This document shows, one piece after another, positions 1 through 64,000 of a DNA stretch of 64,000 nucleotides; position 1 is the stretch's first letter, and every line of letters begins with the position of its first letter. Location of the stretch: the NCBI RefSeq assembly GCF_007655305.1, contig NZ_VLOG01000017.1, positions 43,005 to 107,004 of the forward strand, given 5' to 3'. Origin of the DNA: Algoriphagus algorifonticola. GTDB lineage: Bacteria; Bacteroidota; Bacteroidia; Cytophagales; Cyclobacteriaceae. A model generated the notes under the pieces. That model was given only the letters and a program-made list of their open reading frames with translations. It had not been told where the DNA came from and did not search any database. The position numbers were made by a program, and so were the translations under genes.

Positions 1-63
1 ATACTTGATTTTATTGCGGTTTGACCTCTCACTACAGATTCTAATGCATAATCCGGGTTTAAA
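1..63 (+). repeat. 63-bp inverted repeat, left copy
   Basis: These bases are, position for position, the reverse complement of 50912..50974. The match stops at base 64. On the left it runs to the window edge, so the element may be longer. No gene was recognised in it. The rest of the stretch up to 257 holds a short hairpin near 190-206 (CTCCC/GGGAG) and nothing else I can name. Confidence 0.9.
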
Positions 64-257
64 TTACAAATTCCTATTATTCTTTTCGTCTTCGTTTAAC
101 ATTCCGCATCGATATGAAATTTTATCCATGCAGATAAAGCTTCTCGGACTTTTACGATTTAGGTTCGTTTATCAACATTTCTTGTCTTTTGCTCCCAGTG
201 CCGGGAGATTGCAATAGGTTTCTAGCTAGTTTCATTTAAATAAAACTTAACTGCAAC

Positions 258-677
258 ATGAAAACCTTTAAATTTCTATCCGCTGGAGCCCTTCTTTTTT
301 TTGTGACGCAAACTCTTCAAGCTCAGGAGGTTTTAGCACTCAATGATTCGGAAGAAACCATAGTCATGATAAAAATGACAGAAAGCATCCCTACCTATGA
401 TGGAGGGAATGAAAGTTTAAGAGAATTTTTGAAGATGAACTTGGTTTATCCTAAAACTGCAAAAAGAATGGGAAAAGAGGGCGTGGTTCTGGTAGAATTC
501 TACATTGATGAGGAGGGGGAAATTCATAATCCAAAAGTTAAGAATGCGAACTTTACTTCATTAGAAAAAGAAGCAATCAGATTAGTGAAAAAAATGCCTA
601 ACTGGATACCTGCTTCTCAAAACGGGATACCTGTTGGGGTTAATTTTCAACTTCCCATCCATTTCAAGTTGAGATAA
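258..677 (+). CDS. Periplasmic TonB C-terminal domain protein
   Basis: A 139-residue exported protein. Residues 1-22 form a signal peptide ending in LQAQ. Residues about 48-138 resemble the TonB_C domain: a proline-containing 'VYPKTAKRMGKEGVVLVEFYIDEEG' type core (shortened here to VYPKTAKRMGKEG), then a helix and the strand containing NWIPASQNG and PVGVNFQLPI. In classical TonB this domain contacts TonB-dependent receptors, but here there is no N-terminal membrane anchor and no proline-rich spacer. It is therefore probably a soluble periplasmic member of the family rather than an energy transducer. It stands alone, 101 bp upstream of a sensor kinase gene on the same strand. Domain assignment is fairly sure; the role is unknown. 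Confidence 0.8.
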   Translation: MKTFKFLSAGALLFFVTQTLQAQEVLALNDSEETIVMIKMTESIPTYDGGNESLREFLKMNLVYPKTAKRMGKEGVVLVEFYIDEEGEIHNPKVKNANFTSLEKEAIRLVKKMPNWIPASQNGIPVGVNFQLPIHFKLR

Positions 678-778
678 CAACAAGGTCAAATGGTGAATGA
701 CTGCATTTTTATTTTACTTGTTTTAAATTATTTATTAAGTTAGATGGTGTTTAAATTCCAATAGGATTTAGTTTTAAG

Positions 779-2998
779 ATGTATCGCTGTCTACTATTTT
801 TCATCAGTATTTTTTTTATTTCATATTCCTCTCTACTAGCACAAGAGGAGGTGGAAAGATGGGAGAGGGACTCCCTTAATATTTATACTGAAGCCATTGT
901 CTCCTCAATTCAGGAGGAAAAATCCAAAGACGCCCTGACTTTAATTAGGATTTTGTACCAAAAGGGTTCCAAGACTCTATCCAATTCTATTTTTTCTTTT
1001 TTCTATGATTTGAGCAATCACTCAGAGGTCAAATCTGAGCCAATGTATTTAGGACCTTTACATCATTACTTAGGAAACCTTGAATTTTATCGGGGTGATT
1101 TAGAAGCGGCGAAAAAAGGTTTTGAAATTGCTTTATCCAACTATTCTCTTTCCGGCAAGGAAAAGGATGCTGTAGGTATGGCGATGAATTTGGGGATTAT
1201 AAAGGAACGGCAGAACGATTATGCGGGTGCCATTTCAAGTTATTTGGAGGCGATTCCTATGTTTAATCAATTGGGGGATACATCTGGAGTTGCTGTAGCT
1301 CTTGAAAATTTGGGCCTGGCTTACAGCTATAAGGGCGATTATTCACAAGCGCTTAATTTTTTGAATCAGGCTGATTCAGTTTTGAAAACGAATACTCCCG
1401 AGACAGCAGATAGGTGGACTAACTTGCATTATAACCGGGGAAATATTCATATGAATCTTGGGAATCTGGATAGCGCTTTGAACAACGTGTTAAAAGGAAT
1501 CAGGATATCAGAGAGGTCGGAAAATCATAAGCAAATCAATGCAGGACTCTTGTATTTAGCCCACATTTATGAAAGGTCAAATGACTGGAATAATTGGAGA
1601 ATTGCTGTAAACAGAGGAAGGAAGCTAGCCGAAGAGACCAATAATTTGCTGTATGTGGCTGAGTTTGACTATGAGATGGCTGATTATTTTTTAGATATTT
1701 CCCAGTTTGACTCGGTGAGTTTTTATGCTGATAAAGGGCTTGAATATTTCAGGAAGAACCAAAGCTCAGAAGGACTAACAAGAGGATTGATTTTAAAAGG
1801 GCGATCTAATTTTCGACAAGAAAAATATCGGGAAGCTATTCGGGATTTCGAAATGGCACTTAAGGAAATGAAATCCGAAGAAAGTCGTGAAAGGGCTACA
1901 ATCTATCATAACCTGGGAACTTCCTATGCCAAAGAAGGTGAGTTTGAGTTAGGAGAGAAATACCTGAATCTGGCATTGGATCTGAGAAAAAGTTTTGGGC
2001 AGCCAAGTGGGTTGAGGGCCGTATATTATGCTTTATCTAACCTTTACGAGAAAAAAGGTGATTTTAAAAAGGCTTATGAAGCTCATGTGAATTACTCAAT
2101 ATTCAATGATAGTTTGTTAAATGAAACAAGGATTAGACAACTTGCAGAAATTCAAACAGCATTTGATACTGAGCAAAAAGATCAGGAAATAGAAGTTTTG
2201 CAACAAGAAAGAGAGATCCAGAATCTCAAATCTGAGCGTCAGCAGGCACAGATTTATTTGGCTTTGGGTGGAGTGGGAATTATACTTTTAGTGGCTTTTA
2301 TTTTCTATTATAGGGCAAGATCCAAGCAAAAATCCAATGAGCTTTTGATGGTGAAAAATGAAAAAATCAAACAGCAAAGTGAGGAAAGGGAGTTACTCCT
2401 CAAAGAAATACATCACCGTGTAAAAAATAATTTACAAATCATTTCAAGTTTGCTCAATATGCAAAGCAGAGGCATGAGTGATCATAAAATGATAGATGCC
2501 ATGAAGGAAAGTCAAAGTAGGGTTAAAACAATGGCTCTGATCCATGAAAAGCTCTATCAATATGATAGTCTCTCAGCGATCAATATGAAGGAATATTTCA
2601 GGCAATTAAGCGACTTTTTAACACAAACTTACCGCTCTGAAAAAAGAATTGAAGTGATTATAGTCAGCGAAAATATTGATCTGGATATTGATACAGCAGT
2701 GCCCTTGGGCCTGATTACAAATGAACTCCTGAGTAATGCCTTGAAATATGCCTTTACAAATTTAGATAGCGGGATCATTGAAATTAAGCTCAAGCACCTG
2801 AGTTCAGGCAAATATGAACTGATAGTCAGTGATACCGGAGTTGGGCTCAAAAAAGACTTAAATATTGAAAAATCCCCTACATTAGGTTTGAGGTTAGTCC
2901 GAACATTAACCAGACAAATCAATGGTGAAATGAAAGTGAAAAGTTCAAAGGGAACTACCTTCTACATACAGTTTGATGATACTAAGCTAGCCGCATAA
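779..2998 (+). CDS. TPR-containing sensor histidine kinase (HisKA_2 type)
   Basis: A 739-residue membrane sensor kinase. Residues 1-22 are a signal peptide. About 85-440 form a run of tetratricopeptide repeats (for example AVGMAMNLGIIKERQNDYAGAI), which would lie in the periplasm. A coiled coil follows, then one membrane helix at about 490-511 and the cytoplasmic kinase core. The phosphoacceptor box EIHHRVKNNLQIISSLLNMQ (His at about 545) is the HisKA_2 form. The N box is NELLSNALKYAF and the glycine boxes are SDTGVGL and GLRLVRTL, so the ATPase domain is complete. No response regulator gene is adjacent, so its partner is elsewhere. It ends 61 bp from the convergent hutG. Confidence 0.9.
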   Translation: MYRCLLFFISIFFISYSSLLAQEEVERWERDSLNIYTEAIVSSIQEEKSKDALTLIRILYQKGSKTLSNSIFSFFYDLSNHSEVKSEPMYLGPLHHYLGNLEFYRGDLEAAKKGFEIALSNYSLSGKEKDAVGMAMNLGIIKERQNDYAGAISSYLEAIPMFNQLGDTSGVAVALENLGLAYSYKGDYSQALNFLNQADSVLKTNTPETADRWTNLHYNRGNIHMNLGNLDSALNNVLKGIRISERSENHKQINAGLLYLAHIYERSNDWNNWRIAVNRGRKLAEETNNLLYVAEFDYEMADYFLDISQFDSVSFYADKGLEYFRKNQSSEGLTRGLILKGRSNFRQEKYREAIRDFEMALKEMKSEESRERATIYHNLGTSYAKEGEFELGEKYLNLALDLRKSFGQPSGLRAVYYALSNLYEKKGDFKKAYEAHVNYSIFNDSLLNETRIRQLAEIQTAFDTEQKDQEIEVLQQEREIQNLKSERQQAQIYLALGGVGIILLVAFIFYYRARSKQKSNELLMVKNEKIKQQSEERELLLKEIHHRVKNNLQIISSLLNMQSRGMSDHKMIDAMKESQSRVKTMALIHEKLYQYDSLSAINMKEYFRQLSDFLTQTYRSEKRIEVIIVSENIDLDIDTAVPLGLITNELLSNALKYAFTNLDSGIIEIKLKHLSSGKYELIVSDTGVGLKKDLNIEKSPTLGLRLVRTLTRQINGEMKVKSSKGTTFYIQFDDTKLAA

Positions 2999-3059
2999 GT
3001 GTCTTTGGGAAAATCCTCTATGATTGGATTTGGCTCAGCATTAGTTTTATTTCCCACTA

Positions 3060-4019
3060 CTATTTCTCAAAGTTTTTCCTCAATACATACTCTATACATC
3101 GTGCGGCAAGTCGGGTTGTTGCATGATCCTGATCAAACCTGGGATTTAGCTCCACCACATCCATAGCTAGAAGTTTCTTACTCATGGCGATTAATTCAAA
3201 AACCCGGAAAGCAATCTGAGGACTAAATCCCATGGGTGAAGGAGCAGAAACACCAGGTGCAAATGCGGAGGAGAAGCCATCCAAGTCAATGGTTAAATAA
3301 ACTTTGTTAACTGAATCCAAAAACCATAATATCTGCTCTTGGATATATTCCCAGTTGCGAAGCCTAAACTGCTCCATTACAATGTATTTAGTGTCTAGTT
3401 TTTGAGCTTGTTCGAAGAGAGACTTAGGATTGGCTGCTCTTTGAATTCCGAGTGCCAGATAATGAAAATTCATAGGAAATTCCTGAGCCAATTGATAAAA
3501 TGGAGAGCCAGAGTGTCCTTTTCCATTTGCTAATGGTCTGAGATCAAAATGTGCGTCCAAGTTGATAATTCCTAATTTCTCTCCTTTGAGTTGTAAATGA
3601 TTCAAAATACCCATCCCATGGGCAAATGCTAAATCATGACCTCCTCCCAAAAGGACGGGAAGATGTTTGTTTCTCAATAATGCCTGAATAGTTTCTGAAA
3701 TTTTGGTTTGAGTACTCTCTAAGTCAGTTCCACGAGTTTGGATATCACCATAATCGTAAATTTTGCATGAATCCGGTAAGTGATAGGCAATCCCTCCCAA
3801 ATACTTTCGAATATGATCCGGAGCTTCTTTCGTTCCTGGTCGGCCCTGATTCCGTTTGACCCCTTCCTCTCCGGGATAGCCGAGAATTCCAACTTTTCTT
3901 CCTTCCTCCTCAGAATAGTGAAGGTTTGGAATGCATTGGACGTTTTGATGCCAATATTCAGGCACATCAGATTTTCTTCCAGTCCAATTTTCCGGGTTCG
4001 GGTTCAGGTGTAGGCTCAT
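3060..4019 (-). CDS. hutG: Formimidoylglutamase (arginase family)
   Basis: A 319-residue arginase/agmatinase-fold enzyme. The binuclear manganese ligands are visible: GGGHD (His128), DAHFD (Asp155, His157, Asp159) and TIDLDGF (Asp245, Asp247). In the histidine pathway HutG hydrolyses N-formimidoyl-L-glutamate to glutamate and formamide. The assignment to HutG rather than arginase or agmatinase rests on its position beside hutU, hutI and hutH, none of which would otherwise have a last-step enzyme. It is cut off from hutU by a plus-strand Uma2 gene and a dispersed repeat, so it needs its own promoter between 4020 and 4080. ATG start at 4019. Confidence 0.88.
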   Translation of the reverse strand: MSLHLNPNPENWTGRKSDVPEYWHQNVQCIPNLHYSEEEGRKVGILGYPGEEGVKRNQGRPGTKEAPDHIRKYLGGIAYHLPDSCKIYDYGDIQTRGTDLESTQTKISETIQALLRNKHLPVLLGGGHDLAFAHGMGILNHLQLKGEKLGIINLDAHFDLRPLANGKGHSGSPFYQLAQEFPMNFHYLALGIQRAANPKSLFEQAQKLDTKYIVMEQFRLRNWEYIQEQILWFLDSVNKVYLTIDLDGFSSAFAPGVSAPSPMGFSPQIAFRVFELIAMSKKLLAMDVVELNPRFDQDHATTRLAARCIEYVLRKNFEK

Positions 4020-4080
4020 AGAATTTTAGCAGGTTTTTACTAAATTAGGTATAATTTTTAAGCTAAAGCGAGTCCGAAAA

Positions 4081-4213
4081 GATGAAATCGAGCACGACGC
4101 AAGCGACACACAGAGAGACGCCCCGATGTATCGGGGAATCAATGCGAAGATTCTCCCGAATCAAGTTCGGGACAAGCTATCTGACCTCTAAAAATCAAAA
4201 TATAAACCGATGA
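4081..4213 (+). repeat. Dispersed hairpin element, copy A
   Basis: A full-length copy of a repeat seen four times in the window. It starts with GATGAAATCGAGC and ends in AAACCGATGA. It holds two perfect hairpins: CCCCGA/TCGGGG at 4121-4136 (loop TGTA) and TCCCGAA/TTCGGGA at 4154-4172 (loop TCAAG). The ATG within its terminal GATGA is the start codon of the gene at 4210. From its own ATG at 4082 the element reads open for 43 codons and stops at TGA 4211-4213, overlapping that start codon as ATGA. Compared with copy D it differs by four substitutions and one inserted base. Confidence 0.93.
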
Positions 4214-4833
4214 AAGAATATAGAATTCCTCAAAAAGAAAATATTGACTTGGCTTCATTCAAAGAGCCAGATGCCTCTTTTTCAGGCTATACCTATGCCG
4301 ATTATCTTAAATGGGATTATGAGGAAATAGTGGAGTTGATCAAGGGTAAAATCTTTTCCAAAGCTGCAGCTCCAAACAGAAGGCATCAAGCTGTTTCGAT
4401 GAAGGTTTCGGTCGCATTGCACGAATTTTTAAAAGGACATCAGTGCAAAGTTTACGCGGCACCTTTTGATGTCAGGTTGTCAAAGGATCCAGATTACAAT
4501 AAAATTGACTCGGTAATCCAACCGGATATCTCTGTTATTTGTGATCCTTCCAAGTTGGATGACAAGGGATGTTTTGGAGCCCCTGACTTGATCGTGGAAA
4601 TTCTTTCTCCAAGAAATAGCAAGGTAGAACTCCAAAATAAGTACGAACTTTACCAGGAGTTTGGGGTCAAAGAATATTGGATCATTCATCCATCGGAAAA
4701 TACCCTCCAAATCAATGTATTGGTCAATGGAAGCTATCAGCCCTCCCGACTTTATACCTCAGGGCAGAAGGTTACTTCTACTGTTTTACCGGGATTCGAA
4801 TTGAAATTAGAAGAGGTATTTGAAGAAGACTGA
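4210..4833 (+). CDS. Uma2 family (DUF820) putative endonuclease
   Basis: A 207-residue protein of the Uma2/DUF820 family, which has a PD-(D/E)XK nuclease-like fold. Recognisable parts are YADYLKWDYEEIVELIKGKI near residue 28-47, the QPDISVICDP strand, and the core APDLIVEILSPRN followed by KYELYQEFGVKEYWIIHP. The acidic residues of QPD and VEI fit the nuclease site. Biological roles in this family are mostly unknown. The gene sits on the plus strand between hutU and hutG, which run the other way, and its start codon lies inside repeat copy A. This suggests that both arrived as later insertions, though that is inference. Confidence 0.85.
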   Translation: MKEYRIPQKENIDLASFKEPDASFSGYTYADYLKWDYEEIVELIKGKIFSKAAAPNRRHQAVSMKVSVALHEFLKGHQCKVYAAPFDVRLSKDPDYNKIDSVIQPDISVICDPSKLDDKGCFGAPDLIVEILSPRNSKVELQNKYELYQEFGVKEYWIIHPSENTLQINVLVNGSYQPSRLYTSGQKVTSTVLPGFELKLEEVFEED

Positions 4834-4866
4834 TTGGTGTCAGCCTTTGAGAAAACTCATGTCTAT

Positions 4867-6867
4867 TTAGCTCAAGCCTTTCAGTATATCTTCATCCACC
4901 AAATTTGGCAAAGTCACTTTTAAATTCGGGGTTCTATCCATTTCTCGTTGGATAGCCTCCAAAGAACCACTATTCCTAGCCCAGGCTCTTCTTGCAATTC
5001 CATTGTTGACATCGTAGAATAGCATAGATTTCAAATTTATTTCAGCCTGCTTGCTTCCATCCAAAACCATCCCAAAACCTCCATTCATCACTTCTCCCCA
5101 GCCTACACCACCACCATTATGGATAGACACCCAAGTAGCACCCCTAAAACTGTCTCCTATCACATTATGAATCGCCATATCTGAAGTAAACTTGCTTCCA
5201 TCGTAGATATTGCTTGTTTCTCTGTAAGGAGAATCTGTACCGCTCACATCATGATGGTCTCTGCCCAGCACAATGGGAGCAGAAATTTCACCATTTGCAA
5301 TTGCATCATTGAATGCGGCTGCAATTTTGGCTCTTCCTTCCGCATCGGCATATAAAATTCTAGCCTGAGACCCCACTACCAGCCTGTTCTTTTCAGCCTC
5401 TTCTATCCAGGTGATGTTATCCTGCATTTGTTGCTGAATAGAAGCGGGAGACCCTTTCATAATTTCTTTCAATACTTGTGCAGCGATTTGATCTGTTTTT
5501 CTTAAGTCTTCCGGCTTGCCTGAAGTACAAACCCATCTAAATGGACCAAAGCCATAATCAAAACACATAGGGCCTAAAATGTCCTGAACATAACTTGGGT
5601 AGCGAAAGTCAATTTCATTTTCTGCCATGACAGCTGCTCCAGCTCTGGAGGCTTCCAATAAAAAAGCATTCCCATAATCAAAAAAGTAAGTTCCTTTAGC
5701 AGTATGTCGATTGATCGCCGCGGCCTGTCTCCGCAGTGACTCTTGAACTTTTTCTTTAAAAGCTTCAGGGTTTTCAGCCATCAGTAGGTTGGACTCATCG
5801 AAACTGAGCCCGACTGGATAGTATCCACCTGCCCAAGGGTTGTGCAAGGATGTCTGATCAGAGCCCAATTCCACAAAAATGTTTTCTTCATCAAATCTTT
5901 CCCATACATCCACGATATTTCCCAAGAAGGCAATAGAAACCACCTCTTCCTGTTTTTTGGCCTTTTGCACGCGTTGGATCAATTGATCCATGTCAGTAAT
6001 CAACTCGTCCACCCAACCTTGTTCATGCCTTTTTTTTGCAGCAGAAGGGTTTATCTCAGCACAAATAGTGATACAGCCTGCAATATTTCCTGCTTTGGGT
6101 TGTGCTCCACTCATTCCTCCCAAACCAGCTGTCAAAAATATTTTTCCTTTGGGACTGATACTGCTACCCAGTTTCTTCCGAAAAGCATTCATGACCGTGA
6201 TGGTGGTACCATGAACGATGCCCTGTGGCCCGATATACATGTAAGATCCTGCTGTCATCTGTCCATATTGAGTCACTCCCAGGGCATTGTGTTTTTCCCA
6301 ATCATCTGGTTTAGAATAATTGGGTATCATCATCCCGTTTGTGACAATTACTCTTGGTGCTTGGGGGGAGGAAGGAAACAGTCCCATGGGGTGGCCGGAA
6401 TACATATGCAGTGTCTGTTCCTCAGTCATTTCAGCAAGGTACTTCATGGTCAATAGGTACTGTGCCCAGTTTTGGAAAACTGCACCATTTCCTCCGTATG
6501 TAATCAATTCTTCAGGGTGCTGTGCAACCGCAGGGTCCAAATTGTTTTGAATCATCAGCATGATTGCTTTGGCCTTTTCGGATTTGCCCGGGTATTCAGA
6601 AATAGCCCTCGCATACATTCTATATTCCGGCATAAATCGATACATATAAATCCGACCATACTTGGTCAATTCTTCTGCAAACTCCTCTGCTAATTCTCGA
6701 TGCCATGCCTTTGGGAAGTAGCGAAGCGCATTGATGAGAGCCAATTTCTTTTCTTCGGGAGAAAGAATTTCTTTACGTTTGGGAGCATGCGAAATTTCCG
6801 GGTTCCTTAGATTTTTCGGGGGAAGAGATGCTGGGATTCCTTGTATGATTTGATCTTTGAAAGACAT
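4867..6867 (-). CDS. hutU: Urocanate hydratase
   Basis: A 666-residue urocanase, converting urocanate to 4-imidazolone-5-propionate with tightly bound NAD+. The diagnostic N-terminal block YGGNGAVFQNWAQYLLTMK, the block THMYSGHPMGLFP-like (LHMYSGHPMGLFPSSPQAP), the dinucleotide-binding glycine stretch GLGGMSGAQPKAG, the FDYGFGPFRWVCTSG block and the C-terminal HNGGGVGWGEVMNGGFG block are all present. It is longer than the roughly 550-residue enzymes of many proteobacteria, with an extended N-terminal region. It lies 134 bp downstream of hutI in the hutH-hutI-hutU direction. The gap is wide enough for its own signals and holds a short tandem repeat. Confidence 0.96.
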   Translation of the reverse strand: MSFKDQIIQGIPASLPPKNLRNPEISHAPKRKEILSPEEKKLALINALRYFPKAWHRELAEEFAEELTKYGRIYMYRFMPEYRMYARAISEYPGKSEKAKAIMLMIQNNLDPAVAQHPEELITYGGNGAVFQNWAQYLLTMKYLAEMTEEQTLHMYSGHPMGLFPSSPQAPRVIVTNGMMIPNYSKPDDWEKHNALGVTQYGQMTAGSYMYIGPQGIVHGTTITVMNAFRKKLGSSISPKGKIFLTAGLGGMSGAQPKAGNIAGCITICAEINPSAAKKRHEQGWVDELITDMDQLIQRVQKAKKQEEVVSIAFLGNIVDVWERFDEENIFVELGSDQTSLHNPWAGGYYPVGLSFDESNLLMAENPEAFKEKVQESLRRQAAAINRHTAKGTYFFDYGNAFLLEASRAGAAVMAENEIDFRYPSYVQDILGPMCFDYGFGPFRWVCTSGKPEDLRKTDQIAAQVLKEIMKGSPASIQQQMQDNITWIEEAEKNRLVVGSQARILYADAEGRAKIAAAFNDAIANGEISAPIVLGRDHHDVSGTDSPYRETSNIYDGSKFTSDMAIHNVIGDSFRGATWVSIHNGGGVGWGEVMNGGFGMVLDGSKQAEINLKSMLFYDVNNGIARRAWARNSGSLEAIQREMDRTPNLKVTLPNLVDEDILKGLS

Positions 6868-6870
6868 GTT

Positions 6871-6891
6871 CGATTTACGATTTACGATTTT
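6871..6891. repeat. Short 7-bp tandem repeat (CGATTTA x2 + CGATTTT)
   Basis: Three consecutive 7-base units lie directly upstream of the hutU start codon, in the hutI-hutU spacer. The rest of the 134-bp spacer is A+T-rich, with no clear promoter or terminator. Confidence 0.7.
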
Positions 6892-7001
6892 AGAAATTCG
6901 AAGGGTAGAATTTTACCAATGTTCAATTACTTAAATACCAAATAATATTAAACACCGAATCATGAATGTCGAATAGCGAAGTGACAAATAACCAATTAAC
7001 A

Positions 7002-8267
7002 CTAACCCTTATACTTCTTTTTAATATCAAATACTTTGATACCTGATTTCCACACTTGAGCAGGTTTTAAGGTTCCTTGTTGATACAAAATATCTCGGTA
7101 ATCATTTGTTGGAAAAAGAACGAAATCAGCCATATGATTTGAAGCAAGTTTACCTCTGTCTGATAAACCTAGGGCTGCGGCAGCTCTGAAAGTGATTCCA
7201 GCGAACACTTCGGCTGTGCTTAACTTTTCAAAAGTGGCTAAAATTGAGGCTTGAGTAAGCAAATCACCCATGGGTGCTGAACCTGGATTCCAATCAGAGG
7301 CTATTGCTAAGGAACCTCCCATGTCTAGTAATTTTCTGGCAGGTGTGAAAGGACAGCCCAGTCCAATAGATGCTCCGGGTAAGGCAACTCCAATCGTATC
7401 GGATTTGGCTAGTCTTTTCAAATCTTCTTCCGAGGAGGCTTCTAGATGATCAGCCGAAAGAGCTTGCATTTTTACCGCTACTTCTGAGCCTCCTGAAGTA
7501 AATTGATCGGCATGAACTGTAATTTGAAATCCTATTTCCCTGGACTTTTTTAAATAAACAAGAGCTTGTTCCTTTGAAAAAGCAGACTTTTCGATAAAAA
7601 TATCCACTCGCTTGCTTAAGCCTTCCTTGTAAATAATCGGTAGTAATTTTTGGATCATCCAATCCAGGTAAGCAGTTTCATCTCCTTCAAAATCCTTTGG
7701 TAGAAGATGTGCGGCAAGACAGGTGGCAATGAGGTCTGCTTTTGTCTTTCTATTTGCATTATGGATGGACGTTAAAATTTTGATTTCTTCCAAAACCGAA
7801 AGTCCATAGCCACTTTTTACCTCAATCGTAGTGATTCCATTTTCAAGTAATTGGTCAGCTCTTGCGGCAGTAATTTTTGCAAGTTCACTACCAGACATTT
7901 TTCTGGTTTGGGTTACCGTGTCCCAAATGCCACCACCAGCTTCTGCTATTTCCAGATAACTTTTACCAGAATTTCTTAAAGCAAAATCTTTAGCTCTTGA
8001 TCCTGCAAAGCAAATGTGGGTATGACAATCTATCATTCCGGGAAGAGCCACATAATTTTCTGACAGGTCAATTCTTCGAACCTCCTGGAGATCGATTTTT
8101 TTTCTGAGAACCTCAAAATCGCCAATCTCTACGATTTTATCTCCGTCTACTAAAATCCCGGCATGCTTGAGCGTGGATAATTGGGAATCTTTAAGAGCTC
8201 CTTTCAAGGGAAGTTGATCCATGCTCAGGAGCTGGGTAATAGGGCCTATTAATTTCTTGTCTTTCAT
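7002..8267 (-). CDS. hutI: Imidazolonepropionase
   Basis: A 421-residue amidohydrolase-superfamily enzyme that hydrolyses 4-imidazolone-5-propionate to N-formimidoyl-L-glutamate. The metal-binding HxH is seen in GMIDCHTHICFAG (His82, His84). Further ligands fit VHADQFTSGG and the late ASDWNPGSAPM motif with the catalytic Asp. FVLFPTNDYRDILYQ at the C-terminus is typical of HutI. It starts only 12 bp after the hutH stop, so the two are co-transcribed. The bases before its ATG (CCAAGCACT) closely match those before hutH (CCCAGCACT). Confidence 0.95.
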   Translation of the reverse strand: MKDKKLIGPITQLLSMDQLPLKGALKDSQLSTLKHAGILVDGDKIVEIGDFEVLRKKIDLQEVRRIDLSENYVALPGMIDCHTHICFAGSRAKDFALRNSGKSYLEIAEAGGGIWDTVTQTRKMSGSELAKITAARADQLLENGITTIEVKSGYGLSVLEEIKILTSIHNANRKTKADLIATCLAAHLLPKDFEGDETAYLDWMIQKLLPIIYKEGLSKRVDIFIEKSAFSKEQALVYLKKSREIGFQITVHADQFTSGGSEVAVKMQALSADHLEASSEEDLKRLAKSDTIGVALPGASIGLGCPFTPARKLLDMGGSLAIASDWNPGSAPMGDLLTQASILATFEKLSTAEVFAGITFRAAAALGLSDRGKLASNHMADFVLFPTNDYRDILYQQGTLKPAQVWKSGIKVFDIKKKYKG

Positions 8268-8279
8268 AGTGCTTGGTTT

Positions 8280-9845
8280 CTAGAAAGTGAATAGATAACT
8301 CCACTGGGTGTCGAACTCCAAGCCTTCGTGGCTTGCGGTCGAATAAGCCAATTTAAGCAATTCCCCGCTTTGAATCAGTCGAATTGCCTCTTCCATATCT
8401 TCGTAAAGAATTCGGTCTTGAACAACTGGTTCTATTTTGCTTCTGACATGATTATAGATGGCAGTCATTATCTTGCCAGATTGCAAAGGCGCATGATAAT
8501 CCATCGCCTGAGCAGCATAAAAAAGCTCAATTCCGATAATTTTTTCAACGTTCTCAATGACTCTGATAGCTTTTCTTCCTCCTATACTTCCCATGCTTAC
8601 ATGATCTTCCTGTCCCAAAGAGGTGGGAATAGAATCTGCTGATGCAGGAAAACATAAGCCCTTATTTTCGGAGGCCAAAGCTGCTGTGGTGTATTGAGGT
8701 ATCATCAATCCGGAATTCAGACCTGTTTCTTTCAACAATAGCTTTGGAACCCCCGGGGTATCTCCTTCAATGGATAGGTAAATTCTTCTGTCAGCTATGT
8801 TTCCTAGTTCAGAAGCTGCTAAACAGGCATAATCCAAGGCCAATGCAATGGGTTGGCCATGAAAATTACCGCCTGAAATCGTATGGTTCTCATCAAAAAC
8901 AATGGGATTGTCTGTAACTGAATTAATTTCTATTTCCAACGTTTCTTTGACATGAAGCCATGCATTCCAACTCGCTCCATGCACTTGGGGCATGCATCGC
9001 AAGGAATAGGGATCTTGTACTCTCGCACAATCTGTATGTGAACTGACGATTTCCGAGTCTCGAAGCAGGTTTAAAATCGTGGCTGCCACATGTTGATTTC
9101 CTGCAAAAGGTCTTAAACTGTGGAGTTCTGGTGAAAAAGGTTTGATGGATCCCATCAGGCCTTCTACCATCATGGCCCCTGTGATACTAGCATGAGTTAA
9201 TAAATTATGAAGCCTTTCAACAATTTTTACTCCATGAGCAGCCATAAACTGTGTTCCATTGATTAAAGCTAGGCCTTCTTTGGGTCCTAGTTTCAAAGGC
9301 CTTTTTCCAAATAACTTGAGTGCCTCTTCTGAAGAAATTATTTCTCCTCTGTATGATACTTTTCCTAATCCTAAAAGTGGGAGAAACAAATGTGACAGTG
9401 GTGCTAAATCTCCAGATGCTCCAACTGAACCCTGAATAGGAACCAAGGGGATAATTTCCTGTTCCAGCATCCAGTAAATCCTTTCTATGGTTTCCCATCT
9501 AATACCTGAGAATCCCTGCGCTAATGCATGAATTTTCAAAACCGTCATTAGCTTGGAAATTTCTAAATCTACGGGCTTTCCAAGGCCAACAGCATGGCTT
9601 TTTAATAGATTTTCCTGTAAGGTTGTCGTGTCCTGAGAAGAAATTTTACTGGTGCAAAGTGGACCAAAACCTGTGTTGATCCCATATACTGCCTTTTCAC
9701 CTTGAGCAATTTTTGATACTGCTGATGCAGATTCTTCTATTTTATGCTTAACCTCAGGCAAAAATTGACCTTTGATCTCTTTTCTAGCAAGTCCTAATGC
9801 TATGGAGGCTGTTAAATGATCTTTTCCGTAATTGAAGCTTCTCAT
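8280..9845 (-). CDS. hutH: Histidine ammonia-lyase
   Basis: A 521-residue aromatic amino acid lyase, the first step of histidine breakdown (L-histidine to urocanate and ammonia). GSVGASGDLAPLSH contains the Ala143-Ser144-Gly145 triad that cyclises to the MIO electrophile. YGINTGFGPL near residue 54-63 is the conserved N-terminal loop with the catalytic tyrosine, and GGNFHGQPIALALDY is the substrate-pocket helix. It is the first gene of the minus-strand hut operon and is divergent from a LysR regulator across 92 bp that carry an activator-type site and a TAnnTTTG -7 element. Confidence 0.96.
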   Translation of the reverse strand: MRSFNYGKDHLTASIALGLARKEIKGQFLPEVKHKIEESASAVSKIAQGEKAVYGINTGFGPLCTSKISSQDTTTLQENLLKSHAVGLGKPVDLEISKLMTVLKIHALAQGFSGIRWETIERIYWMLEQEIIPLVPIQGSVGASGDLAPLSHLFLPLLGLGKVSYRGEIISSEEALKLFGKRPLKLGPKEGLALINGTQFMAAHGVKIVERLHNLLTHASITGAMMVEGLMGSIKPFSPELHSLRPFAGNQHVAATILNLLRDSEIVSSHTDCARVQDPYSLRCMPQVHGASWNAWLHVKETLEIEINSVTDNPIVFDENHTISGGNFHGQPIALALDYACLAASELGNIADRRIYLSIEGDTPGVPKLLLKETGLNSGLMIPQYTTAALASENKGLCFPASADSIPTSLGQEDHVSMGSIGGRKAIRVIENVEKIIGIELFYAAQAMDYHAPLQSGKIMTAIYNHVRSKIEPVVQDRILYEDMEEAIRLIQSGELLKLAYSTASHEGLEFDTQWSYLFTF

Positions 9846-9867
9846 AGTGCTGGGTTTAATTCTTTAC

Positions 9868-9875
9868 CAAAGGTA
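9868..9875 (-). promoter_or_regulatory. Candidate hutH -7 element (TACCTTTG)
   Basis: On the minus strand TACCTTTG matches the Bacteroidota -7 consensus TAnnTTTG. Transcription would begin about 15 bases before the hutH ATG. No TTG lies at the usual -33 distance, which fits a promoter that needs an activator. Confidence 0.5.
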
Positions 9876-9884
9876 CTTGGTTTT

Positions 9885-9939
9885 ATTGATGCTTTTTGAT
9901 ACTATTATTATCAACAAGTGATAACTTATAAGCATCAAT
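9885..9939. promoter_or_regulatory. LysR-type operator region between hutH and lysR
   Basis: Two nested symmetric sites are visible. The inner one, TTGATA-N7-TATCAA at 9896-9914, is a typical LysR-family half-site pair. The outer one, ATTGATGC at 9885-9892 and GCATCAAT at 9932-9939, is a perfect 8-bp inverted repeat whose right arm overlaps the ATG of the LysR gene. The inner site is centred about 44 bases upstream of the inferred hutH start of transcription, a usual place for activation. Binding of the right arm could block lysR itself. Confidence 0.6.
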
Positions 9940-10804
9940 GGAATTAAGACATTTGCACTATTTTCAGGCAGTTGCGGAGGAGCTGAATTATAGAAAAGCA
10001 GCTTCTAGACTATTTATATCTCAACCCGGTTTGAGTAGACAGATCAAGCAATTGGAAGAGTTATTGGAAGTTCAATTATTTGAGCGAGACCAGAAGCATG
10101 TAGCATTGACAGCCGCCGGTGAATATTTTAAAAGTGAAGTGGATTTTATTCTCAACCATTTACAAACCACACAGACTCAAATGAAAGCAATTTCATCTGG
10201 GAAAATAGGGGAGTTGAGGATAGGCTTCTTAGGGTCTGCATCCAATCAGGTTTTACCGGAATTATTGCAAAAGCTAAATAAAAAAGAGCCTGGAATCACC
10301 ACGAGTTTGGAAGAGTTGAGCAATGGGGTTCAAGTGGAAATGGTAGAGCGGGATCGATTGGACCTGGGTTTTGTCAGAATTGAATCAGTACCTGATGGGT
10401 TGGAAAAAAAGGTCATTCTAAGGGATTCTTTTTCACTTGTTGTCCCGGAAAGTCATGCTATTCATAATTCTGATTTCTTGTCTTTGGCTCAGTTTTCTGA
10501 TGAGCCTTTTATCCTATTCTCCAGTGATTACAGTCGCTATTACTATGATCAAATCATGGGGATTTGTAGAGATGCTGGCTTTTTCCCAAAAATCAGGCAT
10601 AAGTCCGTCCATGCTTTGACCATATTTAAACTGGTTGAAAATGGACTAGGGATAGCGATCGTTCCCACTTCCCTGAAAGCAGGGTATGAGTTGAAAGTTA
10701 GATTTATGGAAATCCCGAATATTTCGCAATTCACGGAGCTATCAGTGATTTGGAAGCCAGAAAATCGAAATCCTGCTTTGGGTAGAATTTTGCCTTTGCT
10801 TTGA
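9938..10804 (+). CDS. LysR family transcriptional regulator (probable hut regulator)
   Basis: A 288-residue LysR-type regulator. The N-terminal winged helix is clear: MELRHLHYFQAVAEELNYRK, then AASRLFISQPGLSRQIKQLE (recognition helix) and LFERDQKHVALTAAG. Residues about 90-288 form the periplasmic-binding-like effector domain (IGELRIGFLGSASNQVLPEL). It is divergent from hutH, with operator-like symmetry in between, so it most likely controls the hut operon, perhaps with urocanate or histidine as the signal; that is inference. hut genes in many other bacteria are controlled by HutC or HutP, so a LysR here would be a lineage-specific arrangement. Confidence 0.88.
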   Translation: MELRHLHYFQAVAEELNYRKAASRLFISQPGLSRQIKQLEELLEVQLFERDQKHVALTAAGEYFKSEVDFILNHLQTTQTQMKAISSGKIGELRIGFLGSASNQVLPELLQKLNKKEPGITTSLEELSNGVQVEMVERDRLDLGFVRIESVPDGLEKKVILRDSFSLVVPESHAIHNSDFLSLAQFSDEPFILFSSDYSRYYYDQIMGICRDAGFFPKIRHKSVHALTIFKLVENGLGIAIVPTSLKAGYELKVRFMEIPNISQFTELSVIWKPENRNPALGRILPLL

Positions 10805-10827
10805 ATTGAAAAATTCCTAAATCAGCT

Positions 10828-10866
10828 ATTTTAGATCTAAAATGATAAATGTCGGGTAAATGTCGG
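10828..10866. promoter_or_regulatory. Palindrome and paired direct repeats upstream of XRE gene
   Basis: A perfect 16-bp palindrome ATTTTAGATCTAAAAT (10828-10843) is followed at once by two exact copies of TAAATGTCGG (10846-10855 and 10857-10866), placed 11 bp apart, one helical turn. This is a likely operator for the XRE regulator downstream or for another DNA-binding protein. Confidence 0.45.
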
Positions 10867-10946
10867 CTGAAATCCGAGTTTATTTCGTCCTCTTTTAACC
10901 CTCAACTGTAGAAATTGCCATGGTTCAATCAAAAATACAATTCACA

Positions 10947-11747
10947 ATGAAGCAACCAGAATTAGGCAAGAAAATCTCCCAGTTGAGAAAGGCAAAAGGA
11001 TTAACTCAGGAAGAGTTGGTCGAGAAATGTAATCTGAATGTGCGAACCATTCAGAGAATAGAAGCGGGTGAAGTCACTCCAAGATCATATACGATCAAAG
11101 CTTTATTTGAAGCACTTGATTTCGAAATAAGTGCTATTTCGGAGTCCTTTAATGAGAGCAAAACTCCATGGATTCTCTACGCAGGTTTTGCGGCTGGAAT
11201 TTTATACTTCTTTGCATCTATTTTCGAGATAAGTATGGAAGGGGAATATGTCACGGGTAATTATTCCTTCAAAATGATTGGCTTTGTCCTCGCAAAATCC
11301 ATCAGTTTTATAGGCTATGCACTATTTATTTATGGCTGGATTAGGCTCCTCAATTTCTATAAAAATGATTTCCTGAATTTTGCTTTATGGACCATGTTGG
11401 CTGTTTCTGGACTTTGGTTTATCGCGGATTTACTGGCTTTATTTACATCACTTTTTGAAATTGCTGATTACTATATCGTGAAAGTAAGTTCCTTTGGTTT
11501 TTGCTACTCTTTTATGGGGATTGGCTATTTGGCTTATAAAAACCAATATTCAAATATTCCTGTCTTAATAGGTGCACTTACTTTGGTCGCGGGAATCCTG
11601 ATTTTCTCAGGCATAGGTGCATTCTTAGGGCTGATTCCTTTGACCTTGGCTGAAATAGGGCAATTAGGATTAATGATTTATTGGATTCAAAAGATCGGGG
11701 GAAGCAAGACTCCCGGTCCACTTTCCTTTGCTGAGAGCAAACAATAG
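10947..11747 (+). CDS. XRE-type HTH regulator fused to a membrane domain
   Basis: A helix-turn-helix domain at the N-terminus (LGKKISQLRKAKGLTQEELV ... NVRTIQRIEAGEVTPRSYTI) is followed from about residue 70 by roughly six hydrophobic helices (WILYAGFAAGILYFFASIF, FVLAKSISFIGYALFIYGW and others). It is therefore a DNA-binding protein tethered to the inner membrane. I chose ATG 10947 (MKQPELGKK), which begins directly at the HTH domain; an in-frame ATG at 10920 would add nine residues. Proteins of this design are common in Bacteroidota, with unknown targets. Operator-like repeats lie about 80 bp upstream. Confidence 0.82.
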   Translation: MKQPELGKKISQLRKAKGLTQEELVEKCNLNVRTIQRIEAGEVTPRSYTIKALFEALDFEISAISESFNESKTPWILYAGFAAGILYFFASIFEISMEGEYVTGNYSFKMIGFVLAKSISFIGYALFIYGWIRLLNFYKNDFLNFALWTMLAVSGLWFIADLLALFTSLFEIADYYIVKVSSFGFCYSFMGIGYLAYKNQYSNIPVLIGALTLVAGILIFSGIGAFLGLIPLTLAEIGQLGLMIYWIQKIGGSKTPGPLSFAESKQ

Positions 11748-11785
11748 CCGAGTTTTTCTCTTTATTTAATAGTAACTTAATTTTT

Positions 11786-13087
11786 ATGGCTCAGGAAATC
11801 TCAGAAAAGGTATATAGTTTCATTACAGATGAAGGAGAAGAACGAGCCTGCGAAACGATCTCTGAAAAAGCCTGTAAGGAGGTTCCTGGAAATTTTTTAA
11901 AGAATGTTGCGAGTGGAGGCTTTTCCAAATTAGCCAACCAATTGGTTTCTCCAGGCACTACACTTCCTTGGATATTTTCCTCCTTATCTGTTCCGCCTGC
12001 TTTGGTAGGAGCATTGGTACCCATCAAGGATGCAGGTTCTCTTTTGCCTCAACTTTTTGTTTCTGCCAAAATCCGTGCCTTTTCCAGAAGAAAATGGTTT
12101 TGGGCAATTCCTGCCTTTTTTCAAGGGCTTTGTCTTTTGGCGATGGCTTGGGTGGTCCAATCAACTGAAGGGTTAGCAGCGGGAGTGTGGATTTTATCCT
12201 TATTGACCCTTTTCAGTTTCGCCAGTGGAATCGCCAGTATCAGTTTCAAAGATGTTCTGGCCAAAACCATTGATAAAGGTAAACGAGGACAGTTATTGGC
12301 TTACAGAGCCAGTATGGGTGGTGTTTTTACAGCAGCGTGTGGTTTGTTTCTTTATTTTCAAAATGGTGAAAACAAATCTATTGATTACCTATTTTGGCTG
12401 GTTTTGGCTGGGGGCTGCTTCTGGTTTATTTCAGCTGGATTCTTTGCCGGGATTTATGAAGAAAAAGGAGCAACAGAGGGAGGTAGAACTCCTATCAAAG
12501 AATTGAAAAAAGGCTGGAGCATCTTATCTGAGGATAAAAACTTACTAAATTTTATCATTGCACGTGGCTTATTAATGGCGGTTCCTTTAGCTCAGCCATT
12601 TTTTGTAGTCATTGCCCAGAAAGAATTGGGACCTGAAGTAAAAAACTTAGGGTTCATGGTATTAGCTGCTGGAATTGGGGCAATTATTTCCTCTCCTTTT
12701 TGGGGAAGGTTTGCAGACAAGTCAAGTAGAAAAATGATGATGCTGGTAGCCTTTTTAGCTATGCTGAATATTTTGGCAATGGTGAGTTTCCAGTATTGGC
12801 CGGATGAGTATCAATCGATTTATACATTTGCAGTTTTATTTTTGCTTCATGTGATGATTTACGGCGGAGCTAGACTTAGTCGAAAAACCTATTTGGTAGA
12901 TTTTGCACCCAAAGAAGAGCGTCCTCTTTACGTTTCCTTGTCTAATACCCTGATTGGAATTGCCACTTTAATCGCGGCCGGATTGGGTTCATTATCGGCT
13001 TTTCTAGGCCCTGACGGGATGTTGCTGGTTTTTGCAGGCTTATTGCTGTTTGCAATCATGATGGCTTTTAAGCTGAAGGAAGTATAG
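11786..13087 (+). CDS. Major facilitator superfamily transporter
   Basis: A 433-residue integral membrane protein with about 12 hydrophobic helices starting near residue 55. The helix 2-3 loop region and the central loop (EEKGATEGGRTPIKELKKGW, about 228-247) separate two six-helix halves. The motif FWGRFADKSSRKMMM after helix 8 corresponds to the conserved MFS loop. The substrate is unknown. The first 50 residues are an unusually long, charged cytoplasmic extension containing several cysteines (ACETISEKACKEV). Its last 20 bases overlap the 3' end of the convergent menD. Confidence 0.85.
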   Translation: MAQEISEKVYSFITDEGEERACETISEKACKEVPGNFLKNVASGGFSKLANQLVSPGTTLPWIFSSLSVPPALVGALVPIKDAGSLLPQLFVSAKIRAFSRRKWFWAIPAFFQGLCLLAMAWVVQSTEGLAAGVWILSLLTLFSFASGIASISFKDVLAKTIDKGKRGQLLAYRASMGGVFTAACGLFLYFQNGENKSIDYLFWLVLAGGCFWFISAGFFAGIYEEKGATEGGRTPIKELKKGWSILSEDKNLLNFIIARGLLMAVPLAQPFFVVIAQKELGPEVKNLGFMVLAAGIGAIISSPFWGRFADKSSRKMMMLVAFLAMLNILAMVSFQYWPDEYQSIYTFAVLFLLHVMIYGGARLSRKTYLVDFAPKEERPLYVSLSNTLIGIATLIAAGLGSLSAFLGPDGMLLVFAGLLLFAIMMAFKLKEV

Positions 13088-14756
13088 ACTTCACTTTCTC
13101 CTTGATACTTTTTAGGATTTCGGCATTTAGAGGACTTTGACTCTCAATTTCCAAGATTTTTGGATGGACCCCAGAATCATAAAATTCTTTGAGAGCAAAA
13201 TCCAGTTCTGCTTCATTTTTGGCTGAGAAATAAGTGAAACCAAACTCATTGGCAAGGCTTTTTGCATTCAACTTTTGCTTGGTTTCAAAGTACTCCTGTA
13301 ATTCTGGTTGATTAGCGGGTCCTTCAATTAATCTGAAAATTCCCCCCGCGTGATTATTAAGGAGGATAATTCTTAAATTAGCCATGGAGTAATTGTGCCA
13401 AAAAGCATTTCTATCATAGAAAAACGCTAAGTCTCCCGTAATCAAAGTGACAGGAAGTTTGGTCGTAAATGTGCATCCAACTGCTGTACTGGAGGATCCA
13501 TCTATGCCACTGGTACCTCGATTACAGATTATTTCCTGTTCTCTTTTCCCTAGAAAATTCACATATCGAACAGCCATAGAGTTGGCAACGTGAACTTTCG
13601 AAAGGTTAGGCACATATTTCAAAACCTGATGTAAGGCTTTGTACTCTCCAAATTGACTTTGGTCTAGAATATCGTCAAGATTTTCAAGAAGACTATTTTC
13701 TAAGCCCCTCCAGCTATTGTAATAAGTTTCATCCTGAACAGGGAGGTTGGAGTTGAGCCAATTCAAAAAGAACATAGGAGAACAGGCCAATATTTTTCTT
13801 AGACTTTGAAAGGTGTCTTTGGCTTCTGCATTTTCTTGGATATGCCAGTGCTCGGCCTTTGAATTTCTCAGGAATAACTTCAAAGATTTAGAAATTATTG
13901 ATTTGCCGAAGCTTAAAATTAAGTCAGGTTCCAGTTCTTTGGCCACACCCTGATTTCCAATCCAATGGTCATGAAAATTGATACTTTCCTCAGATTGTAG
14001 GTTGGAGATAGTGTCTGTGACAATAATCGCCTTCTTACTTTTGGAAAGTGATTTCAAAAGTTCTCCGATTTTTTCATCCGGTTTTTGTTGGCCGGGAACA
14101 ATCAAAATTTTCCGTATTGACTGGAGCTTGGAGTTTATCTTTTTAAGGCTTTCTTCTCCCAAATGCAAAGTGCCTTTACTGATCTCTGTTTGATAAGGAT
14201 GCTCTGGAAAGTCAAAGGATTCATTTTCTGAAGGATAGAAAGGTTCTCTAAGGGGAATGTTGATGTGAACAGGACCCTTTGGGAAATGATTGGCAGTATT
14301 AATTGCTTCATTTACCATCCTTGCTGCGTACCAGGATTGTTCTTTATCCCCGAATGAGTCAGGAAATTGGAAGCTCTTTTTAATATGTTTCCCATAGACT
14401 TCCTGCTGAAAAATGGTCTGTCCATCCCACTGATCTATCCATTCAGGTGGGCGATCAGCTGTTAATACAAGGAGAGGGATTTGCTGAAAAAAAGCCTCAG
14501 CAATTGCTGGATAGTAGTTTAGGGCGGCAGAGCCAGAGGTGCATACCAAAGCCACAGGTTGATTCAGCTGTTGGGCCATTCCTAGAGCTATGAAGGCTGC
14601 AGATCTTTCATCAGAGATTGTTCTTGTATGAATCTCAGGATGTCTTGCAAAAGCCAGTGTAAGCGGAGCGCATCGCGAGCCTGGAGATAAAATGACATTT
14701 TTAACTCCTTTTTTGGCACAAATGGCCACCAATTCTAAAATAGACTGAATAATCAA
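13068..14756 (-). CDS. menD: 2-succinyl-5-enolpyruvyl-6-hydroxy-3-cyclohexene-1-carboxylate synthase
   Basis: A 562-residue ThDP enzyme joining isochorismate and 2-oxoglutarate in menaquinone synthesis. NVILSPGSRCAPLTLAFARH at the N-terminus and TISDERSAAFIALGMAQ, with the ThDP-activating Glu, identify MenD. CNRGTSGIDGSSSTAVG and the following TGDLAFFYDRNA are the C-terminal cofactor-binding part (Mg-ThDP motif). It starts with TTG at 14756, overlapping the menF stop as TTGA, so translation is coupled. The remaining men genes (menA, B, C, E) are not in the window. It converges on the MFS gene with a 20-bp overlap. Confidence 0.96.
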   Translation of the reverse strand: MIIQSILELVAICAKKGVKNVILSPGSRCAPLTLAFARHPEIHTRTISDERSAAFIALGMAQQLNQPVALVCTSGSAALNYYPAIAEAFFQQIPLLVLTADRPPEWIDQWDGQTIFQQEVYGKHIKKSFQFPDSFGDKEQSWYAARMVNEAINTANHFPKGPVHINIPLREPFYPSENESFDFPEHPYQTEISKGTLHLGEESLKKINSKLQSIRKILIVPGQQKPDEKIGELLKSLSKSKKAIIVTDTISNLQSEESINFHDHWIGNQGVAKELEPDLILSFGKSIISKSLKLFLRNSKAEHWHIQENAEAKDTFQSLRKILACSPMFFLNWLNSNLPVQDETYYNSWRGLENSLLENLDDILDQSQFGEYKALHQVLKYVPNLSKVHVANSMAVRYVNFLGKREQEIICNRGTSGIDGSSSTAVGCTFTTKLPVTLITGDLAFFYDRNAFWHNYSMANLRIILLNNHAGGIFRLIEGPANQPELQEYFETKQKLNAKSLANEFGFTYFSAKNEAELDFALKEFYDSGVHPKILEIESQSPLNAEILKSIKEKVKSILPSA

Positions 14757-15964
14757 GCGATTGATTTTTGAATGAACTTACCTATGATCTCGCACTTCAT
14801 CTCTGTTTCTTCCCATTCTTTTTCCGGATCGGAGTCTTCTGTTACTCCTGCCCCTGCATAAAGGGTCACTTTTCCCTCTTGAAAAGAAGCCGTACGCAAA
14901 TTGACATAAATCGAGGTAGTATTGTCTATATTGACTGGTCCCAAAAAACCGGCAAAAAAAGATCTGTCAAAGCCTTCATTGGCTTTTAGAAATTCATGTG
15001 CTTCTTTTCTTGGCATTCCACAAACTGCTGAGGTAGGGTGTAATAAATCCAGCATCACAGATCCCAATTGAGGGAAGTTTGTTGCCTTCATATTTACCTT
15101 GAAATCTGAGCGCAAATGCAATAGATTGCCAGCCATGACAGTTTTAGGCCCATGCTCCTCATACTCTCTCAGACGGATTTTTTTAAAGCAATCCACAATA
15201 TACCTACTGACCAATGCTTGCTCTTCGATTTCCTTTTGAGTCCATGCTACAGATTTCAAAGGGTTATCTCCTTTAGCTGCCTGTGTTCCTGCAAGCGACA
15301 TGGTATGAAAATAATCTCCCTGAGTTTCTATCAATACTTCAGGACTAGCTCCCATCCAGGTGCCCACTTGTGGAATATGGAAAAAGTTGACAAAGGAGTT
15401 GGGGTAGGACTCCAACATACTTTTGATCGCTTTTGCCAGGTCAAATTCCTCAGGAAGGTCTAAGTGCTTGGTTCGCGCAGGAACTACTTTCTCCAAATTC
15501 CCTTTCTCGATTTCAGAAATACTTTGCTCTACTAAGGCTAGGAAATGCTCCCTGGAGTCTCCATCATGAATTTTTTGAGAGATGTCCTCGGAGTTTTGCT
15601 CAGGTCCTGCCTTTTTTAGCAAACTTTTATACTCAATATTTTTCGGAGCTTGGATCCACTGAGGTAAATCTGCCTCTTTAAGATCACTGGTTAAATCAAT
15701 GCTCAAGTAATTGGAAGCATTGATAAAATAGGCCTGCTTATTTTCCTGATCTTCAAATGGGTGGATGATGAATCCTGCCGGTAATTCTTCCAGGTTCATT
15801 CCTACTTTTCTTACTCCGTCCAACTCATCCAGGACGAATTCAAGTTTTGAAGATTTAGGTTTTCTCCATAAGGCAAATGAGCCTCCGGACTGAAAGCCTG
15901 TATGAAGGAAGGCTGCCAAAGCTTCGGCAACAGAAAATGAAGTAGTGGTAACAGTTTCGATCAT
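14753..15964 (-). CDS. menF: Isochorismate synthase
   Basis: A 403-residue chorismate-binding enzyme, converting chorismate to isochorismate for menaquinone. KVVPARTKHLDLPEEFDL carries the conserved lysine region; FHIPQVGTWMGASPEVLIE, TMSLAGTQAAKG, and HPTSAVCGMPRKEAHEFLKA, followed by RSFFAGFLGPVN and LYAGAGVTEDSDPEKEWEET, are the diagnostic active-site blocks. The N-terminal 100 residues are divergent, as usual. Its ATG overlaps the menI stop by ATGA, and its own stop overlaps the menD start. Salicylate or siderophore isochorismate synthases look alike, but the menD neighbour decides in favour of menaquinone. Confidence 0.94.
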   Translation of the reverse strand: MIETVTTTSFSVAEALAAFLHTGFQSGGSFALWRKPKSSKLEFVLDELDGVRKVGMNLEELPAGFIIHPFEDQENKQAYFINASNYLSIDLTSDLKEADLPQWIQAPKNIEYKSLLKKAGPEQNSEDISQKIHDGDSREHFLALVEQSISEIEKGNLEKVVPARTKHLDLPEEFDLAKAIKSMLESYPNSFVNFFHIPQVGTWMGASPEVLIETQGDYFHTMSLAGTQAAKGDNPLKSVAWTQKEIEEQALVSRYIVDCFKKIRLREYEEHGPKTVMAGNLLHLRSDFKVNMKATNFPQLGSVMLDLLHPTSAVCGMPRKEAHEFLKANEGFDRSFFAGFLGPVNIDNTTSIYVNLRTASFQEGKVTLYAGAGVTEDSDPEKEWEETEMKCEIIGKFIQKSIA

Positions 15965-16383
15965 TTCTTATCCAAAATAGCCATGGTAATGCGGCTGATG
16001 CAGCAAAGTGCTCCCGCTTCATTATGGATTTTTATCTCCCAAACCTGTGTTGTTCTGCCTAGATGAATCGGTTTTGCTATACCGATCACTTTTCCTTCTT
16101 TGACCGATTTGAGGTGGTTAGCATTTATTTCTAAGCCAACACAGCTTTGTTTTTTCAAATCAATTGTCAAGGAAGAAGCTACAGAACCCAGCGTTTCAGC
16201 AAGGACTACGTTTGCTCCTCCATGTAACAAGCCCATAGGTTGTTTGGTTCGATGATCTACAGGCATTGAAGCTTCCAAAAAATCATCCCCAATGGCGGTA
16301 AATTCAATACCAATGTGATCAACCATCGTGTGAATTCTCGGGTTATTGAGTTGGTCCAGACTAGGCTTTGAAATAAACACCAT
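15961..16383 (-). CDS. menI: Hotdog-fold thioesterase, probable DHNA-CoA thioesterase
   Basis: A 140-residue single-hotdog thioesterase. HLGI-like DHIGIEFTAIGDDFLEASMP and then DHRTKQPMGLLHGGANVVLA with ETLGS match the YdiI/MenI family closely. The catalytic Glu is that of ETLGS. MenI releases 1,4-dihydroxy-2-naphthoate from its CoA ester, the step between MenB and MenA. It heads the coupled menI-menF-menD operon, which supports this role over a general PaaI thioesterase. ATG start at 16383, 52 bp from the divergent phosphatase gene. Confidence 0.87.
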   Translation of the reverse strand: MVFISKPSLDQLNNPRIHTMVDHIGIEFTAIGDDFLEASMPVDHRTKQPMGLLHGGANVVLAETLGSVASSLTIDLKKQSCVGLEINANHLKSVKEGKVIGIAKPIHLGRTTQVWEIKIHNEAGALCCISRITMAILDKK

Positions 16384-16420
16384 GTATTTTGAAGGGATTT
16401 GTTTTTCTTTGGGCTTGGGA

Positions 16421-16428
16421 CAAAAATA
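16421..16428 (-). promoter_or_regulatory. Candidate men operon -7 element (TATTTTTG)
   Basis: On the minus strand TATTTTTG matches TAnnTTTG, 38 bases upstream of the menI ATG. No clear -33 TTG is seen, since that region is the start of the divergent gene. Confidence 0.4.
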
Positions 16429-16435
16429 GAGAATC

Positions 16436-17062
16436 TTGAATCGAAAAAAAATTTACTTAGTTCGCCACGGTCAGACTGATTTTAACCTTAGAGGAGTAGT
16501 GCAGGGAAGTGGGATTGATGCTCCTATAAATGAGACTGGGAGGGCTCAGGCAAAAGCATTTTTTGAAGCCTATCAAAATATAACCTTTGATCAGGTTTAC
16601 CATACTGCCCTCATTCGAACCAGGCAGTCTATTGAGTCATTTATTTCGAAGGGAATACCGACCACCGCTCTTCCCGAATTGAATGAGATTTCTTGGGGAG
16701 ATTATGAAGGCACACCTATGACGCCGGAAGAAGGGGAATACTACAAGCATATGCTCCATCAGTGGCAAATGGGAAACCTTGACTATGCGATAGCCGGAGG
16801 GGAAAGCCCAAACGTGGTGGCTGAAAGAATGCGAAAAGGAATTCAGAAAATTTTGGACGGCCCCGGAGAAACTATTCTAGTCTGCATGCATGGCAGAGCA
16901 ATGAGGATTTTTCTAAGCTTGATTTTTAATTACGATCTCCGCTATATGGATCAGTTCGAACATAGCAATTTATGCCTATATCTTTTTGAGCAATTGAGTG
17001 ATGGGACTTTTGTATTAAGGAAAGGGAATGACAGAGAGCATCTTAAGGCCGCGGGTTACTAG
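16436..17062 (+). CDS. Histidine phosphatase family protein
   Basis: A 208-residue phosphoglycerate-mutase-like phosphatase. YLVRHGQTDFN (phosphohistidine His10) is at the N-terminus, ALIRTRQSIESF is the second arginine block, ELNEISWGDYEG carries the catalytic acid, and VCMHGRAMRIFLSL holds the second active-site His. The substrate cannot be read from sequence; relatives include cobalamin phosphatases and broad sugar phosphatases. The only start compatible with an intact RHG motif is TTG at 16436, giving eight residues before RHG. The 3' end overlaps the convergent gene by 20 bp. Confidence 0.88.
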   Translation: MNRKKIYLVRHGQTDFNLRGVVQGSGIDAPINETGRAQAKAFFEAYQNITFDQVYHTALIRTRQSIESFISKGIPTTALPELNEISWGDYEGTPMTPEEGEYYKHMLHQWQMGNLDYAIAGGESPNVVAERMRKGIQKILDGPGETILVCMHGRAMRIFLSLIFNYDLRYMDQFEHSNLCLYLFEQLSDGTFVLRKGNDREHLKAAGY

Positions 17063-17459
17063 GCTTGTCTGCTTTGGCTATTTTCTTTTTATCAGGATTG
17101 TTCTGATAAGCACTGAGTAAAAGCTGAAGATTTCTCTTATTCTCGGTCATATCAAATAGTCTAAAGGCGATTTCTTGAAGTTTGATATCTTGATCGCCTG
17201 TTGTTACCAAAAAGTCTCCCAGAAAGCATTCGTCGAAATCACAAGATGGGATTTCTATCAGCAAAGCCAGTTCAGAATTTCCAGAATAGGTTTTAGTGTT
17301 GAAAGAAGAAAATTGTGATTCAATGGCCTTTAAAGAGGTTTGATGAGCTTTTAATTCTTTGGATTTGAATAGTACCAAAAATGTTTTGGTCTCAGCGTCT
17401 TTGGCAAGAGCTGAAAGAGACATAAACAAGATTAAAATGAGTGGTACTAACTTTCGCAT
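17043..17459 (-). CDS. Small exported protein of unknown function
   Basis: A 138-residue protein with a clean signal peptide (MRKLVPLILILFMSLSALAK, cleavage near residue 19). The mature part is mixed alpha/beta, with one CDFDEC cysteine pair near residue 73-78 that might form a disulfide. The C-terminus is lysine-rich. I do not recognise a family. It stands alone on the minus strand, overlapping the phosphatase gene by 20 bp and separated from the next minus-strand gene by about 250 bp that hold a terminator. Confidence 0.65.
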   Translation of the reverse strand: MRKLVPLILILFMSLSALAKDAETKTFLVLFKSKELKAHQTSLKAIESQFSSFNTKTYSGNSELALLIEIPSCDFDECFLGDFLVTTGDQDIKLQEIAFRLFDMTENKRNLQLLLSAYQNNPDKKKIAKADKPSNPRP

Positions 17460-17653
17460 AGCTTCTAATATACGGATTTAATCGACTTGAGAGCAAGAAT
17501 GTTTCAGAATACTCGATTTTATCGATTCATGATTTGTTCCTTTTTTCAAGCCTTTTCTTAATTCAATTTTTGAATAGGCTTTTAATTAGGTACGGGGTAA
17601 ATGGGAAATCAGATTGAATTAGCTCCACTGAGAAAAAATATACGGATAATCAC

Positions 17654-17683
17654 AAAAAAAGCCCCGAAGAATTTCAGGGCTTT
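17654..17683 (-). terminator. Rho-independent terminator of the zinc-ribbon gene
   Basis: On the minus strand AAAGCCCTGAA pairs with TTCGGGGCTTT around a short loop, followed by a run of seven T. It lies 23 bases after the stop of the gene at 17707..18477. Confidence 0.85.
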
Positions 17684-17706
17684 CCGTTGGTTTATTTCAA
17701 AACTTC

Positions 17707-18477
17707 TTAAGATCTAGAAGTTCTCTTTTTCTTGGTTGGAGTTTCTTCTACTACTTCATCTTCTACACCTGCTAAAATTCTTCCGCAGTGTTCGCAGACG
17801 ATTAGTTTTTTCTTTTCACGAATATCAGCCTGTCTTTGAGGTGGAACGGTATTAAAGCAACCGCCGCAAGCTCCTCTCTTGACCATTACTACAGCCAAAC
17901 CATTCTTGGCATTTGTTCTGATCTTCTCGTAAGATTTTAGAAGTCTATCTTCGATTTTCTTAACAGCCTTTTCACGATCAGTATTCAATTTTGCTTCTTC
18001 GTTTTCACTTTCAGCAACAATCGTAGAAAGCTCATCTTTCTTTAGATCCAAGTCTTTCTGTCTGTCTTTCATAACAGCAGTCAACTCATCTAAATCGTGC
18101 TTTTTCTGATCGATTTTAGCGCCAGCTTCAGCAATTTTTTTCTTAGCAACTTGGATTTCAAGATCCTGAAGTTCTAATTCTTTGGTGATGGCATCGTACT
18201 CACGGTTGTTTCGTACGTTCATCTGCTGCTCCTGATACTTTTTGATCAGTTTTTCAGATTCCTTGATGCTTTCTTTCAAAGACTTGATCTCATCTTCGTA
18301 AGATTGGATCTCGTTATTGAACTTGTCAAGTCTAGTTTCGTAGCCGGCGATTTCATCTTCCAAATCTTGCACCTCTTCTGGAAGTGCGCCGCGAACTTTG
18401 ATGATTGCGTCTAGTTTAGAATCTATTAATTGAAGGTTGTGAATTGCCTCGAGTTTTTGTGCTACTGTACTTTCCAT
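17707..18477 (-). CDS. Coiled-coil zinc-ribbon protein (PF02591 family)
   Basis: A 256-residue cytoplasmic protein. Residues about 10-185 are almost entirely antiparallel coiled coil, rich in Glu and Lys. The C-terminal part has the four cysteines of a zinc ribbon: CGGCF near residue 203-207 and CEHCG near 228-232. Such proteins are widespread and often next to Nif3-like genes, as here, where the Nif3 gene ends 3 bp upstream. The lysine/arginine-rich tail (TKKKRTSRS) suggests contact with nucleic acid. The exact function is not established. Confidence 0.88.
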   Translation of the reverse strand: MESTVAQKLEAIHNLQLIDSKLDAIIKVRGALPEEVQDLEDEIAGYETRLDKFNNEIQSYEDEIKSLKESIKESEKLIKKYQEQQMNVRNNREYDAITKELELQDLEIQVAKKKIAEAGAKIDQKKHDLDELTAVMKDRQKDLDLKKDELSTIVAESENEEAKLNTDREKAVKKIEDRLLKSYEKIRTNAKNGLAVVMVKRGACGGCFNTVPPQRQADIREKKKLIVCEHCGRILAGVEDEVVEETPTKKKRTSRS

Positions 18478-18480
18478 GTA

Positions 18481-19581
18481 CTATCGGTAGGATGTGGGAT
18501 TGGTAACTACTTTTGTCAAATAGAGTGCAATATTAGGAAAATTTTGTGACAAAAGTTCTCCCAATAATTCTTTTGTGAAAATTTCACTTTCATAATGGCC
18601 GATATCACAAAGAATTAAGGATCCATCAGCATCAAAAAACTCATGATACTTGACGTCAGCGGTGATAAAAACGTCCGCCTCCTTTCTTTTGGCATCTCCC
18701 AATAAAAATATTCCGGCACCACCACAAACAGCTACTTTCTTAATTTTTTCCTTAACTAATGCGGTATGCTTTACTATTTTCAGATTCATTTTCTCTTTGA
18801 GATAATCTAGAAATTCCTCCGCAGTCATTGGATCTTCCAACTCTCCAACCATTCCAGCGCCGACTTCCTGATTCTCATTTTCCAAGGCACTCAGGTAAAA
18901 AGCAACCTCCTCGTATGGATGGGCTTTTTTCATGGCAGAAATTATCTTATTGCTTAAAAAAGCTGGAAGAATGACCTCAGCACGGATTTCGGCCTCGTAT
19001 TGTGGAGCTCCTCTTTGGCCTAAAAAAGGATTTGCATCTTCAGATGGAGTAAAGGTGCCCATACCATTCACTTGAAAAGAACAATCTTTATACTCCCCAA
19101 TTTGCCCTGCTCCGGCTTCATAGACAGCATCCAAAACCTTGTTTTTATGTTCCTCCGGTACAAAAAATACCAACTTGTTGAGCAACTGTTTTTTAGGCTG
19201 TAAGATCTTAGTATTCAAAAGGCCAAGTCTATCGCTGATTCTTTTATTAACACCGTGAGCGACATGGTCTAGGTTAGTGTGGATAGCATAAATGGCAATA
19301 TCATGTTTGATAGCTTTGATGACAGTTCTTTCGACATAATTTTTGCCGGTCAGGCTTTTCAATCCCTTAAAAACTATGGGGTGATGTGCCACCACCATAT
19401 TGGCTCCTGCTGATATGGCTTCTTGAATGACTTCCTCAGTGCAGTCCAAAGAACAGATGATTCCGGTTAAGTCCCAGTTTCTGTTTCCTGTTATCAGCGT
19501 AGCATTGTCGTATGACTCCTGATAGGCGGGGGGAGCCAGCTTTTCTAAAAATGAAATTACTTCCCCGATCTTGTATCCCAT
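18481..19581 (-). CDS. Nif3-like dinuclear metal centre protein
   Basis: A 366-residue member of the Nif3/YbgI (DUF34) family, hexameric proteins with a two-metal site. Metal ligands are visible in VVAHHPIVFKG, IYAIHTNLDHVAHG, and the C-terminal ILCDIGHYESE. The long form carries an inserted PII-like domain at about residues 125-240 (KLVFFVPEEHKNKVLDAVYE). Proposed roles, including GTP cyclohydrolase-related or metal-insertase activity, are unsettled. It is the first gene of a two-gene operon with the zinc-ribbon gene and is divergent from lpxK over 41 bp. Confidence 0.9.
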   Translation of the reverse strand: MGYKIGEVISFLEKLAPPAYQESYDNATLITGNRNWDLTGIICSLDCTEEVIQEAISAGANMVVAHHPIVFKGLKSLTGKNYVERTVIKAIKHDIAIYAIHTNLDHVAHGVNKRISDRLGLLNTKILQPKKQLLNKLVFFVPEEHKNKVLDAVYEAGAGQIGEYKDCSFQVNGMGTFTPSEDANPFLGQRGAPQYEAEIRAEVILPAFLSNKIISAMKKAHPYEEVAFYLSALENENQEVGAGMVGELEDPMTAEEFLDYLKEKMNLKIVKHTALVKEKIKKVAVCGGAGIFLLGDAKRKEADVFITADVKYHEFFDADGSLILCDIGHYESEIFTKELLGELLSQNFPNIALYLTKVVTNPTSYR

Positions 19582-19601
19582 AAATTTTTGGTTTATTTGA
19601 T

Positions 19602-19609
19602 CAAAAATA
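19602..19609 (-). promoter_or_regulatory. Candidate -7 element for the Nif3-like gene
   Basis: TATTTTTG on the minus strand matches TAnnTTTG and lies 20 bases upstream of the ATG, in the short divergent gap with lpxK. No good -33 TTG was found. Confidence 0.4.
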
Positions 19610-19622
19610 CGAATTCTTAGGA

Positions 19623-20678
19623 ATGAGGCGCCTTGCTTTTCTTCTTTATCCTTTTACAGTCCTATTTGATTTGATCACTCGAGTCAGAAACTGGCTCTAT
19701 AACTCTGGAGTATTCAAAACCACACCATCTCCAATTCCCGCTATTCTGGTGGGTAATTTAAGGGTTGGCGGAACAGGGAAAACCCCCATGGTGGAATACC
19801 TTATAAGAACATTCAAACAAGATTATCGCTTAGCCACCCTGTCCAGAGGGTATGGAAGAAAAACTGAGGGTTTTATTAAAGCCACTTCTGTCAGTAGTCC
19901 TGAAGGAATCGGGGATGAACCCTATCAGATATATCAAAAATTTGGAGACGAAATCCGTGTTTTTGTGGGAGAAGATCGGGTGAATGCAGCGGTAAGAATA
20001 GCAAAGGAAGAAGAAGGGTTGGACCTGCTTATCTTGGACGATGCCTTTCAGCATCGATCATTTCAAGCAGATTTTTCGATTTTATTGACTACTTGGGAAG
20101 AGCCTTTTTTTCAGGACTTTTTATTGCCAATGGGAAGGCTTAGAGAAAGTAGAAATGGAGCAAAAAGAGCCGATTTGATTATTGTTACCAAAAGCCCCTT
20201 GTCTAAGTCCGATCAGGAGGCCTCAGAATTTCAGGAAAATATTAGGAAATATGCCGGCTCTAAGCCTGTCATGTTCACAAAAGTTGGCTATGGGGAACCA
20301 CAAGCACTTGCAGAAAATTCTCAGTTCAGAAAACGAGTAATTTTATTTAGTGGAATAGCTAATAATCAGCAGTTTATAGATTATTGTAAAAGTCAATATG
20401 AAGTGTTGGAGGCTGTGAAATTTTCGGATCATCATCATTATGATCAGGCTGATTTGGAAAAGATAGGCTTGCTTGTAGCCAAACATGCAAATGAAAATCC
20501 CGTTATTCTCACAACAGAAAAAGATGGGGTGAAAGTAAAATCTTTACTTCCCAAAGGATTTCTAAGAGAAATTCCGATTTTTGTGCTGCCCATTCAGGTC
20601 CTGTTAGAGGAAGAGGATGAGCAAAAATTGATTAAACTGGTACAACAAAAAGTCTTTGGAACGGACAAAGCTCGGTGA
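19623..20678 (+). CDS. lpxK: Tetraacyldisaccharide 4'-kinase
   Basis: A 351-residue inner-membrane-associated kinase that phosphorylates the lipid A disaccharide precursor at the 4' position. The P-loop VGNLRVGGTGKTP (about 43-55) and the following LATLSRGYGRKTEGF are diagnostic, as are LDDAFQHRSFQADFSIL and the late FSDHHHYDQADL. The N-terminal hydrophobic stretch (LLYPFTVLFDLITRVRNWLY) fits membrane binding. Its stop overlaps the GTG start of the porin gene (GTGA), so the two are coupled. Confidence 0.96.
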   Translation: MRRLAFLLYPFTVLFDLITRVRNWLYNSGVFKTTPSPIPAILVGNLRVGGTGKTPMVEYLIRTFKQDYRLATLSRGYGRKTEGFIKATSVSSPEGIGDEPYQIYQKFGDEIRVFVGEDRVNAAVRIAKEEEGLDLLILDDAFQHRSFQADFSILLTTWEEPFFQDFLLPMGRLRESRNGAKRADLIIVTKSPLSKSDQEASEFQENIRKYAGSKPVMFTKVGYGEPQALAENSQFRKRVILFSGIANNQQFIDYCKSQYEVLEAVKFSDHHHYDQADLEKIGLLVAKHANENPVILTTEKDGVKVKSLLPKGFLREIPIFVLPIQVLLEEEDEQKLIKLVQQKVFGTDKAR

Positions 20679-22627
20679 ATAAATTTCTGTTAGGAATATG
20701 CTTTTTTTGGGTGATTCTCGTGGCTGGCTCTGCTCAGGCACAACGCCCTATTCCAACCAATGGGAGGCAAGTTCAAAATCCCAATCAGCGGGTCAACCAG
20801 AGGACTGTACAAGAGGGAGAAAATCAAGAAGAAGAAAATGGCCGAAGAACCCTGTTGGATGATAGTACTAAGATGGTTTTCGGTCCAACCACAGCCTTAT
20901 TTTATTTCGAAAAAGACATCAAGCGAAATAGCCTAACCTTATACCCTCAGGATACTTCATTAACCAATTTTCACAATTATGATCCGGTAGCTAAAAGTGG
21001 CTGGAAGTATCAGGATTTGGGCAATATAGGCAGTGCGGCAACCCCGGTTTTTTATCAGGTTCCAGATTTAATCGGTACTACTTCTGGTTTTCATGCCTAC
21101 GATATCTATTATACTGACCCTTCTAACAATCGCTATTTCGATACCAAATCTCCATTTACTGAGATGTCAGCTTTTTTTGGGGGCGGAAACCGAAATATGC
21201 TGGATATCAAATTTGCCAGAAATGTCAATCCTAGATGGAATATAGGTTTTGATTTTCACACCATGCGGGTAAGGAAAACCCTCAATCCTACAGCTAGAGA
21301 TGATAACATGGTGGATCAAACCACTTATTCTATCCATACCAATTACAGGTCTGAAGATGGGAAATATTGGTTCTTAGGGAATTTCTCCCGAATGCGGCAT
21401 GTGGTCAATGAGATCGGAGGGATTATACCTCCTGAAGTGGATTCTACCTCGGTTTATTTCACCTATGAGGATGCGAAAGTTTGGCTGAGAACCTCCCAAG
21501 CCAGAGATTTGAGGCAGGACTATCACTTTTATCATGAATACAAAGTGAAAGACGGACTTCAGATCTATCATATTTTTGACAGGAGAAAGCAGGATCTGGT
21601 TTTTGATGCTCCTTTGACTAACAGTGATTCCCTGTATTATCCCAGCACCAGACTGAATGGACAGGATACCACAAGAAATTTTAATGATTTTGCCGAGTGG
21701 AGAAATGAGTTTGGCTTCAAAGGGACCTTTGGAGGCTTTTATTACAATGCATTTACCAGATTGAGGAATGGTAGGATGAGAAGTCCGTTTTTTAATTCTC
21801 CTAACACCTTTAATGAATTATACATAGGAGGGGAATTGATTGGAAAAATTTCTGAGAAATGGAGTGTGAGCGCTGATGGTGAATACCTTATCCCGGGAGC
21901 ATTCAGGCTGCATGGGGTATTTAAATCCCCCTACTTGGATCTGGAGTATACCAAAGCACTTTATAAGCCCACCTCGCTTCAGCAGGTTTATGCGGGAAAT
22001 CATTATGCCTGGAATAATGATTTTTCCAACACTGGTGTAGATCAAGTGAAGGGAACCTTGAAAGTTGATTTGGAAAAAGTCAAAATCAGGCCTTCATTAA
22101 CCATTAGCAGGATCAATAATTACGTCTTTTTCAACGAGCAGAGAGTTCCCGAGCAGGCAGGAGGTGAAGCTTTTATTTTGATGCCCGGTATTCAATCCTC
22201 TATACAAATAGGGAAGAAATTTAAATGGGATACAGAGGTTATTATCACGTCTGTTACAGGAGAGGCATCTGATGCTTTTAGAATCCCTGAAGTATTCGGA
22301 AATACTCGTTTTTACTTTGACAGTCCTGCATTTGATGAAAATATTTTCATCCAATTTGGTGTGGATGTGAGATACAAGTCCAGCTACTTTGCAAATGCTT
22401 ATTTTACTGCTCATCAGCAATTTCACCTGCAAAATAGCTTCGAAGTATTTGCTTACCCAGTGGCCGATATTTTCCTGAATTTCAGAATCAACAGAACAAG
22501 AGTTCTATTAAAATACAATCATTTGAATGCCGGTTTGATGAATCGGGAAGGATATTTTGTCACACCTGACTACACCGGCTACAAATCATTTATTGACCTG
22601 GGAATTACCTGGTATTTATTTGACTGA
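20675..22627 (+). CDS. Putative outer-membrane porin (PF14121-like)
   Basis: A 650-residue exported protein with signal peptide ending AQAQ at about residue 23. After a short Gln/Asn-rich linker the mature part is made of alternating strands ending in aromatic residues, as in outer-membrane barrels, and finishes with FIDLGITWYLFD. The opening of the barrel (KMVFGPTTALFYFEKDI) resembles the Bacteroidota 'putative porin' family. Starts with GTG at 20675 overlapping lpxK. The link to lipid A synthesis suggests an outer-membrane operon, though no function is known. Confidence 0.8.
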   Translation: MNKFLLGICFFWVILVAGSAQAQRPIPTNGRQVQNPNQRVNQRTVQEGENQEEENGRRTLLDDSTKMVFGPTTALFYFEKDIKRNSLTLYPQDTSLTNFHNYDPVAKSGWKYQDLGNIGSAATPVFYQVPDLIGTTSGFHAYDIYYTDPSNNRYFDTKSPFTEMSAFFGGGNRNMLDIKFARNVNPRWNIGFDFHTMRVRKTLNPTARDDNMVDQTTYSIHTNYRSEDGKYWFLGNFSRMRHVVNEIGGIIPPEVDSTSVYFTYEDAKVWLRTSQARDLRQDYHFYHEYKVKDGLQIYHIFDRRKQDLVFDAPLTNSDSLYYPSTRLNGQDTTRNFNDFAEWRNEFGFKGTFGGFYYNAFTRLRNGRMRSPFFNSPNTFNELYIGGELIGKISEKWSVSADGEYLIPGAFRLHGVFKSPYLDLEYTKALYKPTSLQQVYAGNHYAWNNDFSNTGVDQVKGTLKVDLEKVKIRPSLTISRINNYVFFNEQRVPEQAGGEAFILMPGIQSSIQIGKKFKWDTEVIITSVTGEASDAFRIPEVFGNTRFYFDSPAFDENIFIQFGVDVRYKSSYFANAYFTAHQQFHLQNSFEVFAYPVADIFLNFRINRTRVLLKYNHLNAGLMNREGYFVTPDYTGYKSFIDLGITWYLFD

Positions 22628-22628
22628 T

Positions 22629-23240
22629 ATGAGCTGGGAAGAAAGTACAAGACAGAAAATGTTGCATCTCAAGTTACCCACAGATCCAAGGTGGGTTGGG
22701 ATTGCAGAAATGCAGATCGAGGATATTTTGGTGGATCATGCTTATTGTGAGCAAAAGGCAGCCTCTTCCTGTATCAGTTTGATTTTGAGATACCCTGATT
22801 TGGACGAGTTGGTGGATACCCTGACTCCCATAGTCGCAGAAGAATGGGGACATTTTGAGCGGGTGATGGAGCAGCTACGAAAGAGAAATATGAAGTTTGG
22901 TTTTCCTAGAAAGGATGAATATGTCATCAAACTCAATGGTTTTGTCAAAAAAGGTGGAAGTAGGAAACAACAGTTGACGGAGCATTTATTATTGAATGCT
23001 TTGATCGAAGCCAGGAGTTGTGAGCGCTTCAAACTTTTATCCAAACATATTCAGGATGAGGAGCTCAAAAAGTTTTACTACGAGTTGATGATTTCTGAGG
23101 CTGGGCATTATGTCACTTTTATTGAATTAGCCAGAAAATTTCATGATCCCGAATATGTCAATCAGCGATGGCAAGAATGGCTGGATTATGAAGCAAGTAT
23201 CCTAAAAGAAATGGAGTTGAGAGGGGATAGGATGCATTGA
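22629..23240 (+). CDS. miaE: tRNA 2-methylthio-N6-isopentenyl adenosine hydroxylase-like (MiaE)
   Basis: I set the start at ATG 22629 (MSWEESTRQ), one base after the porin stop; the longer reading frame from 22557 would overlap the porin by 71 bp. The 203-residue protein is a ferritin-like four-helix protein with two carboxylate-histidine metal motifs: the glutamate of EDILVDHAYCEQKAAS, EEWGHFERV, EARSCERF and EAGHYVTF. MiaE hydroxylates the prenyl group of ms2i6A at position 37 of tRNA using a di-iron centre. The fold is sure; the substrate is inferred from family membership. Confidence 0.88.
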   Translation: MSWEESTRQKMLHLKLPTDPRWVGIAEMQIEDILVDHAYCEQKAASSCISLILRYPDLDELVDTLTPIVAEEWGHFERVMEQLRKRNMKFGFPRKDEYVIKLNGFVKKGGSRKQQLTEHLLLNALIEARSCERFKLLSKHIQDEELKKFYYELMISEAGHYVTFIELARKFHDPEYVNQRWQEWLDYEASILKEMELRGDRMH

Positions 23241-23366
23241 ATTAAAGTGTAACTGAAAGTTGAAATTCAATAATTTGAGTCTCAAATTTTTTTTAAAAGC
23301 GAATTGCTTATTATTAAGAATCATAAATGAGTTTTTTCTAAAAATCTGTTCTAATTCGAACAATAC

Positions 23367-24611
23367 ATGAATTTGATCGAAAATATAAGGGAAGCCCTAA
23401 AGTCTGTTCAAGTTAATATTCTAAGGACTATCCTGACCGGTGCAATTATAGCAATTGGTATTTCCTCTCTTGTAGGGATGTTGACTGCCATCGATGGAAT
23501 AAAGTCTCAAATTGCAGAAAGCTTTTCTGGTTTGGGAGCTAATACTTTTGATGTAAGAAACAAAGGTTTCAGTGGGGGACGAGCTATTCAAGATGGAAAA
23601 GAGGAGAAGACCTATCCTAAATTGTCTTTCCGAGAAGTGCAGGATTTCAAGCAGGAATATAGTTCTATCGGAATATCTACGGTGGAAACTACAGTCAGTC
23701 GAGCCGCTGAGATAAAAAGAGGTTCCGAAACCACCAATCCAAATTCGAGAATTAGAGGCGTGGATGAAAATTACCTGAGCATAAAAGCAATCAAACTCGA
23801 AGAAGGTAGAAATTTTTCCAATCTTGAAATACGATACGGAAATAACGTATGCATCATAGGAAAAGAAATTCAGGAAACTCTTTTTGAATCCAATGAAGAT
23901 CCTATCAATCAAAAAATCAGCTTTTTCGGAAAGCCTTACACCATTGTAGGAGTATTGGAAAAGCAAGGTGGAGTAGGGCAGGATCAAGGAGCAGACAGAC
24001 AGGTTTTAATTCCTATAGAGAATGCTGCAAGACTTGACCAAAGAGGTGTTTTCAATTACAATGTTACAGCTGTTGCTTCCGGCCCTGAGCGTATCGATTA
24101 CGAAATGGGTCAGGCAATTGGGATGATGAGAAAAATCCGTCAGGATAGAGTAACTGCTGAGAACTCCTTTGATCTTACAAAAAGTCAATCGGTAGCGGAA
24201 AGTCTAGAGGAAGTTGCCGGGTATCTGAGAATAGGAGGTTTTGGTATTGGGTTCATTACTCTTTTGGGAGCCTCCATCGGACTGATGAATATCATGCTGG
24301 TTTCTGTTACAGAGAGGACCCGTGAGATAGGTATTAGAAAAGCTTTAGGAGCTACTCCACTGAGGATCCGTCAGCAATTTTTGATAGAAGCAATTATGAT
24401 TTGCGTGCTAGGTGGAATTTTCGGGGTAATTCTCGGAATAGCAATCGGAAATGTCATTGCTAATGCGATTGGACCTGGAGGTTTCTTGGTTCCTTGGCTG
24501 TGGATGTTTATCGCTTTTATTATTTGTATCATCGTTGGCTTATTGTCTGGTTACTTCCCAGCTTTCAAAGCAAGTAAACTTGACCCTATCGAATCCTTGA
24601 GATACGAATAG
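23367..24611 (+). CDS. MacB/FtsX-type ABC transporter permease
   Basis: A 414-residue permease. A first membrane helix at about 20-40 ([19 protein letters not shown]) is followed by a large periplasmic domain (MacB_PCD, about 45-260). Three further helices near 285-310, 335-360 and 370-400 form the FtsX domain, with the hallmark [28 protein letters not shown] loop (shown in part: [12 protein letters not shown]). The family exports lipoproteins, peptides or drugs, or signals mechanically. No ATPase gene is adjacent, so the partner is elsewhere. A strong terminator follows the gene. Confidence 0.9.
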
Positions 24612-24627
24612 TCGAATTTGTTCTTTC

Positions 24628-24666
24628 AAGTCCCATTTCCTAAGCCTTAGGAGATGGGACTTTTTT
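24628..24666 (+). terminator. Rho-independent terminator after the ABC permease
   Basis: A long interrupted stem AAGTCCCAT / ATGGGACTT enclosing CCTAA/TTAGG, followed by six T residues, 17 bases after the stop codon. Confidence 0.88.
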
Positions 24667-24745
24667 ATTTTTTGAATCTCCAATCATAAGTATAGTTTTT
24701 TAAAAAATTTATAAAAGATGAAATAGAAATCATTATTTTTCGATT

Positions 24746-26437
24746 ATGAAAAGTAATGAATTTGATGCTATAGTAGTTGGTTCTGGGATATCCGGAGGAT
24801 GGGCAGCTAAAGAACTTTGCGAAAAGGGATTGAAAACCTTGGTCTTGGAAAGAGGAAGGGATGTTCAGCACCTAAAGGACTATCCGACCATGACAGCATC
24901 AGTGTGGGACATGCCTCACAGAAATCAGATTCCCAGGGAGGATAAGATGAAAAATCCTGTGGTGAACCGTTGCTATGCTTACAAAGAGGATACGGAGCAC
25001 TTTTTTGTCAAAGATTCAGATCATCCTTATGTCCAGGAAAAGCCCTTCGATTGGATTCGAGGCTATCAAGTGGGTGGTAAATCTTTGATTTGGGCTAGAC
25101 AGACTCAACGTTGGAGTGCATATGACTTTGAAGGGCCAGGCAGGGATGGTTTTGCAGTTGATTGGCCCATTCGTTACGAAGATGTGGCACCTTGGTACAG
25201 CTATGTGGAGCGATTTGTCGGTATTTCCGGAAGTTATGAAGGATTAGATACCTTACCGGATGGAGAGTTTTTGCCAGCTTGGGAGATGAATTGTGTGGAA
25301 AAAGAGATTCAACAGCGGGTTAATCAATCCTATCAAGATAGAAAATTCATCAAAGGTAGGTGCGCGCATCTGACACAACCCAAAGACCAACACCTAGCTC
25401 AAGGGAGGGGGCAATGTATGGCAAGAAATCAGTGCTACAGAGGCTGTCCTTTTGGAGGATATTTTAGCAGTAATTCTTCTACTTTACCTTGGGCAGCAAA
25501 AACCGGTAATTTGACTTTAAGACCTGACTCAGTGGTTCATTCTGTGATTTGGGATGAGGAAAAAGGAAAAGCGGTTGGAGTCAAAGTGATTGACAGGATA
25601 ACAAAGGAGGAGAAAGATTATTTTGCCAAAATCATTTTTTTGAATGCATCGGCTTTGAATACCAATTTGATTTTATTGAATAGCACTTCCAGAAGGTTTC
25701 CAGAAGGATTGGGCAATGAAAATGGGGTTTTGGGGAAATACATTGCGTTTCATAACTATAGAGGAACCATCTCAGCTAAGTATGAAGGCTTTGAAGATCA
25801 ATACTATTTTGGTAGAAGACCAACCGCGGTCATGATGCCTAATTTTAGAAATGTGAAAAAGCAGGAAATGGATTTCCTTAGAGGATATATGACTTTTTAC
25901 TCTGCCGGCCGTTCTGGTTTTGGTCATGCAGATGTGGGAGGATTTGGCACCGAATTTAAAAAAGCCAATACTCAACCTGGTCCTTGGAATGTTTTTATGA
26001 TGATGCAGGGAGAAACTATTCCAAAGGAAAGTAATCAAGTGAGCTTGAGTAAGGATCAAAAAGACGAATGGGGTATACCATTGCTACAGGTTAGTGTGGA
26101 TTATGATGAAAATGATGAGAAAATTCTACAGGATTTTCATCAGCAGGGAGAGGAAATGCTGGAAAAGGCAGGCTGTGTGAATATTAGAAAATCTGATAGC
26201 AAGCAAGCTCCTGGTTTGGATATACATGAGATGGGAGGAGTGCGAATGGGACGAGACCCCCAAACTTCTTTGCTCAATGGATTTAATCAAATGCACCATG
26301 CGCCTAACGTCTTCGTAACTGATGGAGCCTGTATGACCTCCACAGGCACTCAAAATCCTTCCATAACCTATATGGCACTCACAGCCCGAGCAGTAGATTA
26401 TGCTGTAAAAGAACTGAAGAAAGGAAATTTATCTTAA
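24746..26437 (+). CDS. GMC family FAD-dependent oxidoreductase
   Basis: A 563-residue glucose-methanol-choline-type oxidoreductase. The FAD-binding VVGSGISGGWAAKELCEKG is at residues 10-28, followed by TLVLERG. GYQVGGKSLIWARQTQRWS corresponds to the conserved flavin-contacting block. The C-terminal part has IHEMGGVRMGRDP and the TGTQNPSITYMALTARA block with the catalytic His/Asn region. There is no signal peptide. In Bacteroidota such proteins often pair with a gluconate-2-dehydrogenase subunit-3-like gene, which is missing here. The cysteine-rich GRGQCMARNQCYRGCPFGGY insert is typical of this subgroup. Substrate, probably a sugar or polyol, is unknown. Confidence 0.9.
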   Translation: MKSNEFDAIVVGSGISGGWAAKELCEKGLKTLVLERGRDVQHLKDYPTMTASVWDMPHRNQIPREDKMKNPVVNRCYAYKEDTEHFFVKDSDHPYVQEKPFDWIRGYQVGGKSLIWARQTQRWSAYDFEGPGRDGFAVDWPIRYEDVAPWYSYVERFVGISGSYEGLDTLPDGEFLPAWEMNCVEKEIQQRVNQSYQDRKFIKGRCAHLTQPKDQHLAQGRGQCMARNQCYRGCPFGGYFSSNSSTLPWAAKTGNLTLRPDSVVHSVIWDEEKGKAVGVKVIDRITKEEKDYFAKIIFLNASALNTNLILLNSTSRRFPEGLGNENGVLGKYIAFHNYRGTISAKYEGFEDQYYFGRRPTAVMMPNFRNVKKQEMDFLRGYMTFYSAGRSGFGHADVGGFGTEFKKANTQPGPWNVFMMMQGETIPKESNQVSLSKDQKDEWGIPLLQVSVDYDENDEKILQDFHQQGEEMLEKAGCVNIRKSDSKQAPGLDIHEMGGVRMGRDPQTSLLNGFNQMHHAPNVFVTDGACMTSTGTQNPSITYMALTARAVDYAVKELKKGNLS

Positions 26438-26574
26438 TTCCTTTTCCTTATCTGTAAGCTATCAGCCAAGAATTGATATTGCATTCAAATTTTCCACTGA
26501 TATAATTTTAAAGGGAAGTTTTTCAGGAATTGGTTAAATAGTTGGGAGTATTACACCCAAAACCTATATAAACC

Positions 26575-27870
26575 ATGAAAAATAGCCTTTTAATTATTTG
26601 TTTACTCTTCAGCAATTGGATTTATGGCAATCCTAATTCTGAAATAAAGTCCTCTGAGGGCAGCTACAAGCTAGTAGTTGAAGGGTTCGATTGGGGACCT
26701 GCCGTCAATCAGGTGATTATCACTTTAGAGAATGAAGTGTCTGATGCAAATCCTGCAGAATTTAAAGTTTTTGCAAAAAGAGAAAGCTCTCAGGGTGATA
26801 TTCCGGAATCCCAAAAATCAGGAGAAAGAGATGTGGTTTTTGCCTTTGTTTCCGATGAAAATGGGAATCGGGTAGCATCTGGGAAACATATCACTTTGGT
26901 ATTGGAGGTGAGCCCAACTCAACCTATAGGCTCTCCAATCCAATATATGAGAGTTGGAAACCGAGGTGGTAACTTTTGGATTGATTATTCACTGACAATT
27001 ATTAATTCGAAGACCAATCAAGTTTGGAATCAGGCAGCTGGAAAAATCATGCCTTTAGTAGATGAATACGATTTGAAGGGGAAATTTCAGTACGGTAATT
27101 TGACCATGTCCTATGCCTCATTTAGCCCTGAAACAAAAGGGAAAAAAGCTCCTTTGATAATTTGGCTGCATGGCGGAGGTGAAGGAGGGATGGATCCTAC
27201 CATAGCTCTTTTGGGAAACCGAGCGGCCAATTATGCCTCCCCTGAAATTCAAACTTTGTTTGGTGATGCCGGTGCTTATGTTTTGGTGCCTCAAAGTCCA
27301 ACATTCTGGATGCAGGCTGCCGAGGGTATGACCCGTGGTCAAACGAATGATATTTATAATGAGGCATTGTTTGCCTTAATTCAAGATTACGTAAAGTCCA
27401 ATCCTGGAATTGACCCCAAAAGGATTTACGTTGGAGGTTGCTCAAATGGAGGATACATGTCTCTAAAGTTGATCCTTGAGCACCCTGACTATTTTGCTGC
27501 GGGTTATATCAGCGCTCTTGCTTATGACGCTCAGTACGTGACTGAACAGGATATTCAAAAAATCAAGCAGGTTCCCATGTGGTTTGTTCATTCCAAAGAT
27601 GATGGAGTAACCAAACCAGAATCTACCGTGGTTCCACTTTATGATAGATTAAAGAAGGCTGGAGCTAAAAATGTACATTTTACATTTTATGATCATGTAA
27701 CTGATATTACCGGATTCTATGGGGGAGATAATTATCATTACAATGGACATTGGTCTTGGATTTATGTTCATGCCAATCAAGCTAGGACAGGTTTGGATGG
27801 ATCTCCTGTTTTAGTGGGAGGAAGGCCTGTTACCATCATGGAATGGATGGCTGCCCAGGCCAAAAAATAA
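26575..27870 (+). CDS. Secreted alpha/beta-hydrolase (esterase/PHB-depolymerase-like)
   Basis: A 431-residue exported esterase-like protein. Signal peptide at residues 1-18; an N-terminal Ig-like domain at about 28-165; and an alpha/beta-hydrolase domain from about 185. The oxyanion region is PLIIWLHGGGEGG, the nucleophile elbow is YVGGCSNGGYMS (Ser in G-C-S-N-G), the acid is probably in FVHSKDDGVTKPES and the base in the NGHWSW region. This order matches feruloyl/acetyl-xylan esterase relatives and poly-hydroxybutyrate depolymerases. Substrate is unknown. A bidirectional terminator separates it from DUF805. Confidence 0.85.
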   Translation: MKNSLLIICLLFSNWIYGNPNSEIKSSEGSYKLVVEGFDWGPAVNQVIITLENEVSDANPAEFKVFAKRESSQGDIPESQKSGERDVVFAFVSDENGNRVASGKHITLVLEVSPTQPIGSPIQYMRVGNRGGNFWIDYSLTIINSKTNQVWNQAAGKIMPLVDEYDLKGKFQYGNLTMSYASFSPETKGKKAPLIIWLHGGGEGGMDPTIALLGNRAANYASPEIQTLFGDAGAYVLVPQSPTFWMQAAEGMTRGQTNDIYNEALFALIQDYVKSNPGIDPKRIYVGGCSNGGYMSLKLILEHPDYFAAGYISALAYDAQYVTEQDIQKIKQVPMWFVHSKDDGVTKPESTVVPLYDRLKKAGAKNVHFTFYDHVTDITGFYGGDNYHYNGHWSWIYVHANQARTGLDGSPVLVGGRPVTIMEWMAAQAKK

Positions 27871-27871
27871 G

Positions 27872-27897
27872 AAAAGGAGCCTCGAGCTCCTTTTTTT
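27872..27897. terminator. Bidirectional terminator between the esterase and DUF805 genes
   Basis: AAAAGGAGC/GCTCCTTTT stem around CTCGA, with A-tract on one side and a run of T on the other, placed between two convergent genes. It abuts the DUF805 stop codon. Confidence 0.85.
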
Positions 27898-28249
27898 ATA
27901 CAATATCTGTTTTTCTGGGATCAGGTCCATATTTGTTTGGACCATCTTGACCTTCTTTATATGCTAGCCATACAAATCCAATAAAATTAATGGGTGGCGG
28001 AATTAATAGGTAAAGGGCATATTTCCAATCCATCCCAATATCGTGTAAACGTCTTATCGCCTGTATCAGCAATAAAACTATCGAGGCAATCAAGATAATG
28101 CTGAAAGAGAAAAAGGCAGGCCAAGCTTCGATTTGGTAGGCTTCCCAAGCTTTCATTAAGCATAAAATGTTGACGAAATAAAAAAACATGAAGAGTGTTA
28201 AATACTTTCTTCGTGTAATTCGTCCAGTAGGTTTTAAAATAGATTTCAT
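27896..28249 (-). CDS. DUF805 membrane protein
   Basis: A 117-residue membrane protein with about three to four helices. The N-terminal GRITRRKYLTLFMFFYFVNI and the central QAIRRLHDIGMDWKYALYLL are the hallmarks of DUF805; the C-terminal GQDGPNKYGPDP motif is also conserved in the family. Function is unknown. It follows the XRE/DUF2975 pair on the same strand after a 63-bp gap, so read-through from that operon is possible. Confidence 0.88.
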   Translation of the reverse strand: MKSILKPTGRITRRKYLTLFMFFYFVNILCLMKAWEAYQIEAWPAFFSFSIILIASIVLLLIQAIRRLHDIGMDWKYALYLLIPPPINFIGFVWLAYKEGQDGPNKYGPDPRKTDIV

Positions 28250-28312
28250 ACCTAATTAACACATTAAATAGCTAATTGTTTTGTTTCAACAGATCCTTTC
28301 GCGCTAGGAAGC

Positions 28313-28516
28313 CTATTCAATGTATTCTAGTATATCGCCAGGTTGACAATCCAAGGCTTTACAAATTGCTTCCAAGGTACTGAATCTGATTGCTTTTGCT
28401 TTCCCTGTTTTAAGAATGGAAAGATTGGATAAGGTTAATTCAACTTTTTCTGAAAGCTCATTCAAAGAAATTTTTCTTTTAGCCATCATGACATCCAAAT
28501 TGACTTGTATAGGCAT
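28313..28516 (-). CDS. Small XRE-type regulator (YozG-like)
   Basis: A 67-residue protein that is nothing but a Cro/C1 helix-turn-helix: DVMMAKRKISLNELSEKVEL then TLSNLSILKTGKAKAIRFST and CKALDCQPGDILEY. The CQPGD(I/L)LEY ending is characteristic of the small regulators that pair with DUF2975 proteins. It begins 3 bp after the DUF2975 stop. It probably represses its own operon through the tandem inverted repeats at 29082-29118. Confidence 0.9.
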   Translation of the reverse strand: MPIQVNLDVMMAKRKISLNELSEKVELTLSNLSILKTGKAKAIRFSTLEAICKALDCQPGDILEYIE

Positions 28517-28519
28517 AGC

Positions 28520-29053
28520 TTAGATGGTTAGTTCGTTATCTTGTTGAATTTCAATTCCTCTTTTAAAAATCTGAGAAACCACTAGGAGTAACATGCCCAT
28601 GAAAATAAATTCCAGCCTTCCTTCCAAATGCTCCCAAGCTTCTGATACCTCGTAATTTTTGCCATTCAAAAATTTAGCATAGGCAAAAACTACATAAGTT
28701 AAAATACCTATTAGAAATGTGATGCCTGTCATTTTGGTCAGGTGATGATAAACTTCATTTGTAAAAGGCTCAACGAGTTTTAGCTTCTGAAATAGCTGAA
28801 CTACCTGATAGAGAAGGTTGGTTTTGATAATGAAAATCGTAATCAATCCGATCACTAATAAATGATAGGAAATGGGACTTTGAACCATCAGACTTTTAAG
28901 TGATAATCCCAGATAAAGATCATTTGCTCCTTCTGGATTGACAAAAATGCTTACTCCATAAGAAATGATTAGGGTTCCAGTTTTTATTGCTAAGCCAATA
29001 AAGATGATCCAAAAGATCACCTGTAGGATGGAAAGTGATTGTGATGCCCTCAT
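28520..29053 (-). CDS. DUF2975 membrane protein
   Basis: A 177-residue protein with four hydrophobic helices (about 8-30, 60-80, 108-128, 150-170), matching the DUF2975 family. These proteins occur beside a small XRE regulator, as here, in many bacteria. A model in which the membrane protein controls the regulator is plausible but unproven. It is the first gene of the pair, with its start ATG at 29053. Confidence 0.85.
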   Translation of the reverse strand: MRASQSLSILQVIFWIIFIGLAIKTGTLIISYGVSIFVNPEGANDLYLGLSLKSLMVQSPISYHLLVIGLITIFIIKTNLLYQVVQLFQKLKLVEPFTNEVYHHLTKMTGITFLIGILTYVVFAYAKFLNGKNYEVSEAWEHLEGRLEFIFMGMLLLVVSQIFKRGIEIQQDNELTI

Positions 29054-29073
29054 GGTATGTTTTTTATTTTTTC

Positions 29074-29118
29074 GAAATATACAATAAAAATTTATTGAAA
29101 AACAATAAATAATTATTG
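29074..29118 (-). promoter_or_regulatory. Promoter with tandem operators of the DUF2975-XRE operon
   Basis: Two copies of CAATAA-N4-TTATTG lie at 29082-29097 and 29103-29118, exactly 21 bp apart (two helical turns). On the minus strand TATATTTC (29081-29074, one mismatch to TAnnTTTG) follows a TTG at 29105-29103 with a 21-base spacer. The first operator would fill the spacer between the two promoter elements and the second would cover the TTG, an ideal layout for autorepression by the XRE protein. Confidence 0.5.
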
Positions 29119-29222
29119 ATAAAAAATTTATTCAATTCTAGTTCTGTCAATTATTGCCAATAAATTTTAAATCTCCTTTTGCTTGCTTAAACTGTAACTA
29201 GGCCTTTGACAAAAATATTGAC

Positions 29223-30281
29223 ATGGAAAAAGATCATTGGAAAGGTAGGGGAGCCCAGCTACAAACGGGTAACCGATTTTCCTCACAGCATTTAGTGACT
29301 GAGCATTCGGAAGGTTTGGATGAGGAGTTGATTTTGTCTCCAAAAACCAATATCCGATTGGAGCATCCAAAAACTATCATCAATCCAGTCAAAAGCCCAG
29401 ATATAGGTTTGAGCTTTTCATTGAATCCTTATCAAGGATGTGAACATGGATGTAGCTATTGCTATGCAAGAAATTCCCATGAATATTATGGCTTTTCGGC
29501 AGGTTTAGATTTTGAAACCCAATTGATGGCAAAACCAGATGCTCCAAGATTGTTGGAAAAGCAGATCCTGAGTTCAAACTGGAAGGTAGCTCCAATTTCA
29601 CTTTCAGGAAATACGGATTGTTATCAGCCTATTGAGAAGAAAATGGGAATTACCAGGCAATTGTTAGAAGTATTTGCCCGCTATCGGCATCCGGTAGGGA
29701 TTATCACCAAAAATTCACTGATAGAAAGGGATATTGATATTTTGCAAGACTTAGCGAAGGAGGATTTGGTGCAAGTCTATATATCGATTACCTCTTTGAA
29801 TGAAGAATTGAGAAGGAAAATGGAACCCAGAACTGCCAGTGCTTCTAAGCGGCTTCAAATAATTGAAAAGTTGAGCAATGTTGGTGTTCCGGTCGCAGTA
29901 ATGAATGCCCCCATTATTCCGGGATTGAATGACCAAGAAATTCCAGAAATTTTGAAAGCAAGCGCTGAAAAAGGAGCTAGGTCTGCAGGGATGACCGTGG
30001 TTCGTTTGAATGGAAAATTGGAGGAGATTTTTAGTGATTGGTTAAAGAGAAATTATCCGGATAGATTTCAAAAAGTCATGGGTCAAATCGCCGAGCTTCA
30101 TGGGGGATCCGTTAAAGATGTAGAATTTGGAAGAAGAATGAAAGGAGAAGGAATACTCGCTGAAATGATTCACCAACTTTTTTACACCTCTAAAAAGAAA
30201 TATTTCTCCAATCGCACCATGCCAAAATTCAATCTTCAGGCCTTCAGGAAAGGGGGGAACTATTCGCTGAATTTTGGATAA
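29223..30281 (+). CDS. PA0069-family radical SAM protein
   Basis: A 352-residue radical SAM protein. NPYQGCEHGCSYCYARNSHE contains the cluster-binding CX3CX2C (CEHGCSYC) near residue 73-80. The region HEYYG and the following RLLEKQILSSNW, ISLSGNTDCYQPIEKKMGIT are typical of the PA0069/SplB-like group. The enzyme would cleave S-adenosylmethionine to start a radical reaction; substrate is unknown. It stands alone. The first 60 residues (GRGAQLQTGNRFSSQHLVTE) are the conserved lead-in of this family, which confirms the ATG at 29223. Confidence 0.9.
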   Translation: MEKDHWKGRGAQLQTGNRFSSQHLVTEHSEGLDEELILSPKTNIRLEHPKTIINPVKSPDIGLSFSLNPYQGCEHGCSYCYARNSHEYYGFSAGLDFETQLMAKPDAPRLLEKQILSSNWKVAPISLSGNTDCYQPIEKKMGITRQLLEVFARYRHPVGIITKNSLIERDIDILQDLAKEDLVQVYISITSLNEELRRKMEPRTASASKRLQIIEKLSNVGVPVAVMNAPIIPGLNDQEIPEILKASAEKGARSAGMTVVRLNGKLEEIFSDWLKRNYPDRFQKVMGQIAELHGGSVKDVEFGRRMKGEGILAEMIHQLFYTSKKKYFSNRTMPKFNLQAFRKGGNYSLNFG

Positions 30282-30303
30282 TTATTAATGGCCTTACCTT
30301 TTC

Positions 30304-31179
30304 TTAGTTGGAAAGATTTGAATAATAATCATGGATCAAGGCTGCAAATTTCTTTGGCGAATTCGGATCAAATCGGAAATAAAGGCAAGGCTCAATCAAT
30401 TCCAATTCCATCAAGGCAAAGCTTCCCTGACGGGTTCGAACCAGATCAACTCTGGCATAGAAAGGAGTTGATGATAAAGCCTTCATTGCTTTACCTGCTG
30501 CTTTCACAAGTTCTGGTTCTGGGTTTGGAATAGCTATTACCCCGCCTCCATGTTCTTCCTGAACTCTAAAGTCTCCGATTCCTACGGTCTTTAGAATGGT
30601 GTGGCTAAGCTCCCCATTCAAGTAAATCAAAGAGAACTCACCCTCTTTGACAATGCCACTCATGAAAGGCTGTATCATACCTTCTTTTTCCTGAAAGACT
30701 TCCAGAGGCTTCTCCCAGTCTAGCGGATGGGAAATATTGATCCAAAAAGTATCGTCTGCATTTGCACCTACAAGAGGTTTGATTACTAACTGATTACTTT
30801 TAAATTTTTCAAAAGATTCGGTGATGAGGCTTTCATCCAAGCTTGAAAATTTCTGAGTAGGAACCAGTTCAATTCCTTTTTCTGCCAATTCAAAAAGGTA
30901 TCCTTTGTGAATGTTCTGTTTTACGATATCTAAAGGATTTAAAAGAATTGCCGTGGAATCCTCTATTTTTTGAAGGACTTCCATGAACTCTTCCAAATGC
31001 TGTTGATAATCCCAAGGGCTTCTGATGATGACCAAATCCCATTTATTCCAATCGGTTTTCTCATTCCAAGGAATATTTTTTACTTCCCAGCCTAATTCAT
31101 GCAGGAACGGATGAACCAAATCATCGTCAATAAACCAGCCTTCGGTATTGGAAATGGAAAGAAAAGCGCAACGGGGCAT
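30304..31179 (-). CDS. ATP-grasp domain protein of unknown function
   Basis: A 291-residue soluble protein with the RimK/DcsG-like ATP-grasp layout. The N-terminal pre-ATP-grasp part includes WDLVIIRSPWDYQQHLEEF, the nucleotide-binding lysine is probably in QLVIKPLVGANADDT, and the metal-binding end is ARVDLVRTRQGSFALMELEL followed by IEPCLYF. The family ligates a carboxylate to an amine or thiol using ATP. There are no biosynthetic partners next to it, so the product cannot be guessed. Its 3' end is convergent with the radical SAM gene, leaving 22 bp. Confidence 0.8.
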   Translation of the reverse strand: MPRCAFLSISNTEGWFIDDDLVHPFLHELGWEVKNIPWNEKTDWNKWDLVIIRSPWDYQQHLEEFMEVLQKIEDSTAILLNPLDIVKQNIHKGYLFELAEKGIELVPTQKFSSLDESLITESFEKFKSNQLVIKPLVGANADDTFWINISHPLDWEKPLEVFQEKEGMIQPFMSGIVKEGEFSLIYLNGELSHTILKTVGIGDFRVQEEHGGGVIAIPNPEPELVKAAGKAMKALSSTPFYARVDLVRTRQGSFALMELELIEPCLYFRFDPNSPKKFAALIHDYYSNLSN

Positions 31180-31265
31180 ATTGTTGAATTTATTCTATCC
31201 AAATATCAGTAAGAATTGGAAATTATGCCTTTGAAACCCTTAAAATCTTTGATTGGATCCAATCA

Positions 31266-31703
31266 TTATTTGGTGGCGTAACTTTTTAATCTGTCTTTGA
31301 TAAAATAATGCCAACCTCCCTCGCAGCTTTCTCTTTGGAATTCAGGGATATTCTGAGGGAAGGTTTCTAAGCCCTCTGTAATGACTGTAAGTTTTGTTCC
31401 GCCGTTTTTTTCCTCCAATTGAAAAGTAACAAACCCCTCACCTGAATATTCTTTATAAGTCCAACTCAATTTGATTTTTTCAAAAGGGATTACCTCAAAA
31501 ACTTTCCAAATATGGGTAAAAGTCCTCTGCTCCGAACTTACGGAGAATGAGGTTTCAAACCCTTCTTCAGCTTTGAAATCTGGAAGATTTTCAAAATACC
31601 ATTGATGCATATGCTGGATTTCTACCAAATATTTCCATAGGGTCTTTACGTCCTGATGAAAAGTTTCAGATACAATAATTGGCTTAAAATGATTTGATTT
31701 CAT
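31266..31703 (-). CDS. SRPBCC (START/Bet v1-like) domain protein
   Basis: A 145-residue protein of the AHSA1/SRPBCC ligand-binding fold. Typical elements are VSETFHQDVKTLWKYLVEIQ at the start, FEVIPFEKIKLSWTYKEYSG in the middle and GGTKLTVITEGLETF, with the long C-terminal helix (CEGGWHYFIKDRLKSYA). Ligand is unknown. It lies in a minus-strand run between a small membrane protein and the ATP-grasp gene, with gaps under 100 bp. Confidence 0.85.
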   Translation of the reverse strand: MKSNHFKPIIVSETFHQDVKTLWKYLVEIQHMHQWYFENLPDFKAEEGFETSFSVSSEQRTFTHIWKVFEVIPFEKIKLSWTYKEYSGEGFVTFQLEEKNGGTKLTVITEGLETFPQNIPEFQRESCEGGWHYFIKDRLKSYATK

Positions 31704-31731
31704 ATTGTAAATGGAGTTTAAAAATAAGGTT

Positions 31732-32052
31732 TTACGAATTTTTATTGAAATTGAAATCAGAAAACCAATTCGGGAAAATATAACAGATCAATGCTTCTAG
31801 GCATGCTGCACAGATTAGTAAGAAGCCGAAAATAACAGGCATTCCAATCAAAGCTCCCATTGCAAGTAATGTTCCTAAAGAAAGTCCAGGAGTTTCCCAA
31901 ACCTCACCTGATGCAAGCCCTAAGGTAACTAAAGAGTCAACCACTAACCCTCCAATGGAGTAAATAATCCCACAAAAGAAGCCGAGTATTACTCCAATTT
32001 TTGCATGAAACCGGATCCATGATTTAAGGTCAATCGTTTTTGGAACCTTCAT
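31732..32052 (-). CDS. Small membrane protein of unknown function
   Basis: About 106 residues from ATG 32052 (MKVPKTIDL); a TTG at 32070 would add six. Three hydrophobic segments are visible (GVILGFFCGIIYSIGGLVV, LSLGTLLAMGALIGMPVIF, LLICAACLEALICYIF), the last two nearly contiguous. No family was recognised. It lies directly upstream of the SRPBCC gene on the same strand, 28 bp away, so the two are probably co-transcribed. Confidence 0.6.
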   Translation of the reverse strand: MKVPKTIDLKSWIRFHAKIGVILGFFCGIIYSIGGLVVDSLVTLGLASGEVWETPGLSLGTLLAMGALIGMPVIFGFLLICAACLEALICYIFPNWFSDFNFNKNS

Positions 32053-32141
32053 AACTTGAGTGTTGATCAAGTATAAGTTACCAAAATCCAGACAGATTAC
32101 CTGAGAATTAAAAATTGTAGTGTAGCAGTTTTAATTTCGGT

Positions 32142-34154
32142 TTAGAGCTTTTTAATAATTAGTACAGTCCTGTTGGGAACATATAAATGCACCATTTGGT
32201 CCTTGTCTGTCTCATACTTCACTGACTTATCCACTCTTTCGAAGCCTCCATATTTCTTTTCATCTGAATGGAGAGCTATTTGATATTTTCCTTTTTCGGG
32301 CATTGGGACAGGGTATCCAAAATAGGATTCTGTAGGATGAAAAGAGAAAACAAATATTAATTGTCCTCTATGGTAGGCAATGATTTTCTTGTCAGGATCC
32401 AGATAGAGTTGCTCTGCACTGCCAGAGGACAATAAGTCATGGTTTTTTGCCAATTGAATCATGGATTTATCCCAAGCATCCAACTGAGAGTATCGAAGAT
32501 GCTCAGTGTCTACTAATGACCATTGTCTTCGGGCATATTGATAGCTCCAATTATTGCCTTCTCTTGGAAAATCTACCCATTCAGGATGCCCGAATTCATT
32601 ACCAATGAAGTTGAGATAACCTTCTCCTCCCAATGAAAGCGTGATCATTCGGATCATTTTATGGAGAGCAATACCTCGGTCAATAACCAGATTTTGATTT
32701 AAAACCGACATGGAAAAGTACATTTCCTTATCCATAAGCCAAAAGGCAATAGATTTATCACCTACCAGAGCCTGATCATGGCTTTCTGCATAAGCGATGG
32801 ATTTTTCCTTCTTGGGTCTGTTAGTTAGTTCATGCCAAAGCTCAAACATATCCCATTGCTCATCTTGCTTGTGCTTCAGCGTTTTGATCCAAAAATCAGG
32901 AATTCCCATCGCTAACCTGAAGTCAAAACCTATTCCTCCATCTGCCACCTGCCTGCATAATCCGGGCATTCCGCTAACCTCCTCAGCAATCGCTATAGCA
33001 TGAGGGTTGAGTTGATGGATTACTTCATTTGCCAATTGGAAATACAGCAAGGCATCCTCATCTACCCCCAAGTCAAAATATTTGTCTGCAGAGTCAAATG
33101 AGGTATGACCATGGTGATGATAAAGCATGGATGTAGCACCGTCGAATCGGAAACCGTCGAAGTGAAATTCCTCCATCCAGTATCGAATGTTGGAAAGCAA
33201 AAACTGCTGAACCTCCCATTTTCCATAATCAAATAGCTTGGAATCCCAGCCTTCGTGATAGCCTCTCATTCCGGGATGAAAGTATTGATGATCCGTGCCG
33301 TCAAATTCATTTAATCCTTCATTCACATTCTTAACTGCATGTGAATGTACAATATCCATAATCACTGCTATACCCATATTGTGGGCTGTATTGATCAGGG
33401 ATTTTAATTCTTCAGGTGTGCCGAATCTGGAGGATGGCGCAAAAAAGTTGGATACATGATAACCAAAAGAGCCGTAGTAGGGGTGTTCCATGACAGCCAT
33501 CATTTGAATGGCATTGTAACCACCCGCTTTAATTCGGGGCAAAATATTTTCTTCAAATTCCTTGTAAGTGCCTACTCCTAATTTTTCCTGGGCCATTCCC
33601 ACATGACATTCATAGATGAGGGGCATCTGGTGAATCGCTTGAAGTTGAAATGCTGAATCAGTCCATTCGAAGGATTTCTCAGGAAACCATAATTGACCGG
33701 CAAAGTCATGGCTTCTTTCATCCTGCACCACTCTTCTTATAAAGGCAGGAATTCTATCTAGGGCCACGTCATTTGCTCCAATGACATGTGTTTTGATTTT
33801 ACTCTCGTGAACAAATTTGTCTTTATATTCTTGATAGGGTAGGAAAATTTCCCAATCTCCTCTGTGATTTCTACGCATAGGATGATTATACCTATCCCAG
33901 TTGTTAAAATCCCCCATTAAGAAAAGTTGCTTGGCGGCAGGAGCCCATTCCCTGTAAATCCATCCCTTTCGGATGGGTTCAAAATGTATTCCGTAATACT
34001 GATGTAAATTGGCAAATTCCAAAATGCTTCCAAACTCATTTTCAATATGGAATTTTGCACTGTTAAACCGGTCTATTCTCTTTTGAACTTGCGTTTCAAA
34101 AGTTTCCAACCAAGGTTCATCCTGAATAAGCTGTGGTGTATTGTTTGAATTCAC
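32142..34154 (-). CDS. glgB: 1,4-alpha-glucan branching enzyme
   Basis: A 670-residue GH13 branching enzyme of the eukaryote-like type. Residues about 40-140 hold the CBM48 domain (GIHFEPIRKGWIYREWAPAA). The catalytic barrel shows VIMDIVHSHAVKN, FHFDGFRFDGATSMLYHHHG with the nucleophile Asp, IAIAEEVSGMPGL with the acid/base Glu, and AYAESHDQALVGDKSIAFWL. Substrate is alpha-1,4-glucan, into which it introduces alpha-1,6 branches. No other glycogen genes are adjacent. The start is GTG at 34154 (residues MNSNNTP); no ATG is available upstream without a stop that I could confirm. Confidence 0.93.
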   Translation of the reverse strand: MNSNNTPQLIQDEPWLETFETQVQKRIDRFNSAKFHIENEFGSILEFANLHQYYGIHFEPIRKGWIYREWAPAAKQLFLMGDFNNWDRYNHPMRRNHRGDWEIFLPYQEYKDKFVHESKIKTHVIGANDVALDRIPAFIRRVVQDERSHDFAGQLWFPEKSFEWTDSAFQLQAIHQMPLIYECHVGMAQEKLGVGTYKEFEENILPRIKAGGYNAIQMMAVMEHPYYGSFGYHVSNFFAPSSRFGTPEELKSLINTAHNMGIAVIMDIVHSHAVKNVNEGLNEFDGTDHQYFHPGMRGYHEGWDSKLFDYGKWEVQQFLLSNIRYWMEEFHFDGFRFDGATSMLYHHHGHTSFDSADKYFDLGVDEDALLYFQLANEVIHQLNPHAIAIAEEVSGMPGLCRQVADGGIGFDFRLAMGIPDFWIKTLKHKQDEQWDMFELWHELTNRPKKEKSIAYAESHDQALVGDKSIAFWLMDKEMYFSMSVLNQNLVIDRGIALHKMIRMITLSLGGEGYLNFIGNEFGHPEWVDFPREGNNWSYQYARRQWSLVDTEHLRYSQLDAWDKSMIQLAKNHDLLSSGSAEQLYLDPDKKIIAYHRGQLIFVFSFHPTESYFGYPVPMPEKGKYQIALHSDEKKYGGFERVDKSVKYETDKDQMVHLYVPNRTVLIIKKL

Positions 34155-34224
34155 GAAAAATTAGATTTACCTGAGCTGAATTTAGGAAAAAATAGGAGGA
34201 ATGAAACTTTCCCCCAGCTCAAAT

Positions 34225-34251
34225 AAAAAAAGCTGCTCAAGGGCAGCTTTT
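34225..34251 (-). terminator. Rho-independent terminator after mtaB
   Basis: On the minus strand AAAGCTGCC/ GGCAGCTTT-type stem (AAAGCTGC with GCAGCTTT) around CTTGA, followed by a T run, five bases downstream of the mtaB stop. Confidence 0.85.
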
Positions 34252-34255
34252 AGAA

Positions 34256-35575
34256 TTAATGCTTTTCGTAAACAAACTCAGGTTCTAGCACCTCCACATT
34301 TCCTGATTCATTGATGTGATCTAAAGTCACGAGTTTCGTTTCATTGATCAGCATAGGATCATATTTTGCGGCCACACGGATATAGTTCTCTGTAAATCCA
34401 TGCATTTTTCCATCTTCGATATCCTCTTCAAATAATACCGTGAAGGATTTCCCTAAATTCTCCTCGTAAAATTTCCTTCTTTTTTTCTCAGATAAAATTC
34501 TCAGCATCTTAGAGCGCTCATTCCGCTTTTTCATAGGAACCACTCCATCCATTTCAGCTGCCCGGGTATTGGCTCTTTCAGAATAAGTGAAAACATGTAG
34601 GTAAGAAATATCCAGCTCGTTTAGGAAATTATAAGTTTCCAAAAACAGCTCATCTGTTTCTCCAGGGAATCCTACAATCACATCTACCCCAATGCATGCC
34701 TGAGGCATCAAACTTTTGATTTTTGAAACGCGGTCCTCATATAATTCCCTCAAATATCTCCTTCCCATACTTCGCAATATGGTGTTAGAACCGGATTGAA
34801 GCGGAATATGGAAGTGAGGAACGAAGCGCTGGGACTGAGAGACAAATGAAATGATCTCGTTTGTCAACAAATTGGGCTCAATGGATGAAATTCGAAATCT
34901 GTCTATTCCTTCTACTTCATCCAAAGCCTCTACTAAGTCGCCGAAACGCTCATTTCTTTTGCCATCAACGATTCCAAAATCGCCGATATTCACACCTGTA
35001 AGTACCACCTCTTTCACATCAGTTGCTGCTATTTCTCCAGCCGCTTCTAAAACAGAGGCAATAGTATTACTTCGGCTTTTTCCTCTTGCTAAGGGAATGG
35101 TACAGAAAGCACAACCATAATTACATCCGTCCTGAACTTTTAGAAAGGTTCTCGTACGGTCATTGATAGAGTAAGCATTATTGAAAGATTTTGCTTCTGT
35201 AATTTCACTCGCTAGGACTTTCGCTTCCTGTTCTTTGGCGAAATCACCTAAAAGTTCGATTAATCGGAATTTTTCAGCTGCGCCCAATACGGCATCCACT
35301 CCTTGGATTTCAGAAATTTCTCTGGGTTTTAATTGAGCATAGCATCCGATAATGGCTACATAAGAATTAGGAGATATCTTTTTAGCCTCCTTTACTATCT
35401 TTTTACACTTCTTGTCGGCATTCTCGGTGACAGAGCAGGTATTGATGATGAAAATATCAGGAGAATCCTGAAATTCCACTTTTTCGAATCCCTTGTCTTC
35501 GAATTGTCTACTGATAGTGGACGTTTCTGAGAAATTCAGTTTACATCCCAAAGTATAAAAGGCTACCTTTTTCAC
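34256..35575 (-). CDS. mtaB: tRNA t6A37 methylthiotransferase
   Basis: A 439-residue radical SAM methylthiotransferase that adds a methylthio group to t6A37 of tRNA. The N-terminal UPF0004 domain (TLGCKLNFSETSTISRQFED, TCSVTENADKKC) binds one iron-sulfur cluster. The radical SAM motif is CNYGCAFCTIP with KVQDG before it. A TRAM domain follows at the C-terminus (LGKSFTVLFEEDIEDGKMHG). The LGCKLN variant distinguishes MtaB from MiaB and RimO. The start is GTG at 35575, backed by a perfect AGGAGG six bases upstream, unusual in this phylum. Confidence 0.94.
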   Translation of the reverse strand: MKKVAFYTLGCKLNFSETSTISRQFEDKGFEKVEFQDSPDIFIINTCSVTENADKKCKKIVKEAKKISPNSYVAIIGCYAQLKPREISEIQGVDAVLGAAEKFRLIELLGDFAKEQEAKVLASEITEAKSFNNAYSINDRTRTFLKVQDGCNYGCAFCTIPLARGKSRSNTIASVLEAAGEIAATDVKEVVLTGVNIGDFGIVDGKRNERFGDLVEALDEVEGIDRFRISSIEPNLLTNEIISFVSQSQRFVPHFHIPLQSGSNTILRSMGRRYLRELYEDRVSKIKSLMPQACIGVDVIVGFPGETDELFLETYNFLNELDISYLHVFTYSERANTRAAEMDGVVPMKKRNERSKMLRILSEKKRRKFYEENLGKSFTVLFEEDIEDGKMHGFTENYIRVAAKYDPMLINETKLVTLDHINESGNVEVLEPEFVYEKH

Positions 35576-35581
35576 AAATTT

Positions 35582-35587
35582 CCTCCT
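35582..35587 (-). promoter_or_regulatory. Shine-Dalgarno sequence (AGGAGG) before mtaB GTG
   Basis: A perfect AGGAGG on the minus strand, six bases from the GTG at 35575-35573. Most genes in the window have none. It fixes the non-ATG start of mtaB. Confidence 0.75.
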
Positions 35588-35600
35588 GATTATGAGTTTG

Positions 35601-35630
35601 CAAAGGTAAACATTCTTGTCTTGTTTTCAA
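35601..35630 (-). promoter_or_regulatory. mtaB promoter (TTG-N19-TACCTTTG)
   Basis: On the minus strand TTG (35630-35628), a spacer of exactly 19 bases and TACCTTTG (35608-35601) match the Bacteroidota primary-sigma consensus in full. The start of transcription would be about 18-20 bases before the GTG codon. Confidence 0.65.
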
Positions 35631-35769
35631 TTTTCCAATAATGAGACTAAAAAGTGGTTAAAATCGGGTGGATGCCTCCTAAAACACCATGTTTTATTGA
35701 AAAAAGTGTAAATTTTTGAAAAAAATGATTCAAAAATGAGGCAAAAGCATTTTGGAACACATATTTTTC

Positions 35770-35777
35770 TATTTTTG
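35770..35777 (+). promoter_or_regulatory. Candidate -7 element of the glutamine synthetase gene
   Basis: TATTTTTG matches TAnnTTTG, 30 bases before the ATG. An upstream TTTG at 35751-35754 is closer than usual (15 bases). Confidence 0.4.
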
Positions 35778-35807
35778 CTGGTACAATTTTAAACCACAAA
35801 TGTAGAT

Positions 35808-37970
35808 ATGGCAACACTAAGACAGCAGGCCTTGACAATGGTTCAAGGCAGACCGCGGGTACAAGTAACCCCGCCGGCCCCAAAAATTTCAGACTTCTTC
35901 GGTACAAATGTCTTCGGCATTAGCCAAATGAAGCAGTCTTTAGCTCCTTCAGTTTTCAAAAAAGTAATGGAAGCTGTAGACAAAGGAAGCAAAATCGATG
36001 TAGCAACCGCAGAAGAAGTAGCATCTGCTGTTAAAACTTGGGCATTGTCCAAAGGTGTTACACACTACACTCACTGGTTTCAGCCACTTACTGGCTCAAC
36101 TGCTGAAAAGCACGATTCATTTTTCGATGCTCATGCAGGTTTGGAAAAGTTCAAAGGTTCTGCTCTAGTTCAGCAAGAGCCGGATGCATCTTCTTTCCCT
36201 AACGGAGGTATTAGATCTACTTTCGAGGCTAGAGGATACACTGCTTGGGATCCTTCTTCTCCAATTTTCATTTTCGACAAGACGCTTTGTATTCCTACCA
36301 TCTTCGTTTCTTACACAGGAGAGGCATTGGATTACAAAACACCTTTGTTGAAGTCATTAGAAGCAATCAATGATGCAGCTGTACAGATTTGTCAGTTGTT
36401 TGATAGAAACGTTCGCAAAGTATCTCCATCTCTAGGTGTTGAGCAGGAGTATTTTGTGATCGATAAAGCACTTTACTCTGCTAGACCTGACTTGGTCATG
36501 GCTGGACGTTCTGTATTTGGACACAATCCTGCCAGAGGTCAGCAATTAGAAGATCATTACTTTGGTTCTATTCCTACCAGAGTGAAAGATTTCATGATGG
36601 ATTTTGAAATCGAAGCTCATAAGCTGGGTATTCCGGTTTCTACCCGTCACAATGAAGTAGCTCCAGGTCAATTTGAAGTTGCGCCGGTATTCGAAGAAAT
36701 CAATAAGGCGGTTGATCACAACCAATTATTGATGGATATGATGGAGAAAGTAGCTGAGAAGCATGGTTTGAAAGTTCTATTCCACGAAAAGCCATTTGCT
36801 GGTGTAAATGGATCAGGCAAGCATAACAACTGGTCTTTGATTACAGATACTGGAATCAACTTGTTCCAGCCAAGCAACTCTGCCCGTGAAAACTTGCAGT
36901 TCTTGACTTTCTTGGTAGCTACAGTGAAAGCTGTTTATGACAATTCAGATCTTTTGAGAGCTAGTATTGCTTCTGCAGGAAATGATTTCCGATTGGGTGC
37001 AAACGAAGCTCCTCCGGCAATTATCTCTGTATTCCTAGGGGAAACCTTGACAGCTATCTTGGATGAGTTGGAGAAAAACGGAAATATCAAGATTGAAAAA
37101 GGTGATAACATGTATATGAAATTGGGTATCTCTAAGATTCCTGAAATCATCTTGGATAACACTGATAGAAACAGAACTTCTCCATTTGCATTCACCGGAA
37201 ATAAATTTGAATTCCGTGCTGTAGGGTCAAGTGCAAACTGTGCAGGACCAATGGCTACTTTGAATGTCATCGTGGCTGAAGCATTGAAGACAATGGCCAA
37301 GGACATCGAAAAAGAAATCGAGTCTGGCAAAGAGAAGAAATTGGCGATTGTTAATGTATTGAGAAAATACATCAAGGAATCCAAGAAAGTAAGATTTGAA
37401 GGAGATGGATACTCTGAAGAATGGGAGAAAGAAGCTGCTAGGAGAGGTCTTTCTAACTTGAAGTCTACTCCTGAAGCTTTGGATGTTTATAGCAAAAAAT
37501 CCACCAAGGAGCTATTTGCAAAACACAATGTGATGAATGACCTGGAAGTTCATGCCCGTCATGAAATCATGTTGGAAAACTTCATCAAGAAGGTTCAAAT
37601 TGAAAGCCGTGTAATGGGTGATCTTGCTTTGAATCATGTGATCCCAACTGCTATTCTTTATCAAAACAAATTGATAGAAAATGCAAACGGTTTGAAAGGT
37701 CTAGGCTTAGATCATTCAGCAGCTGTAGAAACAATCAAAGAGGTTTCCAAGCACATCGAATCATTGAAGTCTAATGTGACTGCAATGACTGAGGCTAGAA
37801 AGCAGCTGAATAAGGAAGATGATATCGTAAAGAGAGCCAAAGGATATCAAACAGACGTAAAAGAAGCATACTTCGAGAAAATCCGATACGCTGTCGATAA
37901 ACTGGAGCTTTTGGTAGACGATGAGTCTTGGCCATTAGTGAAGTATAGAGAAATGCTCTTTATCAGATAA
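35808..37970 (+). CDS. glnN: Type III glutamine synthetase
   Basis: A 720-residue GSIII, the large dodecameric form frequent in Bacteroidota; it makes glutamine from glutamate, ammonia and ATP. The N-terminal block SDFFGTNVFGISQMKQSLAP and GVTHYTHWFQPLTGSTAEKH are specific to GSIII. The active-site regions LGVEQEYFVID, RHNEVAPGQFEVAPVFEE and the signature KPFAGVNGSGKHNNWS are all present, with NRTSPFAFTGNKFEFRAVGS later. It is a single-gene unit, flanked by its own promoter candidate and terminator. Codon use looks biased, as in a strongly expressed gene. Confidence 0.96.
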   Translation: MATLRQQALTMVQGRPRVQVTPPAPKISDFFGTNVFGISQMKQSLAPSVFKKVMEAVDKGSKIDVATAEEVASAVKTWALSKGVTHYTHWFQPLTGSTAEKHDSFFDAHAGLEKFKGSALVQQEPDASSFPNGGIRSTFEARGYTAWDPSSPIFIFDKTLCIPTIFVSYTGEALDYKTPLLKSLEAINDAAVQICQLFDRNVRKVSPSLGVEQEYFVIDKALYSARPDLVMAGRSVFGHNPARGQQLEDHYFGSIPTRVKDFMMDFEIEAHKLGIPVSTRHNEVAPGQFEVAPVFEEINKAVDHNQLLMDMMEKVAEKHGLKVLFHEKPFAGVNGSGKHNNWSLITDTGINLFQPSNSARENLQFLTFLVATVKAVYDNSDLLRASIASAGNDFRLGANEAPPAIISVFLGETLTAILDELEKNGNIKIEKGDNMYMKLGISKIPEIILDNTDRNRTSPFAFTGNKFEFRAVGSSANCAGPMATLNVIVAEALKTMAKDIEKEIESGKEKKLAIVNVLRKYIKESKKVRFEGDGYSEEWEKEAARRGLSNLKSTPEALDVYSKKSTKELFAKHNVMNDLEVHARHEIMLENFIKKVQIESRVMGDLALNHVIPTAILYQNKLIENANGLKGLGLDHSAAVETIKEVSKHIESLKSNVTAMTEARKQLNKEDDIVKRAKGYQTDVKEAYFEKIRYAVDKLELLVDDESWPLVKYREMLFIR

Positions 37971-37990
37971 GAGAGAAATATAATTTAAGA

Positions 37991-38017
37991 AAGCCACCTT
38001 CTGGGTGGCTTTTTTTG
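37991..38017 (+). terminator. Rho-independent terminator of glutamine synthetase
   Basis: AAGCCACC/GGTGGCTT stem with a five-base loop and a T run, 21 bases after the stop codon. Confidence 0.9.
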
Positions 38018-38167
38018 TTTATGGAACTTTTAAATCCCATTCTGAAAGGCGTTAAAAAAAATTCTTAGTTATAATTTTCACTTTTCTAATTTTTCATTAA
38101 ACTATTTTTTGAATTTTTAAATTTAAATTAATGAAGTTTGAATACTGAGCAGATAATTTTAATACTG

Positions 38168-38182
38168 ATCCCTACTAGGGAT
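38168..38182. promoter_or_regulatory. Perfect palindrome ATCCCTA-C-TAGGGAT
   Basis: A 15-bp symmetric site in A+T-rich surroundings, 337 bp upstream of susC. It could be a regulator site; there is no evidence beyond symmetry. Confidence 0.35.
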
Positions 38183-38349
38183 TTATTTGTTTAATAAGAA
38201 TCTACTCTTAAAGAAAAATAAAATTTCAAAAACGGACACTTTTAAAAAAAAATTAAAGAAGAAATACAATTTTGATAAAAAAAATCATAGAATTGTTTTT
38301 AATATTTTTATTAATTTTTAGCTTTACCCAATAGAGTTGCGTTTAAGGT

Positions 38350-38386
38350 CTGATATACAAGATAAGGCATGGTGTATCAGTTTTTT
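38350..38386 (+). terminator. Possible leader attenuator or small-RNA terminator upstream of susC
   Basis: CTGATATAC (38350-38358) pairs with GTGTATCAG (38372-38380), nine pairs including one G-U, loop of 13 bases, followed by six T. It reads as an intrinsic terminator on the plus strand, 134 bp before the susC start codon, with no gene ending nearby. It may end a short leader RNA. Confidence 0.45.
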
Positions 38387-38519
38387 ATCAAATGTTTTGA
38401 TTGTAAAAATTTATAAAAGCCAAATTTTATGAAAATCGGTAGGCTGCCAATTTTATTTCACAAAAACCCGGGGAACCGGAATTCCAATTCAATTTATTTC
38501 TAACCCTTTATTACCAGCT

Positions 38520-41500
38520 ATGAGAAAAATTTTATCGATCTCGTATGGGCTAGCCTTTTTGCTCTTTTTGAGTTTGCAGGCATATGCCCAGAATCGCATC
38601 CTGACAGGCACTGTCGTGGGTGAGACGGATGGTTTGCCCATCCCTGGGGTGACAGTCTTAGATAAGACTAACCAGACCGGGACGACCACAGATGTGGACG
38701 GCAAGTACTCTATCAGTGTCAATTCGAATTCAGTTTTAGTCTTTTCTTTTATAGGTTATGCGACTAAGGAATTTACTGTTGGCAATCAGTCTGTTTTAAA
38801 TGTTACACTTTCTGAGGACGTTTCTGACCTAAGTGAATTTGTTGTGACTTCATTTGGTATGGAGCGTGACAAAAAAGCATTAGGATACTCAGTCACTCAA
38901 TTATCTGGAGACAAGTTCACAGAATCTAGGGCTATCAACTTAGGAAATGCTCTTACAGGAAAAGTAGCAGGGGTAAATGTTACTCCTCCGGCAACAGGAG
39001 CGGCAGGTTCAACTCGTGTTGTAATTCGGGGTGGATCTTCTCTAACAGGAAATGATCAGCCTTTATATGTAGTGAATGGCGTTCCTATTGAATCAGGCAA
39101 CTTAGGCTCAGCAGGCCTTTGGGGTGGAAATGATGCAGGTGATGGATTAGCAGCGATTAATCCAGATGATATTGAGAGTCTTTCTGTATTAAAAGGGAAT
39201 ACAGCCGCTGCATTGTATGGTGCCAGAGCTGCTAATGGTGTAATCTTGATTACAACCAAGGCTGGTCGCGCCAGAAAAGGTGTGGGGGTCTCTTTCAACT
39301 CCAATTTCACTGTAGAAAGTGTAGTGGACCAAACCAATTTCCAGAGAATTTATGGCCCTGGTCAGGATGGCAGAAAGCCATTGACTCAGGATGAAGCAAT
39401 CAATACTGCAAATAATGGCTGGGGAAGCAGATACGATGGTTCCCAGACAATTCAATTTGATGGACAGCAAAGACCTTATTCTTATTTAGGTGAAGATTTT
39501 ACTGATTTCTACAACATGGGTAAAACTTGGAATAACTCCATTGCTCTTTTTGGTGGAAATGAAAATACCACTTATCGTTTCTCATTTTCCAATTTGGACA
39601 ACAGAGATGTAGTTCCAAATGCTGGCTTCACCAGAAATGTTGCCAATATCAATGTGAATAGCAAGCAGGGAAAATTCACATTGGCCGTAACTGGACAATA
39701 CTCTAAGCAAAATGCTGAAAATAGACCTAGACTTTCTGATTCGCCAGGAAATGCCAACTTCTCAATGGTTGTAAAGCCGGGTAATATTCCTTTGGACGTG
39801 ATCAAAGGGGATCCAAATAAGCCTGGAGCTTTGCCTGACGGAACTGAATTGAGATATCAGTCCAATGTTTTCCAAACCAACCCATATTGGGCTGTTTACC
39901 AATGGGGAAGAGAAGACGTAACTGATCGAGTATTGGGCAATATGTCTTTGAAATATGATTTCACGGATTGGTTGTATGCTCAGGGTAGATTTGGTACGGA
40001 CTTCCAAGTTAGAGATGAATATGCTTTTGAAGCATATGGGACCGCATTTAAACCAAGAGGTAGTTATAACACTACCATGACTACTATTCGAGAAAATAAT
40101 GCAGACCTATTAATTGGTTTCGATAAATCTTTTGGAGATTTTGATGTAGATGGTTTTGTAGGTTCTAACATCATGAGAAGAACCATAGAAAATCAAAGAG
40201 GTGGTGGGAATGATCTTGTTGTTCCTTTCTTCCACTCTGTGACGAACGTAGCTGCTCCGACTTTCGGGTACGGTTTTTCTGAATTGGGAATCAATTCATA
40301 TTTCGCTGCAGCAAATGTGGGCTATAAAAACATGATCTTCTTGAATTTAACAGGACGACAGGATCAGTTTTCTACTCTTTCTCCGGCAAATAGTAAGTTG
40401 TTTTACCCTTCAGTAGGCCTTTCCGCAGTAATTTCTGACATGCTTGAAATGCCAAATTTTGTCACTTTCGCAAAATTGAGAGGTAACTGGGGACAAGTTG
40501 GTGGTGGAGCCCCGAATCCTTATGCATTGAACTTGACTTATGGACTAGTTGGAGCAGGACACTTGGGGGCTAATTTAGGGCAGATTAACAATGGCTCAAT
40601 TCCAAACGCAAACCTAGCACCATATACGTCTACTGAATACGAAATTGGAGCTGATATCCGATTTATGGATAATCGTTTGGGTATCGATGTCGCTTACTAC
40701 AAAAGGAGAACCTCTGACGATATCCTTGCCACTGGAATCTCGGCTACTTCCGGCTTTGGATCCACCACTGTTAATATTGGTGAGCTGGAGAATAGAGGTA
40801 TTGAACTCTTGGTTAATGCGACTCCAGTTATGGGAGCATTTAGATGGGATATCTCATTCAACTTTGCCAATAATCAATCTGAAGTATTGAGTTTGGGAAC
40901 GAATGCAGCTGGAGACCCAATCGAGTTTATCAACTTGGATGAAGCCAGAACGAGAAGAGAAAGAATCAGACACATTGTTGGTCAGCCTTTGGGTATGATA
41001 TCGGGTTTTAAGCATTTGGAAATCAACGGGCAAAAAGTTTACGATGCTAATGGATTCCCCGTAACAACTAATGGCTATGAAACTATTGCTGAGGGTCGTC
41101 ATCCAATTTCCGGAGGTATTACCAATACTTTCTCTTATAAAGGATTCCGATTAATGGCCTTGATTGACTTTAGACAAGGCGGTTCAATTATGTCAGGAAC
41201 AGACTATTTCGCCTATCAATATGGATTACATCAAAATACACTGAATGGGCGTGATGGAAACTTGACAGTGACCGGAGTGACTCCTGAAGGAACTCCTAAA
41301 AGCTGGACAATTCCTGCAGACCCTTCCGATCCTACCAAGTACCTGATTGACAATTATTGGCAGCGATATGCCCAGGTGACTGAGAATATTGTCTATGATG
41401 CTTCATTTGCCAAACTGAGAGAATTCTCTTTTGGATATACCTTCCCGAGAGCATTCATCGAACGCACTCCATTTCAGTCATTGTCACTGTCTTTGGTGGG

Positions 41501-41645
41501 AAGAAACTTGGCTATTCTTTGGAAAAACACTCCTAACATAGACCCTGAAGCAGCTTACACTACTTCTGGAAATGCCCAAGGTTTGGAGTTTTTCTCTGTA
41601 CCAGCAAACAGAAGCTTTGGATTTAATCTATCTGCTAACTTCTAA
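38520..41645 (+). CDS. SusC/RagA-type TonB-dependent outer-membrane transporter
   Basis: A 1041-residue outer-membrane protein. Signal peptide at 1-23 (ending AYAQ), a carboxypeptidase-D-regulatory-like domain at about 28-110 (GTVVGETDGLPIPGVTVLDK), a plug domain at about 115-240 (NLGNALTGKVAGVNVTPPAT, SSLTGNDQPLYVVNGVPIES) and a 22-stranded barrel finishing in FGFNLSANF. The partner SusD follows by 28 bp. Together they import oligosaccharides; the neighbouring GH18 points to chitin-type oligomers. There is no N-terminal STN domain, so it does not signal through an anti-sigma factor directly. Confidence 0.95.
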   Translation: MRKILSISYGLAFLLFLSLQAYAQNRILTGTVVGETDGLPIPGVTVLDKTNQTGTTTDVDGKYSISVNSNSVLVFSFIGYATKEFTVGNQSVLNVTLSEDVSDLSEFVVTSFGMERDKKALGYSVTQLSGDKFTESRAINLGNALTGKVAGVNVTPPATGAAGSTRVVIRGGSSLTGNDQPLYVVNGVPIESGNLGSAGLWGGNDAGDGLAAINPDDIESLSVLKGNTAAALYGARAANGVILITTKAGRARKGVGVSFNSNFTVESVVDQTNFQRIYGPGQDGRKPLTQDEAINTANNGWGSRYDGSQTIQFDGQQRPYSYLGEDFTDFYNMGKTWNNSIALFGGNENTTYRFSFSNLDNRDVVPNAGFTRNVANINVNSKQGKFTLAVTGQYSKQNAENRPRLSDSPGNANFSMVVKPGNIPLDVIKGDPNKPGALPDGTELRYQSNVFQTNPYWAVYQWGREDVTDRVLGNMSLKYDFTDWLYAQGRFGTDFQVRDEYAFEAYGTAFKPRGSYNTTMTTIRENNADLLIGFDKSFGDFDVDGFVGSNIMRRTIENQRGGGNDLVVPFFHSVTNVAAPTFGYGFSELGINSYFAAANVGYKNMIFLNLTGRQDQFSTLSPANSKLFYPSVGLSAVISDMLEMPNFVTFAKLRGNWGQVGGGAPNPYALNLTYGLVGAGHLGANLGQINNGSIPNANLAPYTSTEYEIGADIRFMDNRLGIDVAYYKRRTSDDILATGISATSGFGSTTVNIGELENRGIELLVNATPVMGAFRWDISFNFANNQSEVLSLGTNAAGDPIEFINLDEARTRRERIRHIVGQPLGMISGFKHLEINGQKVYDANGFPVTTNGYETIAEGRHPISGGITNTFSYKGFRLMALIDFRQGGSIMSGTDYFAYQYGLHQNTLNGRDGNLTVTGVTPEGTPKSWTIPADPSDPTKYLIDNYWQRYAQVTENIVYDASFAKLREFSFGYTFPRAFIERTPFQSLSLSLVGRNLAILWKNTPNIDPEAAYTTSGNAQGLEFFSVPANRSFGFNLSANF

Positions 41646-41673
41646 GTCGGTTCAACCCTAAACTATTGAAACA

Positions 41674-43239
41674 ATGAGAATTTTAAATAAAATGACCGGT
41701 CTGGTGTTGGCTTCCTTGCTTTTTGCTACTTCTTGTAGCGAACAGGACTTACTTGACCTAAACGTGAATCAAAATGCAGTCGAGGATATCGACATGCAAT
41801 ACCTCTTTTCTTTGGCGACTTTGAGAATCGGAGGGGAATATGAAAATACCCGTGCCAATATGTTGTATGCAGCGACTATGATACAGCATACAGCTTCTAC
41901 TGCGGGCTATTTCAGCGGAGATAAGTATTTCTATTCTGCCCAGTATTCCGGTGCATATATGGAAAGACATTTCACCGATGTGATCCGTCTCTTTTCCGAA
42001 GTAATCCGAAAAACCAAGGATAAGCCAAATGAGGCAAATGTAAATGCTGCGGCAACTATACTTCGAACTTTTGACCTATTAAGAATGACCGATATGTATG
42101 GAGATATTCCTTACACGCAGGCAGGTTATGGTTTGGAAGGTGAGCAAAACTGGTTTCCAGCGTATGAGCCACAAAAGGAAGTTTATTACAAAATGATCGA
42201 TGACCTTAAGGCCGCTAGGGATAAATTTTCTTCTTCTGCAAGACCTTTAGGAGTTCAGGATTTTATTTATGGTGGAGATATCACCAAGTGGAAAAAGTTT
42301 GCTAATTCTCTATTGATGAGAATGGCAATGAGAATGAGCAATGTAGATCCAACTAAAGCTCAGGAAGTTTTCACTGAAGCAAATAGTAGCGGTGCATTTA
42401 CCAGCAATGACGATATTGCTTTTATCCATTATGCACCAGGGCCTCAAGGGGTTAATAGAAACGGTTTAAATGACGGGTATTGGAATACCTACAAGTACTC
42501 TAGAGACTGTAAGATTTCCAAAACATTCATGGACTGGATGAATGCCAATAATGATCCAAGAAAAATGATCATTACAGGTGGAATAGGGAATCCGGAAAAT
42601 GCATCCACTTGGATAACTGCTCCTGAAGAACAGATAGGGATGCCAAACGGATACAATTCTACTAATATTAGAGATGTTGTTGCTCCTGGAACTTTGGATC
42701 GTTTTACGATTGTTCAGCAAAACTTCTCTATGTTGAATTTGAAATATTTGGATTGGGAAGACCCTTATTACTTGATTTCTTATGCTGAAGTTGAGCTGAT
42801 GAAAGCTGAAGCAGCATTAAAAGGCTGGATCAATACCAGCGCTGAATCTCATTTCTCAGCAGGAGTGGCAGCAGCAATCAATTCATGGGTATATTTTGAT
42901 CCTGACTTCTCAGTGCCTGCTAATGAAGTTTCTGCCTATATCGCTGGAAGAGGATTTGCAGCGGCATCAAATCAGGATAAGTTACGTTTGATAGGTGAAG
43001 AATATTGGGCAGCTACCTTTTTGAACGACATTGAGTCTTGGTCTAACTGGAGAAGGACGGGTTATCCAACTTTGACGCCTACACAAGATCCTAATGCATT
43101 TGAAGGGAATTTTATCCCAAGAAGGTTGAGATATTGGGAATCAGAGATCGGCTCTAATCCTGAAAACTATCAAGCGGCCACTTCAAGAATGGGTGGTGAT
43201 TTATTTGCTACCAGAGTTTGGTGGGACGGAGGAAATTAA
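41674..43239 (+). CDS. SusD/RagB-family surface lipoprotein
   Basis: A 521-residue lipoprotein. The signal peptide ends in the lipobox LFATSC (Cys about residue 21). The sequence fits the SusD-like_2 group: FSLATLRIGGEYENTRANML, the TPR-like helices (AAATILRTFDLLRMTDMYGDIPYTQA), FANSLLMRMAMRMSNVDPTK and YAEVELMKAEAALKG. SusD binds the glycan on the cell surface and lids the SusC barrel. It is directly downstream of the SusC gene. A strong terminator at 43261-43298 separates it from the GH18 gene. Confidence 0.94.
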   Translation: MRILNKMTGLVLASLLFATSCSEQDLLDLNVNQNAVEDIDMQYLFSLATLRIGGEYENTRANMLYAATMIQHTASTAGYFSGDKYFYSAQYSGAYMERHFTDVIRLFSEVIRKTKDKPNEANVNAAATILRTFDLLRMTDMYGDIPYTQAGYGLEGEQNWFPAYEPQKEVYYKMIDDLKAARDKFSSSARPLGVQDFIYGGDITKWKKFANSLLMRMAMRMSNVDPTKAQEVFTEANSSGAFTSNDDIAFIHYAPGPQGVNRNGLNDGYWNTYKYSRDCKISKTFMDWMNANNDPRKMIITGGIGNPENASTWITAPEEQIGMPNGYNSTNIRDVVAPGTLDRFTIVQQNFSMLNLKYLDWEDPYYLISYAEVELMKAEAALKGWINTSAESHFSAGVAAAINSWVYFDPDFSVPANEVSAYIAGRGFAAASNQDKLRLIGEEYWAATFLNDIESWSNWRRTGYPTLTPTQDPNAFEGNFIPRRLRYWESEIGSNPENYQAATSRMGGDLFATRVWWDGGN

Positions 43240-43260
43240 TCCTCATCTTTCTTAATTTTG

Positions 43261-43298
43261 ACAGAGGTTTTGATGAATTTCAAAGCCTCTGTTTTTTT
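43261..43298 (+). terminator. Terminator between susD and the GH18 gene
   Basis: A 12-pair stem, ACAGAGGTTTTG with CAAAGCCTCTGT (one G-U pair), loop of eight bases and seven T. It lies 22 bases after the SusD stop and ends 20 bases before the GH18 ATG. Confidence 0.88.
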
Positions 43299-43317
43299 AA
43301 TCCTAAATTGAATCTCT

Positions 43318-44448
43318 ATGAGACTATCTTTCATCTTCCTAGCTATTTTGATTTTCAGTTGTGCTCCCAAAGAAGAAGTACAAGACTATCCGGAAAAAGA
43401 TTACCACATAGTAGGCTATGTGGCAGGATGGAAAAATATCAATCCAAAAAAAATCCCTGCAGATAAGTTAACACATATCAACTATGCATTTGCAGATGTG
43501 AAAGATGGGATAGTCACCCATATTGATGACAGAAAGACTAAAGACAGCACCAATTTAGCTGCTTTACAATCCCTTAAACTTATTAATCCTGATTTAAAAA
43601 TTCTTATTTCAATTGGAGGTTGGACAAGATCCAAAGGCTTTTCTGATGCGGTTTTGACTGCAGAAGGAATAGAGAAATTGACAGATTCAGGAGTTGAATT
43701 TTTAAAAAAATACCAATTGGATGGATTAGATTTCGACTGGGAATATCCAGGTTTGCCCGGTGATAATAACCCTTACCGAGCAGAAGATAGAGACAATTTT
43801 GTAGCCATGCTCAAGAGTTTTCGTTCAGCTTTGGACTCTCTTGGAGCATTGGACAATAGACACTATTTGATGACTATTGCTTCGGGAGGATTTAGAAAAT
43901 ATCTGGAAGTCAATAATATGGCAGAAGCTCAACAGTATTTGGATTTCATCAACATAATGGCTTATGATTTTTATACTGCCGGAGATCAAACTACGGGGCA
44001 TCATGCAAATCTATATCCCAATGGAAGTAAAGAAAGGTCAGCCCAAACAGCAGTAAAGGAGCATATCGAATTTGGAATACCTGCTGAAAAACTAGTTTTG
44101 GGAGTTCCATTTTATGGACGGATGTGGAAAGGGGTAGATTCTGCTGAAAATGGTCTTTTTCAAGCTGGAAATTTTGAAATGGGGCTTCCTTATCATCAAA
44201 TCAACGCACTTTCAAAAAACTCCTCTTACAGCAGATTTTGGGATACGAAAGCCTCTGCTCCCTACCTGTTTTCACCATTGGATTCTACCTGGATTACTTT
44301 CGAGGATGAAGAATCAATCAAAGCAAAAATGAAATTTGTCAAAGAAAATCAACTGGCAGGGGCCATGTTTTGGGAACTTTCTGAGGATAACACAGGAACT
44401 TTACTTACTACTCTTTATAAATCTTTGAATCCTGCCGATACTAATTAA
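43318..44448 (+). CDS. Glycoside hydrolase family 18 (chitinase-like) lipoprotein
   Basis: A 376-residue lipoprotein. The lipobox IFSC puts the lipidated Cys at residue 15. The mature part is one GH18 barrel: IVGYVAGWKNIN at the first strand, LTHINYAFADVKDG, ILISIGGWTRSKGFSD, and the catalytic DGLDFDWEYPG (Asp135, Asp138, Asp140, acid Glu142). INIMAYDFYTAGDQTTGHHA and AMFWELSEDNTGTLL are the later conserved strands. GH18 enzymes cleave beta-1,4 bonds between N-acetylglucosamine units in chitin or peptidoglycan-type glycans. It sits in the SusCD locus and is probably on the cell surface or in the periplasm. Confidence 0.94.
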   Translation: MRLSFIFLAILIFSCAPKEEVQDYPEKDYHIVGYVAGWKNINPKKIPADKLTHINYAFADVKDGIVTHIDDRKTKDSTNLAALQSLKLINPDLKILISIGGWTRSKGFSDAVLTAEGIEKLTDSGVEFLKKYQLDGLDFDWEYPGLPGDNNPYRAEDRDNFVAMLKSFRSALDSLGALDNRHYLMTIASGGFRKYLEVNNMAEAQQYLDFINIMAYDFYTAGDQTTGHHANLYPNGSKERSAQTAVKEHIEFGIPAEKLVLGVPFYGRMWKGVDSAENGLFQAGNFEMGLPYHQINALSKNSSYSRFWDTKASAPYLFSPLDSTWITFEDEESIKAKMKFVKENQLAGAMFWELSEDNTGTLLTTLYKSLNPADTN

Positions 44449-44459
44449 TCAATCTTGGA

Positions 44460-45311
44460 ATGAGGACAATAATCGGAGTCGATATTGGAGGGAGTCATAT
44501 TTCTGCTGCGCAGATAAACTGGAATTCAGGGAACACACAAGTTTCCAACTTCTTTGAAGCAGATGTAGATACTTCTGGCTCAGTTGATGAAATAATTGAT
44601 TCTTGGTCTAAAGTGATTAAGAAAGCAGCTAATGGGAAACAGGTAATTCAACTAGGTATCGCCATGCCAGGGCCTTTTGATTATGAGCAAGGAATTTCTT
44701 TGATTCAGGACCAAGGTAAGTTGAAAAGTCTTTTTGGAATGTCTGTGAAAGACTTATTAGCTCAATCCATTTCCATTGACTCGGAATTCATCTTATTTAT
44801 GAATGATGCAGAGGCTTTTCTGAGAGGGGAAAGTATGGTAGGCGCGGGGAAAAAGTATAATAATTTAATGGGGCTAACATTAGGAACCGGCCTAGGCTCA
44901 GCTATTCAAGTGGAAGAGGTAGTAAAGGATGCAAAGCTTTGGACAGCTCCTTTTAGGGATGGAATAGCAGAAGACTATTTGGGAACGGCTTGGTTCATTG
45001 GAGAAGTAAAAAAACAATATGGATTGGAAATAGAAGGAGTAAAGGACTTGTTGATGCCCGAGGTGAATTCTGAAATTTCAGGATCTATTTTTCAAAAATT
45101 TGGGAATTCATTGGGAGAGTTTTTATTCCCTTATGTTTCTCGATTACATACTGAATCCGTCATAGTTGGAGGAAAAATATCCAATGCATCGAAATTTTTC
45201 CTGCCTTTTACCCAATCCTATTTGCAAAGAATGGGGTTGGAAGTGTCTTGTCAAAAATCGGAATTAGGCGAAAATGCGACCCTGATTGGTGCCGCTCAAC
45301 CATTTTTATGA
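44460..45311 (+). CDS. ROK family sugar kinase-like protein
   Basis: A 283-residue member of the ROK/ASKHA fold. The phosphate-1 loop is IIGVDIGGSHISAAQINW, the sugar-binding and catalytic part is MNDAEAFLRGES, and the second phosphate loop is LTLGTGLGSAI. The usual zinc-binding Cys cluster of ROK proteins is absent; the only cysteine lies near the C-terminus. It starts 11 bp after the GH18 stop, so both are co-transcribed. A role as N-acetylglucosamine or glucosamine kinase fits the context, but other hexoses are possible. Confidence 0.85.
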   Translation: MRTIIGVDIGGSHISAAQINWNSGNTQVSNFFEADVDTSGSVDEIIDSWSKVIKKAANGKQVIQLGIAMPGPFDYEQGISLIQDQGKLKSLFGMSVKDLLAQSISIDSEFILFMNDAEAFLRGESMVGAGKKYNNLMGLTLGTGLGSAIQVEEVVKDAKLWTAPFRDGIAEDYLGTAWFIGEVKKQYGLEIEGVKDLLMPEVNSEISGSIFQKFGNSLGEFLFPYVSRLHTESVIVGGKISNASKFFLPFTQSYLQRMGLEVSCQKSELGENATLIGAAQPFL

Positions 45312-45318
45312 ATCTAAC

Positions 45319-45449
45319 ATGAAATCGAGCACGACGCAAGCGACACACAGAGAGACGCCCCGATGTATATGGGAAAATGAGTGAGATTCTCCCGAATCAA
45401 GTTCGGGACAAGCTATCTGATATCTAAAAAACAATTTATAAACAGATGA
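45319..45449 (+). repeat. Dispersed hairpin element, copy B
   Basis: A second, more divergent copy that starts at ATGAAATCGAGC and ends in AACAGATGA. The CCCCGA/TCGGGG hairpin is destroyed (3' arm changed to TATGGG), but TCCCGAA/TTCGGGA at 45390-45408 is intact. The frame from its ATG stops after 21 codons. Its terminal GATGA is also the first bases of copy C, so the two copies are in tandem with a five-base overlap. Confidence 0.9.
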
Positions 45450-45553
45450 AATCGAGCACGACGTAAGCGACACACAGAGAGACGCCCCGATGTATCGGGG
45501 AATCAATGCGAAGATTCCATCTGACCTCTAAAAATCAAAATATAAACAGATGA
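45445..45553 (+). repeat. Dispersed hairpin element, copy C
   Basis: A shortened copy. The CCCCGA/TCGGGG hairpin is perfect at 45485-45500, but 24 bases including the whole second hairpin are missing. A C-to-T change relative to copy A makes its seventh codon TAA. It ends in AACAGATGA 14 bases before the start codon of the FAD oxidoreductase. Confidence 0.92.
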
Positions 45554-45567
45554 ATAGTAACTGAATT

Positions 45568-47418
45568 ATGAAAAAGATAACTTGTTTGAGCCTTCTGTTT
45601 TTTGGCTTTTTAAACCTTCTTTTTGCTCAGGAAAAATATGATGTATTGATTGTGGGAGGGGGAGCAAGTGGGACAGCTGCTGGTATTGCTGCAGCAAGAA
45701 TGGGAAGTAAAACTCTAATCGTGGAGCCTACCACTTGGTTAGGAGGAATGCTCACATCTGCGGGTGTTTCAGCAATTGACGGGAATCACAGGCTGCCTTC
45801 AGGCATTTGGGGTGAATTTAGAGATAGTTTAATTGCTTATTATGGTTCTCAACAAGCCCTTTCCACGGGCTGGGTTTCCAATACACTTTTTGAGCCTAAA
45901 GTGGGGAATGAGATTTTTCAACGAATTGCAGCTTCGGAACCAAATCTTAGAGTTTCATTTCAAAGCGAATGGAAGTCAGCCCAATATGAAGACAATCGAT
46001 GGACTTTGGTTTACGAAAGGGATGGTCAAACTCGAAAGGCTAATGCTCCCATTTTGATAGATGCAACGGAGCTGGGGGATGTGGCAGCATCTTTAGGATT
46101 ACCTTACCGATTGGGCATGGATTCCAGGGCTGAAATAGGAGAGGAGTTTGCGCCCGAGAATGGGAATGATATTGTTCAGGACCTGACCTATGTAGTGACG
46201 CTTCAGGACTATGGGAAAGGAAGTGATCAAACTATTCCTAAGCCAAACAATTATGATCCGGATGAGTTCGCCTGCGCCTGTGCCCATGCTGATCCCATCA
46301 CAGATAACGCCCCAACTTTAGACTGTGATAAAATGCTGGCTTATGGAAAACTTCCGAATGGAAAGTACATGATCAATTGGCCGAATTGCGGAAATGATCA
46401 CTATGTGAATTTAGTGGAGTTGAGTGACGAGGAACGAAAAATGGAACTGGAAAAAGCCAAACAGACAAGTTTACGATTTGTTTATTATATCCAAAATGAA
46501 CTCGGATATAAGCATTTGGGAATTGTGGAGGATGAGTATCCAACAGAGGATAACTTGCCAATGATTCCTTATCACAGGGAGTCTAGAAGATATTATGGCT
46601 TGGTAGATTTTACCCTGCCCTATCTAAAAAGTCCTTATGCTGCTCCTAATGCCTTGTACAGAACAGGCGTGGCAGTAGGAGACTATACGATAGATCACCA
46701 TCATAAAAAGAATTTGAATGCTCCAGAGATCGATTTTATCAAAATTAGAGTTCCAAGCTATAATGTACCATTAGGTGCTCTGATTCCTAAAAATCATCCC
46801 GCTCTAATTTTAGCAGAAAAAAGTATTTCTGTTTCCAATATTGTCAATGGCGCATCCAGGCTTCAGCCGGTGGTATTGGGGATAGGGCATGCGGCTGGAG
46901 TCTTGGCAAGTATTGCTTCTACAAACTCAAAAAAGTTAGACGAAACATCTATTAGGCAAGTACAGTGGGGGCTATTGAATCAAGGTGCCTATATCATGCC
47001 GTTTTTGGATATGAATCCAAGAGACCCACACTTTAGGGCGATGCAGAAAATAGGTGCAACAGGAATTTTTAAAGGAGTAGGGGTTCCATATTTATGGGCT
47101 AATCAAACTTGGTTTTATCCGGAAAGGCCTGTTGCGGAATACGAATTGATGTCAGGATTAAAAGAGGTATATCCACACTTGAATGAATATTGGGGAGCAT
47201 CCGGGGATTACTTGACGGGAGAAAGGTTTCAAGCCTTTTTGGAAATGATAAAAGAGAATACTCCCTTTCTTGAGATCGCTCAGGTTTGGAAAAGGAAGGG
47301 CTTGGAAGGTGATTTTCGGACAGATAAAATCCTCAATAGGAGAGAGGTTTCAGTTATTTTAGATGAAATTCTGGACCCATTTTCAAAACCCATTAGTTGG
47401 AGTGGAAAATATGATTAG
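45568..47418 (+). CDS. Exported FAD-dependent oxidoreductase (FAD_oxidored family)
   Basis: A 616-residue protein with signal peptide at 1-20 (LLFAQ). The FAD-binding motif VLIVGGGASGTAAGIAAARMG follows at once (VLIVGGGASGTAAG shown), then TLIVEPTTWLGGMLTSAGVS. GRHAAGVLA-like GIGHAAGVLASIASTNSKK is the later flavin motif. The family (PF12831) is common in glycan-degrading loci of this phylum, with unclear substrates. It lies downstream of the chitin-type locus behind two tandem repeat copies. A cysteine-rich stretch (FACACAHADPITDNAPTLDC) near residue 232 is unusual. Confidence 0.88.
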   Translation: MKKITCLSLLFFGFLNLLFAQEKYDVLIVGGGASGTAAGIAAARMGSKTLIVEPTTWLGGMLTSAGVSAIDGNHRLPSGIWGEFRDSLIAYYGSQQALSTGWVSNTLFEPKVGNEIFQRIAASEPNLRVSFQSEWKSAQYEDNRWTLVYERDGQTRKANAPILIDATELGDVAASLGLPYRLGMDSRAEIGEEFAPENGNDIVQDLTYVVTLQDYGKGSDQTIPKPNNYDPDEFACACAHADPITDNAPTLDCDKMLAYGKLPNGKYMINWPNCGNDHYVNLVELSDEERKMELEKAKQTSLRFVYYIQNELGYKHLGIVEDEYPTEDNLPMIPYHRESRRYYGLVDFTLPYLKSPYAAPNALYRTGVAVGDYTIDHHHKKNLNAPEIDFIKIRVPSYNVPLGALIPKNHPALILAEKSISVSNIVNGASRLQPVVLGIGHAAGVLASIASTNSKKLDETSIRQVQWGLLNQGAYIMPFLDMNPRDPHFRAMQKIGATGIFKGVGVPYLWANQTWFYPERPVAEYELMSGLKEVYPHLNEYWGASGDYLTGERFQAFLEMIKENTPFLEIAQVWKRKGLEGDFRTDKILNRREVSVILDEILDPFSKPISWSGKYD

Positions 47419-47430
47419 TTAATTTTCCTT

Positions 47431-48438
47431 ATGCAAAATGTTAGAATCTTCGTTTCATTGGCTTGGCTAATGATAATTTCCAACTCTGTCGAGGCTCAAT
47501 CATTTTTTAAAATATTGGATAAAGAAAGTGGTGCGACCATCAATTATCCCAATGCAGAATTAGTACAAGATGGATTTATCAACTTTGCTGGCATCTCTTT
47601 ACGTAGTTCAAAAGAGGTGTTTTCTTATACACCCTGGTCTGACCAACCTTTAGAGAAGTCCAATCATCAGTTTTTCTTAAGCATCAATCATTCAAAATAT
47701 CTTCCAGAATGGATAGAGGTCGATTTAATGAAATCTGACACGCTGACAGTATTACTCAGGCCTGATTCAAAACAAAATGGACTTGGTAAAGAAGCCATCT
47801 ACCAGAATTGTGGTGAGCCAATCTATAAAAAATATTACCCAAGACCCTTTCGCGAGTGGGAGGATCTCCCAAAAGAACTGCTTGAAAAAGTAGAGACAAA
47901 ACTACTTGATGCATTTGGGCCGGGTTTATTAAAGCAGCTGTACCTTTCTTCTATTTATAGATTTGTTGCGGATGAAATGAATCAAGCCGAGGGAAGGATA
48001 GTTTATCAGCCTGGTGAAGTAGGATATAGAATCTGTCTTTCTTACTCTAATCCAAAAGCAGGAATATCTCAATACTCCTCTGATTTTTATGTTAACTCTA
48101 GTGGGCATATTTCAAAGCTACCCAACTTTCCAAATATTAACTTGCGGCCATCTTTTTCAAAAGGTATAGATCTTCTTGATTTTTCAGAATTAAAGAAAAA
48201 AGTCGAATTGGATGGAGAAATTGATCTTGAAAAATCTAACTCAGATTTTCAATACTTTGCTAGATCTAATTCTTTTGTATGGGTTTTTACTCAGATCATG
48301 AAGGAAAATAAAAATGGTATTCAGTCCTCTAAATCAGTTTATTATGACGCTGAAACAGGTAGGAAATTAGCGATATTTTTTGATGAGAATGAGTTTTTTT
48401 ATCATTTTGATGGTATCAGTGTAGCGTTGGATAATTAG
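47431..48438 (+). CDS. Exported protein of unknown function
   Basis: A 335-residue protein with signal peptide at 1-22 (NSVEAQ). The start of the mature protein (KILDKESGATINYPNAELVQ) resembles a short carboxypeptidase-regulatory-like beta domain. The rest has no recognised motif; one Cys occurs at QNCGEPIYKKYYPRPF and one at YRICLSYSN. It begins 12 bp after the FAD oxidoreductase stop and is probably transcribed with it. Confidence 0.65.
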   Translation: MQNVRIFVSLAWLMIISNSVEAQSFFKILDKESGATINYPNAELVQDGFINFAGISLRSSKEVFSYTPWSDQPLEKSNHQFFLSINHSKYLPEWIEVDLMKSDTLTVLLRPDSKQNGLGKEAIYQNCGEPIYKKYYPRPFREWEDLPKELLEKVETKLLDAFGPGLLKQLYLSSIYRFVADEMNQAEGRIVYQPGEVGYRICLSYSNPKAGISQYSSDFYVNSSGHISKLPNFPNINLRPSFSKGIDLLDFSELKKKVELDGEIDLEKSNSDFQYFARSNSFVWVFTQIMKENKNGIQSSKSVYYDAETGRKLAIFFDENEFFYHFDGISVALDN

Positions 48439-48462
48439 TATTCGTATCCTAAAAAAAAGGAT

Positions 48463-48654
48463 ATGAAATTGTTTTTGAAAGTAGGGGTCTTTCTACTCTT
48501 TTGTAGCTTTTCTTTTCCAGTTGGTTCGGATCAATTGGAAATCAAAGAAATTGCTATCAAGCCAGAAATTGAAACTTCTGCTATTAGAAACAATCTCATA
48601 ACAGAAAAGGAAAATAAACCGAAACCTGCTTCAGGACAAGAAGCGTTTGAATAA
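48463..48654 (+). CDS. Short exported peptide of unknown function
   Basis: A 63-residue product: a signal peptide (MKLFLKVGVFLLFCSFSFPV) and a charged, low-complexity tail rich in Glu and Lys. It is 24 bp after the preceding gene and 29 bp before the ECF sigma factor, on the same strand. Small size makes it uncertain, but the strong signal peptide and the spacing support a real gene. Confidence 0.5.
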   Translation: MKLFLKVGVFLLFCSFSFPVGSDQLEIKEIAIKPEIETSAIRNNLITEKENKPKPASGQEAFE

Positions 48655-48683
48655 GGACAAGCCCGGATTTTAAGTCTTTTGTA

Positions 48684-49232
48684 TTGAATTGGTCTGACGA
48701 GGAGTTGATTGCCGGTTGCAAACGGCGCTCAGCAAAACATGAGGAATTTTTTTTTAAGAAATACTATGGCTATGTCATGGGTATAAGTCTTTCCTATGCC
48801 AAAGATCGGGATTTGGCTAAGGAGATAGTCAATGACTCTTTTCTGAAGTTTTTCGGTTCGATTAAAAATTTTGATGAGTTTCAGTCTGTGAAATCCTGGC
48901 TGAGACGAATCACCGTGAATACCTCGATTGATTTCTATAGAAAAAACAAAAAAATACGAGAGCAACTGGAAATCAATGAACAGACGGAGGTTTTTCACGA
49001 AGTAAATGCCATTGGTAATTTGGCCTATGAAGACCTGATTGCCTTATTAAATCAACTTCCGGATGATCAGAAGTTGGTATTCAACCTTTACGAAGTGGAG
49101 GGATATAGTCATAAAGAAATAGCTGGGAGACTCCAAATCACCGAAAGTTCTTCCAGGGTATATCTAGCTCGTGCCAAAGCCAAACTACGGGAGCTAGTTC
49201 ACACACATCTAAAAGAATATGCAGGAAGATAA
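48684..49232 (+). CDS. ECF-family RNA polymerase sigma factor
   Basis: A 182-residue sigma-70 family protein. Region 2 is visible in YGYVMGISLSYAKDRDLAKE then IVNDSFLKFFGSIKNFDEFQ, with SVKSWLRRITVNTSIDFYRK. Region 4 is LPDDQKLVFNLYEVEGYSHKEIAGRLQITESSSRVYLARAKAKLR (core EGYSHKEIAGRLQITESSSR). The start is TTG at 48684, since no in-frame ATG precedes region 2. It overlaps the next gene by 14 bp, which links the two. Confidence 0.92.
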   Translation: MNWSDEELIAGCKRRSAKHEEFFFKKYYGYVMGISLSYAKDRDLAKEIVNDSFLKFFGSIKNFDEFQSVKSWLRRITVNTSIDFYRKNKKIREQLEINEQTEVFHEVNAIGNLAYEDLIALLNQLPDDQKLVFNLYEVEGYSHKEIAGRLQITESSSRVYLARAKAKLRELVHTHLKEYAGR

Positions 49233-50574
49233 GCTGAGCAAACAGATAGCTGACTCCCTGAAAAAGTATCAGGAAAAAGGCAATCAGCCCTACGAAATAG
49301 GAGCCTGGGAGAGCTTTGAGAAAATGCGGGGAGCTTCTAAAATTAAACCATTCTTCTGGTGGATCGGAGGGGTGGCAGCAAGCTTACTATTGATAGCGAC
49401 TTTTTATTTCTTGCTTCCAAACTCAGAACTGGAAAGTCCCCTATTAGCAGAAGATTCTCAGGGAACGGAAAAAGTCGTAGAAGAAAACAGAATTGAAGAA
49501 GCTCGTGTAGAAGGCTCTAAAACCCCTTCCTCAGTGGAGACGGAGAGAGAACTGCAGGGTATTCAAGAAGTTATCCCAGAAGGAAAATCTAAGAATACCA
49601 AACAGTCAAATGGCCTAAAAGAAAAGCAAAGCAATCAATCTCTCATTGCATCCAAAACCCCTGCAAAACAGCCAATTAAAGAGGAAGAAGAATCCAAGGA
49701 GCTAATCAGTGATTTGAAATCAAAAGAAACCCAAGTCACTCAAAAAGTGATAGCCCAAGCTGAAAATATTGAGGAAATTAAGTCAGAGAACCAATCAGAG
49801 ATTTCTACTACAAGTGGCCTGATTGCTAAAGAGTCTTTGATGTCTGAAAGTAAAGTTGAACAAGGCAAGCCGCTAATAGCTATCAAAGAAGAGCCTGAAT
49901 TTGATCCTATTCCTAAAGAAAAATCTTCAATATCCTATGGATTAGGGGTGGCACCAGGTTTTGGTTCTGCTAGGCAAAATGGAGAATCAATTTCAGGAAA
50001 TACTTTAGCTATGGGGGTAATGGTGAATTTGGATCTTCCCGGGAAATTGACTTTGGGATCAGGCTTAGGCTTGAACTTGCTGAATCAGCAAAGCGATGTT
50101 TCCAATAGGCCAACTGTTGGCTTAGCTATGAATATAGCTCCAAGTACAGAAACAATAATTGTAAGACAGACTCAGGTTGAAATTCCAATTTATCTGAAGT
50201 ATCCCATTACTAGGTCTAACTCCCTGTCTGTTCAAGCAGGATTCTCCAATTTCTACGCATTCAATCAGCAGGCAGAGTTAGAGACTTCATTTACCAGACA
50301 AGTAACTGTGGCAGATGCTTCAGCAGTAAATTCATTCCGCACTTTGAATGAAGATGTGGTTCAGACCAGAACATTGGAATCGGTAGATAGTAGATTTTAC
50401 CCTTTAGCCACAATGAATTTTGGATTGAATATCAGGCTGCTACAGGCTGAAAAAAGCAGCTATGTATTGATGCCATTTTACAATTATCCTTTACGACAGT
50501 TTACAGGATTTGGAGATAATCCGGGCTTTTTTGGCGCTTCTTTCAAAGTGAATTTCGGAGGAGGAAAAGAATAA
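49219..50574 (+). CDS. Membrane-anchored partner of the ECF sigma factor, with beta-barrel-like C-terminus
   Basis: A 451-residue protein. Residues 1-45 are cytoplasmic and acidic/amphipathic (LSKQIADSLKKYQEKGNQPY), followed by one membrane helix at about 48-66 (WWIGGVAASLLLIATFYFLL). A long Glu/Lys/Gln-rich linker spans about 70-225. The C-terminal part (about 230-451) has alternating strands (SYGLGVAPGFGSARQNG, KLTLGSGLGLNLL, FGASFKVNFGGG) like an outer-membrane barrel domain (PF13568-like). The overlap with the sigma gene suggests it controls the sigma factor, in the place of an anti-sigma factor. The classical anti-sigma ZAS/FecR motif is absent. Confidence 0.78.
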   Translation: MQEDKLSKQIADSLKKYQEKGNQPYEIGAWESFEKMRGASKIKPFFWWIGGVAASLLLIATFYFLLPNSELESPLLAEDSQGTEKVVEENRIEEARVEGSKTPSSVETERELQGIQEVIPEGKSKNTKQSNGLKEKQSNQSLIASKTPAKQPIKEEEESKELISDLKSKETQVTQKVIAQAENIEEIKSENQSEISTTSGLIAKESLMSESKVEQGKPLIAIKEEPEFDPIPKEKSSISYGLGVAPGFGSARQNGESISGNTLAMGVMVNLDLPGKLTLGSGLGLNLLNQQSDVSNRPTVGLAMNIAPSTETIIVRQTQVEIPIYLKYPITRSNSLSVQAGFSNFYAFNQQAELETSFTRQVTVADASAVNSFRTLNEDVVQTRTLESVDSRFYPLATMNFGLNIRLLQAEKSSYVLMPFYNYPLRQFTGFGDNPGFFGASFKVNFGGGKE

Positions 50575-50604
50575 TAATTTAGGGGTTTGATTACATCAGA
50601 AAGG

Positions 50605-50631
50605 CCAACTCTAATTGAGTTGGTTTTTTTT
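50605..50631 (+). terminator. Rho-independent terminator after the sigma-partner gene
   Basis: CCAACTC/GAGTTGG stem, loop TAATT, and eight T residues, 30 bases after the stop codon. Confidence 0.88.
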
Positions 50632-50911
50632 GATCCAAAGACTTTGCTAGATCTCGTTAAGATAATTTGAAAGCTATGATGCTAGAATTGAAGATTTAGG
50701 CTTAAATGGATGTCTATTTATTAAGGATTAAATGAGGGGTTTAAAAGGGTGAATATTAAACTCTAGCTTGGCTAGAAGTGATTTGATGGATAGTAAGGAA
50801 GGGTACTTTTTATTTGCTTGAGCTTAAGGGGTAGTGGATATCATCTTAACAAATGGAGACCTAAAGTGACCAAACAATGGATAGTTAGTCTTAGGATTGA
50901 GGTCTATATTC

Positions 50912-50974
50912 TTTAAACCCGGATTATGCATTAGAATCTGTAGTGAGAGGTCAAACCGCAATAAAATCAAGTAT
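50912..50974 (-). repeat. 63-bp inverted repeat, right copy
   Basis: Exact reverse complement of 1..63. Beyond it, on the side facing the DUF4397 gene, lies a composite hairpin whose outer arm GTATTTAGC begins inside the repeat at 50971. Confidence 0.9.
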
Positions 50975-51019
50975 TTAGCAAATGAAGCATAGCACCGCTA
51001 CGGTGATTGAGCTAAATAC
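50971..51019. repeat. Composite hairpin at the edge of the inverted repeat
   Basis: GTATTTAGC (50971-50979) pairs with GCTAAATAC (51011-51019), and inside CACCG (50993-50997) pairs with CGGTG (51001-51005) around CTA. The two-level structure resembles a REP-type element. Confidence 0.6.
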
Positions 51020-51103
51020 AGCAAAGCGATTGATTTTGAAGCGGTTTGGACTCGTAATAAGAAGTCTACTGCATATTTCGGGTTAAAAAGTACTAGAATA
51101 TGC

Positions 51104-51138
51104 AAAAAAAAATCCCGAACCGAAAGGCCCGGGATTTT
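51104..51138 (-). terminator. Rho-independent terminator of the DUF4397 gene
   Basis: On the minus strand AAAATCCCG pairs with CGGGATTTT, followed by a run of T, 15 bases after the stop codon. Confidence 0.88.
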
Positions 51139-51152
51139 ACATCTTGAGGTAG

Positions 51153-51881
51153 TTAAAAATTTACATAGTTGGTAATGAGTTGCAAATCCATTTTTTGGTT
51201 TTGATTGGTAGTTTCAGCTAATCCTCTCAATACAAAAGTATAGACACGGTTTCCATTGATTTGTACATCATTGGCGGTTAGGAGTACATCCCCGGTGGCT
51301 ACAGATTTGATCTGAACATTATAGGTGTTTTTCTTCACCATGGTGAAATTGGAGTCATCTCCGAAGCTCATATTATTGGTTACAGGAGTGCTCAGATTAG
51401 AAAATTGTAGAAAAACTTCTCCCGTGTCAGGTGACAAATGCACCATCCTTACCTGTGCAGAATCCGCTGTTGGCAAGGTCCATTCGTCTTCAATCAGGAT
51501 AGCATCCAAATCAGCAACTCTATCCAAAAGGAACATAGAGTAAATCGCATCTTGCTCTATTGTGAAATCTTTTTGAAGCAGAGTAGTAGTAGAATTAAAA
51601 GAGGAAAATCGGAAGGATCTTTCTCCCACATAAAATGGGCTATAAGCAAGAACCTCTGCGAAATTTAAGGGCTGGTTATTCACCCGGTTTTGATTTGCAA
51701 AAATATCCATTGCAGGTGCATCAGGTGATCCCTGATAAATGGAAATGTATGCTGCCGGCTGAACGGGCGGAGTGTCAAAATTATTAAGACATCCACTGAC
51801 CAGTAGGGGTAAACCAATTAAAGTGGCAACCAACGACCATTTAGATTTGAACCTGGGTGAAGAAATGAAACTTTTAATCAT
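51153..51881 (-). CDS. DUF4397 domain lipoprotein
   Basis: A 242-residue lipoprotein with lipobox LLVSGC. The mature protein carries two DUF4397-type beta-sandwich domains, seen from AAYISIYQGSPDAPAMDIFA and SAQVRMVHLSPDTGEVFLQF. Such domains are on the surface or in the periplasm of many bacteria, with no known activity. It is a single-gene unit with its own terminator. Confidence 0.88.
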   Translation of the reverse strand: MIKSFISSPRFKSKWSLVATLIGLPLLVSGCLNNFDTPPVQPAAYISIYQGSPDAPAMDIFANQNRVNNQPLNFAEVLAYSPFYVGERSFRFSSFNSTTTLLQKDFTIEQDAIYSMFLLDRVADLDAILIEDEWTLPTADSAQVRMVHLSPDTGEVFLQFSNLSTPVTNNMSFGDDSNFTMVKKNTYNVQIKSVATGDVLLTANDVQINGNRVYTFVLRGLAETTNQNQKMDLQLITNYVNF

Positions 51882-51946
51882 AGTGTTTGAATGTTTTTAA
51901 ATTCCTTCTCTAGACGATTCCATTTATCAATTCGCTTCATTTAGCA

Positions 51947-51983
51947 CAAAAAAAATGGCCTGAAAATAATTGATTCAGGCCAT
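51947..51983 (-). terminator. Rho-independent terminator of the first molybdenum hydroxylase gene
   Basis: A perfect 10-bp stem ATGGCCTGAA/TTCAGGCCAT with a nine-base loop, followed by a T run on the minus strand, 19 bases after the stop codon at 52003. Confidence 0.9.
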
Positions 51984-52002
51984 AATCTTGATTTAAAGTT
52001 AT

Positions 52003-54264
52003 TTACATCTTCAAATTTTGCATTTCGAGCTGTGGTGCAAATGGTTGTTCGTAATAACGTTTTCCAGTTGCTTTATATAAGGAATTGGCCAAAGCTGCAA
52101 AGACAGGTGGGAAGAGTGGTTCTCCCAAGCCTGTTGGGTCTTCGTTATTCTGAACAAAATGAACCTCGATTTTTTTAGGAGACTCTTTTTGCCTGATCAT
52201 TCTGTACTTATCAAAATTGCTTTTGGTGGGAACCCCATTTTCAAAGGCTAATTCTCCAAAGAAGGCATTTCCAATACCATCTACAATTGCCCCTTCTCCC
52301 ATATTGGCTGCGGCATCAGGATTGACGACTACTCCGCAGTCAACGGCTGCATAGACATTCTCTACTACCGGTTTGTTGTCTTTGATGACGGTATCCACTA
52401 CTTCTGCAACATAAGAGTTATGACAGAAATAAGCAGATACGCCACGATGCACATTGTCTTTAGGGCTGTTCCAATTTGACTTTTCTTTGACCAGTTCCAA
52501 AACACCTGCATAGCGCTTAGGGTCGTAGTCGTTGTTGCTTCCTACAGGGTTGGTTTCCGCTCTTTTTAATAATTCCAAACGGAAATCAATTGGGTCTTTA
52601 CCCATCTCTTCGGCTAATTCATCTAGGAAGCTTTGTTCTGCTCCGGCGATAAAGTTGGATCTCGGTGCACGAAATGCGCCAATAGTAATGTTGGAAGGAA
52701 TGTCCCATCCTTCTGCCAGATAATTGTCCAGGGCTCCAGCCGGGAATCTATTGGGATGAATAGGGGTCTCCGGGATTCCTCCTGCTTTGACATGTAAGGC
52801 TGTCAAATTGTTGTTTTCATCCAGCGCAGCTCTATAGGTTGCTGTATAAGTGGGTCTATACACACCTGCAGTCATATCATCTTCCCTGGTATAGACCATC
52901 TTTACAGGGGCTTGAACTTTCTGGGAAATGAGAGCAGCTTCTACCATATGGTGACTATAAGCCCGCCTGCCAAATCCTCCACCCATTCTTGAAAGATTGA
53001 TTTGGATATTTTCTCTAGGTATTTCTAAGGCTTGAGCCAAAGTTCCCATGATAAATTCAGGAGCCTGAGTGGGGCCATAGATTACAGCCTTATCCCCTTT
53101 CACATCTGCAAAACAATTCATCGGCTCCATGGTATTATGAGCCAAAAAAGGAGCGGTGTAGGTTCTTTCAATAATTTTAGCAGCTTTATTAAACTCACCT
53201 TCGGGATCCCCGTCTTTTCTCAGGATGTTTCCTTGTTTTGCCGTGAATTCAGCCATTCTTTCTTTATGACTGCTGGTATTCTCCAATCCTGCCGGAACTG
53301 TGGCAGTCACAGTAACACCACCTCTTCCGGCCATTGGGAAAGTGGATTCAGGGGCTTTTTCCCATTCCACCTTCAAAGTCTTTTTCGCCTGCATGACTTC
53401 CCAAGTGGAATTACCCACAATTGCAATGATCTCAGGGAAAGTCGTGGTATCAAAGAAATTTCTCTGGTAGTCATCTTTGAATAAAGAAATAGAAAAGACG
53501 TCCAGAATGCCCGGCATATCAGAAACTGAATTTTTATCAAATGATTTCAATTTCATTCCAAAGGCAGGAGGGTGGACAATTGCCGCATACTTCATCCCCT
53601 CCACTTTATGATCTAAGGAAAAAAGTGGTTTACCGGTTAGGATTTTGACCCCGTCTACGTTCTTTTTCGAGTTTCCTATGATCTTAAAATCCTTTATTTC
53701 TTTTAACTGAACTTCTTCCGGCACTTCCATTGTAGCGGCCAAGGAAGCCATTTCTCCATAATGTGCTTTTTTTCCACTGGATTTGTGTTCTATTTGACCT
53801 GCAGCTGTAGTGATTTCGGAAGCAGGTACATTCCAGCCTTGAGCTGCTGCTGCCACAAGCATGGCTCTAGCTGTGGCACCGGCAGTTCTTAAAGGAGTCC
53901 AACCCTGTCTAATTCCCTGGCTTCCTCCTGTGAATTGTCGGTCAAATCTCTCTGGATAAAAATCAGCCTGCTCTACAAAAACATTTTTCCAGTCTGTGTC
54001 CAATTCCTCTGCCAAGATCATCGGCATGGATGTTTTTACATTTGAACCGAATTCTGGGTTTGGAGAATAAAGAGTGACTGCTCCATTTTCACCAATTTTG
54101 ATGAAGTTATTGAGTTCAAACCACTCTTTGGGCATCTCCAGCATTTCTTTGGATGTAGGCTTACAGCCTGCTAGCCAACTGAAACTTAATACCATGCCGC
54201 CTCCCGCAAGGGCGGATACTTTCAAAAATGATCTTCTGTTCAATTTTGTATTTACAATGGTCAT
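52003..54264 (-). CDS. Exported molybdopterin-binding hydroxylase large subunit (xanthine dehydrogenase family)
   Basis: A 753-residue molybdenum hydroxylase of the isoquinoline 1-oxidoreductase beta-subunit type. The N-terminus NRRSFLKVSALAGGG is a twin-arginine signal, ending in a lipobox-like WLAGC, so the protein is folded in the cytoplasm and exported, probably lipid-anchored. Cofactor-binding stretches are GGGFGRRAYSHHMVEAALIS, GAFRAPRSNFIAGAEQSFLDE (with catalytic-site neighbours) and AAVDCGVVVNPDAAANMGEG. It would transfer electrons to the 2Fe-2S subunit at 54277..54735, just upstream. The substrate is unknown, probably an aldehyde or N-heterocycle. Confidence 0.92.
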   Translation of the reverse strand: MTIVNTKLNRRSFLKVSALAGGGMVLSFSWLAGCKPTSKEMLEMPKEWFELNNFIKIGENGAVTLYSPNPEFGSNVKTSMPMILAEELDTDWKNVFVEQADFYPERFDRQFTGGSQGIRQGWTPLRTAGATARAMLVAAAAQGWNVPASEITTAAGQIEHKSSGKKAHYGEMASLAATMEVPEEVQLKEIKDFKIIGNSKKNVDGVKILTGKPLFSLDHKVEGMKYAAIVHPPAFGMKLKSFDKNSVSDMPGILDVFSISLFKDDYQRNFFDTTTFPEIIAIVGNSTWEVMQAKKTLKVEWEKAPESTFPMAGRGGVTVTATVPAGLENTSSHKERMAEFTAKQGNILRKDGDPEGEFNKAAKIIERTYTAPFLAHNTMEPMNCFADVKGDKAVIYGPTQAPEFIMGTLAQALEIPRENIQINLSRMGGGFGRRAYSHHMVEAALISQKVQAPVKMVYTREDDMTAGVYRPTYTATYRAALDENNNLTALHVKAGGIPETPIHPNRFPAGALDNYLAEGWDIPSNITIGAFRAPRSNFIAGAEQSFLDELAEEMGKDPIDFRLELLKRAETNPVGSNNDYDPKRYAGVLELVKEKSNWNSPKDNVHRGVSAYFCHNSYVAEVVDTVIKDNKPVVENVYAAVDCGVVVNPDAAANMGEGAIVDGIGNAFFGELAFENGVPTKSNFDKYRMIRQKESPKKIEVHFVQNNEDPTGLGEPLFPPVFAALANSLYKATGKRYYEQPFAPQLEMQNLKM

Positions 54265-54276
54265 AATTTCAGGATT

Positions 54277-54735
54277 TTAAAGTTTTTGAGATGCTGTTTT
54301 GACTGCAGCCTTTATTCGCAGGTAAGTTCCACAACGGCAAATATTCCCATTCATGGCATTTTCAATTTCCTCATCACTCGGACTAGGGTTTTGCTGTAAG
54401 AGAGCTGCAGCAGTCATTATTTGACCTGCTTGGCAATAGCCGCATTGAGGTACGTCATGTTCCATCCAAGCCTGCTGAACAGGATGGTCTCCTTTTTCGG
54501 AAAGCCCTTCAATGGTTGTGATTTTTGAATCTTCTACTGCCGATATAGGAAGTTGACAAGATCTCACTGCATTTCCGTCTAAATGAATAGTGCAGGCTCC
54601 ACATTGAGCGATACCACACCCGAACTTGGTGCCCACCATATCCAGATGATCTCTTAAAACCCAAAGCATAGGGGTATTAGCGTCTACATCGACTTGAAGG
54701 TTCTTTCCGTTAATATTGAGATTATATTGAGCCAT
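54277..54735 (-). CDS. 2Fe-2S subunit of the molybdenum hydroxylase
   Basis: A 152-residue small subunit with two 2Fe-2S clusters. The plant-ferredoxin type cluster is bound by [18 protein letters not shown] and the later AVRSCQLP; the second by [17 protein letters not shown] and [11 protein letters not shown]. It has no signal peptide and would be exported as a passenger of the twin-arginine large subunit encoded 12 bp downstream. No cytochrome c subunit is present. It may also serve the second paralog at 58300..60540, which has no small subunit of its own. Confidence 0.95.
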
Positions 54736-54947
54736 AACTGTTAATTTTAAAGTTCAATTTAGCTATTTTCTGACCAAGTATCCTTATAAAAATCAAATAG
54801 AAGTTTATGGTAATCAAGTGATTGTTTGGAAAGAGGCTGTCTATTCCTTGAAAAAAAGTGTGTATTCCTGAAAAATAATTAATTAAAAGATTGAAAGTCT
54901 TTGATTCAATTTAGGATGCAAGAAAGGCATTGTAAGATTAAAGTATT

Positions 54948-55355
54948 TTACAATTCAAACCAGATAGGGATTTGTTTGGCAACAAAAGCAATTTGATTTT
55001 CATTGAGTGGTTTTTCCCAAAAATCCATAACAAAAGGACTTTTTTGGGCTTTTTCTTTATCGGATCGATCTAAAGAGGAGGTGACCATCACCACTTTGAC
55101 TTTCACATGGCGAAGTTTCTTTTCTAAATGATTGAGTAATTCCCATCCGCTCATTCTAGGCATATTTATATCCAAAAAGATTAAAATGCCTTTATCAGGT
55201 ATGTCATTTTCCAGAATGTGATTTAATGCTTCTTCAGGATCAAAAAAAGTAATTGGGTTTGGATGTAATCCCTCTCCCTTTATGATAATTTTATGTAAGA
55301 AAAGTATTCCCGGATCATCATCTATTACCAACACATTTGGAAGAAAGGTATTCAT
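54948..55355 (-). CDS. Single-domain response regulator
   Basis: A 135-residue receiver domain without an output domain. The acid pocket is VLVIDDDPG, the phosphorylation site IFLDINMPRMSGWEL (Asp), then VMVTSS (Thr/Ser) and WEKPL (Lys). Its ATG overlaps the stop of the sensor gene by one base (TAATG), so the pair is coupled. A single receiver must signal by protein contact or pass phosphate on. It lies between the sensor and the first molybdenum hydroxylase operon, 212 bp from the latter. Confidence 0.93.
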   Translation of the reverse strand: MNTFLPNVLVIDDDPGILFLHKIIIKGEGLHPNPITFFDPEEALNHILENDIPDKGILIFLDINMPRMSGWELLNHLEKKLRHVKVKVVMVTSSLDRSDKEKAQKSPFVMDFWEKPLNENQIAFVAKQIPIWFEL

Positions 55356-58018
55356 TACTTTGTGAGATTTTCAGATTTTGTATGAGTGTCCTTAATAATC
55401 TCATCTACTTGTTTCAATGATTCCAGAAGTTCTTTTTCTAATTCTTCTTTGCTTTTTTCTATCCCCTCATACTTGGAATAATTGATCAATAGGTGATTGA
55501 TCCCCATCGCCCTAGTCAGCGGAGCCCTTAGCAGATGTGAATGATTCCAAGTAAGCTGTTTCATGATTATATTTTGGTTTTCTATTTCTTCTAGGGCCTC
55601 CGTTAATTTTTCATTTGCTTGGCTAAGATCAGAAGTTCTCTGAATGACTTTCTCTTCCAAATCTTTCTTTAATTTCTTATTGAAATAAGATTGTAGAATG
55701 AAATAAAGAAGAAGAATTGCGACAATTCCAATTATTATTTTAAAGGTTAAAGTTTCGAAAAACAAAGCCGAAACCTTAATGGGAAGAGAATAAACTTGAT
55801 CTTCTTCACCGTATCTGAGGACTTTAATTTCTAAAGTATAGTCCCCTGGTTTTAGTCCATTAAAATATAACTGCCTATGATCCTTAATAGGTAGCCAATT
55901 GTCATTTTCATCGTCTATTCTATAAAATAAGGAATATTGGGCAGGATTCTCAAAATCAATGAGATTAAAAGAAACCTGAAACATCCTAACTCCTTCAGGA
56001 ATTAGGATTTGGCTATGAATGTCAGATTTTTGCTCTCCTATTCTGAGTTCATCCCAAAAAAAACTAATTGAATCATTAGGACTGTTTGAAATGGTATTTG
56101 GGTTGATTATCCCAACTCCCTCAACTGTTGGGATCCAGATTTTTCCTTTAAAATCTTGTATGGCAGCAGGAAAAATCAAACCATTAGTTTCAGAGTTAGG
56201 CAAGCCCAATCTTTTATCGTATAAAGTTGAACTTATCAATACATTTTCATTCTCACTTTCTTTGAACTTTTTTATTTCAGAGTAAGAAAAATATTGAACC
56301 CCAAAATTATTACTGATCCAAATTCCACGCTGTCCATCGTCCGTAATGCTGTATACAGTTTTAGACTTCAAACCATTGATCTTTCCTAAAATTTTGATTT
56401 GATCTTCTTTCAGTAATACAAGCCCTCCGTGTGTACCGAACCAAAGGTCATTTTCAGCATCCTCATACATGCTGTATATCACATCTTCACCAGGAGCCAA
56501 AGGAAGTCTTTTATTTTCAACGAAGACGGTATCTTCTAATCGAAGAATACCTTCATTCATAGAACCAATTAATAATTGACCATTTTTGAGTTCTAAAGCA
56601 CTTACAAATCTAGTTGCATCAAATTTCTCCGGTAATAGTACCTTTTGAAGCTTACCATTTTCTTCCAAGTAATGAATACCTCCTTTTCTTGTCAGGATCC
56701 ATAAACGATTTTGGGAATCTCTAAATAGCGCGTGGACGTAATTGCTGCTAAGCCCATCCTCCTCGGTTATTTGACCTATGATTTCTCCTCTCTTCAGGTC
56801 CAACAGAGAGATTCCAGAAGAAGAACCATAGTAAAGGATACCATTTCTGGATGCAAGGCTGGTATTATTGTCTTGAATCAAGCCGTCTTTTTGACTCCAG
56901 ATTTTAACTTTATTTCTATCAATTTGATGGAGTCCATTTGCCTTTGTTCCAATCCAAACACTACTGTCCTCACTTTGATAGATGGCCTTGATATTTTTGT
57001 TTTTTAATTCATTATAGTCTGGCTGGTTTACCTTTGCCGGTTTAATCAATAGCAGTCCTTTGCCCAAAGTGCCTAGAAAAAGCTTGTTTTCTTCCTTAAT
57101 AATTTTTCTAACTGTGTAGTTTCTAAGCTCTGGATACGTGAATCTGCTTACTTGCCCCTGTTCGATAACCAGTAATCCCTGCTCTAAAGATCCTGCCCAA
57201 ATTCTATTATCTGAGTCAACTATCAGGCTGCTAAGGTTTATGTCTTTAATTTGGCTAATTGGAATTATGTTTTCCATTTCATAGCCTTTGTTCATTCGAA
57301 AAATACCTTGGTCAGGCGAAAAGATGTAGATTTCTTTGGGAGTACCAAAAATTTTAAAGGCTTCAAAGCTGTCTGCTGAAATCAATTTTTTTGTATTAGA
57401 TTTCATGTTTAGCTCGTATAGCCCCCTAGTAGTTCCGACAAGGAGTTTGTATGAATCAATTTGGAAAAAACTATATATTTCTAATGGAAATTCAGATTTC
57501 CAAATTTCAAGTTCAGTGAAAGATCCGTTTTCCCATTGGTGAATTTCTCCAGCATCCGTACCGATTAATAATTTTCCATTCTCAATTTCTGTGACAGCTC
57601 TTATCCAAGTATCATTGGTAATGCTTGAACAGTCAATAATCTTTCTAATGTTTTTTTCAAGCAAGGCTATGCTTCTATCAGCAGTTGCCCAAATTCCAGC
57701 CTTAGATTTATAAAAAGTATAATAGGTTTGTTCCTGCATTTGGGGATAGTTTGCTTGGTCAAAAACCTTTGCAGAATATCCATCAAGTCTGGTAAGTCCT
57801 TCTTCTGTTGCCACCCAAAAATAGCCATGGTTATCTCTTTCCATGGCAAAGACTGCGTTTTGAGGAAGGCCATTGGAGTTATCCCAGCTTTCTATCATGT
57901 AATTGGAGTTTCTGGGGAAAATTGGAGCTTGTGCAAAAAGCCCCTGAGCTCCTGTCAGGAAACACCCAAGGTAAATAATTACAAATATTGATGATCTGGA
58001 CAACAAAGGATTTATCAA
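55355..58018 (-). CDS. Propeller/Y_Y_Y sensor protein with a DHp-like tail and no ATPase domain
   Basis: An 887-residue membrane protein. A signal peptide (to about residue 30, GLFAQ) is followed by a periplasmic two-component-type beta-propeller (about 32-670, with repeated GLTRLDG, IWIGTKANGLHQI, LWFGTHGGLVLL blocks). The Y_Y_Y domain is at about 675-748, one membrane helix at about 757-779, a coiled coil and a dimerisation box NHSHLLRAPLTRAMGINHLL (His828). It ends at ENLTK with no N, G1 or G2 boxes, so it has no catalytic domain. The start is TTG at 58018, which gives an intact signal peptide. Confidence 0.88.
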   Translation of the reverse strand: MINPLLSRSSIFVIIYLGCFLTGAQGLFAQAPIFPRNSNYMIESWDNSNGLPQNAVFAMERDNHGYFWVATEEGLTRLDGYSAKVFDQANYPQMQEQTYYTFYKSKAGIWATADRSIALLEKNIRKIIDCSSITNDTWIRAVTEIENGKLLIGTDAGEIHQWENGSFTELEIWKSEFPLEIYSFFQIDSYKLLVGTTRGLYELNMKSNTKKLISADSFEAFKIFGTPKEIYIFSPDQGIFRMNKGYEMENIIPISQIKDINLSSLIVDSDNRIWAGSLEQGLLVIEQGQVSRFTYPELRNYTVRKIIKEENKLFLGTLGKGLLLIKPAKVNQPDYNELKNKNIKAIYQSEDSSVWIGTKANGLHQIDRNKVKIWSQKDGLIQDNNTSLASRNGILYYGSSSGISLLDLKRGEIIGQITEEDGLSSNYVHALFRDSQNRLWILTRKGGIHYLEENGKLQKVLLPEKFDATRFVSALELKNGQLLIGSMNEGILRLEDTVFVENKRLPLAPGEDVIYSMYEDAENDLWFGTHGGLVLLKEDQIKILGKINGLKSKTVYSITDDGQRGIWISNNFGVQYFSYSEIKKFKESENENVLISSTLYDKRLGLPNSETNGLIFPAAIQDFKGKIWIPTVEGVGIINPNTISNSPNDSISFFWDELRIGEQKSDIHSQILIPEGVRMFQVSFNLIDFENPAQYSLFYRIDDENDNWLPIKDHRQLYFNGLKPGDYTLEIKVLRYGEEDQVYSLPIKVSALFFETLTFKIIIGIVAILLLYFILQSYFNKKLKKDLEEKVIQRTSDLSQANEKLTEALEEIENQNIIMKQLTWNHSHLLRAPLTRAMGINHLLINYSKYEGIEKSKEELEKELLESLKQVDEIIKDTHTKSENLTK

Positions 58019-58299
58019 TTAAGTGGCTGGTTTACTTGGATAGGCTTAATAAATACCTTTAAAGTATTTCGTAATAAGTGGACAATAACTTATATCAATT
58101 GGAAAAATAAAGGTTTTTAAGATAAAATGGGGGTAAATCAATACTTTTTTAGTAGAAAAAAATATAGAGCTTCAAAATTGGAATTGAAGTTTTATGGGAC
58201 TTAAACCAATTAACTCCTAATTGTCTGTTGTTTCTGGATTTCATTCATTATTAGATTCTCTTGAGAAAAATTCAAAATCAAGTTGTAAGATTTTGAATT

Positions 58300-60540
58300 T
58301 CAGATTTCAAGCTGTTTGAAAAATGGTTGTTCGTAGAATCTTTGTCCAGTACCTTGGTAAAGAGAGTTTGCTAAGGCTGCAAATACAGGAGGATATGCAG
58401 GTTCTCCTAAGCCTGTTGGATCGATTTGGTTATCCACAAAATAGGTTTCAATAATTTTAGGAGCTTCTTTCATTCGGATCATTCTATATTGATCAAAATT
58501 ACTTTTGCTCGGTTTGCCCTCTTCAAAGGTCAACTCACCAAAAAGCGCAGTACCTATTCCATCCACCACAGCACCTTCGCAGAGATTTTTGGCAGCGTCC
58601 GGATTGACCACGATTCCGCAGTCCACTGCTGAGACTACCTTTTCTATAAGAGGCTGACCATTTTCCATTTTTAATTCCAATACTTGTGCAGCATAAGAAT
58701 TATGGCAGAAATAAGCTGAAAAACCTTTAGCTATTCCTTCTTTATTCGTTGCCCAGTCTGATTTCTCCCTTGCCAGTTTGATGACTTCTGCATATCGTGC
58801 AGGATCATAATCATTGTTTTTTCCCACTGGATTTTTTTTAGCCTTTTCTAGCAGCTCTAATCTAAACTCAATAGGATCTTTGCCCGCTACTTCTGCTACT
58901 TCATCCAAAAAGGATTGTTCTGCGGCTGCCATGAAATTTGATCTCGGTGCACGGAAAGATCCCGTGGTGATATTGGAAGGGACTTCCCAACCCTCTGCAA
59001 GATAATTTTCGACCGCACCAGCAGGAAATCTATCTGGGTAAATGGGATTTTCGGGTAATCCTCCTGCATTGATATGAATGCCTATCAACTGATTGTTTTC
59101 GTCCAAGGCAGCCCGATAAGTTGCCTGGTATCGGGACCTATATATTCCCGAAGTCATATCATCCTCTCTCGTATAAATCAATTTGATAGGAGCATTGAGT
59201 TTTTGAGAAATAACAGCTGCTTCAATCAACCAATGAGCATAGGACCTCCTTCCATATCCTCCTCCCAACCTGGTCATTTCTATATGGATGTTTTCAACAG
59301 GGATGCCTAATCTTACCGAAAGAGCCTGTTCTGTTAACTCAGGTTTTTGGAGAGGACCTGCACATTCTACTTTATCTCCTTGTACATGAGCAAAAAAGTT
59401 CATTGGTTCCATACAATTATGGGCCAGAAAAGGTCCAGTGTAGGTTTTCTCGATGACTTTAGAGGCTTTTTTGAAAGCCTCTTCAGGGTTTCCATCTCTT
59501 CTTAATTCTTGTGGTTTGAGTGAAGCAACTCGCATTTTTTCTGCCTGAGATTCAGTATTCTCCTGACCAGCCGGAACTATCCTGCTTTCTTCGGAACCAA
59601 ATCGATCTCTTTTTTCAACATAAGCGGAGATAGGTTCATACTCAGCCTGGATGGCTTTTTTTGCATTTAAGACCTCCCAAGTGCTAGTTCCCACAACTGC
59701 AATTAAATCAGTGAAGGTAACTGTGTCGAAGAATGTTCTAACATAGTCATCTCTCAAGGATTTGATTTCGAAAACGCCTCTGATACCGGGCATTTTGCTT
59801 GCTTCTGAAGCATCAAATGATTTTAGCTTCATTCCAAATGAAGGTGGATGAATAATCATCGCTATTAAAGTGCCTTCCTTCTTATAATCAATCCCAAAAA
59901 GTGGTTTCCCAGTAATGATTTTTTGGATATCTACATTTTTTTGAGATGTGCCAATAATTTTGAACTGATCTACTTTTTTCAATTCTACATTTCCCGGAAT
60001 CGGAAGAGTAGCTGCTAATGAAGCCATCTCTCCAAAGTGAGCTCGTTTTCCGGATTGAATATGAATCAGAAATCCTGAGTCAGTGCTGATTTCCGAAGCA
60101 GGAACCTTCCATTGATCGGCTGCTGCATTGATTAAAAGTTGTCTGGCTGTCGCGCCTGCTGTTCTTAAGGCATTCCAGCCAATTCTGATCGCCTGACTTC
60201 CTCCAATAAATTGCCGGGTGAAATTCTCAGTGTCCAGGGGCGCTTGCTCTACTCTTACATTTTTCCAGACTGCGTCCAATTCCTCAGCAACTATCATGGG
60301 CATGGAAGTTTTTACATTCTGACCACCTTCTGGATTGGGTGACATGATGGTGATCAGCCCATTTTCACCGATTTTGATATAGCCGTTAAGCCTGAACCAT
60401 TCTTTAGGCATATCCAAAATTTCGGAAGAATTAGGTTTGCAGCCTGCCAGCCAATTAAAGCTAAGAATCATACCTCCTCCAGCAAGGGCGGAAACTTTCA
60501 GAAATGATCTTCTATTCAATTTATTGTCTGGATAATTCAT
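58300..60540 (-). CDS. Second exported molybdenum hydroxylase large subunit
   Basis: A paralog of the gene at 52003, readable throughout as the same protein. The ATG at 60540 (MNYPDNKLNRRSFLKV) is preferred because the twin-arginine motif NRRSFLKVSALAGGG is then 8 residues from the start; an upstream ATG at 60579 would add 13 residues before it. The lipobox-like NWLAGC, GGGYGRRSYAHWLIEAAVIS, GSFRAPRSNFMAAAEQSFLD and SAVDCGIVVNPDAAKNLCEG match the first copy. No 2Fe-2S subunit is adjacent. The substrate may differ, since the middle part (about 330-400) is less alike. Confidence 0.92.
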   Translation of the reverse strand: MNYPDNKLNRRSFLKVSALAGGGMILSFNWLAGCKPNSSEILDMPKEWFRLNGYIKIGENGLITIMSPNPEGGQNVKTSMPMIVAEELDAVWKNVRVEQAPLDTENFTRQFIGGSQAIRIGWNALRTAGATARQLLINAAADQWKVPASEISTDSGFLIHIQSGKRAHFGEMASLAATLPIPGNVELKKVDQFKIIGTSQKNVDIQKIITGKPLFGIDYKKEGTLIAMIIHPPSFGMKLKSFDASEASKMPGIRGVFEIKSLRDDYVRTFFDTVTFTDLIAVVGTSTWEVLNAKKAIQAEYEPISAYVEKRDRFGSEESRIVPAGQENTESQAEKMRVASLKPQELRRDGNPEEAFKKASKVIEKTYTGPFLAHNCMEPMNFFAHVQGDKVECAGPLQKPELTEQALSVRLGIPVENIHIEMTRLGGGYGRRSYAHWLIEAAVISQKLNAPIKLIYTREDDMTSGIYRSRYQATYRAALDENNQLIGIHINAGGLPENPIYPDRFPAGAVENYLAEGWEVPSNITTGSFRAPRSNFMAAAEQSFLDEVAEVAGKDPIEFRLELLEKAKKNPVGKNNDYDPARYAEVIKLAREKSDWATNKEGIAKGFSAYFCHNSYAAQVLELKMENGQPLIEKVVSAVDCGIVVNPDAAKNLCEGAVVDGIGTALFGELTFEEGKPSKSNFDQYRMIRMKEAPKIIETYFVDNQIDPTGLGEPAYPPVFAALANSLYQGTGQRFYEQPFFKQLEI

Positions 60541-60748
60541 TGGAAATTTTGGGCTAAAGAAAGTGAAACCGCAAATCAAAGTTTTACCATTTCTAGTGCA
60601 TACTCAAAGGATTGGATTTGCAGCTAATAAGCTAGAAGTTAATGTTTTCCCGATTTTGAAGGAATCATATTTACGTCAATGTGAAAATAAAACACTTGGC
60701 TGGAAAATACTTACGCAATTCAAACAGGATTATTAAAAATAGAAAACA

Positions 60749-60780
60749 AAAAAAAGGCTAGCTCCACGAGAACTAGCCTT
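60749..60780 (-). terminator. Rho-independent terminator of the fasciclin gene
   Basis: AAGGCTAG/CTAGCCTT stem with a loop of about eleven bases; on the minus strand it is followed by a run of T. It lies 20 bases after the stop codon at 60801. Confidence 0.88.
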
Positions 60781-60800
60781 AAGTTTAATAACCATCAACC

Positions 60801-61343
60801 TTATTTCGGTAATAATACTTTATCAATTACATGGACTACGCCGTTTGTTCCGGCTAAATCAGCAGCAACTACAGTTGCATCGCCAATTATAACTTTTCCA
60901 TCCTTGATAGATACAGTTGCAGTTTGACCATTCAAAGTCGTAACAACTTGTCCATCACTTAAATCACCTGACATAACGTTTCCAGATACTACGTGGAATG
61001 TTAGAATGCCAGCAAGCTTTTCTTTATTTTCAGGCTTCAATAAGTCTTCAACTGTTCCTGCAGGAAGTGCTTCAAAAGCCGCATTAGTAGGGGCAAAAAC
61101 AGTAAATGGTCCATCTCCACTAAGTGTTTCTACCAAGCCTGCAGCTTGAACTGCAGCTACTAGGGTAGTGTGGTCAGGAGAACCGATAGCTATATCAACT
61201 ACCGTATTGGATTCCTCTACCGGAGCCTCTTCGACTACTTCCATTGTTTCTTCTGTAGACTCTTCCTTTGGTGCACTGCAAGCAGTCCATAAGCCCATTG
61301 CTAGAAAACTTCCTGCTAGAGCTAAAATTTTTGTGGTTTTCAT
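60801..61343 (-). CDS. Fasciclin (FAS1) domain lipoprotein
   Basis: A 180-residue lipoprotein with lipobox LWTAC (Cys about residue 22), an acidic linker rich in Glu and Val, and one FAS1 domain from about residue 50. The diagnostic blocks are DGPFTVFAPTNAAFEALPAG and NGVVHVIDKVLLPK, with LTFHVVSGNVMSGDL between them. FAS1 proteins mediate adhesion or bind other envelope parts. Single-gene unit with a strong terminator. Confidence 0.95.
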   Translation of the reverse strand: MKTTKILALAGSFLAMGLWTACSAPKEESTEETMEVVEEAPVEESNTVVDIAIGSPDHTTLVAAVQAAGLVETLSGDGPFTVFAPTNAAFEALPAGTVEDLLKPENKEKLAGILTFHVVSGNVMSGDLSDGQVVTTLNGQTATVSIKDGKVIIGDATVVAADLAGTNGVVHVIDKVLLPK

Positions 61344-61504
61344 TTTTGAGTGGTTTTTTGATTTAATATCTACAGAACTACTGTCAGGCTGTAAGGTTTA
61401 AAAATAATTTATGAGCAAAACAGATTGATTGATTTCAAATGTTTATCTAAGGAAAAAACCTTCGTTCTGAGAGGGATAAACATTTTTTACTCAAGAGATC
61501 AGAT

Positions 61505-62392
61505 TTATTTTTTTGAATATTTCTTAAGCTCTTTTTTATCCATTTCTAGTTGAATAATGTTTTCCGGATGTTTAGCTAGAATATCCTCTGCATCTTGGTC
61601 ACTTGAAATATTTTTTTGTTCAGAAAAAATAACAACTGGAAAATTCACCCAAAGCATTCCGCTTTCGCTCATCTCCCAATGACTTTGAATCATTTTAACA
61701 TGATGCAAGTTCTGATTCGGATCGATCGCTGATTCAGCTATTTCCTGTCCTGGAAATACTGTATCACCTATTTCAACTTTTGCTGATTTTTTTTGAAGCC
61801 CACTTAATCTGCTGAAACTCCCATCCTCGTGATAAATTTCTATGAAATTTTCTGATTCAAAATTTGAAGGCCCGGAAGCCAAAGGCTCTTGGTCCATTTT
61901 AATCTCTGAAACTATTCCCTTCCGTGGGGCACAAATAACTACTGCTTTTTCAAAAAGAAATAAGGTGCCTGTATATGTATTTAAACCCGAATTCTGAGAA
62001 GGATGAGACTCAAACCTCAAAGGCCTTATGTTAAATTTAGTTCCTTCTTCAACCGGTGGAAGATATATTGTTTTGTAAAGTGGTCTCTGAAATATATCTC
62101 CTTTGAATAGTTTGGTATTATACCGAAAACCAGTTTTTTCATTAGAATAAATGGATTGAAGCTTCACTAAAGTACTTTTTCCGGGGTTAGCAGTTTTGAA
62201 AAGAATGTCTCCCTCCAAAGATTCAAGATTTTCTAAAAGAATGAATTCTATTCTTATGGTGTAAGGGATTTTATCGCTGTTTAAACCCAGTAAAGTAAGG
62301 TCACGGTTTTGGTCTTGTTCTGCGACTATTTGAACTTGAGCCAAAACAAAATTGGAAAAGAAGGCCATCAATAAAGTAATCAGGTATTTCAT
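61505..62392 (-). CDS. Exported protein with degenerate M23/LytM-like domain
   Basis: A 295-residue exported protein. Signal peptide at 1-18 (FVLAQ). The central part APRKGIVSEIKMD ... NFIEIYHEDGSFSRLSGL ... AKVEIGDTVFPGQEIAES follows the order of LytM/M23 peptidases (G-V, I-H-x-D-G, Y-x-H-L, V-x-x-G-D-x-V-x-x-G-Q-x-I). The YxHL block has become RLSGL and the PHLHFE block HHVKMIQSHWEM, so zinc ligands are missing and it is most likely not an active peptidase. The start codon lies inside repeat copy D. Alternative: a member of a Bacteroidota family of unknown role. Confidence 0.68.
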   Translation of the reverse strand: MKYLITLLMAFFSNFVLAQVQIVAEQDQNRDLTLLGLNSDKIPYTIRIEFILLENLESLEGDILFKTANPGKSTLVKLQSIYSNEKTGFRYNTKLFKGDIFQRPLYKTIYLPPVEEGTKFNIRPLRFESHPSQNSGLNTYTGTLFLFEKAVVICAPRKGIVSEIKMDQEPLASGPSNFESENFIEIYHEDGSFSRLSGLQKKSAKVEIGDTVFPGQEIAESAIDPNQNLHHVKMIQSHWEMSESGMLWVNFPVVIFSEQKNISSDQDAEDILAKHPENIIQLEMDKKELKKYSKK

Positions 62393-62522
62393 CTGTTTAT
62401 ATTTTGATTTTTAGAGGTCAGATAGCTTCTCCCGAACTTGATTCGGGAGAATCTTCGCATTGATTCCCCGATACATCGGGGCGTCTCTCTGTATGTCCCC
62501 TTGCGTCGTGCTCGATTTCATC
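62389..62522 (-). repeat. Dispersed hairpin element, copy D
   Basis: Full-length copy in reverse orientation. Hairpin CCCCGA/TCGGGG at 62466-62481 and an extended nine-pair hairpin TCTCCCGAA/TTCGGGAGA at 62428-62450. On the minus strand it starts with GATGAAATCGAGC and ends in AACAGATGA, whose ATG is the start codon of the gene at 62392. One inserted base relative to copy A shifts its frame, which then ends at TAA about 20 bases early. Confidence 0.93.
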
Positions 62523-62612
62523 AGGGATTTGTATTTACTTATTATCGCAAATTAACTAAAGAATACTTGATAAGCCTTCCTCTCCATCAATTTTTGTAGC
62601 CCACATTAGATT

Positions 62613-63074
62613 TTACTTTTCAATCTGATGGGTGTCTCTTACACTGCTAAAGGTCAATGCAAGCATTTTCCATCCGGAATTATCTTTTTGATATACCTCA
62701 GTCACGGTAAATTCTGTTACTACATCATTCCCTCTAACTTCGGCTGTTAAAGTGATTCTGTTCCATACCAATGCTGTATTGCCGAACAGCTCCACTGCAG
62801 TATCATGTACTTTTGCATTTTTATACCAGATACTTCCTGAATCAATGATTTCCAATTCCCGTTCCGTAGTCCAGGTTCCGCTCATATGCACAAACTTGGC
62901 TTCAGGGTGAAAGAGCGGCTGCAATTGACTAATGTCCTTTTCCGCCATCCATTTCCACTTGTTCATGGAGAGTTCATAAACTTCCTTTTCAGAGGATTGT
63001 TCTGGCTGATTTTGAGCTAAAACAGAAAAATGAAGGCCAATAAATAAGACAAATGGAATGATATAGTTTTTCAT
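62613..63074 (-). CDS. Exported NTF2-like (DUF4440/SnoaL-like) protein
   Basis: A 153-residue protein with signal peptide at about 1-20 (FSVLAQ). The mature part fits a nuclear transport factor 2-like cone: NKWKWMAEKDISQLQPLFHP, then EAKFVHMSGTWTTERELEII and FTVTEVYQKDNSGWKMLALT. This fold includes small enzymes and binding proteins; the function is open. It lies 91 bp upstream of repeat copy D, on the same strand as the gene behind it. Confidence 0.88.
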   Translation of the reverse strand: MKNYIIPFVLFIGLHFSVLAQNQPEQSSEKEVYELSMNKWKWMAEKDISQLQPLFHPEAKFVHMSGTWTTERELEIIDSGSIWYKNAKVHDTAVELFGNTALVWNRITLTAEVRGNDVVTEFTVTEVYQKDNSGWKMLALTFSSVRDTHQIEK

Positions 63075-63570
63075 ATTAATAGTGTTTTTGTTAGGTGTTT
63101 TTTAAAGTAAGAATCTTAGTAAGGTGCAATTAGGAGCTCAGCCTAAAAAGAATCGGTTTGATTTTTCAAATCTTTGAATTTCATCTGAGTTTAGGTTTCA
63201 TTTTTATAATTCTGTGAAAACTTTTTATCGCAAGGATTAAGATTGTTTGCTTCTATCCCGAGTTTATACAAATCCATCATTGGAAATCAAATAGAGAAAT
63301 TATTAATTCAAAATTAATTGATTTTAAGCAGTATAATTAATTGTTATCAAATAAATACTTACGCTTTTCAAATATATTTCAAGGGGTTTCTTCTCGGTAA
63401 TTTTATTGATAAATTGATTTTTTCAAGAAATTTATTTTTCGCTTATAGCTATTTAATGTTTGAATTTTGTAATCATCTATTTGATTTTCATTATAAATTA
63501 ATTGATAAAATTTGGACATTTGTAAGACTAATTTCTCAAATCCCTATTTACCCTCACTTTGAAAAGTTTA
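63075..63570. other. 496-bp divergent intergenic region
   Basis: Very A+T-rich DNA between the divergent NTF2-like and the plus-strand edge gene. I see no clear promoter, repeat or RNA. The open frame on the plus strand across 63318-63656 is taken to be chance (see rejected items). Confidence 0.6.
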
Positions 63571-64000
63571 ATGAAATCAATTACAAAAATTCAGATTTTG
63601 ATTCTGAGTTTGGTTTTACTCCAAAGTCCTTCCTTTTCTCAGGAAAATCCAGTTGAATCTCAATCACCGATTCGCCATTTTAGTGGAACTATCACAGCAA
63701 CTAATAATGGTGTCTCTATTATTCCTGCATTTAATTTAGGAAAACCTGCTGCCTTCTTCGACCTCAGTGTAGGAGGGGAAAGATTTTCCTTTGACCCGAT
63801 GTTTCGATTAGGAATGAATGGAAAGCCATGGACATTTGTTTTGTGGTGGAGATATAAAATTATCAAAGACAAGCGTTTTACTCTAAGTGCAGGTGCACAT
63901 CCTGCTTTTCTCTTTCAGGATAGGGAGGTAGTAGTGGATGGAGAAGTTCAAAGGATGTTTGTAGCCAATAGATTCCTTGCAGGGGAGATCAATCAAACCT
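63571..64000 (+). CDS. Exported protein, truncated by the window edge
   Basis: The frame from ATG 63571 stays open to the end of the window (143 codons). Residues 1-23 form a signal peptide (MKSITKIQILILSLVLLQSP then SFSQ). The mature part shows short alternating strands ending in aromatic residues (GERFSFDPMFRLGMNGKPWT, FVLWWRYKIIKDKRF, SAGAHPAFLF), like an outer-membrane beta-barrel or a lipocalin-like sheet. It lacks a stop in the window. No family was recognised. Confidence 0.75.
   Translation, partial: MKSITKIQILILSLVLLQSPSFSQENPVESQSPIRHFSGTITATNNGVSIIPAFNLGKPAAFFDLSVGGERFSFDPMFRLGMNGKPWTFVLWWRYKIIKDKRFTLSAGAHPAFLFQDREVVVDGEVQRMFVANRFLAGEINQT

Follow-up and report, generated by a model that had tools for sequence, protein, structure and literature searches.

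Mycobacterial interspersed repetitive units (MIRUs) are short bacterial repeats associated with the name of Supply and with the motif 'DTGA'. In the transposon IS608, as described in the parts of PMC5934647 that deal with it, guides located 5' of hairpins pair with the cleavage sites, and insertion occurs 3' of a short target that is kept in the left flank; the sections of PMC8266576 on REP elements give the same plan for those repeats. Here we describe a repeat family of Algoriphagus algorifonticola and its relatives that occurs far above chance and is real and mobile, and for which we found no prior description in open-licence papers.

Four copies of the element, all with the same (A-type) left end, lie in the window, by which we mean the whole 64,000-nt stretch analysed, part of a 4.45-Mb genome assembly in 68 contigs (G000). 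A sequence-only reading of the window had placed the four copies at the starts and on the strands given in Table 1 and had defined their shared ends as ATGAAATCGAGC and AACMGATGA, and we agree on both counts. The right limits move inward, however: the ATGA that follows every right end is flank, which sets the boundaries listed here. At copies A and D the flanking ATG is, as that reading had seen, the start codon of the next open reading frame (ORF). At copy C, the ATG at 45550 opens just 4 codons; the start of the FAD oxidoreductase ORF lies 18 bases on, at 45568. Profile matches bear out that the downstream genes are unrelated (Uma2, 3e-29; FAD_oxidored, 8e-88; M23, 2e-4, below its cut-off). 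A tRNA search of the window found none. The window also holds a 63-base inverted repeat (1-63 and 50912-50974; 100% identical) that is unrelated to the element.

Table 1. Copies of the element in the window, with their inner motifs and flanks.
Feature	Position	Strand	Context or basis
Copy A, A-type, 128 nt	4082..4209	+	directly before the Uma2 ORF start codon at 4210
Internal palindrome CCCCGATGTATCGGGG of copy A, a module exchanged for ATTATAAT-like sequence in other copies	4121..4136	+	
Palindromic insert TCCCGAATCAAGTTCGGGACAAGCTA in copy A, splitting the inner guide (GATTC|CATCTG)	4154..4179	+	comparison with other copies
Uma2 ORF start codon, flank of the copy A right end (target ATGAAA)	4210..4212	+	
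Copy B, A-type, adjoining copy C	45319..45445	+	
Copy C, A-type, without the guide-splitting palindrome	45446..45549	+	
Unbroken inner guide motif ATTCCATCTG of copy C	45514..45523	+	
Right-end arm CAGATG of copy C, pairing with CATCTG at 45518-45523; the arm's ATG is flank	45547..45552	+	covariation
Copy D, A-type	62393..62521	-	abuts the start codon (62392) of an ORF with weak similarity to peptidase M23

Across G000, A-type left ends occur at 56 places with at most 3 mismatches, compared with 5 for a reversed-pattern control. A second, B-type left end, ATGAAATGCCCATGAGGAAAAATCTC, occurs at 37 places (control 0), and a right end common to both types, ATTCCATVTGRCC-N12-26-ACAVATGA, at 53 (control 0). 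The elements are about 85-130 bp long and can be arranged in tandem: 14 of 64 parsed right ends run straight into another element, 11 of these 14 with a B-type copy before an A-type copy. Inner palindromes, CCCCGATGTATCGGGG and others, have been gained or lost between copies, as judged from sequence around elements and hence from a sample biased towards them.

Beyond G000, blastn searches detected the element in 14 of 38 relatives, corresponding to 14 of 24 members of the genus and 0 of 14 genomes from other families of the order. Sampling 196 genomes (84 genera) of the bacterial family, we found the right-end pattern in 71, from 37 genera, with 1 to 105 copies per genome and a control count of 0 in each of the genomes listed; its distribution is patchy. 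Among named records, the exact 19-base left end was found in 46 stretches, 20 of them in records titled Algoriphagus or Lunatimonas; 26 come from unrelated taxa, and we took them as chance matches. Spread has been recent in genome G009, where 10 of 17 copies have a counterpart in the same genome at 98% identity or more; the corresponding counts are 5 of 53 in G000 and 0 of 11 in G021. The 19-kb stretches from G103 and G106 yielded one parsed copy. In G021 (C1:835000-838800; L257, L259 and L261), three A-type copies lie among REP-like arrays with GACCACGAAGTGGTC-like palindromes.

Mobility is evident from sites that are empty in one genome and filled in another. The clearest case is a junction between two genes that we take, from sequence motifs, to be infA and rpmJ (trpD, below, is named in the same way). 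Of 30 loci fetched for this junction, 12 are filled and 13 are empty with an exact junction and no gap. The remaining loci have a 77-base spacer (G004), an unrelated 63-base spacer (G062 and G049) or are unparsed (G011 and G041). The empty sites read ...ACTGAT|ATGAAAGTT and the filled sites ...ACTGAT|ATGAAATCG...CAT|ATGAAAGTT; the closest relative, G067, is 99% identical to G000 here. Weaker empty sites, with flank identity of about 72-82%, were found at C10, at the start of a trpD-like gene in G009, and in a family of IS200 transposase genes (a paralogous site filled in G009 and empty in a G019 relative). G000 itself contains a duplicate 5' part of a RAYT gene that is interrupted after ATGGCTTTTTCAT, and the other copy reads through. 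At that locus (L171; G000:C25:1-2245), a RAYT-like gene is followed by its duplicated 5' fragment with a B-type insertion after TTTTTCAT, and the sequence found downstream is repeated at G000:C63:477.

The empty sites thus show precise insertion, and the element is mobile, as the sequence-only reading had proposed. Its companion proposal, that the element replaces the 5' leader of the gene, does not survive the same comparison: these are pure insertions, and since the native leader is kept upstream at every empty and filled pair, the element leaves it in place. As in the IS200/IS605 family, insertion falls precisely 3' of a short target that is kept in one flank, an arrangement that would look the same if a short target of constant length (up to ATGAA) were duplicated.

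The target is ATGAAA, or TTTCAT on the other strand, which forms 60 of 64 right flanks, in agreement with the shared flank described earlier; two others are ATGAAT and two are different, one of these a parsing slip. The copies have one orientation relative to this flank. Of the two findings that the sequence-only reading had named as refuting it, random orientation and unshared flanks, neither was observed. The earlier account of an element that inserts at ATGAAA gene starts therefore holds for the hexamer, for the single orientation and for the frequent use of gene starts; the shared feature, however, is ATGAAA and not the start codon, and at TTTTTCAT copies are also found within transposase genes or where these end. 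Likewise, the statement that copies always lie directly upstream of a gene describes most of them: genome-wide, an ORF of 38 codons or more starts, in the orientation of the element, at 40 of the 49 right ends that are not in tandem, a MIRU trait that is not exclusive here, and at 9, including copy C, none does (the row C67:5813, with ATGATA, has a mis-set boundary and was excluded from the 49).

We compared this share with the background of the window, where, as a crude measure, the gene start was the first start codon in any ORF of 100 aa or more. Outside elements the window contains 111 ATGAAA sites, of which 90 fall in the coding interior, 9 at ORF starts and 12 elsewhere. By the ORF criterion used for the right ends, 40 of 49 of these are start-like compared with 11 of 21 window sites outside the coding interior (Fisher p=0.018); because the allowed sites are already start-like in 11 of 21 cases, the excess at starts is moderate. 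The base at -1 of the left end is A in just 2 of 70 free copies; for comparison, A precedes 7 of 31 ORFs that begin with ATGAAA (p=4e-6) and 41 of the 117 ATGAAA sites in the whole window.

A preference for start codons invites comparison with MIRUs, which, according to the parts of the review PMC12548453 that treat them, are apparently mobile and have an ORF coupled to the gene at whose start codon they insert. By analogy, mobility would be tied to the overlap of start and stop codons, and a small ORF within the element would be translationally coupled to the downstream gene and make insertion harmless. Copy A can be read in this way: an ORF begins at its own ATG and ends in a TGA that overlaps the start of Uma2. 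The frame between the left ATG and the right end is uninterrupted in 27 of 84 A-type copies; over all 117 copies the count is again 27, and shuffles gave a mean of 16 and a maximum of 26. None of 33 B-type copies is open, however, element lengths are spread over all three frames (47, 40 and 30), and some insertions lie away from start codons. With so few open copies, we rejected such an ORF as a general feature of the element, and we consider this explanation improbable.

The element also has an inner motif that can pair with both of its ends. On the gene side, the inner sequence ATTCCATNTG pairs with the right end CANATG. The variable base of this helix forms a Watson-Crick pair in 103 of 117 parsed copies and an A.G in 10. 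Among the rows listed for genomes other than G000, 122 of 130 pair, with all four pair types represented (as read by eye), and shuffles gave a mean of 41 (maximum 61) overall and 68 (maximum 88) within genomes; these shuffles, like those for the far end, ignore the relatedness of copies. Read on the antisense strand, the helix reaches into the flank, with CANATGGAA pairing with TTTCAT|NTG through 9 pairs that include one T.G wobble; the A.C that is invariant on the gene-sense strand (127 of 130) is this wobble on the opposite strand.

The far end, ATGAAATNNNN, pairs with NNNNATTCCAT, in combinations such as CGAGC/GCGAG (with a tandem G.A), GCCC/GGGC, ATCC/GGAT and GGCC/GGCC. At variable positions 222 of 448 combinations pair, compared with 143 +/- 10.5 (maximum 181) in 5000 shuffles; because the search fixed ATG[AT]A[AG]T and ATTNCAT, the informative positions are 8-14 and the guide side of position 4. 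RNAalifold recovered the far-end helix in B-type and not in A-type copies; run on A-type copies by themselves, it recovered the gene-side helix. Judged by complementarity, the element would therefore have a guide for both cleavage sites, as IS200/IS605-type elements do, with a single guide apparently serving both ends. In window copies A, B and D this guide is split by a palindrome. Predicted DNA folding energy is lower for the antisense strand in just 23 of 115 copies, the gene-sense strand being slightly more stable.

The same pairing could act in RNA. If the element were a cis-acting leader, its right hairpin, CAUNUG...CANAUG, would hold the start codon and regulate translation, and copies would have spread because they are useful. 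The start codon does lie within the covarying 6-bp stem. Moreover, infA-rpmJ copies are retained across many species, and in G002 and G006 the stem is changed on both sides, to CATTTG/CAAATG. Against this, at infA-rpmJ three genomes (G003, G071 and G020) have lost the hairpin and a fourth, G012, has it broken, 11 orthologues give folding z-scores between -2.0 and +0.3, and the alifold energy is beaten by 19 of 200 column shuffles; the shared hairpin in single folds is suggestive, and since neither alifold nor z-scores support it we set aside a selected RNA structure at this locus. The genes downstream of the window copies are unrelated, no Rfam match in the window exceeded its gathering score, and the pairing is present also where a start codon is absent. 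Overall, a regulatory leader seems an unlikely basis for the family, if slightly less so than the coupled ORF. The infA-rpmJ spacers of G050, G003, G071, G002, G006 and G020 are old, divergent copies, most of which, when folded one at a time, form a long AT-rich-armed hairpin that was not significant in our tests.

We favor a reading in which these are non-autonomous mobile elements that probably move like IS200/IS605-type single-strand transposons. On the strand opposite the gene, the order is flank TTTCAT, then the element as NTGTTTATAATTTG...CANATGGAAT....ATTTCAT. The inner guide CANATGGAA can pair with both ends: with TTTCAT|NTG at the target-side junction and, through its ATGGAAT part, with ATTTCAT at the far end. 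Both cuts, each made after TTTCAT, would come from a Y1 (HUH) transposase acting in trans, and the predicted circle junction is ATTTCAT|NTGTTTATAA. The guide would then select a new TTTCAT, which is ATGAAA on the other strand and the start of many genes in these hosts. Insertions within genes would be lost by selection, so that the survivors would be concentrated immediately upstream of start codons, each oriented towards the gene. The preference at -1 (A in 2 of 70) is left unexplained by this model.

A Y1 enzyme acting on the antisense strand is proposed because the plan matches that of IS608, with a target on one side, a similar far end and guides pairing with cleavage sites. Seven Y1_Tnp genes are present in G000, and Y1 genes occur in 52 of 59 genomes of the genus. 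None of the 56 Y1 loci that we examined, part of a larger set, is bracketed by element ends. Five of them contain pieces of the element: L171, L316, L400 and L403, plus a left-end-like match in L325. We rejected the first four as bracketed transposase loci, since in each the copy is compact and inserted next to the Y1 locus or within it. A search of the collected loci for a longer, transposase-bearing copy, with ends 190-3000 bp apart, returned one pair, 221 bp apart, whose longest ORF is 72 codons. Two tandem IS200-type transposase genes, 1281 bp apart, with palindromic repeats beside each, are found at L165 and L167 (G000:C4:20217 and 21498).

Genome G014 carries elements and has no Y1 match; the copies parsed there (4, from 21 stretches) are old, no two being more than 91% alike, which weakens it as a counter-example to Y1. 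Since no Y1 gene among the 56 loci is bracketed, G014 has no Y1 match and fold energy favors the sense strand, we infer the enzyme and the strand rather than assign them. The same two observations on Y1 genes could mean that the element is moved through guide pairing by a different enzyme, such as an unknown HUH, tyrosine or other recombinase. This is possible, though we hold it to be considerably less probable than the Y1 model: the layout, with a short target on one side, a similar far end and an inner motif complementary to both, is that of IS200/IS605 in the parts of PMC5934647 that describe it. As regards a lagging-strand template preference of the IS200/IS605 kind, insertions are co-directional with replication in 34 of 67 cases in G009 and G021, by a hand count made without a gene baseline and with the origin assumed at dnaA.

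The Y1 model, if true, would let one short sequence explain both where the element jumps and why the host tolerates it: because the base-paired target happens to be a gene start, the element would land between leader and gene and break neither. It would also offer a testable mechanism for start-codon-inserting repeats, the mobility of MIRUs being described merely as apparent in the sections of PMC12548453 concerned. A bolder extension, less likely than not, is that one DNA guide, matched to the hosts' commonest gene start, ATGAAA, serves both ends and seeds start codons family-wide, and that after insertion the guide folds onto the mRNA start codon, so that each insertion would be a ready-made translational leader. 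If the model holds, the element is also close in concept to single-strand transposons that can be re-targeted, and its 6-base target and the guides that covary across dozens of genera could teach pairing rules. For annotation it matters that hundreds of leaders, as well as some small ORFs, belong to repeats in this bacterial family.

Compared with described systems, the element is a start-codon-inserting repeat by behavior and IS200/IS605-like by anatomy, and we assign it to neither group. Like IS608, as portrayed in the relevant parts of PMC5934647, it keeps a short fixed target in one flank, and its cleavage sites would be chosen by guides near hairpins. Unlike IS608, it has no transposase inside and none bracketed by its ends at the Y1 loci examined; a single inner guide could serve both ends, where IS608 has two guides; and its target is the 6-nt TTTCAT rather than TTAC, with pairing that takes in 3 element bases. 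It resembles REP and REPIN elements and their RAYT (TnpA-REP) partners in being a short, palindrome-bearing, multicopy repeat in a genome with RAYT genes (in G000, L170 above the NCBIfam cut-off and L171 below it). It differs from them in its greater length, in lacking a GTAG tag by a simple palindrome and in its strict orientation to ATGAAA, and the RAYT genes inspected have other palindromes beside them. Finally, the element is like the MIRUs characterized in the corresponding parts of PMC12548453 in being short, high-copy and apparently mobile, and in lying at start codons in gene orientation; it departs from them in having no conserved ORF, in using ATGAAA outside start codons as well, in belonging to a different phylum and in its guide-like pairing.
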